Shown here piece after piece: positions 1 to 64,000 of a stretch of 64,000 bases of DNA. Position 1 is the stretch's first letter, and each line of letters starts with the position of its first letter. Source of the DNA: Acanthococcus lagerstroemiae (lineage: Eukaryota; Arthropoda; Insecta; Hemiptera; Eriococcidae); the NCBI GenBank assembly GCA_031841125.1, contig CM063106.1:39242001-39306000 (forward strand). The letters are read 5' to 3'. The notes under the pieces are model-generated. The model saw only the letters and a program-made list of their open reading frames with translations, was not told the DNA's origin and did not search any database. Position numbers and translations under genes: made by a program.

Positions 1-1000
1 AAGGAAATCGCGAAAATTATCGCTTAACGTTTTCGGCTTTATAAATTATAGCTTCTAAAGTGGTGATACCTTTCATGAGGCTTCATATACAACCTTCCAG
101 GCTGAGAAAAAGGTGGCACATTATCTACAAGACTTACGAGATGAAAGACGACCTCTCTCTAAATTACTAATCAACGACCATCACTACACTTACTATTGTG
201 TCAACTTTTTAATTTCTGATCCAGCCGCCTTTTACTCGTTTTCAAACGAACAAGCTGAGCTTTCATCGCCTACATTTAACGAGACTAAATTTCACAATTA
301 TGTGGTTTTGCGAACGAACCGCCGAAATTAGTTCATTATTCGGCGGTGAAGTATCATTTAAAAGGCAGTGCCTGGAAAAGCCTTCGACGATTCTGCTATT
401 GTGAGCAAGCATCAAACGAAAACAGGTCTCATTTCAATAAAGTTTTTAATTGTTGTTCGCCAAGTTCGCAAAGTGTCTTATCGAGCAGCTAAAATTAAAT
501 TTTTGACGCACATCTCGGGTAAAAATTTAAATTGACTTTCAAAGTAAACTCTATTTCCAAGTAACAAAAGCTAAGTTTTTCTTTTAATTTAAGTTCCTTT
601 CGAATGAAATCAGTTATAGAGGTTCGAACGAGGCATAGGCTAAGCTTAATATATTATTACAAAATGCCAACCGGAGATAGAGAAATTCGAAGAAATTCGA
701 TTTTCCAAGAAAACGCGAGGAAAATATTTAAGATGTTGGTGCGAAATGCAGGTAGTACGAGAGTAATTGCCTGCGTTAAAACGTCAGAACTCATCCGCGT
801 TATCTAAGCTAATGTTTAGAGACAAGGCCACGGAGGATAGTCAAGCTGCTAACGTTTGAGAAAAATTCCATTTTCAGAATTTTAACTCATTTTTTAATCT
901 AAAAAATCAATCCTCGTGGGTCATTAGCTAAACGGCAGAATAAAATTGAATTAAAGTATTTTGGAAAGGATTACACACTCGTAATTTTACATAATCACAC
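1..1000. other. AT-rich DNA without a recognised gene
   Basis: Open frames at 113-331 and 604-807 (+) are 72 and 67 codons. Neither shows a known motif, and the first does not begin with ATG. A short direct repeat of a GAAATTCGA-type word lies at about 681-700. I see no transposon ends or RNA gene. Confidence 0.6.
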
Positions 1001-1130
1001 CTACGAGGGCCGTCCAGAAAGTAATGAGAATGGCACTCTTACGGGAACTAAACGCACATAAGCTGACAACATTGCATACGTACGTGTAGTCTGATCCCTT
1101 GTCTACTTTGAGTTAAAATTTCATTCGAAT
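1001..1130 (+). mobile_element. Solo 5' end of a mariner-like transposon
   Basis: The stretch reads TACGAGGGCCGTCCAGAAAG and continues AATGAG. This resembles the TA-flanked inverted-repeat end typical of mariner elements (TACGAGGG..GTCC.-AAAGTAATG type). The following roughly 100 bases look like untranslated leader. I found neither the opposite inverted repeat nor a transposase within the next kilobases, so this would be a truncated relic. The assignment rests on resemblance of about 25 bases only. Confidence 0.45.
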
Positions 1131-1603
1131 CAGTGCAGTAAATGAGTATTGATGTTAATTTTTAGAATCAGCTACGAGTAGCCGAGCCTACTGCAATCGC
1201 CTTTTTTCTTCTCCAGTATACTCATAACGTCACTGAAGTGAAAGATTTCCAGTTCAGTTCAGTTCAGTGGTGCATCATTTCAGATGTGTTGACCTGAGCG
1301 GATCTGAGTCACATTTCAATTCAGTGGCGCTTCATTTCCGAGCTCATTGATCTTGTTCTTCAACTATGCGAGCATCATTTTCAATGTACAGAGCCAAGGC
1401 TTTTACATTTTATTAATTATTATTTTGTATTTTACTCTACTAAAGAAATTAACTGGATCTAGAGGAGGTAAGTGTGTTGTTTGTTAATGAATGAAATGCG
1501 TTCTGAGTTCAATTAGTGTAGAATTTCTTTGAATTGAACCAAGTACAACTTTCTGTGGTGCTCTTATCAGTAGATTCTTCAAGGAATAATGCGATGTGAA
1601 TTA

Positions 1604-1720
1604 TGTCGGTGCCATTCTAATATGCGCTCTACCGACGTACAAACTTTCGTCGTATGCGCTTTACCAACATATTTCTTTTCTAGTATGCGTTCTACCATAG
1701 TAATGTCTTCTACCAGCATA
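1604..1720. repeat. Three degenerate tandem units of about 33 bp
   Basis: The phrase TATGCG(C/T)(T/C)(T/C)TACC recurs at about 1621, 1653 and 1684, each time followed by an A/T-rich stretch. The short ORFs on both strands here are by-products of this repetition. Between 1131 and 1600 I see only an (AGTTC)4-like run near 1254-1275. Confidence 0.5.
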
Positions 1721-1904
1721 CCTGCCTGCACAGAAAGTAGGTATGCAAATATTTTTGTCCATATCAAAACTTAAGGATAGCGTTACATGGAAAGTCGCAG
1801 ACAACGTCTCGCTCACATAAAGATAAGTACTCGGACATACCTCCCATCAGTTATATGTACTTGTCTATTAAGATTGTGCTGTGTAGTTATCTGTACGTCG
1901 AGCA

Positions 1905-4803
1905 TTTTTTTTTTTTTTTTTTTTAAATTTGTTTATTGTTTATTTTCAACAATAAGGAGATTAACTTAACAAATACTTATTTCTTTACGAGGAGGTAGCC
2001 CTTTTACCTTGCGGTTTATCAGAGCTACCTCCATGTGAGTTCGAGTATTACATATTTCTTATGTGCTAGGTTTCGTTTTTAATAATATTGTTACATTCTT
2101 AACATAATTTTTAAAATCTTTTTTGTTCAAGGTTGTGAGGTCAGTCATTACTAAGTTCATCTCATGTCTCTGGATTGTGTTTTGAAAGAAGGTGCAGTTT
2201 TTTATGTGCATTGGGTTGTCTGTTTCATTTTGGTTGCAGTTTGTGCAAGTACTGTCACTTTTTACTTTAATTTTGTCTGTTAAATATTGGTTGAAGTTGC
2301 CGTGTCCAGTCAAAAATTGAGTGAAGTAAAAATTTGTTTCAAAGTAAGTGCATTTTAGCCGGTTGCGAATGTTGGGTAGAAAAAGTTTTGTTATTTGTCC
2401 AGTTTCTGCTTCATTATATCTAATCTGCCATTCTTGGGTTATTGTTTCTTTAATTTTGAGTATATTGTCCCTGGTGGTTTGTCTGGAGTGTTTGTTTTTA
2501 TTGTGTTCGATTTTTACTTTCTTGATCATATTTGTCTGTTTAATTTGCAGATCAACTGGGAGAATTCCAGCGATCACATTTGTAGATGAAAAAGATATAG
2601 TTTTATAACCTGAAATTATGCTGATCAAGATGTGTCGTTGTAGGCTTAGTAACCTGCCTGTAGTTATCTGAGTAATATTTTTTGCATAGGATAATGAAGC
2701 ATATTCAGTTAGTGATCGAAAGATAGCATTATATAGGGTTATTCTGTTTTTGAAATCATATCCATAGGTATTTCCGTAAAGCGCGCGGAAGGTATTAAAG
2801 TACTTCTTTGTTTTAACTATTACATTTTCAACATGTTTTGAAAAGTTTAAGTTCTGGTCTATAATAACGCCAAGATATTTTAATTCAGGTTTTATAACTA
2901 AGACTTTATTATTGATCTTAATGTGTTGTAGTAAGCTACTTTCAACTTCTAATTTATCATATTTTTTGGACAATAGTACTGCTTGGGTTTTTTCTTCATT
3001 TATGTTCAATCCTAATTTTTTAATACTATCGTTTATGTTCTTAATGCAATGGTTGATGAGATTGAATTCAGAACCATTTGTTCCAATAATTAACATTAAA
3101 TCATCAGCATAACTTAAAAGCCGTACATTATTAAAAGAAGGAAAGTTATTATGAACTGAGGACATGGCAACATTAAACAGGAGTGGGCCAAGAACAGAGC
3201 CCTGTGGTACGCCGGATTCAAGTTTCTTATTTACGGCGACATTACCTTCAGGAGTGTAATAATTAACTGCTCTGTTCACCAAAAAATTCTTTGTTAGGAT
3301 AAGCAATTCATTTGGAACGCCGTTTCTTTCTAAAATTTCAAGAATACTAGACCATTTTATTTTATCGAAGGCACCGGAGACGTCAAAACTGACTAGAAGA
3401 ACATGTCTAGTGCGAGATTGAAATAACTCAATGATTTCGATTAGTGTACTAATTGCATGTTCTGTCGATTTGTTCTTTCTGTATGCGTACTGGTTATCGT
3501 TGTATATTGAATTCTTCTCGATTTCGGCCTCTAAGAGAGATTTAATGATCTTTTCGTAGACTTTTCCTATTGCAGGTAATAAAGTGATGGGTCTGTAAGA
3601 TAATGGATTCGTTGGGTCTTTGCCTGGTTTATTTAGTAATTTAATTTTTCCTGTTTTCCAGGAAACAGGAAAATATAGAAAGTCTAAACATCTTTGAAAG
3701 AGCAAATCAAAGAAACCAGGAAGGTGCTTGTGAAAGATTTTAACCATTTTATTTGAAATTTCGTCGTGTCCATTTGCTTTCCTGTTGTTTAGGTTTTTAA
3801 TTATTTTTGTCAATTCTATAGAGTTAATTTTGTATTTCTGAGTGCAGTTATTCGGGTAGTCTTGAATTATATCATTGATTTCTGGAAACATGGTGGAAAA
3901 AATACATTCGTATTTTTTACACTCTTCGAATATTGTCTTACCGTTGAAATTTAAAGGTGGTATTATTAGTCTTTTGGTTTTGCAAGTTACAATTTTATAA
4001 GGGGTTCCCCAGGCTTTAGACGATTTGACCAGTTCTTCCCAGGCCTTTGTTTTTGCAGTCATTATATCATTTTTATACTTCTTACGTATTAGATTCAATT
4101 TTGTTTTGCAAGTTTGGTATGAGATCAAGTTTTGATCTTTTAGTCTGTGAATTTTACGAGTTAAAGTCTTAATTTTACGTTTGGTTTTATCAAGTTCATT
4201 GTTCCACCAAGTTTTGGACTTGATTTGAGTATGTTTGGAGCACTCCGTTATTAGCTGTCTGAGCGTTTCATTGAAATTCGAAATTATTTCTTCTAGTTCC
4301 TGATGATTGCTACATTCCACAAGGAGTTCAACGTATTTCGCGAAATCACCATGTGTAATTTTTTCGGTTAGTATCTTATAGTTTATGGTTTTAATCTGTC
4401 TGGTTGTATTTAAGTAGCCGGGATTTCTAATTGATTTGTGGACGAGCACAAAAGTAACCTTTTTATGTGGAGAAAGAGTGGAGTCTGTGACAGCAAAGTT
4501 TGATATTTTATTGGTGATTTCGGGGGTTGTAAGGACTAAGTCTATTATGCTGTTTCCATTACTGTTTTGGAAGGTATATTGTCCATACTTATTATGTATT
4601 GCTAGATTGTTTTCAAAAATAAATTTTTCAAAATATTCTGTTCTCCTTTTAATGTTGCTATAAACGCTGTCTTTAATTTTTTCTAGCATCTTCGTTCTTA
4701 CATTGAAGTCCCCTAAGATAAGTAGGTTTTTTGAAGTTCTGTTCCTCAATAAGGAATCAATTTTGTCTACTTTGGTTTCTATCATTACTGAAGGATCTTT
4801 ACA
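1905..4803 (-). mobile_element. 5'-truncated R1-like non-LTR retrotransposon
   Basis: On the minus strand the element runs from about 4803 (5', truncated inside the endonuclease) to a 20-base T run at 1905-1924 on the plus strand, which is its 3' oligo(A) tail. A 3' untranslated region of about 134 bases separates the tail from the stop codon of the long ORF (2059). Truncation at the 5' end and an oligo(A) end fit target-primed reverse transcription. I could not find a clear target-site duplication. In the same frame there is a stop at 4804-4806, and reading continues beyond it for about 20 codons, so the true junction could lie a little upstream. No rRNA sequence flanks it, so it is not at the 28S site used by canonical R1. 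Confidence 0.85.
2059..4785 (-). CDS. R1-like retrotransposon ORF2, partial: endonuclease end, reverse transcriptase, zinc knuckle
   Basis: A 908-codon open frame. Residues 25-30 read GDFNVR and a following S-I-I-D-L motif near residue 78 belong to the AP-like endonuclease; its first ~100 residues are missing. The reverse transcriptase spans roughly residues 376-640, with YRPI, an F-D-V-S-G-A-F-D block near 467, GVPQGSVLGPLL near 525, and the catalytic YADD at 559-562 (bases 3111-3100). The C-terminal part has QR..L.....GYKT.S......AGILP-type wording typical of the R1/I group, then HGNFNQYL and a CX2C...HX4C zinc knuckle at about 841-858. There is no RNase H domain. The annotated Met is internal to the family protein and probably not a real start. 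The frame carries no stops or shifts over 2.7 kb, so the copy is young or under selection. LOA or I clade is the main alternative. Confidence 0.88.
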   Translation of the reverse strand: MIETKVDKIDSLLRNRTSKNLLILGDFNVRTKMLEKIKDSVYSNIKRRTEYFEKFIFENNLAIHNKYGQYTFQNSNGNSIIDLVLTTPEITNKISNFAVTDSTLSPHKKVTFVLVHKSIRNPGYLNTTRQIKTINYKILTEKITHGDFAKYVELLVECSNHQELEEIISNFNETLRQLITECSKHTQIKSKTWWNNELDKTKRKIKTLTRKIHRLKDQNLISYQTCKTKLNLIRKKYKNDIMTAKTKAWEELVKSSKAWGTPYKIVTCKTKRLIIPPLNFNGKTIFEECKKYECIFSTMFPEINDIIQDYPNNCTQKYKINSIELTKIIKNLNNRKANGHDEISNKMVKIFHKHLPGFFDLLFQRCLDFLYFPVSWKTGKIKLLNKPGKDPTNPLSYRPITLLPAIGKVYEKIIKSLLEAEIEKNSIYNDNQYAYRKNKSTEHAISTLIEIIELFQSRTRHVLLVSFDVSGAFDKIKWSSILEILERNGVPNELLILTKNFLVNRAVNYYTPEGNVAVNKKLESGVPQGSVLGPLLFNVAMSSVHNNFPSFNNVRLLSYADDLMLIIGTNGSEFNLINHCIKNINDSIKKLGLNINEEKTQAVLLSKKYDKLEVESSLLQHIKINNKVLVIKPELKYLGVIIDQNLNFSKHVENVIVKTKKYFNTFRALYGNTYGYDFKNRITLYNAIFRSLTEYASLSYAKNITQITTGRLLSLQRHILISIISGYKTISFSSTNVIAGILPVDLQIKQTNMIKKVKIEHNKNKHSRQTTRDNILKIKETITQEWQIRYNEAETGQITKLFLPNIRNRLKCTYFETNFYFTQFLTGHGNFNQYLTDKIKVKSDSTCTNCNQNETDNPMHIKNCTFFQNTIQRHEMNLVMTDLTTLNKKDFKNYVKNVTILLKTKPST

Positions 4804-4850
4804 TTAACGACGTAAGTTCGGAAGCAGCTTGTGTTCATTTCTTATAAAAC

Positions 4851-5120
4851 CATCTACTTCTACTTCTTGGTGGTGATGGAGACCACGATCCCTGTCGTAA
4901 GTGCGGCTCTGAGATGATTCAGAAACGAAGGAAGAATCGCAGCAGCGAATGGGTGCCAGTAATGCGGTGTCCCAAGGAAGGATTGAGAGCAAAAGGGTTC
5001 GACCATTCCACGGTTAATCCCGTAATAGTATATCGTATAACTGGGGCGGAGAGAGGGCGTTTTCACGAGTGCGAAGTTTGCAGCAAGAGTAGCAGGCAAG
5101 CGGTGCAGTTGCACGGATGA
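4851..5120 (+). CDS. Small unidentified ORF with two CxxC pairs
   Basis: The frame is open after a stop at 4845-4847. Near its start it reads DPCRKCGSEM, later VMRCPKEG, and near the end FHECEVCS, before a TGA at 5118-5120. The C-x2-C pairs are spaced like a zinc ribbon, but I do not recognise the protein and there is no clear start other than the ATG at 4914, which lies after the first pair. It abuts the truncated 5' end of the R1-like element and is read in the opposite direction. It may be a broken transposase N-terminus, an exon fragment, or chance; the cysteines could be coincidental. Confidence 0.2.
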   Translation, partial: HLLLLLGGDGDHDPCRKCGSEMIQKRRKNRSSEWVPVMRCPKEGLRAKGFDHSTVNPVIVYRITGAERGRFHECEVCSKSSRQAVQLHG

Positions 5121-5126
5121 TAAACT

Positions 5127-5630
5127 TCCTTCTTGACTCTGTTGTATACGACATTTCATTCAAAATGTACTTAAAAAATGGAAGCATAATAAACGTGAAT
5201 TCCTCAATTATAGCGTAATTTTGCAGGAATTCGCGATAGCCATGATACTATTATGATCAACATCAAACAACACAAGCATATGAAATCACATGAAACGGTC
5301 GGATCAGAGTGGTCAAATCATCTATAGAAATATTATTTACTTTCGGGGAGGGACATATTCACTTCCCTCCCTAAAAAGAGAAGATATGGCGTGAACCGTA
5401 TGTATACAACACCGGTTCAATGTTGCTGAAAACAGCTCTCGATACCAAACCATTGAAACATGATGATCTTGCAGAATACATTTTGGATAACAAATTTACG
5501 TACGCCTCTGTTATTTTTACAACTGAAAATTTTATTAAGTTTTTTTCAATTAGTTTTCAAAACTATACCAAAAACAGTCACGTTTTGTGTTTTCACGTAC
5601 GAAAAATCGCGTCACATTGGTGTTGCACCC
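5127..5630. other. No feature recognised
   Basis: AT-rich sequence between the small CxxC frame and a short tandem duplication. Overlapping frames at 5420-5738 (+) are low-complexity and carry no motif. Confidence 0.5.
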
Positions 5631-5639
5631 GTAGAGTAT

Positions 5640-5790
5640 TACTACTCGTATTTTTTGCGGGGAATTGGTTATGCAAAAGGTGAGACACAGTCGCACGTTC
5701 CGACTGTGACCAGTTTCTTTTTACGGGGAATTGATTAGGCAAAAGGAGAGACGCAAACGTACGTTTTGACGCGATGTGGGTTGGAATAAG
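5640..5790. repeat. Two direct copies of a ~79-bp unit
   Basis: The words CGGGGAATTG.TTA.GCAAAAG, GAGA(C/G) and a CGTTTTGAC-like end recur at about 5656 and 5735. The copies differ at several positions, so the duplication is old. Confidence 0.5.
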
Positions 5791-5799
5791 CGAAATTTT

Positions 5800-6190
5800 T
5801 GAGTCAACGCAATTGTTAACCAAGTTAGCAGCACTCGTGGCAATTTGAATTTTCAATATATTTAATGGATTCGATTATTTAGGTAAACAAAGTTTGCCTA
5901 ATGGGATACTGGCGACGTCTATTTATTTAATATTTTATTGATTTGAGCCCAGCGTTATCTAACAATTGTAAGAATTATTGTATTGCAGCTAAGAGACAAA
6001 TTTTAATATGCATATTGTGGTGTCGACGACCGAGTTCTGTGACGAAGTAGATCCGACTATCAGGGGGAGTACAAGACCAAAATGTGGTCAAAATTTACCA
6101 CTTTTCCAGTCTTTCAATGGCTCATGATCTAGTCGATCGTAATTGAACTACAGAGCTGAAATGTTAGATGTGCTCTCTTAACATGTTTTG
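5800..6190. other. No feature recognised
   Basis: Plain AT-rich sequence with no ORF over 60 codons, no inverted ends and no homopolymer of note. Confidence 0.5.
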
Positions 6191-6194
6191 TGAA

Positions 6195-6335
6195 GCAAGT
6201 TTGAAGATGAACACAGTCGGTTGACAATTCGGAAGTCTAAGTATGTGTTAGTAAAAAAAGTCTCCTTTCAACCCTTATAATCTTCAGAATTTTTATCGCA
6301 CCAACCGTACATCGTATCAAAAGTTTGATAGAATA
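6195..6335 (+). repeat. Dispersed direct repeat D, copy 1
   Basis: The core GTGTTAGTAAAAA..AGT..CCTTTCA.CCCTTA, followed by CCAGAATTT- and ACCGTA-like words and a TTTTGATA end, also occurs at about 7171-7275 in the same orientation, 930 bases downstream. I cannot name the family. Confidence 0.5.
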
Positions 6336-7120
6336 TACCGCGGCCAGCCTTGCGTGCCGACAACTTGTCTCAGTTATGGAGATCGTGAAATTTTTTCTTA
6401 GAATTCACACGACTCTGGTATGTAGACAAAGTCACTTAAGGCGGGATCTCTTAAGCATATGGTGAAGTTGTGTTTTTACTACATTAGGTTCGAAGTACTG
6501 GCTGAGAACATCAGGTTTGAATGGAACAATCTGGGTTTTGAAAAAATGAACGAATAAATTTCCTAACAGTCAAGCAGTTCATAATTTCTTTCTTCCAGCA
6601 CAGAATGTAAAAAAATACGTTTTAAGCTATAGAAATTTGTAATTTACTATTTCCAATTTGGGATTTATAAAAAGTTGTTTTCTAGAATATCGCATTGTGA
6701 TAGACCCAGCGAAAAGTTCCTCATCGATCTATGAGAACTTGGGTTACTGAGCTGTAACTCTGCATGTTAAAGCCAATGCTGGATAGCTTTTAGTCGCCTT
6801 CGTGGTGAATGCACCAGGTCAGTGGTTAAAGAAGGAGAGGTAGATATCCTGTTATGTTATCTCATACCATGAATCTTTGTACGTCAATCGTCCTGCTGTG
6901 GTCATATTTTCTTGTGATGGCTGTACCTTTGTACACGATACAGCTACCTGTGATCATACTACAATTGAGATACGACTTTTTCAGTCTAACAATCAGCGTT
7001 GTCCTGGTTGGTACTCAGCTCACTATAATTCGTGTCTCTTGAGTGATGACTATTTATAAGCTCTGATGCATTTGACGAGAGTTTACACACGATAACCCTT
7101 TCTCGGTATCACAACCTTCG
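6336..7120. other. Spacer between the two D repeats, nothing recognised
   Basis: Two overlapping plus-strand frames (6854-7059, about 60 codons) show no motif and look like chance frames. Confidence 0.45.
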
Positions 7121-7129
7121 AGTTTGGTG

Positions 7130-7275
7130 AACTGAGTTCCAAGGTGAAAGCAATCGATAGATAATTCGTAAGTCAGGGAAAGTGTTAGTAAAAATAGTTC
7201 CCTTTCAGCCCTTACAATCTCCAGAATTTCTTACCTCGCAAACCGTAAGTCACGTCAACATTTTGATACCTCATG
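7130..7275 (+). repeat. Dispersed direct repeat D, copy 2
   Basis: Second copy of the repeat described at 6195-6335, about 75-80% similar by eye over the central 95 bases. Similarity extends weakly upstream through an AATTCG.AAGTC word in both copies. Confidence 0.5.
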
Positions 7276-8030
7276 AAAGTAAATTTTTTAATAACCTAGG
7301 TAGGTACCTGTTTGGTTCTTATTACTTTTTTCGTACGACTTGTGGTGTACAAGGTTTCGGGGATATAAAGTTTACATGTGGTTTTGAGTTACAAAAATGA
7401 AATATAAGTGTTCCTTGCATTTTTTAACACTTAATGTTTGAGTTAACAAATATGACATAGTTGCCAAGTGTACTTATTGCTACAAGAATGAAGTTACAAG
7501 GACCACGAATTCAAGAGTACTGCTTTTATTTTAGGTAACAATGGTTACTATTCGATAGTAATTATATTTTTGAGTCTAGATTTGTTCTCCCCCCCCCCAT
7601 TTTTAATGAAAAAATGTTGAACTTCTGTTAATAGTTGGGAACATCGTAGGTAGCTATACTGATTACTTCTCTTGTTACTTTTTTTGAAATTATAGAAAAT
7701 CATATATTAATGTCTCTGTCAAATCAAACTGAATGATTCTGAGGACTTATTTTGACTTTAAGATTCTAAGCCTGTTTTGCCTCATCTCAAAAATAAAATT
7801 GCTTCTCCCTAGTGTTCAGGTAAAGACCCTCTGTGGTCCTACACAGGTAGAGATTAAGCTCGAAAAAACAACAAAAATGATATAGGCGCCCCTCCCCCCA
7901 AAAAACGATGCACTTGAAACGACTTGTTCGCTACGTCACTGATTTTATCAGTTCACAGCTCCTCATGGCAACACTTGAGCAAGGATTACAGTCAAAATGA
8001 CAAGAGAAAAGAGTTTAAAGACCTCAGAAA
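7276..8030. other. No gene recognised; C and G runs
   Basis: Contains a 10-base C run at about 7591-7600 and a C-rich stretch at about 7890-7899, both hard to sequence. Nothing else stands out. Confidence 0.45.
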
Positions 8031-8034
8031 CCCT

Positions 8035-8240
8035 CTCGGGATGTAAATAAAGTTAATTTCGCTCATTTATGAATATTTCGGAACTAACGCGTTAATTACA
8101 CGTAAGACTCCGTTTGAAACTTCACTCACGTTGGGCCATGGAAATTTCAATATTTTCAACGAAACTTTGCGCACTTTATTTGTATACCTAAATGTAAATT
8201 ATTTGTTTTTCCACACCATAGTATGCATGAACGTTAGTAA
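8035..8240 (+). repeat. Dispersed repeat family C, copy 1 (uninterrupted)
   Basis: The unit runs from ATGTAAATAAAGTTAATTTC through CTCATTTATGAATATTT, a CCGTTTGAAACTTCACTC segment and GGGCCATGGAAATTTCAATA to a CTAAATGTAAATT end. Related copies lie at 10424-10625 (second half), 46640-46750 (first half, minus strand) and 47805-48245 (both halves). This copy gives the empty site for the insertion at 47956-48065. No coding capacity or clear terminal structure is visible, so the type of element is unknown. Confidence 0.6.
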
Positions 8241-10420
8241 TGCCTTGATTTTAGAGATGTTTCACCTGAAGTACAGTATTGCATGAAGTTTTCAATACTA
8301 TCTTCGTGAATTAGGACTTCATTCCTTCACTGGGCATTTCACAGAAAAAACTCACTGTAAGAAGACGTTAATCCCATCTGAACCTCACTGCTTCACGGAG
8401 GACCTTTTCAAATGAAAACTGCCAAATGGGGAGAGGGAGAAAGCTATAAGTTAAAAAGAAAAAAGAAAAAAAGTATACTATGTGGACTTGTATTCTACTT
8501 GTACTAAGTCTCTTTTGAATGATATTTAACGCAGGGAGGGTTTTATGCAAAAAGAGATCAATTCCACTTAGACTTGAAACCTCCCAGCAGAAAACGCTTT
8601 GTGAGTGACTACTGATTCAGCCTGACTACAGTAAAAATAGATCAACTTCATTCAGACTTCCCTTGATGTCTTTATGAATCGAGGTTTCTTGAAATTTTTT
8701 GGTACTTAGTTCCTAGAATGAAGTCTCAAACTACAACTTCGAGACAGGATTACAAGTCTTGACAGCGAGACAAGAAACGTAAAAGCGAGATATTTCGAGA
8801 CAAAACAAGAATTTCTCGTCTTTAAAGCCAACTTCAATGGCTTGTCTTAATTTATAATGCGCCTTGGAACAGTCGAACACCCTATTCGATTGCAAAATCT
8901 GAGGAAATGCCCTTAAGCTGAATTTCACTTTTCAACTGCGTAATTCCGAATTTCATAACACTTAGATATTGTCAAATCTGACTCGCATTTCCTCCGTAGT
9001 AATCGCCATGTCTGTTCCCACCAACACGAACCCAACGGTACCTAAAATCGCCGATTACAATAAAACGTCCCGAACATTTTACGCGACCCTTGGGTACGAC
9101 ATTCGACTAACTTCTAAAAACGTCGGTAATGGATATCTTGAAAACATTCGCGATCTGTTTACAGCTCGAACCCATCGCCATTCAGATTACTGTACCAAGT
9201 ATATCGATAACATTTTCCAACATCCGAGTAAATGCATCTTTTTTGTCGACTATCGTAATCAGCCACGAAAAAGGCTCGACTGTCCAAATGTGTTCAACTG
9301 AAATTTCAAAAATGTAAAAAAGCGTAAATATGTAACGCTCTACTCCTTCTCTATATCTGCTTTTATAATAAAAACTACTCCGGTTACAATCGCAAGTACG
9401 AAGAAAAGAAAACGAAAATTCTGCATCGAAAAATTAATATGGCGGAATTCTCCGAGAATAAAATGGAATCACGAACGAGAAAAAAAAAAGGGAGAGTATT
9501 CAGTTACAGCTGCAAACTACCAAGGTGTTCATTGTTTCACGAGTTTTCGAAGTATGCAATCGTTTTGTGTTCTGTTATTGTTCTCCATTCTAAAGTCTAG
9601 AAAATTCCGAATTTCAAGCGGGGTGTCTACTGAGCCGGCGGAGAACTAGGATATGAGAATATAGTACAACATGACCCCCACCCTCCAAGGCAAGAGCTAT
9701 AGGTAGTACACTAGATCGAAAATCGAAAGCTATTACGAATGGCATGGTAGGAGGTCTAGACATGTTTCACCAATAAGCTGTTTTTGTTACTTTTCTCTTG
9801 CTCGATAAGCAAGTAGATACAGAAGTAGAAAATCAAATACAACGTGCTCAACAATTCTCGTGAACTTACTTACACGTACGTGTCTACAATGATACAGTAT
9901 TTAAGAACGAACAAATGTAAACTTGGGAACTATAGATTCAACGAATAATATTATTAGAGATAAGGAATTGAGGAAGGAATTTTCTTTGATAAGGAATCAA
10001 AGAATTTCCCCTGAACGATTATACAGTATCATACAATGTGCGGTGACAGATCAAAAACCTGATGTTTGATTTTTCTTTTCTCTTCTCTCCAGTTGCCAAC
10101 TTCATGCTAATTGGGGAGGAGGAGTCAAAAGCCCGAGAGTACAAGCAATTTCAGAACAATTGGAGATATCTTTATTCTATAACGAAACACTATACACTTT
10201 TCAATGTAAACAACTAAGAAGGGAACCATGCAGTATCTCGAAATGGTAAACTTTTGTTTCCTGTAAACAAAAAAATATGCCCTACCTTGAACATGGGGGC
10301 AGGAGCACCAACTCTTTAAATTTTCTAGAGAAAAAATATGAAAAATCTATCTAAGTTTATATTTGATTCTCACTTTGCTATATCCGAAGATCCTATCATA
10401 TGATGATAGTTGACCCATCC
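8241..10420. other. AT-rich stretch with one unsupported 110-codon frame
   Basis: The longest frame (8969-9301, +) starts at TTG, not ATG, and its product shows no motif, signal peptide or repeat. A second frame overlaps it in another phase. I judge it unlikely to be a gene, although a single exon cannot be excluded. The rest is low-complexity A/T sequence with an A run near 9480. Confidence 0.4.
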
Positions 10421-10423
10421 TCG

Positions 10424-10625
10424 AGATCTTTATTTGAAATTTCACTCGCAATGCGCCATAAAAAACTTTCAATATTTTTCTGCAAAATTTAGCACGTTTT
10501 ATTTATTTAATTTTTCCAAATGCAACATTTTAGCCCTTCTCGACCTACGGATTCATTTTTTTGACCAGTTTTATTCCACCCTACTGTACACACTAGGTCG
10601 TTCCTTATTCAGCGACTTTTCTTGA
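10424..10625 (+). repeat. Dispersed repeat family C, copy 2 (second half)
   Basis: From GAAATTTCACTCGCAATGCG through CTTTCAATATTTTTCTGCAA, an AAATGCAACATTTTAGCCCT segment and a GACCAGTTTTATTCCACCCT end, this matches the second half of the copy at 48066-48245 (AAATGCAAATTTTTAGCCCT and so on). The 71-codon frame here is a by-product. Confidence 0.55.
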
Positions 10626-10629
10626 GTTC

Positions 10630-11440
10630 TCGATTCTTATACACCAATAGGTGTAAAAAAAATTGAGGCCGGTCAGACGAGGAGAATACGTTTCAATAAC
10701 TATCTCTTTATGATATACTACATGTATTCGCTCATTGGTTAATATTTTCCAGACACAAAACTGAAAAAATAGTTCAAATTTTCTTTTATAGTGGATGTCA
10801 CCACCCTTTCCGTTTCACTCTGTAATGGTCCAAATTAACTTCTTATTCAGTAGAAGAGAAAAACCTACAACATAAATGTGACCAAGATAAGTTAGTAAAA
10901 AAATTTGACTGATGTATAATAAATATTCACGCCATTGCCCTACAGTCTAAGGCCACCTCAAAAATCTGTAACCAAAATGTTGTTATTTGTATTAGTAAAT
11001 TTTCAGGCAACGCTAGGATGTACATAATGAAGGTTTCTTTCATGCTATGTGACCTGTGTACTAGTTTTATGTGCAGAATAATGTTACAACAAAATTCTAG
11101 CGATGTAATATTTTCATCACGGTCGAAATACAAATTTATTTAGAAAAGTTGTATTTCAAAATCACGTAGTTTCATCAAAGTGAACACCTGTAAAGAAAAT
11201 TCTATCACTCGAGCGATCGAGGAAGAGCAACTTATATAAATTCTAGTAGCTAGTAACATGATCAACAAATTCTTAGTGGACATGTTATGCTCCTCAGCCG
11301 CCCTCAAGGGTTCTCATGTTGGATGAACACTAGAATTTTAAAAATTACACTGTAAAAATCCCAATTTGTTCACGACGAAATTTGAAAATATGTTTGAAGA
11401 TTTACTCAACTACCATTTTATGGAAAATAAATTTTTTTTT
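10630..11440. other. No feature recognised
   Basis: AT-rich, with a minus-strand 68-codon frame (10927-11133) that has no recognisable motif. Confidence 0.5.
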
Positions 11441-12400
11441 CAATTGAGTCAAAATGCTTAAAATATCCGCATACAAATTTTGGACTTCAAATATGATTTG
11501 AATACAAAATTGACTCCGAGATCAACATAGATGGTCCCTATGGAAGCTTCAAAATGAGAGGTCGGAGGGCTGAAAAGTAAAATTCGAGGTTTTCAGGTAG
11601 CTGAATTCGATTTTCAAATTAGTCTTTCGATCCGAAATTACCCGAAGCGCATACTACGAATAGAAAAATACTCCCTTTTGCACTAGATCCCAAAAGTAAA
11701 AATAGTAAGGAAATGGAGAATTCGTCACCAGTCTCTGTCGTGAAACATAAGGAATTAGATTGCAGTCGGCAACTTTGAAAAACAGAGAGGAGTGGCGAGA
11801 TGACACACCCTAACTTTTCCATTAATTCCAACTAATTTCGCCGCGACTCAAGAAATAAAGCAAAAGAAAAAGAAGACCCCTAGGGGGCCACAAAAAGAAT
11901 GCGATGCTTATTAATAGTCATTCTTCGAGATTGTACTCGATTTATAGATTTTCGAGATCGCTGAGTTCGATTTCGAGTAGTTTTTACATCCGACCCCTAA
12001 AATGCTACCAAATGAGAACTGAGATATATTAGTCGGTTTTTGAGATCGCGTTTCATCTATAGATTTTCAAAGTCAGTACTCGAACTTGCGAGTAATTTCC
12101 GGATCTGACTCATGATAAAACCCGAATGGTCATCAATGTGTAAAAATACTTTCGAAAATGAATTCAGGAACCTCAAAAATCTATACATCGAGTACGAGTT
12201 GGAGAAAGTACTATTAATAATACTCAACCCTTTAAGGTGGCATCCCCGGGAGTCGGATAGAAAAGCTAATCTTAGAATCAAATTCAGCGGCCTAAAAACT
12301 AATGAATTGGCTCCCAGCGTAAATTTCATTTTTCAGTCCTATCATCTATTTCTAAGATCCCCCAGAGGCCATCAACCCAGGTAAGCTATCGAACATTCTA
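11440..12400. repeat. Degenerate minisatellite-like region
   Basis: A phrase of the form TATAGATTTTCGAGATCG.TGA(G/A)TTCGA.TT.CGAGTA, then TT.CGGATC(C/T)GAC, recurs at about 11590, 11940 and 12056, with further weak echoes. Spacing between the last two is about 117 bases. The 90-codon frames on both strands (12057-12384) are products of this repetition. It resembles, in style but not in sequence, the arrays at 28.1-29.1 kb and 50.4-52.6 kb. Confidence 0.45.
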
Positions 12401-15235
12401 TTTTCAAAGCACATTCAAACCATTGTTCAAAATTAGTATGCAAATATTTTCAACGTCACCGTAGAGAAAGAATATCAATAAAAAAAAGTTAACAGTCCAC
12501 GTTATTTTTTATGTATAGGAAAGGTAAGGGGCTTGTGCCACATGTTCTACTTGCCTGATAAATCTACAGCTTTAATGGTGCGCTTTTACATTTTATTATT
12601 TTAAAATTATGGCATACATCGTCGGGCGAAAATCAATCTCAAAATAAGGGACACCTTTATGTATATGCTCCTTGATGATTATATTTATGTGCATTGTGCG
12701 AAATAAAAGAATAGAATTCCAAAACATTATATTCCTCTACATCCGAGCTTGTAGAGCGATTTCCATATAATTTCTCGAATTCATGCAGCGTCGTTCAAAA
12801 TATCTACGAACATTTTGAGACTCCTTTCAGAATCTTGAGATATATATACTAGAGAATCGAGAAAAGCCTCAAGAATTTCGAGTAATATTGAATATATTGA
12901 AAAACCTCGTATATTTCCTCAAAAGTCTTTGGAACTTCATACAAAAGCAGCGCATAAAAGCATTATTCGAGATTTCTTGAGTTGCTGAATTCTTTGTTCG
13001 GTAATAAATTTCAGCTGTAACCTTTACCCAGGATGCCCCGCAGGAAGTTGCGACCTGAACCTACATATTCAGCTTTCACTATCTTGTAGTTCGCTGTTCC
13101 TAGCGCATCAGGACAAGCTTTCTTCTCAAGAAAGTTTGGCTACCAAGTTTTTATATAAAAATACATTGATTTTTCTGATAGAAATAAAAATCAAAGAAAA
13201 GAAAAAAAAGTTGAGTCAGTGCAGACTTATGCCTTGGCTTATATAAATTTGCTTGAATCCGATTACTCAAGCTTTTGGCTGATGAATTTAAAGCTTGAGC
13301 TTTCGGCTAACACTAAGATATTTTAATTTTGCGAAATTAGAAAACAATTCGTCAATATATTTGTTACAATTTGTGGTGTCCGTATTTTTAAATTTTTAAG
13401 CTTTTAAAATATTAAAGGGTGGAGCTAACAGAGGTTCAATTTTTTAATAGACTTGGAAAATATTAGAGAGGGCTCGCGATTTGAACTATCGGTCATACGC
13501 TCCCTCCCCCTCCTCCAGCTCAAACCTTTCACTCAAAGTCGCCTAAGGATGTTGTTTAGCTTCGTTCGTAAACAACAGCTGTTGACAACCGAGCAGATTT
13601 TGAATCAGTTTGAAAAATAAATAATTAACCAATAGTCAAGCCCATACAGAAATTAATGATTTGCCATCATTCGAACCGATAGTTACGGATTATTTTGGTC
13701 ACAGTTAGTTGTAAATAACGTGTTTACACCATGCGGGGGTTTCTATTTAATAAATTGGATTGTTTTCGAAAAAATGCGAACACAGTTCGTTTCTCTCACG
13801 ACGTCAAGAGCGTTCAAACGTTTCCGAAAATTTACCCTTTAATCTGTAAATGTCAGCGAAAATTTATATCAGAATCAACTAATGTTCCGACTCCGCGACT
13901 CCGCGTTCACCGATGTTTTAAAACTTTTTCGCATTCCTATCTTCATTTTACGTTTTTCACTTTGCCGGCAAATTTACTTAATGTATTAAAGCGTTTTACG
14001 ATTTGCTCCTTCACTTTACGCGCACTTATACAAAACCACATGCGAAAGAAAATTTTAATTAAAATTATTTAATCGAAAATTGGCGCGAAGCCTTTATTGC
14101 CTTTCAAAGACTTTATTTGATCAGCGGCTCGTCGAACAGAATAAAAGAAACTGGCTCTGGATTTGTTAGAACCAAATTAGTTTGCACTTAATTCGTGATT
14201 ACCATAAGTAAAACCTAACCTCTAATCCTTAGAAGAAAAGAATAAGAAAAAAGTACACGTTACTATCTTAGACTCGTTACAGAATTCTCAGCGCCGTTTC
14301 GTTATTACGGCTAACCCATTTTCGACTTCTTTTCGGTAATTTGAATTTCAAATAATTTCGGTTCAATTCGCTTTGAAATTCCCGAAAGTCGAAGAGAGAA
14401 AAAGTAGAATAGGTGAATGAAAATGTCGTATCCAGTTGGAGTGAGTAACAAGTTTGCTGACTGAAAGAACGAATCTGTACTGCGAACTGTAGGAGGACTT
14501 ACACCTAATTATGGACCGTAACAACGGCAGAGAGCGGGAAAGACGTTGTAAGTTCGTATTTAAAAAGATATTGGGCCTCATTATTCGCAGTTTCATCAGC
14601 AAAAGTATAGTGAACTTTACTTTTTAGATCGGAGAAAGGATAAGAAGATCTATTTTTGGTCCGTTTTCAGCACAAAATTTTTTGTCAGAATTGATCATAG
14701 ATTTTTTTTGTCATTTTCAACCTACGGTTCTCTTTCCTTATGCATGGTCACCGATGTCGCAGAGTGTATGGTTTATTTTCATGGCATTCTAAAAAGAAAT
14801 TTTACGAAGTTCCACACAATTTTACAGTATTGAGTGGAAATTACACACTGAAGGGATAATGATAGCCTGCAGTGAGAAGCAGCGCGTGGTTTCCAGTATT
14901 CAGCATGAAGAAGTGATAAGGGAAGTAGACGTTTTTCTGCTATAAGTTAGTCAACAGAAATTTGAAAGTAAAAATGAAGCACTTTTTCAGGACCCTTTGC
15001 AGGACTGTAGCCGGCATATTTTCCATATTTTCCCCGGCTGTGCGAATCTTTTTTATTGTTTTCAGTTTATTGTTCTATCCTCTTTACCCCTCCCTCCTTT
15101 AGCTCCTCCCACTTCCCTCTTTTTGTGAATGTAGACCCTGCGCTATACTTTTTAATGACCAATCATAGGAATCGCAAAAAATTAATTCTTGAGTATTTTC
15201 AACAAGAATAAAGGACTTTTCAATTTTTTTTTAAA
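12401..15235. other. No gene recognised
   Basis: The longest frame is 13731-14072 (+), 113 codons from an ATG, basic and rich in F/R/K. It shows no signal, repeat or family motif and sits in compositionally ordinary DNA, so I do not call it. The 79-codon minus frame at 14363-14602 is similar. No TIR pairs, poly(A) ends or tRNA-like boxes found. Confidence 0.4.
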
Positions 15236-15315
15236 TTTCAGCACTTCTGAGGACTTTTAGGACTTACTTTCAAAATTCAGGGCTTAAAGGACTTTTCAGC
15301 ACCGTCAGACACCCT
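15001..15315. mobile_element. Possible hAT-like MITE, right end clear
   Basis: The right end reads CAGCACCGTCAGACACCCTG; its reverse complement starts CAGGGTGTCTGACGG, in the CAGGG style of hAT ends, and is preceded by repeats of AGGACTTTT. The left end may be CAGGACTGTAGCCGGC near 15001, but the match is weak and no 8-bp duplication is visible. Confidence 0.35.
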
Positions 15316-15749
15316 GTCTACGTTACCCCATTAAGGTAGTTTCACGACATCGAGCCTAAAGGACAAGATGAAGTGGGCCTTATTTGTGCACTGGGCCTTA
15401 TAGGGTATCAGTATCGTCTTTCTAATCGAGTTTTATAAAATTATTCCGGGCCTTTTACGTTTTCTGTAACCGACGGAAAATAGAGAATTTTGATAAAGGT
15501 CAAATCATGTACCTGGAGGATACAACGGTTTCAGATTCACCGGCAATGTGATCGATTGTAGTCGAGTTGGATTCATTTCAGGAAACAGCCCGTAAAAATT
15601 TCATTTCTCACAGCCCAAACACTAGTAAAATTTCAACCCTTTCTCCGACTTCAGGAGAACCCTAAAATTTAATATTCGAATGGTGGTGGGAAAAATTAAC
15701 ATTTCTTAGAAAATTAAGTAAATATTATCGAAATAGAGACTTCCTTAGG

Positions 15750-16030
15750 TTGCCACAAAACCCGCCGTCACCACTACCCTCCGTCGCCACGCGTACTAAG
15801 AAGAGGAGGTGAGGGGTGAAGAAAGGAAGCTCGTCCGTCTGTGGTGCACCCGAATTCTAGGTTAATGCTGGGTGAGCGTGACCTCGGTCAATAGGCTGTC
15901 CCATACCCTGGCACGACAGCGCAATTCGAAGGGAAGAGGTGAAATGGGGGCTTCGGCTAGCCTCAATGCGTTCCTTTAGTCACTGATGCGATACTCGAAA
16001 GGGTAGTTTCCGGGGCCAGTGGAGCGGCAC
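15750..16030 (+). mobile_element. SINE-like family B, copy 1
   Basis: Matches 47390-47665 over about 270 bases, from CCGCCACGCG-like wording through ACCCGAATTC, TGAGCGTGACCTCGGTC, GCAATTCGAAGGG and CTCGAAAGGGTAGTTTCCGG. Within it, TGACCTCGGTCA and the GCAATTCGAAGG word about 45 bases later sit where the A and B boxes of a tRNA-derived polymerase III promoter would be. The 3' part beyond GGGGCCAGTG differs from copy 2. I see no target duplication. Calling it a SINE is inference; the repeat itself is directly visible. Confidence 0.6.
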
Positions 16031-17150
16031 TAAGAAAAATTTCATATTTCGTTGGTATTTTTGTTGCATGTAGCTCCTCCCTTCCACTCCCCTTCCCCCA
16101 AAAAAACTTGCTAGTTACAACCATGAGCCAGATTCCTGTACAAAACATAAAGAAACCAGCTTACTGTTTATCAATAATTACGAACAGATTTTTCACAGCC
16201 CTATAAAAATGAAAAAGATCTTCACTTCTTGCTCGAGTCAAGAAGGTTGTTTACGCTAGGTACCTCGCAGCGGGCAAGGAAAAAGGAGCTCACTAATGAT
16301 TTCGTATGCTATAAATTATAGCCGAACGTATTTTCCTGCTTATCGTGAGGGTGATTTACATATAAATTCCGGACTGAAATTATCATTTTAAACCAAGAAT
16401 ATTTGATTAACCGACGAAAATAAAAAGACGCGACCCGGTGATTTAATGCAGCCGTTCGTGCTCTTGATGTGAGGCTGTACGGGGTACGCTTCATCTTACT
16501 GACACACCCTGCATTGAAATTTTCGTTATGTTTTGTAATTGACTTGGCACCGAGTGCGTAGTTGAATAATTTACTTCTGGTGAATGTTGTATAAAAAATA
16601 ATGAGCAAATGCGCATAGCCTAAGGTGAGACAAGAAAATATCTTTTACATGCACGTCCAGAGCCTCGGATTTTCATAATGTATTCGATGTGGCTCTACTT
16701 TATAAACAAAAATTATTGATTCACTGATAGGTCAGTGCAGTAAGTTAGCACATACTCGTAGTTCGAACGTATTTTTCATGTTTTCTCTTGCAGCGAATAC
16801 CCTTATTCTTTTGGATTATACTTGTAAGAATCAGTGTTACTACGTAAAATATACAGATGAAATTTTTCATACTTCATAGCGATAGCTTACTAATTTTGGC
16901 CAAAATTTCAGAAGTTCTAGCTAGACTGTAGCTGTGGGTAGAAAGTGAGGGATTCAACCTTACCGCTTAGCCTTCCAAAATACATTTCCTTGAGCGTAAA
17001 TTTATGGAGTAATCAAAAAATATCACTTCGGCAACACTTGGCGATATAGCAAGATTACATTCCGACTCGTGAAGCCTGTGTTTTCTTTCAAAGTACGTTC
17101 CAACCCATCGGTGAACTCATAAAAACTGCATTAACAATCGTCGACTCCTT
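16031..17150. other. No gene recognised
   Basis: A 99-codon minus-strand frame (16309-16608) has no motif and does not look like a known protein. No repeat or TIR pair seen. Confidence 0.45.
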
Positions 17151-17159
17151 ATGAATATC

Positions 17160-18368
17160 GTAATCGTTCGAATATAAGACGCACTCTTTCCCTATATTTT
17201 GGATTCAAAATCTGGGGTGGGTCTTACTGCTGGACGCATCTTATAATCGGGCCATATGGAGAAAGAATTACATCTGTGTAACTGAGTATGAGCATAGTTA
17301 TTCTCGATAACTTACTATCATAACGCTCCTCCCTTCGAAGTTGCGAAATGGATTTCAATAGCTTAGTCGAAAATACCAGAAGATATTGTCATTAAATTGT
17401 TCAAAATATGCTGCATTACAAATGCCTCTGACGACACTGAAGATGTTCTGTAGAAGGGAGCAGGAAATAATGAAAACACCTCTTAAAGCGACAATTCTTG
17501 TTTAAATAATGATGATTCCTATTCTGATGATGAATGACTGGTATCTACCATATGTGACCTAGAATTATGAAATGTGCCTCTAGTGTCAAAAAATCATTTT
17601 GTACCTTCTTGACAATTCTTATAGAAAAAATCACGCTGTTTCGAATGAAGTAAATCGCAGCTTCCTATCCTCATTAGTTTTCCCACAAATTGCATTTAAG
17701 AATTACGTCCAAGCCTAAAAAGATCCGTTCACATGGCATCATGTGAAACGGGCCTATGGGAAACATCCGTGTACATGATGTCGTGTGAAACGGGCCTAGA
17801 GAAATAACAGAGAACAAGAATTCGAAACGCAGTAGTCATAGCAACGCGTAAACGCACCACCACAGATGTCTGTGCGTACCACTACCACCATCTCATCTTT
17901 ATACTCGTTCATCTCCAAAACCTGTTGTCGCACGAGAGGCGCATTTCACGATTCCAGGTCACATATACTTTTCAACTTTTATTTCTTCGACCTACGTCTT
18001 ATTATCGAACCAAAAGAAAAAGCAAAAATTCGCGAAGTCTTAGGGGACACCCGAACTATGTAAGTTGCTACATCAGTCGGTAGGTGCGTGTACTGAATGT
18101 TATCTAACAGAAAACTATCAAAGCAGTCTGGTTTCACACATGCGGTCTCCCCCTCTCCCTCTTTTTCTCATCGCCCCTTTTCAAATATTGATGGAGCGTT
18201 ACTCCGTTACTTCCGTTGCATGTTTTCACGCTCACGTTCGTTTAACTTTTTTAATGTTAAATACCCATCCTGAACCTGCGTAAAGAAGCTTTTTTCTTCA
18301 AAAATCTTCGCTCAAAATTGGGATGCATCTTACATTTGGTCGCATCTTATACTTGAGTGATTACCGCA
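17160..18368. mobile_element. Degenerate pogo/Tc1-like TIR element
   Basis: Left end (about 17158): CGTAATCGTTCGAATATAAG then ACGC. Right end (18344-18368), reverse complement: CGGTAATCACTCAAGTATAA then GATGC. The ends agree at about 19 of 25 positions. Inside, near 17500-17548, one frame ends SDNSCLNNDDSYSDDE then stop, an acidic tail like the C-termini of pogo/jerky-type transposases; no catalytic residues remain. The sister element at 21965-22928 has the related TIR word CCGATTATAAGCCGC and a similar acidic tail. A hAT-like element starts right at the right end, so the TA duplication cannot be checked. Confidence 0.4.
17727..17808. repeat. Two tandem 41-bp units
   Basis: Each unit starts TCCGT, carries an ACATG.(T/C)(A/G)TC.TGTGAAACGG-like core and ends GGCCTA(T/G). 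The first contains a palindrome, TCACATGGCATCATGTGA. Confidence 0.6.
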
Positions 18369-18650
18369 GGGGTCACCAAATGGCGGACCGCGGTCCGAAT
18401 CCGAACCGCCGATCTATTTTGTGCGGACCCAGAAGAATTTGTGATAATTCAATTTTGCCCACGCTTTGTCTTGCCGCTGCCGCTCATATGTCATTTTTCG
18501 CATTAATATTAGATACTCACTTTATTTTTTTAATTAAATGTATCCTTAATAATATACAAAGTATTCTGACATCTACCAAACGGACCGCGGCAGATTTATG
18601 TTTGTTATAAACGGACCCGCAATGAAACTAATGGGTGATCCCTTTAGATT
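18369..18650. mobile_element. hAT-like non-autonomous element
   Basis: Left end CAGGGGTCACCAAATGGCGG followed by ACCGCGGTCCG is a characteristic hAT-type terminus. The right end, ATGGGTGATCCCTTTAG, is its imperfect inverted copy. A second GGACCGCGGC word lies near the right end. About 280 bases, no coding capacity. An 8-bp duplication is not recognisable, so the right border is approximate. Confidence 0.6.
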
Positions 18651-19116
18651 TTGTCAAAAGTCCTAACAACAACATAAGACTGACTTAAGACCATACAAGA
18701 GTCGATTAAACTAAATTAAAACTCATGAGGATTCACTCGGTACACCAGTGCTGAAATTTATTGCGACTCCGTCCCATCATGATTCTACATGCTCGCCTGG
18801 GTAAGATGCCTGATGATTGAGATAAGACGCTTCATGAGTATTAAGACCTACAACTACGTACATTAAGACTTAGTTAACGCTGTGGTAAGATTCCTTGATA
18901 CACTTTTCTAGAGGAGAAAGTTCCCATTTAAGTAAAATGATAAGTTTTGAAAATTCAAAAGAGACCAATGGTGTCACGTAATATCGGATCATGAATTTCG
19001 AATGATTTGCTCGCGCCTGTGCTCTCCCATTTAGGCGGATTTCAAAATAGGTTGGCCTCGGTGACTTTCGATGGAGAACAAATTTTTCCTGTCCTTGGAG
19101 AAACTAGACTTCATCA
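18651..19116. other. No feature recognised
   Basis: AT-rich spacer between two hAT-like elements. Confidence 0.5.
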
Positions 19117-19824
19117 CCTGTAGACAGAGTTGGGCAGGATTTAAATCCTCAGGCCATTTTGGATTTTGAATTTCAAATCCTTTTTCAAAAAAGATTTCGG
19201 ATTCAACTCTACTTATTAGCAAAGGATTTGCATTTTGATGTTTTCAAAAAGTAATTAAAATCCAAATCCGAAAATAGGGTGCTTGCCGCGCTGAGCCGCG
19301 GCAAACACCCTAAAAATCCTCATTTCATTAATTTTAACAATTTACTATTAACTTATTGATATCTTGAAAAACAAAACCTTACATACTGATGGTTTTACAT
19401 CCTTTTTGTTGTCGTCTTCTGCAAACGCGAAGGAAGTTCATTTGGTCCCCTGTTATTGAGTAAGAAGTTAGAACTCTGAACGCGAAGTCCTAAAAATTTC
19501 TGTCTTTCACTGATTACAATAATTAGCATTTTAGTGCTCAGCTACAGACAAAAGAAATTGTACGTGAACGTCCTCAGCCAATGGTAGATTGTAGATTGCG
19601 TGGGTGCTTACTGCTGAGTTACTAAAATTTAGAAGTTAAAATTCAGATTATTGGATTTAAAATCCCAGTTTTTCTGAAAAATTGAGACAATTTAGGATTT
19701 TGGATTTGTAATTCTTTTCTAAAATGGATTTGAGACTTTGAATACAAATCTTTTTTCAACAGTATTTTGGATTTTGGATTTAAATCTTAAGAGTTTCCGG
19801 ATTTTGCCCATCCCTGCCTATAGA
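19117..19824. mobile_element. hAT-type non-autonomous element with near-perfect 8-bp duplication
   Basis: Left end CAGAGTTGGGCAGGATTTAA (from 19125); right end, reverse complement, CAGGGATGGGCAAAATCCGG (to 19816). Flanks CCTGTAGA (19117-19124) and CCTATAGA (19817-19824) agree at 7 of 8 bases, the duplication size of hAT elements. The interior repeats the motif GGATTTTGGATTT in both arms. About 692 bases without a transposase frame. A GC-rich hairpin lies inside at 19275-19312. Confidence 0.75.
19275..19312. repeat. GC-rich 38-nt hairpin
   Basis: The arms TAGGGTGCTTGCCGCG and CGCGGCAAACACCCTA pair at 15 of 16 positions around a 6-base loop (CTGAGC). This is by far the most GC-rich palindrome in its AT-rich surroundings. 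It may be a tiny foldback insertion or a structure used by the enclosing hAT-type element. A bacterial terminator is not a sensible reading in this genome. Confidence 0.7.
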
Positions 19825-20434
19825 AATGTCTCCTGTTTCCGTGTCGATCTAATTATTCAGTCTGGTTCTGAATGAAACCCGTCGGTATAGACCAATAGGT
19901 AAATATGTTTAGTTTGTGCGGCCTACTTTCCCATCAGTCTCTTTTTTCAGGCATGTCGTTTTATTCACGTAGTCGTAATAAGTTTATTTTCGTAGTTCGA
20001 AATTGAATTTTCGCGTTACAAATCTGATTTAACGTGAAGATTTCCAAGAATACTTTACATCCACCCGTGCTCCAGATAACTGAACTTCAAATAAATTTTT
20101 TGATAACTAAGCCACATAGCGATGTAGCTAGAAAGCACATTCCTTGGCCTCTGCTGTTTATATAATGACGAGGATAATTACACGAGTTAAAGGTTCGGTT
20201 AAAGGTTTGCAGTTTCGAAATTCTAGTTGTTGTTTTTTTTTTTTTGTTCGTTCATCAAAGAGGGGAATTCTTCGTGAAACGAAAATATTTAATTAAGCTA
20301 GAGAAACGTGAAGATCGAAAATATTCTAAGCATCCTACAATTTCGTGAACTTCTTCGATATAATTTATGGTTAGCTATATGTAGTCTACATGGGCGTTAG
20401 ATAAACTTGATGTATATTTGTTTCAAAATTTCAG
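19825..20434. other. No feature recognised
   Basis: AT-rich sequence with a T run at about 20231-20242. It would be intron if the downstream candidate exon is real. Confidence 0.4.
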
Positions 20435-20485
20435 TTATTCGAAGTTCGCTGTAATCCAGTCGAGGAAGTCGTAGCAATCAGAAAG
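20435..20485 (+). CDS. Candidate 51-nt exon (phase 0-0)
   Basis: Preceded by TTTCAAAATTTCAG (acceptor-like) and followed by GTATGTATATG (good donor after AAAG). Exactly one of three frames is open, giving LFEVRCNPVEEVVAIRK, 17 codons with both ends in phase 0. I do not recognise the peptide, and no adjoining exon was found within several kilobases. Such short signals occur by chance in 64 kb, so this is only a candidate. Confidence 0.2.
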
Positions 20486-20489
20486 GTAT

Positions 20490-21110
20490 GTATATGTGTT
20501 CCTTCACTTTTCTTCTACCACTATTGTAACTTTCATCGCAATATACACATCGCATCGTTTGAATGACTTCGTTAGGATTGGAATGCGCGTGCAGTCTACA
20601 CAGAATTAATGCAAGACACGAGTTTATCGAATTCAGCAAACGAAAATTAAATTTGTGTAAGTCCCTGTAGAATAGGTTCTTACTGTGGATCCTAGTTTTC
20701 GAGACACTGCTGATTTGTGAAGGTTGAATCGAAAAATCGAAAAAATTTGGATAAATTCTAGTAGGAATGAAAGTGTACTTCCATGTGCACTACTCCTTAT
20801 CTCGTAATTTCCTCCCTTCCCGAGCGGAAGCCCAACAAGTGAAATGAAAGAAGGGTCCCAGTTGTCAGTATTCTTCTTTCCATGCCTTGACCTGCCTTCC
20901 TTATTGCAGCCAATAGATTATACGTTCCTTGATAAGAAGTAGTGTGGAGTATTTTCAGGGCAACGCTGGTTCGTGTGCGTTAGTTTAAGTTCGCTAGACC
21001 CGTATTGCACTTGAACCCAGTGATGGCGAAAGCCGAGCGAAGCCCCAGTGCAATCTGAGAGCTCGCCTCTGGTGACCGTCCTTCACTTTCTTTAGACACC
21101 CCTAGGACAA
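20490..21110. other. No feature recognised
   Basis: Slightly less AT-rich around 20820-21110. The 83-codon minus-strand frame at 20980-21231 overlaps the reverse transcriptase fragment and is a shadow. Confidence 0.45.
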
Positions 21111-21114
21111 AGTA

Positions 21115-21510
21115 GTAAGGAGTTGAAAATTTTAAGCGGGGTACCGCAGGGTAGTGTCCCGGGGCCGATAATGTTTTTAATTTATGTAAATGACATAGGA
21201 AGGCTACCACTACAGGAGAGCCTTTATTCATTTGCAGATGACACAGTGGCAGTTCTTCATGGTAATATAAAACAGAAAGTAATTAGTAAAATGAAGAATG
21301 ATATAATCTTATCAAATAAATGGTTCTTGGCTCATAAACTGGCTTCAAATCTACAGAAAAACAGCTACATAGTATTTGGCTATAAAAAAGTGGAGAGATT
21401 TGGTAATTGGGTTGTCTGGCCTTATCACGAACCAAGCACTGGAGCAAGTAATTCTGTGGTGATGCAGCAAGTATCAAGCACAAGATTTCTTGGCTTACAA
21501 ATCGACTAAG
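21115..21510 (+). pseudogene. CR1/L2-like reverse transcriptase fragment, part 1
   Basis: The reading frame gives SGVPQGSVPGPIMFLIYVND, then SFADDTVAVL with the catalytic FADD at 21231-21242, then WFLAHKLASN and FLGLQID before a stop at 21508-21510. This is the palm and start of the thumb of a non-LTR reverse transcriptase of the CR1/L2/Rex1 kind. Upstream fingers and the endonuclease are absent, so the copy is 5'-truncated at about 21115. After the stop a few codons continue before an RTE fragment on the other strand interrupts it. The remainder resumes near 21746. Confidence 0.8.
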
Positions 21511-21514
21511 GGTT

Positions 21515-21745
21515 AAAATGGGATTTTTCTTCTTCTTCAAACGCCGTTTCCTCGAAGGAAGTTGGCGATCCACTTTGCCATCTGGATTTTTGAGGCGGCC
21601 TTTCAGAGCAGTTCCGCTGTACAGCAATCACACCCACCATCTTCTTAGATCTTTAAGCGAGGAATTCTGTCGTCTTTCTTTCTATTGAGCGTTTGCCCGA
21701 GATTTTGCCCTCCAAAATCACTCGTAGAATTCCACACTTTTCTCC
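21515..21745 (-). mobile_element. RTE-like LINE 3' end inserted in the CR1 fragment
   Basis: On the minus strand, translation in alternating frames gives VILEGKISGKRSIERK, then an AA-S-K-I-Q-M-A-K-W stretch and IANFLRGNGV followed by a stop and a (GAA)n-like tail. This matches the C-terminal wording of endonuclease-reverse transcriptases of the RTE type (LEGKI.GKR..GR-type, then RAA......MIAN), which commonly end in short simple repeats. Frameshifts make it non-functional. Removing it restores the surrounding CR1-like reading, and TTTTC flanks both sides (about 21524 and 21741), possibly the target duplication. Confidence 0.65.
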
Positions 21746-21962
21746 ATCAGACAAAAAAATTGCAAAAGAAACCGCAATATATGAAATACAATAAAAATCT
21801 ACATTTCTCTTTTTGAATCAGTCCTTCGGTTTGGTATTATCATCTGGGGATGTATTACAAGATATCTACAGCAAATATTGAAAGCCCAGAAAAGAGCTAT
21901 AAAGAATATCACCGAATTGAAAAAGTATAATAGCACTGCTCTTTGGTTTAAACAACTAAAAA
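21746..21962 (+). pseudogene. CR1/L2-like reverse transcriptase fragment, part 2
   Basis: After the RTE insertion one frame reads FESVLRFGIIIWG, then ILKAQKRAIKNI, then LWFKQLKI. The pattern S.L.(F/Y)G...WG......L...QK.AI..I......LF..LKI is the C-terminal region of CR1/L2-like reverse transcriptases. It is cut at 21963 by a TA-flanked inverted-repeat element, and only weak further similarity follows at 22931. Confidence 0.7.
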
Positions 21963-22930
21963 TACCGTACATCTCCGATTATAAGCCGCACTTTTTTTTC
22001 TCAGAAATTAACGTTTAAAAATGTGGGGTGCGGCTTATATACGAATAATTTCAAAAAATCATACGAAATATAGGCAGGTAGGTAATCGGTGGATTTTTTC
22101 TGTTGCCTTATCTGGAAGTTTCATTTCTGTGTATGTGCACTTGAATCGGTTTGTGTAGAAACAGGTTAAATCACACTGTTATAATTTTTTAGGAAAGCTA
22201 AAAAACTGTTTTAGAGTATGTGGCAATATTGACACTTCATTATTTTCACGTTTTTATATGATATTTGGACTGAGAAAACCAATGCCACTATTCATTTTTA
22301 TCAATGTAACCAGAAAAGTGCGAAATTTGAATTCAAAATGTGACTTAACCTGTTTCTCTACAAAATTGGGTTGTGATAACACATAAAATTGTTCAGTAAT
22401 TAACTCCTTTACGTTTCACATACATCGGCATACTCATGCAATTAATTGCTGATGCGCTTGCTTCATAACATTAAAACACTCAATGATGAAAAGGAGGACT
22501 TAACCTGTTTTACTTCAAAATATGTGACTTATCCTGTTTCTCCCGTTCATTGAAATTTTCAAATCTCTTTTTAGGCTTTCAGTATTGACAAATCGAGCTG
22601 ATTTTTTTCCAGCTGACGCGGCTTGGTCTTACAGTGTTGCCCATGTAAAAAAATTAATTATGGTCAAAATGGGGACTTAACCTGTTTCTGCACAAACCGA
22701 TTCACTTGTGGAAATTAATGCGAGGAAGATGACGACTCAAGTTCTTCTAGCGATGAAGATGACTCAGACTAGTACTTACCTATCGATTTTTTAAATGATT
22801 TTCTAGTATTATTGGTATATATTCTACGGCTTATATTCGCATATAATAAATTATTTTTGAGGTACATCTTAAAATTTTGGATGTGGCTTATATTCGTTGG
22901 CGGCTTATAATCGGAGACAAACATACGGTA
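21963..22930. mobile_element. TA-flanked pogo/Tc1-like TIR element
   Basis: Left end CCGTACATCTCCGATTATAA then GCCGC (from 21965); right end, reverse complement, CCGTATGTTTGTCTCCGATT then ATAAGCCGC (to 22928), with TA on both sides. Sub-terminal copies of GCGGCTTATAT(A/T)CG occur at each end. Near 22714-22764 a frame reads CEEDDDSSSSSDEDDSD then stop, an acidic tail as in pogo/jerky-type transposases, so this is probably a deletion derivative of such a transposon. It contains a second, younger element (22144-22702). Confidence 0.7.
22138..22708. mobile_element. Nested TIR element with 6-bp duplication CACTTG
   Basis: The ends are AATCGGTTTGTGTAGAAACA then GGTTAA (22144) and, in reverse complement, AATCGGTTTGTGCAGAAACA then GGTTAA (to 22702), about 31 bases with two mismatches. 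CACTTG flanks it at 22138-22143 and 22703-22708. Three further internal copies of GACTTA(A/T)CCTGTTT lie at about 22342, 22498 and 22529. There is no coding capacity. I do not know the superfamily. Confidence 0.75.
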
Positions 22931-23520
22931 CTACTTTATTTGCGTAGAGTATGAGAAACAAGGAGAAATTTGCCACACGAATTAGAGAGGGTACGGCAAT
23001 ACGAGTAGGAGGACTTTTGAATATTGACCAAGAAAATGGAATAAATCAAGCAGTAGAAACCAAGTTGGTTATATGATTCCAAAAGTAGTTTCTGAGATAT
23101 CGGCAACTGTACTGCATGGACTTAGTCCGGATACGTCTACAATGCGTATAAAAAGACTGTGGTGGGAATATCTGGACGGGAGGGATGGAGGATAACTGTG
23201 GGAAATAAAATTTAAAACAAAAATACTCTCCATAACCTGGATAAGCGGATGCATATGTCGTAGCCAGCGAATGCCTCTAACTATATGTTCGGGGAGGGGG
23301 GGGGGTAAATTCTGTGTATTATTAGGCTGCACACGCCCTTGGCGCTCTGGCTTCTAGTATTTTTATCTGTATGTGTATACAACTGAAATACATTACTATT
23401 GAATGCTATATGAAGCTTTTGGGTTAGAAAAGGTCTCATTCGAATCAGAAAAGCCTGTACTATGAGGTACTGGCCTCAACTTCATTTCGACAACAAGGAC
23501 CCGTTCTAAATGAACATATA
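22931..23520. other. Flank of the nest, possibly CR1-like remnant
   Basis: One plus-strand frame at about 23070-23200 (MIPKVVSEISATVLHGLSPD and onward) is open but not recognised. A 10-base G run lies at about 23295-23306. The minus-strand 87-codon frame is its shadow. Confidence 0.3.
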
Positions 23521-23522
23521 CA

Positions 23523-23683
23523 TTTTACGAATACGAAAATAAACAAGGCATTTTTTCCTACGTCTGCTAAAAACTAAGTACCAACACCAGTTCATCACAT
23601 TCAGTAAATGAAATTGAAATTTTACGAATACGAAAAATAAACAAGGCATTTTCCCCTATGCCTGCTAAAAACTAAGTACCTAC
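23523..23683 (+). repeat. Two direct copies of a 62-bp unit
   Basis: The unit (A/C)ATTTTACGAATACGAAAA through TAAACAAGGCATTTT to GCTAAAAACTAAGTACC occurs at 23522 and 23623 with about 40 bases between, differing at only a few positions. Confidence 0.75.
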
Positions 23684-23689
23684 GTACTG

Positions 23690-24745
23690 AGCTTTAAGCT
23701 AAAAGATGCTACATTCTTCGCTGGGCATATTAATCTGATGTTTCTCAGTTTCAACAAGAATGCCATCACGTTCTCAAAAATATAAAATTTGAAACTGATC
23801 TTAATTGTTTTTCAAAAACTCGGATAATCCGTCACAGCCAGAAACGTCATTTTGTGGTGGGTATAACTGGAAATGAAAATGATTTGTATCTCAGACAGTA
23901 AAATAACGTGGGCGTTACGAAAATTCCCAGTACCTGAATTGTAAATACGAACGCAGAAAATTTCCCCGGCAGACTAAAATCCTTTCAACGCGCTCAAAAA
24001 CGTATTTTTAACGCCTATTTGAACAACCAACGTAAACTGCTCTAAAAGGTTCTTGTTAAGTTTGTTTTTTGTGCTCAGAAGAATGAATTATTGTAAATAC
24101 GAATATAAAACTCACAAGAAAGCATGAAGTAGGAAAGCTCACACTGTTATACGACGAGAAATTTATGCGAAGAGAAATCAAAGGATATTTGAATCAATTT
24201 TGAAAACGCGGGCGGTTATAAATTTGGAAAAAATCGTTTTAACCGAAATATAGACGTATTGATTGAATTTTTAAATTTCCAAGATTCAACGACTTAGTAT
24301 AATTTCGACATTCCAGTTTTCACATTTAAAATGCAATTAGATCCCCCTTTCACAACCATAGGAGTATGTTAATATTTTTCAAATGGTATGGCTATTTTCC
24401 AAAGGAAAATTGGAAGTGAAAACGAACAGAAATCAAAGCCCTTTGATCGGCTTGCAACGAATCTTAAGAATAGACAAGAAACTGATTGCAGTTGACAGGG
24501 CAGATTTATCAAACAAATGTGGCCACGGAGAGCTGATTTCCTAATTTCAAATTGAATTACAAATTCGGCAAATTATCTGGAAACACTGTTTGTGTTTTAC
24601 TCTATTCTGTGACTTCGCTAGGTCTGAAAAACGATATGTTTTTCCAGCTTTTAAATACTTAAGAATCAAACATAAATAAATATGTAGTTCAAACATTGGC
24701 GTGAGCTCCTAATTTGACCACTTGAGTTCCATCACTTGCAGGTAC
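23690..24745. other. No feature recognised
   Basis: About 1 kb of AT-rich sequence with no ORF over 60 codons. Confidence 0.5.
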
Positions 24746-24751
24746 ACAATA

Positions 24752-25180
24752 CAGGGTATCTACCATTTACGAATTTCTGAATAGCATGACCAACATTTGT
24801 ACGACTTTTGTGTGATCTTTGTATGGCCTTTTTTCAGACCATTCTCACGCCTGATCAGAATTTCCACCATAAAACAATTTATTTCAAAAACATGCTAACT
24901 GCAAACAAAAACTTTGAAGAAACTTAATAATTAAATAATAACGAACGAATTCTGGCAAAGAACCCAAGTATTCAATTAAATTTCAATTTAGCCACATTTT
25001 GATAAGAAATACTGGAAGTAATCACAAATGCTTACTAATAACATTCACAAATATTATTCCAAATGTGTAAGTAATGAGAAGCAATTGTATGACTTTTATA
25101 TGACTTGTATGACCACTGCCTCAACTGTAGGACTTTTGTAGAACTTATAATTATGACTTGTACGATCGGTAGACAACCTG
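24752..25180. mobile_element. hAT-like MITE with GTATGACTT repeats
   Basis: Ends CAGGGTATCTACCATTTACG and, in reverse complement, CAGGTTGTCTACCGATCGTA agree over the first 13-15 bases. The arms are rich in (T/G)TATGACTTTT-like words in inverted arrangement. No 8-bp duplication is evident, so borders are from the inverted repeats alone. Confidence 0.55.
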
Positions 25181-25333
25181 TAATAGATCAAGTATGCCTA
25201 ATGTGACTACTCTCAGCCTTAACTTAGCCTCTTGCGCCTAATTTAGCCATCCAAGTTTTTATTATACTTTCCTTTCTTTTTAAAGGTCAAGTCATATGTT
25301 TTGCAAATTTTTCAGGATATGGAAAAAACGTTT

Positions 25334-25510
25334 CATATTTGCACTGGCGTAACTAGCCTAGTGTTCCAGAGGAGAGGTCTGGTCTTGACCAAAGTAGAGG
25401 GGTATTTGAGGGGGTGCTGAGATTGGGAAAACACTATCTGACGAAATCTGAAAGGGAGAAGAAAGCGTCTAGACCCTCTCGGGCCCCCTGTCTACGCCAC
25501 TGCATGTTTG
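25334..25510. mobile_element. 161-bp hAT-type MITE with 8-bp duplication
   Basis: Ends CACTGGCGTAACTAGCC (from 25342) and, in reverse complement, CAGTGGCGTAGACAGGG (to 25502), flanked by CATATTTG (25334-25341) and CATGTTTG (25503-25510), 7 of 8 identical. CAGTGGCGTA ends are common among hAT-like MITEs. The 73-74 codon frames here on both strands are by-products. Confidence 0.75.
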
Positions 25511-27150
25511 ATACAACTGCATTAACTTCGAGAACAATAATACGTACACAGATAGTACTTTTTATGCCAAATTCGATAGTAACATTCAAATTTCTGTCAT
25601 TTGTATTCAATATACCAGAATATGCAGTAACGTAAACATTTATTTGTGTAATAAACAAGAACTTGAAAGGTTATCGTCGAAAATAAGAATATAGCCTTGA
25701 AAATAAATAGGTAAGGGAGATTCGCAGCGTCACCTTGAGGAGCACTTATCGTGCTTCACTGATATAAACAGTCCGATAGTGATAAAAGCAAATGCAGATG
25801 AATCAAAAAGTTGTACCAAATACCGGCACGCATCCAGATCCAGACCCCTATTTAATTTGGCTTTTTAGAGAGCAATAAAATGGGACACGACTGCGATGTT
25901 CAACGAGTCATGCAGTTACGACTACATTACTTCGAGTCTCTCCATTCTTCGGAGAATTATGCCGCCAATTAAAATAATTGAACAGAAACTTTACGCTGTT
26001 TATTTTCTGTGACAGCGATGGAAGCGCCAAGTTTACACATCTCAAGGCTAATCTCGATATGGCACGGTATTTTACGTCAAATTACCAGCATCTGAATAAG
26101 TTTCAAAGCAGGCAATTAGATCGCATTATCTTTTGTCTTAAATACCAAAGGAACGCGTGTTACGCTTATTTTACCAGCTGATTTTCAGTAACTTCTCTCA
26201 GAAAGAAAAGCGGAACTTGAAGCTAAGAAATGGAAAAGCAACGAATATGCACGCAGTTTCCTTTCTATTTGCAACTTGTTGGTTAGAATTCAAAGCACTC
26301 AGCTTCCCTATTTTTTGAAAATCATTTTTGACTTTTTCATGAATGTTAGAGAAAGAGATAAAGAAACTGTGGGTTACGCGTTGCCTTGGGAGTATTCGAA
26401 AGGAGTAAGTTGAAAAACAGAGAAGAAGAGACTAAGGAACTTAGATGGCTCATTTCCTTAAAAGTATGATGGTATGAGCTAGTTGAGAGACAGAGAGCAT
26501 CATGTTAGGTTAAGAGCATGTTAGAAGAGATAAGAGGCCCGGCGAGTAGCAAGCTATCTCGAAATAATAAGGTAGATGCAGGTAAAGGTTCTGGGGGAGG
26601 AAGTGAGGCTCAGAGTTCCCATGTTTCAACAGCTTTGAAAATGTACAGAAGATGAGTTGTACATTTCAAAATAATTTCGTTCAGCAGAATTGCTCCTACC
26701 CTTGCTCAAAAGTCAGTTTATTCACATTTCTCTGGTACCGTGCTACGCATAAGTATAGAAATATTTGGTTTTTCATACTTTCTCCTATATGAGAATCCCA
26801 ACTCGTAGTATCTATAGAAATAATAAAATGAACAATCTGGCAAAAATAATGATCATTCAACACTAACTCAAACACTGTCCACCCAGAAACTAAACGTTTA
26901 CTCCAATTGGATTAGACAAATTAAAACTTTAGGAGTGCACTCATGAGACCCGCATCCCTCAGTAACGAAAGCCCATCGCCAAATGAGAAGTTAAAAAAAA
27001 TAGAAATATTAGTAAAACATTTGCTATTTGTCGAACGTCCATCGATTATCTATACACGAAAAATACCGACTTGAAAAACACATCCCTTCCCCTCCCATGG
27101 GAAAATTACCAATCCTAAGGAGCAGGGAGAGGCTCCACCCAGCCTGGATC
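25511..27150. other. No gene recognised
   Basis: Only short frames (for example 25978-26181, +, starting at TTG) with no motif. Region 26200-26600 is A/G-rich, without tandem order. Confidence 0.5.
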
Positions 27151-27159
27151 CCAAAGTCC

Positions 27160-27374
27160 AAAAATCCTAAATCCGGCCGAGCTTATTGTTCATTATTTTA
27201 TTTTTGTTTTGTTTTGTTTTCTCGAGTAGCAGTGGTCATTTTTTGTAACGTTTGTGGATTTTTGGTGTCCATCGTCTTTGTTCATTGAATTTATGGATTT
27301 TGTGTTTCTCGTTAAGGTCCATATATTATGATTTTCTAATGAATGAAAAAAAAAAAAAAAGTGAAAAAAAAAAC
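27160..27374 (+). mobile_element. Possible retroposon 3' end with poly(A)
   Basis: A T/G-rich stretch resembling a 3' untranslated region ends in a 15-base A run (about 27346-27360) followed by GTG and a second A run. This is the form of a LINE or processed-transcript 3' end. No coding part or target duplication was recognised. Confidence 0.3.
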
Positions 27375-28080
27375 AGGCGGGACTAATTTATGAAACTGTT
27401 TGTACAAGCGATGTCGACAAGTCGACACCTGATTTACGGTTTTCCTGACTTACTGCTTACATCCGCCAAATCGAATTTATCCCCCCTCTCTTCGTCCAAG
27501 ATAAAATTTGGACTGTAGGGGCCCAGAAACAGAATTTCAATACAGAAATAACGGTTTTAATAATTTTTCCATTTTAAAGGAAATATTTTTCACAGTGAAT
27601 CGTACGGACCTAAAGGTTGAGTGGCATCACAAATTCACCATAAAGAAAATGAAAGGCCTCTATTCTCCACCGCACAGTGGGTTAGAAGACCACATAAGAT
27701 GGAATGAAATTATCGTAGCTGCTTGGGATGTATAAAATCTTAGAAAGCCGTATTGAACTCATGAAGTTCCTCAATTGTTCACGCATGCCTGTGCAAGGTT
27801 TGTAAAAGGAAGAATTAGTGAGGACTCGTTTCAGTTGTTCTTCACTGTTTAAAGTCAAGTAACTTTACTTATTCTCAGTCATTCTTTCGATATGCTGTGC
27901 GGCACAGACTGATGCAAGAATGTCTGTCCCGGACAGTTTATAATTTCATCTTTCAGAAACTTTCTAGTTATGTCAATGAAAATAATTTTTTTATAGAGAA
28001 TGAAAAAAATTTTAAAAATCATTATTGTTTATATTTTGACAATTAAAAAATGGCTTCGCATGTAAATTGATACCAAATGT
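27375..28080. other. No gene recognised
   Basis: The 75-codon frame at 27508-27735 begins with TTG and is not recognised. No repeats or inverted ends. Confidence 0.45.
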
Positions 28081-28139
28081 AACTAACAGATTTAATTTTG
28101 ACTACCAAGAAAAAACATCAGGATATGTCGTTTGATGTT

Positions 28140-29060
28140 TAAAGTCAAGTCGAAGTCGAATCAAATAGGAAGTGTCCACTTTTTCCCGAGGATAAAATTC
28201 CCTGACTTTTCCAGTCCATTTTCCAACTTTTTCGTAACAAACAAATTATTATTTTTTAATGTTCAATTGAGTCTGACACAGAAAATTGTGCAGTACTTTC
28301 ACATCATAAAATTTTCTTCAAAATTCTCTGACTTTTTGATTTTTATTCAAACTTTCTCGACTTTTCCCTGACTTTTCCGGGTCTCACAGAATTTCCTGAC
28401 TTTTCCCTGACTTTTCCAGGTCTCACAGAATTTCCTGACTTTTCCTGACTTCCAGGATTTCCAGAAAAGTGGCCACCCTGAAATATCTAATGCACTATTC
28501 GAAATAAACGACCCAAATCAATTTTGATACGTTATTTAATTTTTCAATCTAAGTCAGTTTACATATGCTTCGATGGGGAATATGTTGAATTTACAGTCTA
28601 AATCGAGGTAAGGTCAAAAATCTGATGCAATATTCAGAATAACAACCCCCTCCCAAAAAAGTGATGATTCGGGATGTCTGAGCTCAGCTCGAGGCTGGAT
28701 CAAAAGTTTATGCGAAATTCGAATCAGCGAACGAAAAGACCCCACTTCAAAACATTGGACAAATATTCGTGCCAGTTTCATCTTACCCATTTTGAATCCA
28801 AAATTTGGATTTTCGGCCCAAACCGAAGTCGAATCAAAAATCTGATGCAATAATAGAAAGCACCCCCCCCCCAACAAACCTCTTACTTTGATACTTTGTT
28901 TAAATTTTCACGTCAATTTAATTTTATCAATTTCGAAACCATAATTTGGAGTTCGGGGGCCAAGTCCGAGTCGAAAATCCGATGCAATATTCGAAATTAA
29001 TGATCCAAGAAAGCCCTATTTCGACATTATATAATACATTTCCATTCAATATTCCGAAGT
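28140..29060. repeat. Degenerate minisatellite, interrupted by a MITE
   Basis: A phrase GTCGAATC-AAAAATCTGATG-CAATATTCGAA-ATAA recurs with decay at about 28150/28481, 28614, 28831 and 28973, spacings of about 130-145 bases, with a weaker copy near 28698. C runs follow some copies (28861-28870). The first copy is split by the MITE at 28168-28480. Confidence 0.6.
28168..28480. mobile_element. hAT-like MITE of the CCTGACTTTTCC type, copy 1
   Basis: Right end AAGTGGCCACCCTG; left end AGGAAGTGTCCACTTTTTCC is its decayed inverted copy. The right half is built of tandem CCTGACTTTTCC and GGTCTCACAGAATTTC words (three to four units, 28360-28450). It interrupts the minisatellite phrase, which reads on across the insertion, and AAATA occurs on both sides (28163 and 28481), probably part of an 8-bp duplication. 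A related element lies at 50055-50419. Confidence 0.6.
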
Positions 29061-29804
29061 TGGTGTTATATTATAGACCCCCTTTTTGGGGAGAGAAAAT
29101 TTTTCACACAAAAATAAACTGGACCCTTTCACTTGAAGTTCCTCATTCACCTCCTCCCCCATCCTTCATGCCATCGATCCGAATTCGCGTTCGGAATAAA
29201 AAAGGGAATTTTCCTTTTACATCCTATATTATTATTCATCATATTATTCATGTGTGTATATGAAATTGCATACTCAATTCCCCGTAAATACGCCTATAAG
29301 CTCAACAGTCAACAACGTGAAGTTGAATAGGTAATAACTTCGGTCATTAATATACGTAGCTAGTCTTGATTTTGTCTTATTAGCCGGGCCGGACTTGAGG
29401 TGTACTTACGGGACTCAGGCGGCGGATCTTCACCAACAAAAAGCCCTATTCAGGTAAAGGAAAATGAAAAGATAAAATTAAAAACATATTAAATAGAAAC
29501 AGTAGTTTGTCGACCACCATAGAAGGGCACACTAAAGAACATTTTTCGAATAATTAACAGACGATTGAATAGCAATTTATCGAGAGCGGGTCCTGGGAAT
29601 TATAGATGGAACCCAGAGGTGGAACTGATTGTATCTCAGTTTTATCATTATGTTTTTTGATTTCAGTAAGTTAGGTAACCCATTTGAGTTTCAGAACATA
29701 TGGAAATGATAAAATTTAATATATGGGGGAAAATCTGATTAACATTTGGTCTGACCATATTTGGCTCCAATTTTTTTTTCTTCTTGACTAATGATTGGCT
29801 GGTT
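29061..29804. other. No gene recognised
   Basis: The frames at 28946-29330 are low-complexity. Nothing else is visible until the (TTTC)n run. Confidence 0.45.
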
Positions 29805-29838
29805 TTTCTTTCTTTCTTTCTTTCTTTTTCTTTCTTTT
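29805..29838. repeat. (TTTC)n microsatellite
   Basis: Eight or so near-perfect TTTC units just upstream of the Jockey element. Confidence 0.85.
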
Positions 29839-29923
29839 ATCACCAGTCAGTCTGCCGAATGAAATGACGTCCGACTTAGAAAAATCGATCTCATCGTTGA
29901 TTATAAAAAATGAATAAATTTAA

Positions 29924-32269
29924 TATTTCACATTTTTCAAAATTGGTGGCTTATTCTTCTCTGGGAACCAGCCAACCTACTGGCCTTCGGATTGGGAGAA
30001 AACACCCGACCTCATTGACTTCTTTGTCACCAAGAACGTCTCGACGAGATATCTAGAAATAAACGACTACGCTGATCTTTCCTCCGATCATTCACCTGTA
30101 GTCTTAACTCTAAGCGAGAAGATACTGCTAAAGAATAAAACAGTGAAACTCACCAGTAAACACACTGACTGGGATAAAATGCGCGAACTAATAGACGAAT
30201 CTATTAACCTCAGAATAAAATTGAAAACACCCTCAGATCTTGATCGCGCAGTCGAAACCTTTACCTCACTCATCGTCGAAGCAGCAGCAAACGCTACCCC
30301 GGTTCAGAACACTGTTGCCAATCGAGAAATCCTGTATCCAAAACATATAAGAGAAATGGTTCGTAAAAGACGAACAGCACGCAAGTTGTGGCAGCGCACA
30401 CGAAACCCAGCGGATAAAACTATCTTCAACCAAGTGAGCAAGCAGACTTCTGAACTGATACGAAACTTCAATGAGAGTACGTTAAACAATTACTTATCTG
30501 AACTTTCGCCCAAGAAAGAAAACGACTATACGTTATGAAAAGCCACTAGAAGGCTGAAACGCCCACAAGTTACTCAAGCACCTATCCGAGACGAGAGGGG
30601 ACACTGGATAAGGAGCGACAAGGAGAAAGCAGAAGCCTTCGCAAGATACTTCGCGATCACTTTCCAGCCAAATAATATAGACTCACAGGTTGAAATCACG
30701 ATCAATCCTAAAGACGATGAACATATCCAACCATTCACACCGAAAGAAGTTGCTGCAGCAATCGATGAACTAAATGTAAGGAAAGCTTCTGGAGTTGATA
30801 AAATAACAGCGAGGATACTACAAGAATTACCGAAGAAAGCAATCATCTTCCTCGTCTACATCTTCAATGCCATTGTAAGGATAAAGTATGTCCCCGACTC
30901 ATGGAAGCAAGCATTGGTCATACTTATTCTGAAACCAGACAAGCCGCCAGATGAACCTCAGTCGTATAGACCGATTTCGCTGCTCACAGCTCCCAGCAAG
31001 CTATTCGGAAAATTGATGCTAAAACGAATCAAGCCTCTAGTCGAACGGGAAGATGTTATTCCTAACTGGCAATATGGCTTTCGCAGCAAACATTCCACCG
31101 TCGACCAGATTCACCGAGTAACGAGATTGATTGAAAACGCCATGGAGAATAAGGCCTACTGTCCGGCGCTGTTCATAGACATCGAGAAAGCCTTCGACCG
31201 TGTTTGGCATGGCGGCCTGCTGCATAAATTGAGTACATTTCTCCCTGGAAACTACCTCGAAATCCTGAAATCATACCTCAGCGATAGAAGCTTCAGAGTA
31301 CAATACAATGATGCTCTATCAACTACGTCGACCATTGGAGCAGGCGTCCTACAAGGCAGTATCCTGGGGCCTTTGCTCTATCTAATTTACTCCGCAGACA
31401 TACCAGCAACAACCTCAACCACAACAGAAGTGGCGATGTTCGCGGATGACACCGTTGTATTAGCAGTGAACCAATCTTACGAACAAGCCGTCGCGGAACT
31501 GCAAGTTGCAGCTGACCAAATCTGTAAATGGGCACAGACGTGGAAAATCAAAATAAATGATACAAAATCGGTCAGAGTCGATTTCACGCTTCGTTCACAC
31601 CCCTACGTACCAACGGTCGTAAACGAGAAGTTTATTCCGAGAAGCGATGCGGCAAGATACCTGGGAATGCATCTCGACAAACGACTAAATTGGAAAGTCC
31701 ATGCGAAAAAAAAAGAAACGAGCTGAACCTGAAGCTACGAAAATTATATTGGCTAATAGGATACCGTTCTCCTATCAGTGTAGCCAATAAACTGCTACTG
31801 TACAAGACGATCCTAAAACCCGTATGGTCTTATGGCCTACAGACTTGGGGTATGGCTAAGAAAACAAACCGTCAGGTAATACAGCGATACCAGAACAAGG
31901 TCCTGCGACTGATTGTAAAAGCGCCTTGGTACGTGCCCAACGCGCTCCTACACCGTGACCTCAAAATCCAAGAAGTAGACGATGTGATAAAGAAATACGC
32001 GAGAAGCCATGAAGACAGGCTGCACAAGCATCCCAACACAACGGCGATCGAGCTTTTGGATACCTCTTTAGACACAAGACGGCTAAAAAGAACAAAACCC
32101 TACGAACTAGTTTAGTTAGCCTAAGTTGTAACATCAGGACGTTTTCCGTCATTTTTGATTTCTAGACGCTAGTCTAAGTCATAAACACTGCGATTTCTGT
32201 ACTACTTATATCAAAATTATTCGTGTATGCCAATTGGCAGTTCAATAACAATAAAGAGAAAAAAAAGTT
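29924..32269 (+). mobile_element. 5'-truncated Jockey-clade non-LTR retrotransposon
   Basis: The element begins within the endonuclease (about 29924-29950), carries the reverse transcriptase and C-terminus, then a 3' untranslated region of about 145 bases ending AACAATAAAGAG plus an A run (32261-32269). The clade is shown by NQPTYWPSDWEKTPDLIDFF and the C-terminal RYLGMHLDKRLNWK. No target duplication was found. It lies 568 bases upstream of the Copia element. Confidence 0.9.
29948..32115 (+). pseudogene. Jockey-type endonuclease/reverse transcriptase, one stop and one frameshift
   Basis: The endonuclease end shows PTYWPSDWEKTPDLIDFF and SSDHSPVVL with the S-D-H catalytic motif. A TGA at 30536-30538 interrupts the linker at a place where the family has Trp. 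The reverse transcriptase follows: SYRPISLL, FIDIEKAFDRVWH, GVLQGSILGPLL (Leu where Pro is usual) and catalytic FADD at 31439-31450. A one-base shift in a nine-A run at 31706-31714 moves the C-terminal part to another phase. That part reads WLIGYRSPISVANKLLLYKT, then WSYGLQTWG, APWYVPN and RRLKRTKPYELV and ends at its natural stop (32113-32115). It lacks the N-terminal ~150 endonuclease residues and ORF1. Only two disabling changes in 2.1 kb imply a fairly recent insertion, or a sequencing slip at the A run. Confidence 0.9.
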
Positions 32270-32831
32270 TTTTTTCTTTTAATTCTGTCAATTTCAAATA
32301 ATTTTTTCAGATTATGCCGAACATTGGTCGACCAATAATTGGAAATTTCAACATAATTTTCAAAAATTCACAGAAAATTGCACTTGAGCTTGACGTTGGT
32401 ACATGTACGTCAAACTTATTCCTGATGAGATACGTTACCACATGCTATGATTACAAATGGAAAATTCTGCAGACCAATAATTGACAAGATAATATGCCAA
32501 ATTTTGGTTTTTGGACCATTCGTAGGATGCCTGCGAATGAGGTGATAGCACCGTCATTTTGTCATTGACATGTTGTAGAGAAAGGATGAATTAAAGCTCG
32601 AGATATGACCATCCAAAAAAATCTGACCAGTAAGTGGTACTTTATCTTATTGGGTTGTCATAACATACTTCGATGAACCGAGAGATCGTAATATCATATT
32701 AAGGCAATAATACCAAATAAAGGAACCTGATACTTAAATTATGTCGACAAATCGATCAATTAACGCTTCGAACTTCGAAATGATCATACAAACGACAACA
32801 CTGATAAACATGAAATCTAGAAGGTCTATCA
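32270..32831. other. Spacer between Jockey and Copia elements
   Basis: AT-rich, with no ORF, TIR or tandem structure seen. The Copia target sequence ATTTT begins at 32832. Confidence 0.55.
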
Positions 32832-32836
32832 ATTTT

Positions 32837-33105
32837 TGTTAGAAACTTCATACCTTAGCCTAGTTTCTAGATTATATGCGCGCGCACCCGCAGGTCCCGT
32901 TGACACTCGAGCTACGCGATAGATGCTCGTATTCGTTTCTCCCAAATTAGTTAGTCTAGCCAGGGTTGTTATTCAGCACGCGTTGTTGCTGTATCGTCTC
33001 GGGCCTGCCCTTACTCGTTGATCTCACCGAGGAGGGTCGTTCGTGTTCTATATACACGCACTGCCTCTGAGGGAGTACATAAACATGGAGCGATATCCTC
33101 CAACA
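32837..33105 (+). repeat. Copia 5' LTR (269 bp)
   Basis: Begins TGTTAGAAAC and ends CCTCCAACA, so has TG..CA ends. It matches 42057-42328 at every base except three one-base indels (a CA/C repeat near 32885, a G after ATTC near 32935, and a G in the GGG run near 33001). A TATATA box at 33049-33054 is the probable promoter core. Confidence 0.95.
33049..33054 (+). promoter_or_regulatory. TATA box in the 5' LTR
   Basis: TATATA lies 51 bases before the LTR end, with the expected start of transcription some 25-30 bases downstream. It is retained identically in the 3' LTR. Confidence 0.5.
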
Positions 33106-33117
33106 TGGTAGCAGAAC
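33106..33117 (+). promoter_or_regulatory. Primer-binding site
   Basis: TGGTAGCAGAAC directly follows the LTR with no spacer. It resembles the TGGTATCAGAGC used by many Copia elements and presumably pairs with a tRNA 3' segment. Confidence 0.75.
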
Positions 33118-33302
33118 GTTTTGGTGACGATCCTACGATCGTAATCGGAATTTGGATGGTTTTGGAATTTTATTCTTGGCTTGATCACCCAGGATTGAAT
33201 TTCGGTCCTCCAAATATTTCCGAAAATTCACCTCTACACGTGTTGAAAATTCTCTGGGACGCCAGAAATTTCATGTAGCTCCATGGTAAAAATATGTGCT
33301 CC

Positions 33303-33741
33303 ATGCTTGCCGATTTTTCATTTTTTGAAATACAGGCTAAAGCAATAAATTGTGCATATGCTGATATGCTTGCCGTTTTTTTCATTATTTGAAATATAGG
33401 CTAGAGCAATACATTTTGCTCATCCTGATATGCTTGCTAATTTTTCATTTTTTGAAATACAGGCTAAAGCAATAAATTTTGCATATGCTGATATGCTTGC
33501 CGTTTTTTTCATTATTTGAAATATAGGCTAGAGCAATACATTTTGCTCATCCTGATATGCTTGCTAATTTTTCATTTTTTGAAATACAGGCTAAAGCAAT
33601 AAATTTTGCATATGCTGATATGCTTGCTAATTTTTCATTTTTTGAAATACAGGCTAAAGTGTTAAATTTTGCATACCCTGTTATGCCTGCTGATATTTAA
33701 TTATCTGAAATACAGGTTAAAGCTATATATTTTGCTTCTCA
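33303..33741. repeat. Copia leader array 1: seven 63/64-bp units
   Basis: Units start ATGCTTGC at 33303, 33366, 33430, 33493, 33557, 33620 and 33683 (periods 63, 64, 63, 64, 63, 63). Two unit types alternate: one has GTTTTTTTCATTATTTGAAA and CTCATCCTGAT, the other ATTTTTCATTTTTTGAAATA and GCATATGCTGAT. They form a 127-bp higher-order repeat (33366-33492 and 33493-33619 are nearly identical). Confidence 0.9.
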
Positions 33742-33844
33742 AAGCAATACACGCGCGATCACTGACATCTGATTGCTCTTTCAAACAACTAAGTAATCTG
33801 CGAATAAAATTTGCTGGACTGATAATGGTACCAGTGAAGCACTT

Positions 33845-34760
33845 CTCATATTTTACCGCTGTTGGCTGGTCCAACGTGCATTTATTATATGACGACAGTG
33901 TGCTCAAAATTAATTCGCGTCTCATATTTTACCGCAGTTGGCTGGTCCAACTTGCATTTATTATATGACTACAGTGTGCTCAAAATTAATTCGCGTCTCA
34001 TATTTTACCGCAGTTGGCTGGTCCAACTTGCATTTATTATATGACGACAGTGTGCTCAAAATTAATTCGCGTCTCATATTTTACCGCAGTTGGCTGGTCC
34101 AACTTGCATTTATTATATGACGACATTATGCTCTATAATTAATGAGCGTCTCATATTTTACCGCAGTTGGCTGGTCCAACTTGCATTTATTATATGACGA
34201 CATTATGCTCTATAATTAATGAGCGTCTCATATTTTACCGCAGTTGGCTGGTCCAACTTGCATTTATTATATGACGACATTATGCTCTATAATTAATGAG
34301 CGTCTCATATTTTACCGCAGTTGGCTGGTCCAACTTGCATTTATTATATGACGACAGTGTGCTCAAAATTAATTCGCGTCTCATATTTTACCGCAGTTGG
34401 CAGGTCCAACCTGCATTTATTATATGACGACATTATGCTAAAAAATTAATGAGCGTCTCATATTTTACCGCAATTAGCTTGCCTAATTTGCATTTATTAT
34501 ATGATGACATTATGAGTAATAATTAAAAGCACGTCTCATATTTTACCGCAGTTGGCTGGTCCAACCTGCACTTATTATATGGTGACTGTATGCTAAACAA
34601 AGAAAAAAACAACACGTCTCATATTTTACCGCTGTTGGCTAGTTCCGACTTGCACTTATTATATGGCTACAGTACGTGTACATGCTCCACAGTACGAGCA
34701 TGTCTCATATTTTACCGTGGTTAGCGTGCCGCCTGTACGTAAGGTATCTAACTCACATTT
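33845..34760. repeat. Copia leader array 2: twelve ~76-bp units
   Basis: Units begin CTCATATTTTACCG at 33845, 33921, 33997, 34073, 34150, 34227, 34304, 34380, 34457, 34535, 34618 and 34704. The core is GTTGGCTGGTCCAACTTGCA then TTTATTATATGACGAC. Two subtypes alternate in blocks: GTGTGCTCAAAATTAATTCG and ATTATGCTCTATAATTAATG. Each unit carries the inverted pair TCATAT...ATATGA. Identical 60-codon frames here are products of the repeat. Divergence increases to the right. Confidence 0.92.
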
Positions 34761-35310
34761 TATTATATGAGGTTGACATGTCAAACACCAGTATACTGAT
34801 TATATTGCTGTCAATATAATACTTAGCGCAACTACTTATGGCTCATATTTTACCGTGGTTAGCGTACAGCCTAAACATAATGTATCTAACTCACATTTAT
34901 TATATGAAGCCAACATATAAAATACCATGTACATTCTTAATATTGCTGCTAATATAAGATGTACCTAGCGCATGTAAAATACCATGTACATTCTTTATAT
35001 TGCTGCTAATATAAGATGTACCAAGCACATGTAAAATACCATGTACATTCTTAATATTGCTGCTAATATAAGATGTACCTAGCGCATGTTAAATACCTAC
35101 ATTCTTAATATTGCTGCTAATATAAGATGTATGTAGCACATGCCGAACACTAGTGCACTCATATTTTACAACAAAAAACTTTATATATAATATATATATT
35201 ATACTTATCACAAACGGCTCGTATGTTACCGTGGTTAGCATACAGTCTAAACATAATGTATCTAACTCACATTTATCATATGAGGCCGACATGCCGAACA
35301 CCAGTATCAA
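34761..35310. repeat. Copia leader array 3: long units with 57-bp sub-array
   Basis: Two further, longer units of the array-2 type begin at 34842 and 35218 (TACCGTGGTTAGC then CATAATGTATCTAACTCACA). Between them a 57-bp unit, CATGTAAAATACCATGTACA then TTCTTAATATTGCTGCTAAT, repeats at about 34914, 34971, 35028 and 35085, with a shorter last copy. (TA)n lies at 35186-35202. Confidence 0.85.
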
Positions 35311-35945
35311 CGAGAATCAGTATTCAGAGAAATTTTCTCAAATGATAACTGACCTCTGTACTGCATAAATAGTAATCCTCCCTATTGGCAGTATCTAATA
35401 CTTATGTATTTAATTGATACCGAGGGAATGAATTGATGTTTCTAAATGGAATTATTCTTCCATCCTTGGTCTCCATATGATGCATTGTTTTAAAGAGGAA
35501 TAGCATTCGTTCATTCTTCTACACCTATTATAAAGTCGACTATAAAAATACATAAAATTACACTCTAAGGGAGTCCATGAATGCTAATGTCGTGGTTAGC
35601 TACTCAAGATTTGTACATTGAACACGTTAAAAGCCAAACTTGAATTTCACTTTTGAAATTAAAATAGGCTAAATTAGTTCGAGAGCGAATGGAGACATTC
35701 ACAGTAACACACAAAGCACCACAGGCAAGGCCAGTGGTCACCAACACGGCACGGTAGATGCCGGAGAAATTCTTTGTTTTCTTAAGGAACTGAAGTGTTG
35801 CTGGTCTTATTTACTACCTGGGGCTGTACGGCCCACTTAGACCTTCAACAGATGAAATCCTATTCAGTATTCACAGTATATAGGTATTTTTTCCAACATA
35901 CTGTGAGAAACTGGTAAAATGCCTCAGTCTATTGAAGCATCTACG
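35311..35945. other. Copia leader, unexplained segment
   Basis: About 630 bases with no recognised motif or repeat, inside the LTR element, between the satellite arrays and a tandem duplication. Confidence 0.5.
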
Positions 35946-35950
35946 TATTT

Positions 35951-36322
35951 AGAGCGACCTAAAGGTTAATAGACTTGTTTCTGTTACGAAATACACACCG
36001 AAATGTAAAAGACATTCGATGCCAGTCTATTCCGCACTCAGCGAGCTTGTTCTGTACCTAAAACAGTGACCAGATACGTGACGCAAACAATAAACCTCGC
36101 ATTTGCGAATTCGCGTTATTCCGCAGAAATTTGAATAGTAAAAGTCAATAGACTCGTCTTTGTCGCGAAATACATGCCCAAATGCAAAAGACATTCGTGC
36201 AGTCTGCCCAGCATTCAGTTCTCTTGTCCTGTTTACCTGTCAGCGACCAGATTACCTGACGCGAACAATAGACCTCGCATTCCCGAAGTCGAGATATTCT
36301 GTGGAAATTTGAATAGTAAAGA
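35951..36322. repeat. Tandem duplication of ~185 bp in the Copia leader
   Basis: The copies at about 35951-36136 and 36137-36322 share GCGAAATACA-, AAAAGACATTCG-, GACCAGAT-, GACGC(A/G)AACAATA-, ACCTCGCATT- and AAATTTGAATAGTA-containing segments, about 80% alike by eye. Frames at 36145-36470 are by-products. Confidence 0.75.
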
Positions 36323-36494
36323 AACCGGCTTGGTTTCATCCCCTTGCACCTATTACGGGAGGTGCGGTACACCATTTAATTTCTCCCTGTTTCGTGGAGA
36401 TTCTGGAGAATTGGAAGAAAAGAAAACACAAAAAGATCTTCGCCATACAGCGTTCTTTCAATCTCTCTGAATTCGAATACACCAGATTGCTGGA

Positions 36495-37430
36495 TATTAT
36501 CATCATCATCATCATCAAGGTTATAGTCCGTAGCAACTGTCTTGGCTTCTTGTGATGACTTTCCATGCCTCTCGGTCCTGAGCTATGGCAGCTACCGCTA
36601 CAACCAATCTCAGTCGGATCCGAATGCAATCCGTCCCCTGTATTGGCGACCTTCTTCTGTCCCACCTACTTGGCATTTTTTTTCGAGCATTATGTTTCGC
36701 TCCAAGTTTTCGCTATTTCTGAGGGCAATGCGTTCGATATAGCTCAGGATTTTTCTTTCCCATAGAGCACTTAGCCTTTGTGGCTTACTCAGCTCTGCTA
36801 TTATAGTCGCATTTGTTCGCCGCATCGTCCGCGGGATTCGAAGCATTTTGCGCCACCAGGTCCATATTTTGAAGGCTCCTACTCGTATTACTCTCTTATG
36901 TTCTTGTTTTAGTGCCAATGTTTCTGCGGCGTACAAAAACACTGGAAATACAAGTGTCTTCACTAATTTTTCGGGTAGTCTTCTTGAGATCTTGCAGCAG
37001 CATGCGACATTTTATAGATAGTCGTATCATTGCTGATTTTCCTAGCTGTATCTTGCATCGAATTTCATCGGACAATCCAGCCGCGCAGGTCTTTCCCAAG
37101 GAACCCAAGTATACAAAACTTACTATACTTTCTCGAATTCATTCAGCAGGTCCTTCAAGGCTGACAGCCAGTCTGCTCGATAACCATCTTTTTGGTTTTG
37201 GCTGCACTGATGTGTAACCTAAGTTGTTCACTCATCATCTTCAGTTTTCGGATGAGTTCTTTGCCATCTCTGTTTCATCTGCTCCAAATAATGAGGTATC
37301 ATCAACGTATTAGAGATTTGCTGGGTATATTGCTGTGAAAATATTTCTAGTCCGGCAGCTGAATTTTTCTTTCTTGTATGACGACGTTCGATATCCGCCA
37401 TGAACAAAAACACTTCTAGTTTCGACTAAA
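36495..37430 (-). pseudogene. RTE-like LINE fragment carried inside the Copia element
   Basis: On the minus strand the reverse transcriptase catalytic box reads YVDDTSLFGADETEMA (YVDD at 37309-37298), followed in shifted frames by EIRCKIQLGKSAMIRLS and then LVFPVFLYAAETLAL, VGAFKIWTWWRKMLRIPRTM and RRTN. This is the C-terminal half of an endonuclease-reverse transcriptase of the RTE/craniofacial-development-like kind. The 3' end carries CGGACTATAACCTTGATGAT and further GAT units (about 36497-36520), a simple-repeat end typical of RTE. At least three frameshifts are present. It is 5'-truncated near 37320-37430. It lies in the Copia leader, before gag. Confidence 0.8.
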
Positions 37431-38033
37431 TGATGTTTTTTTTGTGAACCATTCGAATTTTTTTTTTGCGTTCATACTGCGAAAACAATTGGTCTCGGTC
37501 AGTCAAACTTTACTTTTGTACTTTTTGTAAATCATGATTGATAATGGAATGGATATTGAAATCTCTTAGCAGGATATCATCGATCTACTTGAGAACGATG
37601 AAGAGGAACGTCCTTCTTGCTGCGAACGGGGGTCACTTTGTGAGCGCATTACAAGAACCCCCAATATCGCCGTACAGGAATATCTTAGTTAATGAGATGC
37701 TCTCGGCAAAAATTGCGGGAATGATAATGACAATGAAGGCTCCACTAGTAGCCCTCAATGCCACCTGCCGGCGTGCTAGCAGCTAGAAGAAAAGCTGGAC
37801 AAATGTAACTGCCGCTATGGCACAGCCTGGCAAGAGCTGCAAGCTAGCACAAAGACCAGCTTCACTGAACGAAATAATTCTTCGCTGCAATTGGCAAGGA
37901 TACGACCTCTCTCGGAGGCGTGGTAGACGCCACCAGCTACAGTGTTCATCGACATACCAGACCATCGTCGGGAATCTGCTTTCGCTAATGCAGGAGCACA
38001 TGAGCCAAAAAGAAGTTAAACCGTAAGCTCACA
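37431..38033 (+). other. Copia region expected to hold gag, unrecognisable
   Basis: By position this should encode the capsid part of gag. Short frames (37538-37786, 37817-38026) give no capsid motif that I recognise. One frame contains DIIDLLENDEEERPSCC. Several stops occur, so the gene is decayed beyond recognition or replaced by other sequence. Confidence 0.4.
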
Positions 38034-38312
38034 TGTCCGCACTGCCCGAACGGTAAGCACACCTGAAGAGTGTCATTGTAAAACAAGCCCAAAATATAAG
38101 GCCGTTAATGTGTGGGTAACCTGCATCTCGCCCCCTGTGAGTTGGTCCTACCAAATTGAAACAGGCACAAGGGCCATCATGGGCAAGGAAGCTGACGCGG
38201 CGGCCGGAATAAATCCAATCCCCGTGAAGGGAATGAAGCTGACCAGCGGATTGATTAGAAGGACTGGAATAACGGCGGTAAACGCAGCAGAAATTCGCGT
38301 CGTTGCGATCTG
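38034..38312 (+). pseudogene. Copia gag zinc knuckle remnant
   Basis: TGT at 38034, TGC at 38043, CAC at 38058 and TGT at 38071 are the four ligands of a CX2CX4HX4C nucleocapsid knuckle. The last interval is two bases short, so the final Cys is in another phase. The second frame then stays open to about 38312 (reading WVTCISPPVSWSYQIETG and on) without a recognised protease motif. The knuckle would bind the element RNA in a working Gag. Its spacing is the clearest sign of gag left here. Confidence 0.6.
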
Positions 38313-38599
38313 ACTGACCCAAAAGCATTTCCGTTATCCGATTCAGTAGCGAACTATGCACTGACATACAAAGCTGGAAGTCCTTATGAGTCAACAAATT
38401 TTCAGTAATTCTATGAAAGTATGAGTAGACTCGGATTGAACCTTGCTTCTGGTAAATGGAAGCAACTGCTTTCAAATGTTCACGCCTCTTGGCCAATCCC
38501 AAAATTGGTAGTAGATGCTATAATAGCGATCGTCTACCAAAATATTCATAAAAGAAAGCGAACGACTCTTTCCTATAAGTTAACAGACGAAAATCTTAC

Positions 38600-39110
38600 G
38601 TAAGATTTAGACAGTGATCTGCCTGAAGTCTGTGAGAACCTGCTTTCTGTAAAGAAGCTGACAAACTTAGCGCACTTGTTTCATTTCTTTAATGATTCGA
38701 AACACATGGCTAAAAAAAAAAAAAAAAATCTATAGTTATCCATCAGATATACAGTCAGTTCTTGATGCAATATCTGACTGAGAGATATGGTACTTTAATC
38801 TGAATCCTGCTATAACGTCAAATGATAGTACACTAGTTCCAAATTTGGGGGGGAGCTCTTTAAGCCTCTCAGTGGAACTATCTTGTACTGGTGCTAGTTC
38901 GATTATGCGAATCACCTACGATGTAGTTCGAACTCACGCCGAGCTGAAAAATTATTTAAAAACACAACTCGACGCTTATGGCATTTACGATTCGGTCGTC
39001 CGAGTCTTAATGCAATGAATGAAATGCAGAATATTGTACCTAAACTGCAAGGAAAATCGTTTCAACTTCAATTGCAGATTGTTACGCTTCCAAAATTTGT
39101 ATAGCTACAC
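38600..39110 (+). pseudogene. Copia protease/integrase linker and zinc-binding region remnant
   Basis: One frame reads LPEVCENLLSVKKLTNLAHL (about 38620-38680), matching the P.....NLLSV.KL motif that lies between protease and integrase in Copia Pol. About 300 bases on, HLRFGRPSLNAMNEMQNI begins at 38982, the H-R-x-G-H-type start of the integrase zinc-binding domain, with Arg where the second His is expected. The protease active site was not found. A 16-A run at about 38714-38730 and several stops separate these parts. Confidence 0.7.
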
Positions 39111-39133
39111 AGAAGCTCCACAATACGATACGA

Positions 39134-39760
39134 AGAGGTGCAGATCGGCCATTGCAACATTTGCATACCGATGTGCAGGGTGCGATATTGCCAGAAGCCT
39201 TTCCTGGAGGCGAGCAATATGTTATGTGTATAATTGATGATTTCTCTCGTTTTGGTTTCGTATATCTTATGAAAACGAAACAGCAAGCGCATGAGAGATA
39301 TGAAAAATTTATTGTTTTTATAAGATATAATACATCATATAAATTCCGTATCGATAAAATCCGAATGGATAATGGACAGCATATAAGATCTCTAAGTTTG
39401 CTGCCTGTTTGAATAAATATAATACTCACACTGACATGGCTCCACTTTATACAACCCCCCCCCCTCAATGGGGTGGGGAGCAATTTCATCAAACCATTCA
39501 ACATATAGCCTGATTCATGCTTATTGATTCTTGGCTTCCTAAACTAATGCGGGGCCATGCTATCAAGTATGCTACGCAACTGTACAAGGTACTTCCCAAA
39601 TATCTGTCTGTAACTCAACCATTCAATTTGAGTTGCTATTCAGATATAAGCCCCAGCTGAAATATTTCAAACGGTTTGGCTGCTCAGCCTACGTTCTATT
39701 AGCACAACAAGTTGGAAAATTCTAAAATGGGGGAGTTCGAAAATTCTACGTAGAAATTCA
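39134..39760 (+). pseudogene. Copia integrase core remnant
   Basis: The frame from 39152 reads HLHTDVQG (Asp at 39170-39172), GGEQYVMCIIDDFSRFGFVY and RMDNGQ (Asp at 39368-39370), the first two catalytic positions of the DDE integrase. A C run at about 39457-39464 shifts the phase, after which WGGEQFHQTIQHI preserves the third acidic residue (GAG at 39478-39480). Further on, in other frames, KYFKRFGCSAYVLLAQQ matches the integrase C-terminal KRFGC.AYV motif. At least two stops and two shifts break it. In a working element this enzyme inserts the cDNA. Confidence 0.85.
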
Positions 39761-39879
39761 GTCGAATGCAGTCTTAACGCTGCAAGTTCCTTCGGGGAAA
39801 ATTTCCCCTATATGAGACGTTATACCTTTGCTGAATCTCAAGTCTAAGGCCATTTTTATAGTCCTTTTGAAAACACAGC

Positions 39880-40400
39880 ATTTAAAGACCCAATTGTAAT
39901 TCAGCGTAAATCTCTAAATTGGTTTAATCCAAGAGATGCCGAGAAACTGGAAAGTCAACTCTTGGCTGCGAAACGATCTCGTACATCTGAATTGATAGTT
40001 GAACTCCCAGCAGATGACATTGATGACTGCCTCGTGTCCACCTATGACAAGTCAAAGCCAACCAGGGTCTTCTCTGACCTCAGTACCATAAAGGTAATCA
40101 TACCGTATTCAGAACTTCCGATGCTTTCACCATCTATTACTCATGACTAATCTTCAAGATTATGGAGTAACAAAAGCTCAAGCTCTCGTTTCAAAAGCTC
40201 AAGCTCTCATTCCAAAGACGAAAGCTTACATTGCCTTTATAAAGCGTCATCACATGACTCAGTCACTAGACTCTCATGTACAAACAGACACTAATTGTTC
40301 AATTTTCCTCATCTCTCTAGAAAAGGAATGGCATTGAATGAGTTTCCTGCACTTATCACTCATGATAGGTACTGCTAGAATCGAGAATATACAATATATA
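39880..40400 (+). pseudogene. Copia Pol inter-domain linker remnant
   Basis: Two open stretches (39962-40150 and 40143-40337) lie between integrase and reverse transcriptase. The first is acidic and Ser-rich as usual for this linker. Near 40170-40205 a (T/C)CAAAAGCTCAAGCTCTC unit is directly repeated. Confidence 0.5.
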
Positions 40401-40429
40401 AAGAAGCATTGCGTTCGCAGTTTGCAGCC

Positions 40430-41090
40430 AGGTGGCAGTAGGCGATGAAGGAAGTATATTTCAAGCTCTAGATAAGACTAGAACTTGGTCAATCGCATCA
40501 ATTGAGAATATTCCAAAATAGTTTTCCCCAACTGACTCAGCTTGGGTCTGTAAAAGAAAACATGAAGCGAATAATGATGAATGGTACAGAGCTATGCTTG
40601 TTGGTCGAGGTTTCGAAAATATGTACTAACGTGTATGATGTATCAAACACTTATGAGCCAGTTACTGGAATTACTGACATCCGTTGACCGTTGTCACAAG
40701 TAAATAGGCTCAGTTTAGGAACTAGGCAATGGGACATAAAAACTGCTTTTCTCCACGATGTTCTGGAAAACCCTCTGCGTGCCTATATGAGAATTCTAGA
40801 AGGTCATTCAGACTATACCAGACTATGATTGGAGACAAAAACCTCACGTATGTGAATTGCATAATTATCTGAATAATCGCAGAGTCTTATCACAACGTTG
40901 GTTTGAGAGCGGACTACAATTGAGAGACTGGAGTTCAAACCATACCTACTGGCTGAAGCCTGGGGTACTTCTCTATAGAAAGATTACTTTGTAATCCTGA
41001 TTCTGTACATAGATGGCTTACTCCTTATCAGGTATTGTCCTGACAAGGGTAGAGAATTATAATCGGCTAGATATTTCGTTTCCTGCGAAT
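40430..41090 (+). pseudogene. Copia reverse transcriptase remnant
   Basis: Pieces in shifting frames follow the Copia order: SAWVCKRKHEANNDEWYRAM then LVGRGFENMY (the W-V-x-K-x-K...K-A-R-L-V-x-x-G-F motif, with changes), WDIKTAFLHDVLENPL at about 40732-40780 (the D-V-x-T-A-F-L motif with the first catalytic Asp), and LYIDGLLLI at 41003-41029, where the catalytic YVDD has become YIDG. The loss of the second Asp alone would inactivate the enzyme. Many stops and shifts occur. Confidence 0.85.
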
Positions 41091-41319
41091 GCGGTCAGCC
41101 GGGCCCAAGTGTCACTAACATGCAGGGACTGAGAAGCCGTGACGAGAATATTATTTTAATATTTACTTCACCCTCGCTCCCTTGGTGGCGTTTTGTAACT
41201 AGTGATTCTCGGTTTAAAAAAAAAAACAAAAAAAAACACGCTTAATATCAGAATACGTTGTTCTCCTGTTCGGAGATTCGGAGATGTAGTAGCTTAGCGT
41301 TTTAAAAAGCAAACTCATA

Positions 41320-41770
41320 TTGCTTTGTAAACTGCTGAGGCTGAATATACTCGTATATTGCTGCAAGCTTTATTTGTTGGCAACCGGTATCAGTCAGAGA
41401 ACGAGAACTAGTCAAATTTTTATTCAGAGTTCACAATAGGTATTGCAATGTTTACACTCTTGCAAAATTATTGAAATTAAAATCGCTAAAACATGTACCT
41501 AGTTGAACTATGTTTTCATTACTTGAAATTTAAAGTTTTCGCTGGTCCTGTAACCATCGAGTGGATAAGTACTACAAAGCAAATGAGCAGACATATTGAC
41601 CAAAGCATTACCCGCAAAATCGTTTATCGAATTTAGAGATGCATTGGTACACTGTCCCCCTACACATATGCTCAGTAGAACACTTCCATATGAATGTTCT
41701 GACACAAGCCTTTACTTGATGTGGGATTTCTCCATTTATAGTGTTTCACAATATGAATGAAACTTGACAA
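41320..41770 (+). pseudogene. Copia RNase H remnant
   Basis: TAEAEYTRILLQALFVGNRY at about 41331-41390 matches the S-T-A-E-A-E-Y motif of Copia RNase H, and MSRHIDQS near 41583 matches the later K-H-I-D motif. The intervening sequence is broken. Between 41090 and 41320 lie an A-rich stretch and no motif. Confidence 0.75.
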
Positions 41771-42044
41771 GAAGCTGAATTTATTAGTTAAAAACCACTA
41801 CTATATAAGTTTTAGAATATAACTTTAGTGTAATGCTTATTTTAAGAATAGTAAATATTATTTCAGTTTAAGCTACCTCAAGTATTTTATTAATCAGCTC
41901 ATGTAGGAATGATTTCTGTCACTTAGTGACTATTAATCAATTCCATTATTCTCATTTGAGATTGCTTGTTGGAGAACCACATAAAACATTCCAATTCAAC
42001 CCCTCAACCAATCTCCCTGCATGGGTAAAACTTGGTCCTCGGCT

Positions 42045-42056
42045 GAGGGGGGGGGG
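42045..42056 (+). promoter_or_regulatory. Polypurine tract
   Basis: GAGGGGGGGGGG abuts the 3' LTR at 42057, the position of the plus-strand primer. The ten-G run is intact in spite of the decayed coding region. Confidence 0.85.
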
Positions 42057-42328
42057 TGTTAGAAACTTCATACCTTAGCCTAGTTTCTAGATTATATGCG
42101 CGCGCACACCGCAGGTCCCGTTGACACTCGAGCTACGCGATAGATGCTCGTATTCGGTTTCTCCCAAATTAGTTAGTCTAGCCAGGGTTGTTATTCAGCA
42201 CGCGTTGTTGCTGTATCGTCTCGGGGCCTGCCCTTACTCGTTGATCTCACCGAGGAGGGTCGTTCGTGTTCTATATACACGCACTGCCTCTGAGGGAGTA
42301 CATAAACATGGAGCGATATCCTCCAACA
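42057..42328 (+). repeat. Copia 3' LTR (272 bp)
   Basis: Same TG..CA ends as the left LTR. Three one-base insertions relative to it account exactly for the 3-bp length difference, with no substitutions seen. Followed by ATTTT. Confidence 0.95.
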
Positions 42329-42333
42329 ATTTT

Positions 42334-43470
42334 CGATTATGATCTCTCAAGAGCAGCCCATATCACAGTTCACTATGCTCTTCTTTAGAAAAATGTACTT
42401 CATGTAACATTAATAGAGCAGTTTTTATTACTTTTCGAAATTAATAAATTCGAAAGTTTATTTTCAATAACTCTTGAAAATTCAAATTCTGTGTTTTGAA
42501 AAGATCTTTCTTTATTTGTTTGGTTTAGAACAAGCACGATGAAGATATTTTTCTAAGACTGATGAAATCTTGCCCAATGAAGTTACGGTATCTTTCCGTT
42601 TGCCGCGTCTCGTACACACTACACACGATAATGATTTTACGTTTGTTACAAGTGGAACTAAGTGAAATTGTGAAATCGAACTCCTTTATTACGTACAGTT
42701 AAGATTCGCCCGCATTTGTCAAATGATTTTATTTGAGGGCAAATGAGAAATAATGAAGGATAAGCACGTTTCAGGGTATAAAGAGTCTAGGAAAAAAATT
42801 TTATTTTGCCAAAAAATGCCGAGAAGGGAATATAAATGCCGAAAATTGAATTAAACGATACCGAAACAGCTGCTATGACGCTACATAGAAAGAAAAACAA
42901 GACTAAGTAACCCAAATTTTACGATTCCTAGAAGACGAAAATAGTGCAATATAGAAAAAAATTGGAACTGTTCCGCAAAAATAGGAGAAACTGGCCAAAT
43001 ATTCTTGAATATGCTGTAAAAAAAAAGCAGAAAATATGCCGAAACATACTTTGATACCCAGAATATTATGTCAAAATATGCCCGATCAAGTATGACTCCT
43101 TCTTCTTTGAAATTTTATGAATTGCAAAAATAACATGGATATTCCCTATCTCCACTTCAACAGAAAAAAACATGCAAAAGCATATTTCTGGAATCCCTAC
43201 TTATAACCGAAAAATAAGCGATTCTGTGATTCAAATTTATAGAGTATCCGAAAAATGAGAAATGATACTGTCACAACCTTCTTGAAAAACATCTCGTTAT
43301 TTTGTACAATAAACGACATATTTGAATGTCTATGTATTCATACATCTGTGTTTCTTTCAACAGTCGACACATGTATTTCAATGCAATTTTTTTTTTCTAA
43401 CAAATTGTTCAAAATGTTTGGAAAGTGCCAAAAATAATGTTTGAAAATGCCGACTTTCAAATTGTGAAAA
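42334..43470. other. No gene recognised
   Basis: The words ATGCCGA(A/G) and TATGCC recur loosely between 42815 and 43450 without regular spacing. No ORF of interest. Confidence 0.45.
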
Positions 43471-43472
43471 CT

Positions 43473-43668
43473 ACCTCAGTCAGTTTTGATTTTTTTTTTT
43501 TTTTTACTTCAATGACAGACTGATAGCTATATCCGCAGCCATTATGCAAAAACGTTGCAGCTCATTTTATCAAATCGTCATCTGAGAATGAAAACACAGA
43601 GGCAGTTCAATCATCTCAGCAGTAGATATAGCTCAGTCTGTCATTGAAATCAAAAAATCAAAAGTGAC
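43473..43668. mobile_element. ~196-bp MITE with 50-bp inverted arms
   Basis: The left arm CAGTCAGTTTTGATTTTTTT then ACTTCAATGACAGACTGATA pairs with the right arm, whose reverse complement reads AGTCACTTTTGATTTTTTGA then TTTCAATGACAGACTGAGCT. A GCTATATC word follows in both. No target duplication found; superfamily unknown. Confidence 0.7.
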
Positions 43669-46310
43669 TATGGTTGTTTTCCCAATTGGGGTTTCAATTT
43701 TTTTATGCCGAAAAATCCTAACTCTGTTTATTAGGTACCACTCTCTCAGGAAGAACCGACTTCATCATGAAGAACAAATTGTGGTGAAATTGCAAATTTC
43801 ACAACCCAGAATCCGAAATGAGCAACAAGGTCTCTGCTTTTCTGCTGGAAGGGGCAAACCATCAGCTCAGAGGAAAAGAGCGGGCAACGCACCATTTGCC
43901 ACCCAACGCTACAGGCCTGCTGGAACATTGAACTTTAACGAGGAATGAAACACACGTTATCCAAGTCTAGATGGTGAAACTGGAGGGAAAAAAATAGTTC
44001 AAGATGACCCGATTAAGCGTGATTTATTTTGCCAACGAAGGTCGTCGGTTCCTGCGAGAGTTATACGATTTCGGTGAGATAAGGTTATGTAAAACGAATT
44101 CCCTGAACGCCGATAATGACGGCGGCGTAAAACAAATCCGCCATTTAATGTCGATGAATTATAGCTAGATGGGAAAAAATACTCCAATTTACAATCACAC
44201 ACGAATTATTTATGTATAGGCACAGGATCGAAAATAGATATTTATGTAAACACATTTTACGCTTTCTGCGTATTCATCGATTTCTCGTAAAGCTGCAAAT
44301 TATGTGCAAATTTCAGTGAAAAATTTCAAGCGGCCTATGCTTTATGACAATTCAGTTACATATATGGATAGATACCACGTATTCGAATTCGAAATTGATC
44401 ACCCTGTTCCAAACAGGGCTAAGAAAAAGGGGAGAAGAAAAAAATGAACGTGTTCTCTGAAGTAGTTCGATTAACGTTGTTATAATTGGTTCACACACGT
44501 ATTGGGGTCATGTCGCAGTTTCCAGCCCGAAAATGCGCGTTAAATTTGATTTTAATTTCCCCCTTTACACTCATCGTGGAGTCTAAAGACGATAAAATGA
44601 CCCGAATTTCGGGGAACACATTTTTTAGAGCGAGAAGGGCTATTTAACATTAAATCACGGGGTTCGTTGAAAGACGAACGGTTACATGTAACTTGAAAGT
44701 TGTCACGTTGTGAAGGTGTTTGTACCCCCAATTTTAATAATATTAAACGATAAATGAGGCGAATGTTATTTCCATTTCAACGGCGAAATTGCCAATTATT
44801 TTACGTGCCTACCAAAAGGTTATTTTTTCTTTCGTGACTCGATTTTGAAACCGGCATGGTCACTTTATTTGCTGAGGAGCGAAGCTTTTCGAAAATGTTG
44901 CAAATCTGCTTCGGTTTTATTGATTGGATTATACGCGGAGTAAGAAAAATATTTTCAATTACACCAATCCTCTCCTTATGTTTCAATTTACGAAAATAAC
45001 GGATCCGCTTCATTTGTAATTTCGCTCACGTCGCAGTCTCCTTCAATTATGGGTATGATACCAATTTAAGAGGATTCTGGGGAACGTTGTACGAAAATTT
45101 TAATTTGTCGGTCGGCGAATTGCTTACTTTTGTCGAGATAGTTGAACGTTTCCTTCTTCCTCCTGTTCTTATTTTTTTAAGGATAGAAAAAATTTATTTA
45201 ACTTAAAGTACCTGCTCGCTTGTATACATTTTAAATGAATGCATTACGGTGTCTTCAAAACTTTGAATTCTGGTTTAGTTATCTCAGTTACCTTTGGAAA
45301 GTTTTAGCAAGGTTTTCGCGGTTGAGCATTTCATTTACATTACCAATTCCGATGATTGGCTGATGCGTAGTTGTAATGCGGATCTCCCTAGTTAACAATG
45401 GCATCGGAAGTTTTGTTAGAGGATACAAAAATTCAAGATTTAAAGTCAACAAGCAACAAAAAAAAGATAATGGTTCTACATGACTCTTATTAATTATAAT
45501 TGAAAGTAATTTCTCGTAGATTTCCAAAAATCTCGTAAATCTTATCTCTGAAATCTCTCAAGACGCTTTTTCACGACCTAGCTAAATTATTTTTCTTTTT
45601 TTCTCGAGGGGTAGGGAACATACCTCTGTACCCCATCACCATTTAGACACCACTGCCATTTAAGATGGAGTTTATGGATCATTCATGAAGAAATTTCACG
45701 GATTGATTGATTCGAAGGACTCATCCAAATCCTAGACCGGTCAGTTGAGGACTAATCGCCGATTTTCTACTTTCTGTAATGAAATTCTGTAAACTGCACG
45801 ACATTTCTCAGAAATCCGGCATAAAATTTTTGTTGGCAATTTAAAAACATAACTGGAGCGGGCGAAAATAAACGATTTTTCTGACCTGAACCCTTGAAAC
45901 CTGTCTGAAACCGAGAAACCACTCCCTTAAAACAGAGTAGATACAAAATTCGACTCTTTATAGACATTCAAAATCCGTCTCTTTCGACACGACTTTGTGG
46001 TCGAATTTGAGATTTTCTTCCAGCCCTGAGTATAACTGAGCGAAAGCCGTAACGCTCCCCCGACACGAATTCAGTGGTTGGCACTTGCTGGGCCCTGCTC
46101 AACTACAGTCTGCAGCAGTGTGGTTAATAGAAATTAGAAATTTCCACGTTCCCGACACGAAGCAAGATCAATGAGCACATGGCTGGAAGAAAATAAATTT
46201 CCATGGAAATGTCAACCATTGAACTGAATTGTCAAAATCATGAAGAGGAAAAACGGTGCTTACTCATTCATTTCGCCAACTGCGTGGATCTGACATTGGA
46301 AATTGACAAA
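43669..46310. other. No gene recognised
   Basis: The frame at 43664-43948 (+, 94 codons) starts at GTG and shows no motif. Minus-strand frames at 44801-45013 and 45288-45527 are similar. Composition is ordinary; no TIR pairs seen. Confidence 0.4.
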
Positions 46311-46313
46311 CAT

Positions 46314-46475
46314 GTGACCGTGCCCCAAGAAACGTGTATAGTGTCCAAGAACCTGCTTTCAAGAAAAATGAGTTTAGGCGACCAGGTCTCAAAAAACGTA
46401 CACTAAAACCTTTTGACTCATTCTTCTTGATAGCAGGTTTTAAGACACTATACACGTTTCTTGGGGCACGGTCAC
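46314..46475. repeat. 162-bp near-perfect hairpin with 60-bp arms
   Basis: The arm GTGACCGTGCCCCAAGAAAC and onward (46314-46373) has its inverted copy at 46416-46475. The outer 32 bases pair perfectly, and the whole 60 bases show about five mismatches. The loop is 42 bases. No flanking duplication is apparent. It could be a very small foldback element or a hairpin RNA source. The overlapping 60-67 codon frames are symmetrical by-products. Confidence 0.9.
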
Positions 46476-46639
46476 AAATTCGGCCCCTCTCTACTCATAT
46501 GTTTTTCGTATTTTGAACTTCAATATCTATAGCAGGGTATCACAAAAAATATTTTGAATTTGAGGGATGGAATAGAGGGATAAAACTTTGCAATACAGTG
46601 TGCAAAATTATTTGAGAAACAAATTGATGGCCTAACGCG

Positions 46640-46750
46640 AATGAAATTTCAAACGGAGCTTTACGTATAATTAATATGGTAGTTTGATTATCATGTAGTT
46701 ATTTGCATCCAAATAAAATGAGCGAAATTAGCTTTATTTAAATCCTGAAG
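46640..46750 (-). repeat. Dispersed repeat family C, copy 3 (first half)
   Basis: In reverse complement, TTTAAATAAAGCTAATTTCG then CTCATTTTATTTGGATG, GATAATCAAAC and CTCCGTTTGAAATTTCATTC match the first half of 8035-8240 and 47805-47955. Confidence 0.6.
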
Positions 46751-46826
46751 GAGGGGGGAGGTCAATAAATTTGTCTGATGTCATTTTGACTACAAGCCCT
46801 ACCTCAATGTCACTAAAGGGGGCTAT

Positions 46827-47065
46827 GAGCCTCTAACCTCTTTTCTATTTGCTCTCAACCCGACCACTGGAATCCGCCCTTTCGAGCATTACCTCAGAGA
46901 CGTCGAGAAGGCTGCTGGGGCTGTCTTAGTCCTCTTCTCTTCTTGCCGAAAACCCGGCCTAGGTCGAAATGTAGCGAGTTGCTACGTAGGCTCGAACCCG
47001 GGACCTCCGGATTCCGATACCAGCACGCTATCCACTCGGCCAACCAAACCCCACGAGCCTCTGAC
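46827..47065 (-). mobile_element. tRNA-derived SINE family A, copy 1
   Basis: On the minus strand the head reads GGTTTGGTTGGCCGAGTGGA (A box TGGCCGAGTGG) and about 40 bases later GGTTCGAGCC (B box), as in a tRNA Leu/Ser-like gene. A unique body of about 130 bases follows and an AAATAGAAAAGAG tail. Flanks GAGCCTCTAAC (46827-46837) and GAGCCTCTGAC (47055-47065) agree at 10 of 11 bases, a target duplication. The element itself is 46838-47054. A second copy is at 63497-63695. Confidence 0.88.
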
Positions 47066-47385
47066 TTGCTAAAATAGGTAAACTAGCATTTAACAGTCTC
47101 ACTTACATCTTTCAGTCTTTCTATTCGGCCACTGATTCTATTTTTGAGGTTGTTTCGAGCGTAACCCTGCCCCTGTAGCACCACAAGGGGTTATGACCTA
47201 AATATTAGTGCGGAACAAAAGTGGCAAATCTGAATTTTGCTCATTTATAAATACCTAGGTCGAAACTCCTTGTGACGTTGTAGTGGCAGGAGTTAAATTC
47301 AAGACAACATCAATAATAAAATGAACGGCTTAGAGAGAAAAACCAAAAGATGTGACTGAAGCTGTTATATGCTACTCTGCCAATT
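47066..47385. other. Spacer between two SINE-like elements
   Basis: AT-rich, with a GTAGCACCACAAGGGG word at about 47176. No feature recognised. Confidence 0.45.
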
Positions 47386-47389
47386 GTAA

Positions 47390-47760
47390 CAGGTCACCGA
47401 CCCTGCTGTCACTAGCATTCTGTGCCGCCACATATACCAAGACGAGAAAATTTAGGGGGTGAGAAAGAAGCGCGGTCCGGCTGTAGGACCCGAATTCAGT
47501 TTAACACTGGATGAGCGTTGGCTTGGTCGGATATCCCACAGCGGCCTTGGCAGGACAGCGTGAATTTAAATCAAGGAGAGGAGAAATGGGAGCCCGGGTC
47601 GGTCTCAAAATGTCCCTTCTGATCGCTGACGCAATTCTCGGAAGGGTAGTTTCCGGGGCCAGTGTTACACTGTTTGGGGAGCCACTTTGGCATGAGTGCA
47701 TCGCCATACGCTCCATCAATGGAGGTCACAGCTCGTTGTGGGCTGCATTATGATACGGGA
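47390..47760 (+). mobile_element. SINE-like family B, copy 2
   Basis: Matches copy 1 (15750-16030) from GTGCCGCCACATATACCAAG through GGACCCGAATTCAG and GAGCGTTGGCTTGGTCGG to CTCGGAAGGGTAGTTTCCGG, then continues into GGAGCCACTTTGGCATGAGT and GCATCGCCATACGCTCC, a 3' part that recurs inverted at 47956-48065. TGGCTTGGTCGG and GTGAATTTAAATC, about 45 bases apart, may be decayed A and B boxes. Confidence 0.65.
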
Positions 47761-47804
47761 TACTATCAGAGTAACATTAATAAAAACGGATATAGCGATG
47801 ACCC

Positions 47805-48245
47805 ATATACCCCTTGTCTTGTCAAGATATAAATAAAGGTAATTTTGCTCATTTACAAATATTTGGATGAAAATACTTATTATGTGATAATCAAACAACC
47901 TTTTGTTAGTTACGTGTAATAAAATTTCATTTGAAACTTCACGTGCTTTGGACCATCGATGATAGAGGGGTGTATGGCGATGCACGCGTGCTAGATTGGC
48001 TCCAAGACACTGCATCCCCCTATCCCGGAAACGCCTCGAACGGACCTGCATCAAAATAGGGGGAGTGCTTTGGACCATAGAAAAATTTTAATATCTTCAG
48101 CGAAATTTTGCACACTTCTTTTTATTTCCGAATGCAAATTTTTAGCCCTATCCGTCCTCTAAGTTTAATCTTTTTTTTTTTTGGCCATTTTCGTTTCACT
48201 CTAACCTATTGTACAACTCGAAAACTTCGCGACTGTAGAAGAATA
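47805..48245 (+). repeat. Dispersed repeat family C, copy 4, split by an insertion
   Basis: The first half (47805-47955) matches 8035-8150, the second half (48066-48245) matches 8140-8240 and 10424-10625. The break holds a 110-bp insertion flanked by a 14-bp duplication. Including 10424-10625, this is the longest visible version of the family, extending to GTTTCACTCTAACCTATTGT. Confidence 0.65.
47942..48079 (-). mobile_element. 5'-truncated SINE B copy with 14-bp target duplication
   Basis: GTGCTTTGGACCAT stands at 47942-47955 and again at 48066-48079. The 110 bases between, in reverse complement, read GGCGTTTCCGGGATAGGGGG, then GGAGCCAATCTAGCACGCGT and GCATCGCCATACACCCCTCT, matching the 3' part of family B at 47640-47715. 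The uninterrupted family-C copy at 8035 shows the site before insertion. Duplication length and 5' truncation fit LINE-driven retroposition. Confidence 0.75.
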
Positions 48246-48392
48246 TGGGGAAAACTTCGATTCAAATAAACCAAGAATTGGTAAAATAAGGTTTCAGCGA
48301 CTAAAATTGAAGGAGTCCTTATAGGTCGCAAAATATTTGAAAGGAAAAATGTTGACCTCGAGCTCCCCTAGGAAAAGTCAGTTTGGTAAACC

Positions 48393-48395
<3 letters not shown>

Positions 48396-48424
<29 letters not shown>
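48396..48424. repeat. 29-base A run
   Basis: The longest homopolymer in the window. It could be the tail of an old retroposon ending here (upstream 48245-48395 not recognised) or a simple expansion. Confidence 0.8.
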
Positions 48425-48426
<2 letters not shown>

Positions 48427-50050
48427 CAAATTTACGACAATAAAACTTAGGTAGGCCTATTTGAAAAATTAGGTCACTCGTTATTCAAATTACAAGCTGT
48501 CTTTTTCGGAATATCTCATAAATAAAGAATAACAACTAACTATAAAGGATACAAAGAAATGAAAGGCCCGAGGGTAATAAAATTTTTCCAGACTATTTAA
48601 AGTAAAGCTGCAAGACTGAAAATAAATGCGTATTCTCCCTAAAAATCTGCTATACACTATTTGTATGAAAGTCTTGCCCAACTTTAAACATTCGAATTCT
48701 GATTATATGATACAGAGAAAGGCCGCAGAAATCTTGACCACAATTATTTATTTTACTTCTTTTTTATATGCTTTTCGATGTGACAGGCTGCGAAAAGAAC
48801 TTTCTCGACGCAACTCGGCAGTTCCCTCCTAAAAGAGGCAAAGTGCGTTTTTATTACCGCTCGTATATAGAAAATGAAAATGCGATTTCAACAGCGGAGA
48901 ATGTGCCATGTGGAGTTCAGCCCGAACCAAAAAGTAAACTAACGGGCGACGACGAATTAAAGCGAAATCAGAGTCCTCAATTCCGGAATACGAGATCGAT
49001 ATCTGAAGGGTTGTACTGTGCAGGAAACTTTCAGATCCAACATACCATCTATGTACTTTGTTTTCGTTTGCGAGTAGTCAACTTGTCCAGGCTTTATTAG
49101 GCCTATCAGGTCTCTCCTCAAACTTGTGAACCTCGAATTATAATCTGCGTTTCTCAATCAATTGGCCGGTAATAGAAAGTCCTCTTAAGAATTACGAAAA
49201 CAGGAGGTCTCAAAATATGTTTATGCAAAGTTGACACTCGAGTAATTATTTTGGTAATTATTTCGAGTAACACGTGGCTTTCATTTTTCAAGTTCGTCTC
49301 AAAAGACTTACCCAATTTATTAAATTAGTAAGTTGGTTAGAGAGACAAAGTTACACATGATCTAATAAATTTTGGATGTTTTTTTCACCGAAAGTAAACG
49401 CATTCATGACCCGAAAATCTTATACTTTTGAGCTCCCTACCGTCGATTTATAATACAAACCATGGCAGGATAAAACTCGTGCACATGACAAACTTCTACT
49501 TTCGCCCACGCGTTCATACTTATACGTGACAAGAAGTAATATCGCATGGTGTAAGCTGACAACAGTACTGATGTATGATGTAGCATTTTTTCTATTTATT
49601 ATTCTAATGTCCGCGTGCCCCTGTTGGCGAGCACATTGCTGTTCGCACGAGGTTTCACATACGAACACATTTTTTGTCGCCCTTCATTCATCACGAATAA
49701 CGTTTCCGAAATACACGGAGCTTTAATTTCCCCGCTTTCAAAAATTTAGTCGTGCTTGCATCATCTGCCAGACAACTTTTTTTTTAATCTACCTCAATGA
49801 GCGAGCAAAATGATGAAAGCACGTCGTGGATTCGGAGAAACAGCCTGCCGTAATACACTGGCACCCTCAAAGATCTGATTCTGATTAAAAATATTCAACA
49901 TAGCGGGACTGAAAGTCTACAACCGAAGTCCAATCATGCCAACCGACGAAACATTTAAGGAAACTTGCAATACCACCAACATGACGATTCTGTCAGAAGT
50001 TTTTGTCAATATGTCGCAATATTTTGTGCAGATGCATTCACGAGGTGACC
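48425..50050. other. No gene recognised
   Basis: Frames at 48626-49100 (+) overlap in two phases and one reaches 110 codons, but show no motif. Around 48790-48960 the composition is less AT-rich, which makes an exon conceivable; the GTGACAG before GCTGCG at 48786 looks like a weak acceptor. I cannot support a gene. Confidence 0.35.
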
Positions 50051-50054
50051 TCCC

Positions 50055-50419
50055 CAGGGTTGCTACTTTTTTCGAGAATAATTTTCCACGACTTTCCCAG
50101 GTTTTCTAGGCTTATTTTTCTATTTTCCCATGACTTTTTCCTTCGAGTGGAGAAGGAGTTATGGATTTTGGCAAGACATTTCTTTTCTCATGATCCCAAT
50201 CATAACGCCAGCAAGAAAAAAGTATGTACAAGACTTTGATATTTTCTAAAGAGGGAAACCTTTTCCTTTTCTAAGCGTGATTATTCACTGATAATACGTT
50301 TTGATAGCATATACGTCATAAACCTAGGGAGAATCAAAATTCTAAGACTTTTCCATGACTTTTTCCTGACTATTCGAATTCCATGACTTTTCCAGTTTTT
50401 CCAGAAAGTGACAACCATG
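50055..50419. mobile_element. hAT-like MITE of the CCTGACTTTTCC type, copy 2
   Basis: Left end CAGGGTTGCTACTTTTTTCG; right end, reverse complement, CATGGTTGTCACTTTCTGGA. The interior repeats TTTTCCATGACTTTTTCC-like words on the right and GACTTTCCCAGG on the left, as in the element at 28168-28480. Flanks do not show a clean 8-bp duplication. Confidence 0.6.
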
Positions 50420-50439
50420 CCCTCAGACAGAAGAATTTT

Positions 50440-51480
50440 AATTTAAAGTACTTTAAAAACTGTTGACCAGTGGAAAAGTCTGACAGTCTCTCAAGTAAGT
50501 CAGCAGGAATTCAAGAAACCTTGAGTAGCTATTCCAAAGTCTTGAAAGTTTCATGCAAGTTTGGAGGAGTTTTACAGAGCCTTCAACCAGTCTTCAATAG
50601 TCCTTAACTATACTTCGGATAGAAGGAAACAGACGAATGACGATGAGTTTGAAAATTCTTAAGAGTCTTAGGAAGCCCTACTTTTGAAGAGTCGTAATCA
50701 GGTCCAAGAGAGTTTCAAAGTGTCTTAGGCAAGCCTAAGAGAGTCATAAAGAGACTCAAACGCATCTCAAGTAGTTTGGAAGAGTTTTATAGAGCCTTGG
50801 ACGAGGGCGGGAGGATCTTGAATGAGTATTGAAGAGTCACCGTTTAATAAGAGTTTTAAAACGTCTCGACCATGTCTTGAAGATTTTTAACCAAGTCTGG
50901 AAGAGTTATATGCGAGTTTCTGACTAGTTTTATCGAGCTTTAAACAAGTCGGAAATGCTGTAAAGAGTTTGAAACAAGTCTAGGAATGTATCAAATTCTT
51001 GAACTAGAACTAAAAAGTCCCAAATAGTCTTCGGGACAGGCTATATCTCCCGAAGAGGAAGAACTGAATAGTATATTGTGGTGAACTTGAAAAATCCTCT
51101 AAAAATGTACCCATTCTAGAATCTAGCGGGTTGAAAAAATCTGTTTACATACTTTGAAAGCTACTTAATAAAAATACTAGTTGATAGCATAAACGAACAA
51201 ATATCAAGTATCACTTCTTTCGCTTCTCACTCAATAAATATGAATGACCCAAGTATCTAAGTCAGAGTGTAAAAACTGTTCATTCCTACACATTTTAAGC
51301 TGCTCCTGATAATATTTTCCTTTGGATTTTCCGCTACTCCTTGCAAGGAGAAATACTTCTAGAATGTATCGAACCACGAACCCAGTTGAAAAGTCTTACA
51401 GAATTTTAAACAAGTTTGCAAGAGACTTGAAGGGTGTTGAAGAATATTAAACAAACATAGAAAAGTATTGTAAACAAGGA
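50440..51480. repeat. Degenerate GAGTCTT minisatellite, left part
   Basis: Words such as AAGAGTCTTA, AAGTCTTGAA, GAAGAGTTTTA and CAAGTCTGGAA recur every 20-30 bases without long exact identity, especially 50460-50960 and 51370-51480. The pattern resumes at 52290. This looks like an old short-unit array decayed by substitution. Confidence 0.5.
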
Positions 51481-52290
51481 AAAGTCGCGGACGCTATGGT
51501 AAAATCGGACAAATAACTGTTTTTTAACATTCAATTTGCTATAACTCGACCCCAATGCCAAATAATTTACCTTGCTTCAATCACTTGAAACTGGAGAGTT
51601 TGTCATTCGAAACCGTGTTCAATTTGGGAATTTTGAATATTTTTTCCTTATGACATGGGACATTGAAAATATAGATACGCTGTAGCGTCGAAAATATTTT
51701 GGTATTGAATAATAACGAAACATACTGGTGCCTGATGAATATCACCAGGTGCAGAATTTTATTGGTTTCCACATGAGACCAAGAAGTTGTCAGTAGCTAG
51801 AAGAAGGTAATGTGGCTGTTGGAAGGTGACACGCAAGTGGAGTGGGTAATGGTGATAGTATGAGATATAATACACCATATTTGTAAAGTTTTTGAATTCA
51901 AAAACTGATGAAAAATCTCCTAGCTGAAAGTTATGCTAACAACTTTTTCAGGTAGAGTAGATGGAAAATTTTTCATCTCTTCGGAATGAATTACTGGTGC
52001 TAGAAAAACTGAATCTACTCAAAAAACATCAATTAAAAAAAGAAAAAATGCTTGAACATAGCAAAGTTGTCCAGACGTACCCCGAATTTAAAAACTCGTT
52101 TTTTTTTGTTTTTTTTTCTTCCAAATTCACCAAAATATTGGATTTTCACCGTATAAGACTGTTTCTAAAAAATAAAAATACGCAAAGAAGTTTTCTCTTC
52201 CAAAAAAAGGTCTTCTAAAATTGTAAAGTCGAAACTCCCCACACTATTCCAAAAAAAAAAAAAAAAAAATGTCCGACTTTATTCCAAATT
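51481..52290. other. ~800-bp segment splitting the GAGTCTT array
   Basis: This stretch lacks the flanking repeat words. It contains a short A-rich plus frame (51961-52218) and an A run at about 52252-52269. Weakly similar words near the two ends (GGTAAAATCGGACAAATAAC on the left, GGAATAAAGTCGGACATTTT in reverse complement on the right) may be decayed inverted repeats. Confidence 0.35.
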
Positions 52291-52560
52291 TACGGCTTTG
52301 AAAGTATTGAAGAAGTATCTTATAGAAATTTAGCGAGTCTTAACTCTGAAATAGTTACGCCGTCTCGAACAAGTTTTCAATTAACTTTACGAATCTTGAA
52401 AAGTTTTTACGAGTACTAAGAAAGAGTCTACGCGAGTCTTGAACTGTCTCAGCAAGCCTTCAACAAGTTTGGAAGAGCATTCAAAAGTCTTACGCAAGTC
52501 TCACTGTATCTTAAACAAATTGGGAGGAATGCTTCTTAAAGTACCTAGAAGGAAATGTGT
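52291..52560. repeat. Degenerate GAGTCTT minisatellite, right part
   Basis: Continues the pattern of 50440-51480, with GCGAGTCTTAACTC, GAAAGAGTCTACGCGAGTCT and GTCTTACGCAAGTCT-type words. Confidence 0.5.
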
Positions 52561-53860
52561 TTAGAGAATGTATTACTTTCGACGGCCGATAAAGAAAGCA
52601 AACCAGAACAAGGAACCTTTTCTTTGCTAGTGCCGAAGTAACGAAGGATAAAAAATCAATTTACGAACGCCCGAGACCAATTTACGATTACATCAACCCT
52701 TATAACCTTGCCTTTGTTCTAACACTAACTGGATGTAGATAAGTTCAGAACCATATAGTTTTTGCTTAATGTAGTAACAGCCCAGAATTTCAGGAAAATA
52801 AAAACGGAACATGGAGTGATTGCCAAAACGTATAAATATCATTCTTAACCAACATCGGGAAACCATTTTATCCTTATCGTTTGAAAATAATACTCCTATT
52901 TTTCCTCTCGCGTATATTGGTCAAAATATGAACGGATATTACAGATTTGCTGGCAGGATGCTCGCAGTACAGTACGTGTCGGAACCTATGCTTGAACTGT
53001 TTACAACCTTACATCATTTATAGCTTTTACCACCAAAATAGAGGCGATTTAGAAAGTGTTAAATTACTTCACCGAACCTACAAGCCGCTTATGTAATAAT
53101 AATACATTTTACGGGCTTTGATATGTTAAATGGGTAACATAGCAAAAGAAGGAAAGGTGAACTGAGGCGACTTTGAGGTAAAAGTAATGAATTTTCTGTC
53201 TGAAAGTGACGAAAGGAGTTTAGAATATTATGATGGGCAAACTAAAGTATATTATTCCTCCTCAAAATAACATGAAAAATTCCAGCGTGTACTTGAAATT
53301 TCCGTGAAAAATAAGTTAAAAAATGTTGATAGCAATATCAGCTAGATTGTACCGGAATACCTTCAGCAGTTTTCGAACGAAATATTATTTATTCAGTACC
53401 TACCAGAGGCGATCAACGGCATATAGCAGACGTTTGTGAGGTTTTAGACGAACAAATATTGATAAGCCATTAAAAAGAAAAGAAAGAAAACACGAGCCTA
53501 CAAGCTAAAGATATCAACCAATTTGCCACCCACTCGGATTGGTACTGGTTAAGACTTAATAAAACTATGCTGAAATTAATGGGTAAACAGTAGATGTCAA
53601 GCATTACACGTGGAATGACTCGATTGGAAGAAATTTTGAAGAGCCAGGAAATATAAATGAAAGTAACTTTCCAAAGTGAGTTAAGTTCATCTTCATAATT
53701 TTCGAGTCAAGAGAGGCATGTAGTGGTAGAAGTGGGATATACTATACATATGCCTAGTAAAGTCACATGTCTGGAAACCATACGCCTCACGCCTAAATTA
53801 CAAGAAAAATTATTTTCCAAACTGCTCCAAGTTTATGAATGCGTGTTTATGTTACAGTGA
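52561..53860. other. No gene recognised
   Basis: A 67-codon plus frame (52820-53023) begins with TTG and shows no motif. The rest is AT-rich without repeats. Confidence 0.45.
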
Positions 53861-53866
53861 AAGTTG

Positions 53867-54920
53867 ATAATTCAGGGAATGTCGACAATAATTAGTGATT
53901 ATCGACATGGACGGACTGTTTCAGTTAAAGTTGATAATATAAATATTTTTATGAACATTAACTAGGTATTGTGTATATTAACTAGTGACTATAGATAATC
54001 GATAACGGCGCGTAGTGAAAGTTGATAATTATCAGACAATATCAGATTTCCCAGGTTTCAATGCATTGTAGTATCATAAAAACAAATCTCACATTTCTGA
54101 TGCGTCATTTCTTATTCGTAAATTGCTTAAAAAAGTATTGCTATTTCTTCTTCTTTTTTGTGCGACACTTTAGTAGTGACATGACAAAGAATCTTGTGAA
54201 TTTTATGAGAAATTTTCAGTTTTTCTAACTTGTTCATAACAAAGGGTGGCCAAAAATGGATTAGCACTGTATCCATCTTTGGACAGGTTGCTGGCCAAAG
54301 ATGGTGAAATCATTAAATTCGAGACCCTCACTTGGCCATGCCTCTTAATTAATGAAAAAAGGAGTAAAAACCGATTTTTTCAATCAAAATCCGTTCTAAT
54401 ACTATGAATGATTAGAAAAATACATTGCCTAGTGCAATTACCGGCTGGAAGTGTTCGTATGACAATTTTTCCAATTGCTGGATTTTTAAGAGTTTTGATA
54501 AGAAATCACTGAAGTTTTGAAGTCCGCCACAGATCAATCTTTTTAAAAAGAATAATGGGTGACGTAAACTTGAAAGTACAACACACCATACACATGGCAG
54601 TTTTCACTGATTTCATAGTGCAAAAATCACATTCCCAGTGTTATCTCGTCCTTATTTGCTAGCAGATTTATGAGACACCTGGCCAAAGATGGTACCCTGG
54701 CCAAAAGTGGATGATTTATCCTGTACAAATAATGACCAAATCTCTCTTTTTTACCTTTTCCACGACGCGATAAATATTTTTTCAACTTGCACTACGCGCT
54801 GTTAGCGATTATCGATAATCACTAGTTAATGTACACAATACCTTTTAAATTATCAACTTAAACTGAAACAGTCCGTCAATGTCGATAATCACTAGTTATT
54901 GTCGATATTCCCTGAATTAT
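53867..54920. mobile_element. Long-TIR element with ~160-bp inverted repeats
   Basis: The left arm (53867-54030) starts ATAATTCAGGGAATGTCGAC and continues through GTGATTATCGACATGGACGG, CTGTTTCAGTTAAAGTTGAT, GGTATTGTGTATATTAACTA and GCGCGTAGTGAAAGTTGA. The right arm (54783-54920), read in reverse complement, repeats these in order with about 90% identity by eye and one ~15-bp indel. CAGGG-type tips and flanking AATT on each side are visible, but AATT is palindromic and could be part of the arms. The 750-bp interior has no transposase frame and contains four copies of the word GGCCAAA(G/A)(A/G)TGG. Confidence 0.85.
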
Positions 54921-54936
54921 GTGACATTTACATACA

Positions 54937-56444
54937 TACAGGGTGGTGCATGAGAACCCGCACCAATGTAATTTGCCCTATAGTGCGTGCTCAGGATGCA
55001 CCAGTGTATACGCAACGTGTTATATTATACAGGTGGACCATGAGAAAACGCATCAAATGTGCAAAACGATGAAATATTCTTCGGGGAAAATCTCCGATGA
55101 TTTCCAAGGAATTTTATCAGAAATCTTTTAGAACAATTTTCTGCAAAATTTTCCGATAATTTTTAGAGAATTTCATCGGAATATGTATTTAGGAAAAAAC
55201 TTCGGTGGTTTTTGAAGAATTTTATCGAAAATCTTCCGGGAAAATCTCCGATAATTTCCAAAGAATAATTTCACTAGAAATCTTTGAGAAGAATCTTTAA
55301 GGAATTTCATCAGACATTTTTGGGGAAAATATCGGTAATCTCCGAAGAATTGAGACTATTTTCCACTCATATGATGGGATCGGCGATTTTTCCCAAAGAC
55401 TTTTGATGAAATTCTTTGGAAATCGTTGGAAATTTTTTCTAAAGATTACTGATGAAATTCTTCGAAAATTAGCCGAGATTATTTTCAAATATTTCCAGTG
55501 AAATTTTTTGAAATTACAGGAGATTTTCCTCAAATATTTCCGATAAAATTCTTCTGAAATCCTAGGAAATTTTCGAGAAAATTATCCGCTGATTTCCGAA
55601 GAATTTCATCAAAAATCTTCTGAAAAAATCTCAGATCCGATCGCACGAGTGGAAAATAGTCTCAATTCTTCGGAAATTACGATGAAATTTCTTAAAAATT
55701 ATCGGTGGATCTTCTTGAAGATTTCCGATTAAATCCTTCGGAGATCATCGAGCATTTTCCCAGCAGATTTTCGATAAAATTCTTAAACAATCATCAGAGT
55801 TCCCGTCCCCATCTCCCTTTGAATATTTTCGATGAAATTCATCAAAGATGATCGACAATTTTCTCGAAGAATTTCGATAAAATTTTTTGGAGAACATTGG
55901 AAGTTTTTTCTAAAGATTTTCGATGAAATTCTTTGGAAATTATCGAAATTTTTTCCCCAAAAGTTTCTGATGAATTTTTTTAATTGAAATCATCGTAGAT
56001 TCTTCTCGAAAATTTCTTATGAAATTATTCTCAGGAAATTATCGAAGATTTTTCCTGAAGATTTTCAATAAAATTCTTCAAAAACCGTCGAAGTTTTTTC
56101 CCAAATATTTCGATGAAACTCTCTAAAAATTATCGGAAAATTTTCCAGAAAATTGTTCTCGAAGATATCTGATAAAATTCCTTGGAAATTATCGGAAATT
56201 TTTCCTGAAAATTGTTCTCAAAGATTTCTGATAAAATTCCCTGGAAATCATTCGAGATTTTCCCCGAAGATTTTCGAAGAAATTCTTCGAAAATCATCTG
56301 AGATTTTTCCCGAAGAATATTTCATCGTTTGTACATTTGGTGCGTTCTCTCAATCACCTGTACCTATAATACGTCGCGTATGCATCCTGAGCATGCACCA
56401 TAAGGCAAATTACATTGGTGCGAGTTCTCATGCACCACTCTGTA
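54937..56444. mobile_element. 1.5-kb TA-flanked foldback element filled with inverted minisatellite
   Basis: Left end CAGGGTGGTGCATGAGAACC (54939); right end, reverse complement, CAGAGTGGTGCATGAGAACT (to 56442), with TA on both sides. The arms pair over at least 150 bases, through CAATGTAATTTGCC, GTGCTCAGGATGCA and CGATGAAATATTCTTCGG. Inside, 45-60 bp units of GATTTTCGATGAAATTCTTT / GGAAATTATCGGA type fill both halves in opposite orientation, around a second inverted pair (GAATTGAGACTATTTTCCAC at 55346 and GTGGAAAATAGTCTCAATTC at 55650). No coding capacity: the F/S/E-rich frames are repeat products. The TA flank suggests the Tc1/mariner group for mobilisation. Confidence 0.88.
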
Positions 56445-56915
56445 TACCTGTCTAGCCTGGGAGAGACATATTTTTATTCGGACTCATTCCCATAGAAGTT
56501 TTTGGGCGGGATTCTGTAGTAAAAGAGGTCCTTATACAATGAATGTCCCACCCGTGCCTCCCACGGCGTTTCATGCTATTATCTCGCGAAATGTCGTGTT
56601 TTTTGGAAAGTTAGTTACTACATAAATATTCCCATAAAATTCCCTATCGAAATGATCATTAGGATTTTTTTTTTTTTCAAAAACCTGTCTTAAGTCCTTA
56701 AAATTACAATTTCTTCGAGGTAATATTTCACGCGCCGTTATATTCGATTATTTAGACTGCAGTAACTATGCGCTACGTTATATGTGCGTTACATTTTCAA
56801 CACTCCCGTTTAAAAACAAGTATTTCTCATGATGTTTTTTAAGGTCACTCTCTGATGTAGGTGCAAACAAATAAGAGAGGTGCAAACTGAAATGGAACGT
56901 ACATATGTGGCAGTG
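56445..56915. other. No feature recognised
   Basis: AT-rich spacer with a T run at about 56667-56678. Confidence 0.5.
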
Positions 56916-57455
56916 CTGGAATAAGGTCCCACTTTGTCGTTCCTAGTTTTTGAGATACGGTGACTTTTGCGCATCAAGGTGAAAACTGTCGAAATCGGGA
57001 ATTGTGATAATCTTGGTAGAATAAATCCTCCTTTCGAATAGCGTTATCCCTTTTTCTCTGTCTGCCTTCATTCGTAAAATGTAAACCCATCTCCTCTCTG
57101 TTTTGCCCCCGCCCAACTCAGTTTTGTTATCACTAGAAATCAAACTCTTTCGTTTTATATTATTTTTCTGAAAATATCCTACTTTGTTGACAAAATTCTT
57201 TACAAACTTCTGACAAAAACGAGATGTAGTGGAGCTCTCTAGCTTTATTTGTTTCAGAGATATGCCACTTTAAATTTGTAACTTTCGTGTTTTTTTTTTT
57301 TGCAAGTTTTTTTGGAATTTCAACTTTAAACCGCTATATCTCGACAAATTTTGGAGCTAGAGAGCTCTGTAAGGTCTCATTTGGTCAAAAATTCTATCTA
57401 CTATACGCCGGTACTCGTAACTCTATATCGGCAAAGTGGGACCTTATACCCTGAA
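56911..57455. mobile_element. MITE-like element with ATAAGGTCCCACTTTG ends
   Basis: Left: CAGTGCTGGAATAAGGTCCC then ACTTTGTCG. Right, reverse complement: CAGGGTATAAGGTCCCACTT then TGCCG. About 20 bases pair well; farther in, the arms diverge. No definite duplication. Interior contains the words GAGATA.GGTGAC and CTATATCTCGACAAA but no ORF. Confidence 0.5.
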
Positions 57456-57662
57456 CATAGTCACAGCAGTCTAAATACTTATGCTATTTGTGTGAACGCA
57501 CCTTTATTACTGAAGTCCTGCTTAACCTACTGCCGAAATATGAACTGTCTACCTTAAGTCCTGTAATTTGATTAATATTTTTTTCTCCTCCTGAAAATTC
57601 AGATTGGTACTTAAAATGCACTTTAGAAAATTCATTTTCAAGTACAACTTTAATAACTGGCA

Positions 57663-58144
57663 CAGTGAAACCTGTCTGTAGTGGAAACTCAACGGACTAT
57701 TTCAAAGTTTTCCATAGTGACAGGTTTTCCCCATTAGCGAGATAACCCCCTCCAAAAAAAAAAAAAAAAAAAAGTAGTTTATAATGTACGAGTACATCTT
57801 AGCTCTCTATTCGTTCTACCATTCAATACACGCGCCTTCTACACGCTTTTGTCTATTTCGTTTCATATACCTTTGTTCCGGCCTCGGCAAAACTCTTCTA
57901 ATACAAACCGCACAAGAGCCCACTACCTTAAAGAAACCTGTGCTAACATGGAAAAATCAATAAAAGACACGTGCCAATTTCCATTTTACACAGGTTTCTT
58001 TTACAGTTTTAGTTTCCACTTCCACGTTAGACAGGTTTTCCAGATTATACATTGAAATATCCAGGTTTCTTCAGACCACATGCTTTTCTCCACAGTGACA
58101 AGTTTTCCAGATTAGACAAGTCCACTATAGACAAGTTTCACTGT
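57663..58144. mobile_element. MITE-like element with CAGTGAAACCTGTC ends
   Basis: Left: CAGTGAAACCTGTCTGTAGT then GGA; right, reverse complement: CAGTGAAACTTGTCTATAGT then GGA. Inner copies of a (T/C)AGTGACA(G/A)GTTTTCC word follow on both sides. TA follows the right end, CA precedes the left, so a decayed TA duplication (Tc1/pogo-like) is likely. An A run lies at 57757-57774. Confidence 0.65.
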
Positions 58145-58287
58145 ACTAACATCAGGACCAGAGGGATAGTAATGGGCTGCAGCTCAAGGTCAGGATGGTT
58201 GCAGTTTCAACCAAATGCATTACACATATTCTTTGCTTAGTTTTCATACGACCTGCAGTCATGTATTCACGTGCAATAAATTGTTCG

Positions 58288-58472
58288 CTGAAATTCAGGG
58301 GCGGATTACCTAACTCGTACGCATGGGAACCATTTGCTCAGGACGCAGATAAGAGAAGGGCGTCATCAGGAGGCGAGAAAAAAATTTTTCAACACGAACG
58401 CAGGGCGCTGAGGACGCCAATTTTGATCTTGCTTCCTACGCCAAAAGGAGTTAATTCGCCCCTGCTGAAATT
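58288..58472. mobile_element. 169-bp hAT-type MITE with perfect 8-bp duplication
   Basis: Ends CAGGGGCGGATTACCTAACT (58296) and, in reverse complement, CAGGGGCGAATTAACTCCTT (to 58464). CTGAAATT flanks both sides exactly (58288-58295 and 58465-58472). The 110-codon frame at 58195-58527 runs across it and is fortuitous. Confidence 0.9.
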
Positions 58473-61045
58473 AACGCTCAATTCACTCAAATTACTAGTA
58501 TATTCTTTTGATTGCCACTCGCCTTAATTGTGACCACAATCGAAGTTCCTCAGAAGAAAATAAGCAATTTTTTTACGGCTTGAAGGAAAATGGGCGCCCG
58601 GTGTATTTGCTAATCCCCGTTAATGTGCATAATCAGTGAAAGTATAGAATTTCATAAGATACTAATCAATTTTCTGCCCTTCATTCCTTATTGACAGACC
58701 GGGGAGAAATTAAGAAAAATCAGCAATTTTCATTTGCCCACATCTCGTTTAGATTTTTCAGCCGTGTCAACTTCAAAGAGCATCATACAGAGGTCCAAAA
58801 CAATCAAAAGTTCTGAATTCTCACAATTTATAGCCCTCGGTAGGCGTTCATTAAAAGCCACCAGACTAAAACTATGAATCGTTGTGTAAATGCAGACAAA
58901 AATTAAAGACCTCCAGAACTTTCAGTGAATTACTTCGTAAGGGGCGGAATTAGGGGCCAGAAACTAGTGGGCATTTTAATAAAATTATATACGCTAAGTG
59001 ATTATACACATTAACGGTAACACATGCATAGTTTCGTAAAAACGAACTTTTATTTTTACAATTTCCTTTGCTGTAATGGGGGGAGAGCAAATGATACTTC
59101 TTTCCGGCCCAGGCGCCACTGAACATAGCATCAGTAATTCATCTAACAGGTCTAACAGGTACCTTTGACTGTATCACCCAGAGAATTATAACTGATACAC
59201 AACGGTCACTCGAGTATACAAAACTGAAGAACGCGAAAACTGTATCATGAACACTTTTCTTCATTCCTGACGAATTGAGAAAGCATTTCAACAAGAATTA
59301 AAATAAAGAAAGTTGAAAATGAGAATAAAATAGGTCATTGTTCTTAACCGCAGAAAAAAATTGAACGTACGACGGCTCACGTTGCCTTCCGTGCAGGAAG
59401 GGTGTACGGTAATACTCCGGCGAACTGTTTTATCGACCACGTTGATACATATAATTGTTATATCCGCGAGATATCTGCTTGAAAAAGAGCATAAAGACTG
59501 AAAGCACCGCAGACCGTGTACTGCATTTTCAAAGCATTGACGCTTTCGGTTGTACGTATAAGCAGCGGTAACGCCGATTCGCGAACATTTTTGTCGTCAA
59601 CGCGATACGATAGATTTCACTGCGAAAAGACAGACAGATGAATTCAGCAAACGAAATTCAGCTTCCTTCGTCGCAGTTTTGCAGAAAAATAATAGTAATT
59701 AACAAGATAACCCTTTTACTAAACTGACGTTTTTAAGTTGATTTCGATACAATACGTGGAGAAAATTAAATCATACCTTCTTTATCGCTGGTATAATTAC
59801 GGTTTTAATATCGTTAGTTTGTACGCCCGCAATTGAAATTTATTACGTTACGGTAAGTAAAACGTCATTTCGATTTAAATGCGTTGCTGTCTAGCAACTT
59901 CCACACAGTCGGAAAATGGAAATTTTGAAAGAGGTATAGCAACTTCGTTCAATCCAGTATGAACTGTGCAGGTAACGGACAAATATTATCTTTCAATGCA
60001 GAACTTTTTAATTGGGATAACTTTTTTCACATTATACGTATTACCTGAAATAGCATAGCATGGACTGTACATATATAGCTAGAAATTATTAAAGTCATAA
60101 AAGCACGAGGGGTAAACATGCCAAATGTGGCCGCCAGAAGCTACTTCCCAACTGACAAACACTTGAAGACCTGATTCACAAAGTGCCCTTAAGGTACCTA
60201 CAGAATCCATTTGTAAAGTATACCTAACCCCTTCTTTATTTCTAGTCTTCCAAAAATTGACATATCAAGACTAGCCTTGTCACACACGGGTACCAATACC
60301 AACTTCAAATAAATTACTAATTTCTAAAAACAGAGGGAGTTCGAGTCCAATATTTTTTAAGCCTATCAGGGGCGTAAACTTATAAAATAGTCAATGCGGC
60401 AAAAAATTCCCCTAATGGTCATTAGTTGAACGTTACAAGGTTTTCACATTATTTTCAGCTAAAGTCAGAGGTAGGGGGACAGGGTATCGGAAAATCGCAT
60501 TTTTGGATGGGCACCTCCAAGTCCGATTTTATAGAGTTTTATACAGTTTAGTCCCAGGTGTAATCAGAGCGCGCCACTTACACTACTCAACAAAATGAAA
60601 TTTTTTGTTTGCACAACGCATTTAAAGAGGAGATTCTTGAGTACTTTTCAACGCTGAATACAGTGCCGTCGGTTTAGGAACTGAATGTGGTCATACTGAT
60701 TTCGTGTTGCTGTGTGTTGAGGTTGTGTGTAGTGGTGTGTATTCCGTCTGTTTGTTTTCTGTTATAGTGGTCTGATAACACTGATAATATTCAGTCAGTG
60801 GTACCGCTTATTCCACTGCAAAAACAAAATGGAAACAAATTTCAGTCGTTCAGAACTCTGAATTGTGATGTGATAGAGACAAATGGGTCGCAGTATCGTG
60901 TTCAGCGTTAAAAAGTACCTCAGAATCACCTCTCGAAATGCCTAGTACAAAATAGTTGTTCAGTAGTGTTATTATACACTGTATATGTGACAGTTTCTAT
61001 AAAATGGGGTAACTTTGTCGATCCGACGAATTTTGAGTTAGGGAT
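58473..61045. other. No gene recognised
   Basis: 2.5 kb of AT-rich sequence. GTTACGGTAAGTAAAACG at about 59844-59861 contains a consensus-like splice donor with no supporting frame. A CAGGGGCGTAAACTTAT word at 60367 looks like a lone hAT-type end without a partner. Confidence 0.4.
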
Positions 61046-61047
61046 AG

Positions 61048-61658
61048 TAGGTAATCAGAGAAGGGCGTTACTCTTGAAGATCAAGTTGTTCACTTGCTCT
61101 TGTTCACTATTTGGTGAACTTAGTTCTGAACTAGTTCATATCCCCAAAAAAAGAACACGAACTAGTTCACGATTTTTGGACCTGATCAACTTGTTCATTC
61201 TTTGTTCATCTATTTTTTTGTAATTTTTTTTTGTTTTTTTTTGTTTTTGGTTTTTCCTTGTATATTTCCACTTTTCTGACTAGTTTTAACTTTCATAATG
61301 GTTTTAGAGTTATAATTACAAATTATAACATTATTGAATTTTTATTTGATGTTTGAATTTTAATCAACAATCTCATAGGATTTCAATAGGGATTTTAAAA
61401 ATTGTTTGGGAATAGCCTAGTTTCCAGTTGTAGGCTGTTACCCAGAAAAAATTTTTGCTCGCAATTTTTTTGTACAAAAACCCTATTTTTAAATGAGCAA
61501 GACCAAGAACGAAGGTTCTTTTTAATGAACAAACGATGAACTGGATCAGTCGGAAGACCAAGTGAACAAGAGCAAGAACTAGTTCACTAAAAATAGAAAA
61601 GAACAAGAGCAAGAGCAAGTTCATTAATTAGTGAACAACATCCATCTCTGTAGGTAAT
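61048..61658. mobile_element. 595-bp hAT-type non-autonomous element with perfect 8-bp duplication
   Basis: TAGGTAAT flanks both sides (61048-61055 and 61651-61658). The ends CAGAGAAGGGCGTTACTC and, in reverse complement, CAGAGATGGATGTTGTTC agree at about 12 of 18 bases. Both arms are packed with GTTCACT, GAACTAGTTC and TTGCTCTTG words in inverted order, so the transcript could fold on itself. No transposase. Confidence 0.9.
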
Positions 61659-62440
61659 AGAGGAATGAATTCCCGTTCCAACGAGTTATCGGCGAGATCT
61701 GTAGTGTTTTTCGTTGTGGAGATTCAATGGGTCAAAGATGAATGTAACGAGAATGCGCGAAAACACGTTTTTAAGAAAAACGCGTCTAAAGTTAGACACG
61801 CCTTTTTCTCCCACTCCTTCAAGCGGCCGTAACTCGCCGCGAAATCACGTTACCAACCTCGATGAGGGCTTGTTGGAAAAGTAATTTTTCGCTCTTCTAT
61901 GTAGTAACAATTCATAACATCGGATTTATTCGTGAGCTCCGAAGAATCGCGAAGACATTCGCATTCTTTTCTAATTCTCTTTCATAATTGGGACCGGGCG
62001 AACGTCTGGCGCGCTAGTATCGCTCTACGTGATAAGAATTTTTAAAAGAATGATCATGGCCCTGTGATTAACATACGTTCATATGGAGAATACTGTAATT
62101 CGCAGCTTTTTCTCGGAATTACTTGTTAAATACATATGCATTTTAAATAAAAATACCTCAGAGTAACATTAAAAGTACGTTTTTCTCCTTCGAATGGAAT
62201 AAAAATAATCGCGGTATGTAGTACGGAAAAATTGTACCATTCAAAAGAAAATACGTTTTCGTTATCAGTGAAAGTATTTCGGACAATACAACCAAATTGA
62301 TACGGCAAGAGTTCGCTCGTGAATTACTGGTAATGCTGGGACTGAGAAAACTCATGAATATTTGTTTGTCCGTCTTCAAATCAGTGGTTTAAAAAAAAAA
62401 AATCGCGAATATGTAACCAACCTCAATTGTCAACATGCGG
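61659..62440. other. No gene recognised
   Basis: Frames at 62126-62379 (-) overlap each other and show no motif. Nothing repeated. Confidence 0.45.
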
Positions 62441-62445
62441 TTATA

Positions 62446-62775
62446 TTTATAGTGATAACTTGTGTTGGTTTCATCCTATTTCCTTGAAAATACACTCATT
62501 AGAACGAAAATTTTATGATCTTCAATTTTAATTCTTACTTCTGTTTCTTAAAAGTGCGTGATTCTCGAGTAACTGATAGAAAAACGTGAAAGTCTCATCA
62601 GATCCGATTGTATGTATTTAGTGATAACTTGTGTTCCTTCTATTCCATTTCCTTGAACGTATACTCTCATTAGGACGAGAATTGTATGATCTTCAATTTT
62701 AGTTCTTATGTCTTTTTCTCTGGAGTATTTGACAGAAAAACGTGAAAGTCCATAAGACACTGTGTTAAAGTCGGC
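62446..62775. repeat. Two tandem copies of a 169-bp unit
   Basis: TATTTA(TA)GTGATAACTTGTG at 62446 and 62615, then CATTTCCTTGAA, ATACACTC / ATACTCTCATTAG, TATGATCTTCAATTTTA and GACAGAAAAACGTGAAAGTC in both. About 80-85% alike by eye. Confidence 0.8.
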
Positions 62776-63237
62776 CTTTCCACGCAACGTTGCCGAGTTG
62801 TGGATTCCAGCCTGTTAGTTGTAGACGGCCGTGATATGGCAATCAAAATGATGTGTAAATAGAGCCATTTTTCACGATTTTTCGCATTTGAATAGTCTCT
62901 AACGTAACGTTGGTGGAGGTTTCAAAAATTTCTGGTACGGCTCGTAAAGTTATATTTTCTCCGACCAGCAGAGGTAAAGTAATCGTGATGATTAATGTCT
63001 TTTTATGCCAAATAACAAAGAGAAAAATTTGTGTCACGTTAAATATACATTACTACACTTCCGAATACCTTCACATTATTAATTATTTTGGAAAAATCGA
63101 AAAAATGTAGCAAAAAAATAGTTTTGGTCTTCCATTTACCATTATCATCTCTATTGAATAGTCCTACATGATCATTCTCTCAAAGCTTCTATTTTTGACC
63201 GCCAGGTGACGACTCTTTCGATGCACGGTCCCAATTC
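62776..63237. other. No feature recognised
   Basis: AT-rich. Short frames on both strands (62843-63110) mirror each other and have no motif. Confidence 0.45.
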
Positions 63238-63275
63238 TCTTTTCTCTCTCTCTCTCTCCCTCTTCTCTCTCACGT
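63238..63275. repeat. (TC)n microsatellite
   Basis: Imperfect TC dinucleotide run of about 35 bases. Confidence 0.8.
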
Positions 63276-63404
63276 GCGTAAATTTTGTCTAATCGTTATT
63301 GCGATGCTTTTTCTAAAGAAATCGACCAAAATCTCAAAATAGATTTTTGCGATCAAAAAATTTTGTTTTTCTTTTTCCACGTTTTCTGAGACTTCGTTCG
63401 ATCG

Positions 63405-63496
63405 AGGAACGAAAGGAGGAGTTACATACGATAGAGATGAAATTGTAGCTGAGGTGACCAACTTCTACAAAGACCTAGCACAAGTATAGAAAATAG
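63405..63496 (+). pseudogene. Non-LTR retrotransposon pol fragment, upstream piece
   Basis: One frame reads GVTYDRDEIVAEVTNFYKDL then a stop near the SINE junction. A D-R-x-E-I......FY..L sequence is typical of the segment just before the reverse transcriptase in RTE/CR1-like endonuclease-reverse transcriptases. Only about 30 codons are present. The next pol piece (from 63711) belongs far downstream in the protein, so the catalytic core had been deleted before the SINE landed here. Confidence 0.5.
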
Positions 63497-63710
63497 TAGA
63501 GGTCTGGTTGGCCGAGTGTATAGCGCGTTGGTCTCGGAATCCGGAGTTCCCGGGTTCGATTTCACGTAGCAACTCGCCAGATGTTCGACCTAGGCCAGTT
63601 TTTCGGCCAGAAGTGAAGCGGGCTAAGATAGCCGTAGCAGCCTCCCCGACGAAAGGGCGGATTCCAGGGCTCGGGTTGAAAGCAAATTAGAAAAGAAGTA
63701 TAGAAAATAG
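63482..63710 (+). mobile_element. tRNA-derived SINE family A, copy 2, with 15-bp duplication
   Basis: AAGTATAGAAAATAG stands at 63482-63496 and again at 63696-63710. Between them (63497-63695) the head has TGGTTGGCCGAGTGTATAGC (A box) and GGGTTCGATTTC (B box), the body includes CGACCTAGGCC, TTTTCGGCCAGAAG and CGAAAGGGCGGATTCC, and the tail is AGCAAATTAGAAAAG. Compared with copy 1 it lacks about 20 bases just before CGAAAGGG. A 60-codon frame here is a by-product, and this is not a functional tRNA gene. Confidence 0.92.
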
Positions 63711-64000
63711 AATAAAAACAATACAAAATAGAATGGAACGCTAAATTCTAAAACTGAACCTTCATGACAAAATCCCCATAAAAACAATGAAGGCCACATT
63801 AAAACTGAATACGGACACCGCCAAAGCATGTCGAAGACGGAAAAGGAACTGGGCGGGACATATAGCAAGAATGCAGGATAATAGATGGACATACAAGATA
63901 ACCTTCTGGCATCCGTACAAAAAAGAAAAAGGGGTAAGCAAAATCTTAGGTGGAGGGACGATTTAGACAAATTTTTGAGGAACAAACTACTTCACAGAGT
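63711..64000 (+). pseudogene. Non-LTR retrotransposon pol C-terminus (RTE-like), cut by window edge
   Basis: The frame reads DKIPIKTMKATLK, then RKRNWAGHIARMQDNRWTYK and ITFWHP; after a one-base shift near 63920 another frame gives LRWRDDLDKFLR. The pattern W.GH.ARM.DNRWT..I..W.P...KR..G.....RW.DDL is the C-terminus of endonuclease-reverse transcriptases of the RTE-like group. An in-frame TAA lies near 63742. The minus-strand 120-codon frame (63623-63985) is a shadow. The element continues past the window. Confidence 0.75.

What the first reader, a model, noticed from the sequence alone, without database searches (positions are those of the whole stretch)
32837..42328. Copia element with near-identical LTRs but a ruined gag-pol: a probable recently mobilised non-autonomous element
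The two LTRs show no substitutions in about 270 bp, only three 1-base indels, and the ends, primer site, purine tract and 5-bp duplication are intact. LTRs are made identical at insertion, so this copy should be young. Yet gag, integrase, reverse transcriptase (YIDG for YVDD) and RNase H all carry many stops and shifts. The simplest reading is that a long-dead element keeps being copied by proteins of a relative, as for LARD-type elements, with its cis signals conserved. The alternatives are LTR gene conversion or a long-inactive copy with homogenised LTRs.
Basis: partly seen in the sequence, partly recalled or inferred. Interest (0 to 1): 0.85.

Follow-up and report, generated by a model that had tools for sequence, protein, structure and literature searches.

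The report
Dead retrotransposon copied by a relative
A jumping gene that lost its own protein-making ability long ago has nevertheless been copied recently into several places of this genome, apparently with proteins borrowed from a rarer relative that can still make them, and it has even jumped into a copy of that relative.

Summary
In detail: element 32837-42328, LTRs with 0 substitutions and 3 one-base indels, TSD ATTTT, PBS, purine tract, ruined gag-pol. Fifteen other places carry the ruined RT piece at 89-98%. In five pol pieces the window copy has 31 disruptions; each recurs in at least one other copy. A LINE-like insert is shared too. Eight ruined copies had both LTRs in hand: 7 pairs have 0 substitutions, one has 1; 7 of 8 have perfect, different TSDs. 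A relative with an open frame of 1850 codons shares LTR (96-97%) and leader (98.5%) but is 75-89% identical in the other interior pieces; a ruined copy sits inside it. A short element joins a mostly family-type LTR to the relative's pol. So: an old, protein-dead Copia lineage recently copied in trans; helper identity is inferred. Print precedents: wheat RLC_Angela, mouse VL30. Most novel part: a leader array of hairpins (14 here) with compensatory stem changes, also in the relative; function untested.

The parts
32832..32836 (.). target-site duplication ATTTT, left
32837..33105 (+). 5' LTR (269 bp)
33106..33118 (+). primer-binding site TGGTAGCAGAACG directly after the LTR; its first 12 bases are the same in the 9 paired elements and in the relative. 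Resemblance to the 3' end of initiator tRNA-Met is recalled, not tested
33106..33300 (+). leader, 191 of 194 aligned bases as in the relative
33303..33735 (+). 63/127-bp tandem array
33846..35283 (+). 14 hairpin units (TCATAT...ATATGA), mostly in the 77-bp array 33844-34674, with compensatory changes in the inner stem
34913..35142 (+). 57-bp tandem array
36490..37440 (-). LINE-like fragment (named by eye from its frames; its two pieces tested gave no RT hit in Pfam); shared by other ruined copies, not found in the relative; ends approximate
37480..38400 (+). gag remnant; zinc-knuckle remnant near 38033-38080 read by eye (the relative has a CX2CX4HX4C motif in its open frame)
38949..39065 (+). 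GAG-pre-integrase remnant
39143..39391 (+). integrase core remnant, inside the uninterrupted piece 39044-39409
39642..39713 (+). SH3-like remnant
40450..41040 (+). reverse transcriptase remnant (YIDG where the relative has YVDD)
41300..41640 (+). RNase H remnant
42047..42056 (+). polypurine tract G10
42057..42328 (+). 3' LTR (272 bp)
42329..42333 (.). target-site duplication ATTTT, right

Best explanation
A Copia lineage lost its coding capacity, gained a LINE-like insert and deletions, and kept its cis parts (LTRs, primer site, leader with hairpin arrays, purine tract). Its RNA has since been packaged, reverse-transcribed and integrated by gag-pol proteins made elsewhere, most likely by a close autonomous relative with nearly the same LTR and leader; being packaged together would also explain the recombinant copies. 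The window copy is one recent product. Shown: shared ruin, young LTR pairs, different TSDs, a relative with an open frame, mosaic copies. Inferred: that this relative or an unassembled sister supplied the proteins, that mosaics arose by template switching, and that packaging uses the shared leader.
For: 15 other places carry the ruined RT piece. All 31 sampled disruptions of the window copy recur in at least one other copy, 29 in at least half of the others aligned. LINE-like junctions: the 5' one in 14 and the 3' one in 13 of the 14 other copies that hold the region. LTR pairs of 8 ruined copies: 0 substitutions in 7, 1 in one; perfect TSD in 7 of 8, all different. In three consecutive 300-bp steps (38310-39209; at least 240 bp aligned in each) the window copy has 0 substitutions to a copy on another contig. 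Variable sites among ruined copies by codon position 81/100/99, p 0.29, no sign of coding constraint. Relative: open frame of 1850 codons, zinc knuckle, YVDD, LTR pair with 1 substitution, TSD CCATT on both sides, same PBS, and the purine tract of the other copies. Identity step against the window copy: LTR 96-97%, leader 98.5%, array block 94.3%, other pieces 75-89% (gaps not counted). Short element: interior differs from the relative at 2 of 2779 sites, but its LTR differs by 8-9 substitutions and is family type at most of these columns. Window copy mosaic between two other copies, runs z -5.59.
Against: No transcript, particle or polymorphism data. The one assembled full-length relative is now interrupted upstream of its frame by a ruined copy, so present-day activity is unknown. 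Many more distant Copia frames are open in the genome (150 of 491 candidates scored), so another family could have helped. One of 8 paired ruined copies (C5:36.40M) has no TSD. The paired copies are those with good LTR matches; the other 8 ruined copies have no complete pair in the stretches fetched, and two of them have poorer LTRs (94% and 82%), so not all of the family is young. The window's LTRs have three indels. The contrast between codon positions of variable sites and of fixed differences is only p 0.058. Leader sequence barely separates family from relative: one clear diagnostic site.
Confidence: 0.9

Rival explanations
1. Old insertion whose two LTRs were made identical by gene conversion.
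For: In fifteen plant species 25% of LTR pairs showed potential conversion (PMC7251063, abstract and sections 13 and 15).
Against: Would have to happen separately in each of 8 ruined copies, whose LTRs differ between copies by 0-8 substitutions; does not explain that none of 31 disruptions is private to the window copy or that the LINE-like insert is shared by copies on other contigs with their own TSDs.
Confidence: 0.04
2. Copies multiplied as DNA (segmental duplication) from one dead element.
For: The RT piece is 89-98% alike at 15 other places.
Against: The 12-base flanks differ and 7 of 8 paired ruined copies have their own 5-bp TSD at the LTR ends.
Confidence: 0.01
3. Assembly errors broke an intact young element.
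For: Three indels and no substitution between the LTRs.
Against: The same disruptions, insert and deletion recur in copies on other contigs; a 914-codon frame is intact in the window.
Confidence: 0.01
4. Mobilised in trans, but by proteins of a more distant Copia family rather than by the LTR-sharing relative.
For: Many open frames of 1500-2100 codons with integrase at 28-44% identity.
Against: LTR and leader are nearly shared with the close relative, and an element mixing the two exists; LTRs of the distant families were not examined.
Confidence: 0.1

Closest known systems
Wheat RLC_Angela non-autonomous sub-families (Copia; PMC9744471, passages read)
   Same: elements of similar size to autonomous ones, CDS with numerous frameshifts and in-frame stops, LTRs clustering with those of autonomous partners; the authors suggest LTR transfer by gene conversion or template switching
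   Different: not a plant as far as the window's LINEs suggest; few copies; LINE-like insert; hairpin arrays in the leader; a ruined copy inserted in the relative
Mouse VL30 (PMC4859993, passages read)
   Same: intact replication signals, multiple stops in gag and pol, 42 of 86 full-length copies with identical LTRs, trans-complementation
   Different: retroviral, not Copia; helper thought to be an endogenous murine leukaemia virus
RLG_Cereba/RLG_Quinta (PMC11302176, passages)
   Same: partner pair proposed from shared LTR parts, PBS and PPT
   Different: Quinta is proposed still to contribute Gag
Non-autonomous endogenous pararetroviruses of grasses (PMC5491270, abstract)
   Same: defective partner shares noncoding regulatory sequence with an autonomous one, homogenised by recombination
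   Different: pararetroviruses, not LTR retrotransposons
LARD
   Same: large non-autonomous LTR element
   Different: LARDs lack gag-pol; here a decayed gag-pol remains

Membership tests
Copia (Ty1-like) LTR retrotransposon | LTRs with TG..CA, PBS, PPT, 5-bp TSD | tested here: met
Copia (Ty1-like) LTR retrotransposon | integrase before RT in pol | tested here: met
   integrase by Pfam, RT by alignment to the relative, in that order; same order in the relative's open frame, RT motif read by eye
Non-autonomous (trans-mobilised) LTR element | several young copies share the same coding defects | tested here: met
Non-autonomous (trans-mobilised) LTR element | relative with an open gag-pol frame and the same cis signals in the genome | tested here: met
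Non-autonomous (trans-mobilised) LTR element | dependence on the relative's proteins shown directly | not testable with these tools
   needs expression and particle data
LARD | internal domain without gag-pol (recalled) | tested here: not met
   decayed gag-pol found
TRIM | miniature length (recalled) | tested here: not met
   9.5 kb

The most novel reading that the evidence does not exclude
The leader carries a tandem array of RNA hairpins (14 in the window copy, 6-13 in 8 other ruined copies, 7 in the relative) that serves as a multivalent packaging or dimerisation signal, and the ruined lineage thrives because it kept or enlarged this array and so competes for its relative's Gag. In 26 distinct units 4 inner-stem pairs change on both sides, 25 cells against 6.7 +/- 4.1 in shuffles, 0 of 500 as high. 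Of 25 array places in the genome, 23 lie beside a family LTR or inside a family copy (my sorting). The short element without any array was found at one place only.
Probability: 0.22. Interest if true: 0.75.

Novelty: new member of a known kind. Interest (0 to 1): 0.55.

Why it matters
It gives a resolved parasite-host pair of retrotransposons: shared ruin, young copies, a relative with an open frame, an element mixing the two, and a parasite copy inserted in its presumed host element. Compensatory changes in a leader hairpin array kept by a lineage without coding function point to a testable cis-acting RNA signal. It also shows that LTR identity can date an insertion while saying nothing about the age of the interior.

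Tried and rejected
Homologues of the 122-aa integrase piece: none of 12 candidates at E 0.001. Viral contigs: no LTR match; 5 stretches matched an integrase pattern but none was confirmed. Rfam at gathering threshold: 0 matches. Gene conversion, DNA duplication and assembly error were rejected. In one search the values for copy C3:15.03 at 35310-35910 are an artefact, because the fetched stretch also holds the outer relative; they were not used, and masks that part. In one search copies covering under 70% of a piece were dropped (13, 14, 15, 16 and 16 of 16 kept); gap placement is MAFFT's; half of the variable sites (142 of 280) come from the RNase H piece. The mosaic test used two reference copies that I chose; gene conversion between loci could also make mosaics.

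Hairpins: 118 anchors were found and 110 had the right outer arm, so 8 were dropped, and the outer stem is paired partly by construction of the search. A first count used 22 of the 26 distinct units; it was repeated with all 26 and for the inner stem alone. Results less favourable: the number of pairs with double change (4) is reached by 41 of 500 shuffles, the number of pair types is exceeded by the shuffles (500 of 500), and one slid version has 2 such pairs and 7 cells. Units are paralogues, so inherited variants count repeatedly, and DNA-level hairpin correction could also make such changes. Folding energy alone is no evidence: five other array stretches have z -0.2 to -2.9 and three controls -1.1 to -3.0.

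Literature: a six-term search for insect Copia precedents returned 0 papers and is too narrow to show absence; a leader-array search listed 2 retroviral papers (listing only).
Full report
Observation. The element at 32837-42328 has a 269-bp 5' LTR and a 272-bp 3' LTR without a substitution and with three one-base gaps, a 5-bp duplication ATTTT, a primer site directly after the 5' LTR and a G10 tract directly before the 3' LTR. Between them lie 63/127-, 77- and 57-bp tandem arrays, a LINE-like minus-strand fragment (named by eye; no RT hit in Pfam for its two pieces), remnants of GAG-pre-integrase, integrase and the SH3-like domain below Pfam cut-offs, and RT and RNase H remnants read by eye and aligned to the relative. 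With 0 substitutions the 95% upper bound on LTR divergence is 0.011; 5% neutral decay in place would give about 27 LTR substitutions (a simple model). A 914-codon LINE frame in the same window is intact, which speaks against window-wide sequencing errors.

The genome. The window lies in an unnamed 658-Mb assembly of 438 contigs; 40 LTR matches were scored of 105 candidates. The RT piece 40450-41340 matches 16 places (the window and 15 others) over nearly its whole length at 89-100%, two more in part at 87-89%, and two places at only 77% (20 of 20 candidates scored). The integrase piece gives 19 rows (19 of 19 scored).

Young insertions of an old ruin. Nine elements had both LTRs in the fetched stretches: eight ruined copies including the window, and one short element. 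Substitutions between the two LTRs: 0 in 7 of 8 ruined copies, 1 in C7:44.69M, 0 in the short element; gap columns 3 in the window and 2 in C3:15.02M. TSDs are perfect in 7 of 8 ruined copies and in the short one, all different; C5:36.40M has none. Between copies LTRs differ by 0-8 substitutions; some copies share the same LTR sequence. The other eight ruined copies had no complete pair in the stretches fetched, and two of them have poorer LTRs, so the family also has older members. In five pol pieces (700 codons of the relative's frame; 13-16 of 16 copies aligned) the window copy has 9 stops and 22 frameshifts; all 31 recur in at least one other copy and 29 in at least half of the others. Across the aligned copies there are 69 distinct disruptions, 33 of them private to one copy, none of these in the window copy. 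The LINE-like insert's 5' junction is present in 14, and its 3' junction in 13, of the 14 other copies that hold the region; the fifteenth, C4:33.42M, has no match there. The junction over the deleted RT-RNase H part is spanned in 14 of 15 other ruined copies and two partial ones, in part in C4:16.42M. The decay sampled in the window copy therefore came before its insertion. Variable sites among ruined copies fall 81/100/99 on codon positions 1/2/3 (p 0.29); fixed differences from the relative fall 72/60/98 (p 0.007); the contrast is p 0.058.

The relative. At C3:15019066-15037278 lies an element with the same primer site, an LTR pair with 1 substitution, TSD CCATT on both sides, and an open frame of 1850 codons with a CX2CX4HX4C knuckle and YVDD. 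The LINE-like fragment was not found in it. A ruined copy with TSD GATAT is inserted in it, upstream of the frame. Against the window copy it is 96-97% identical in the LTRs, 98.5% in the leader, 94.3% in an array block, then 75-89% in the other pieces, gaps not counted. Its RT type was found at two places, identical over 600 bases, against 16 ruined places at 76-78% and 18 weaker or partial rows (35 of 35 candidates scored; the tool calls its counts lower bounds). The second place is the 3.5-kb short element: its interior differs from the relative at 2 of 2779 sites, while its LTR differs by 8-9 substitutions, being family type at columns 93-116 and relative-like at column 17. The leader has one clear diagnostic site, family type. 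I infer template switching between co-packaged RNAs; an unsampled relative with the family-type LTR is the alternative. The window copy switches affinity along its length between two other ruined copies (64 and 33 sites, 20 runs against 44.5 expected, z -5.59).

Leader hairpins. The 77-bp unit folds as a stem (z -2.3). In all 26 distinct units from the window, the relative and other ruined copies, 94.2% of inner-stem cells pair; four of eight pairs change on both sides, 25 cells against 6.7 +/- 4.1 in shuffles (0 of 500 as high), and slid versions pair in 23-40%. The count of such pairs (4) is reached in 41 of 500 shuffles, and the count of pair types does not exceed the shuffles. Anchors per leader: window 14, eight other ruined copies 6-13, the relative 7, the short element 0. 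A genome search with one unit gives 145 matches in 25 candidate places; by my sorting 23 of the 25 lie beside a family LTR or in a copy, and two (C1:21.26M, C1:25.87M) have no family LTR among those scored. Units are paralogues, so this supports a kept structure without measuring selection; its role is inference.

Verdict. A protein-dead, cis-competent Copia family, recently copied in trans. The kind is known: wheat RLC_Angela non-autonomous sub-families and mouse VL30. LTR gene conversion, described in plants, is not needed here. The host was not identified; among relatives of a window LINE those named with an organism are from a beetle, a spider and a fungus, all weak.

Noticed in passing
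2059-4803 (-): LINE with a 914-codon open frame, RVT_1 2.4e-37 and endonuclease domain; possibly a young LINE.
   Followed up: partly
29924-32115 (+): Second LINE with long open frames (204, 395 and 184 codons), ending about 0.7 kb upstream of the element.
   Followed up: no
54936-56450: Tandem and inverted repeats, one inverted pair 82% identical over 287 bp.
   Followed up: no
46832-47050 and 63501-63704: Inverted dispersed repeat, 78% identical.
   Followed up: no
G000 C1:43908097-43909960 and C1:6560804-6562118: Two LTRs of the family in opposite orientation about 1-2 kb apart at each place; unexplained.
   Followed up: no
G000 C3:16.50M, C17:58k, C2:38.26M, C2:39.41M, C1:70.53M, C1:7.475M: Family LTR with a hairpin array next to it but no full RT-piece match: perhaps further truncated or deleted members.
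   Followed up: no
L035/L014 (G000 C5:36.40M): Ruined copy with identical LTRs but different flanks and no TSD; perhaps recombined between two insertions.
   Followed up: no
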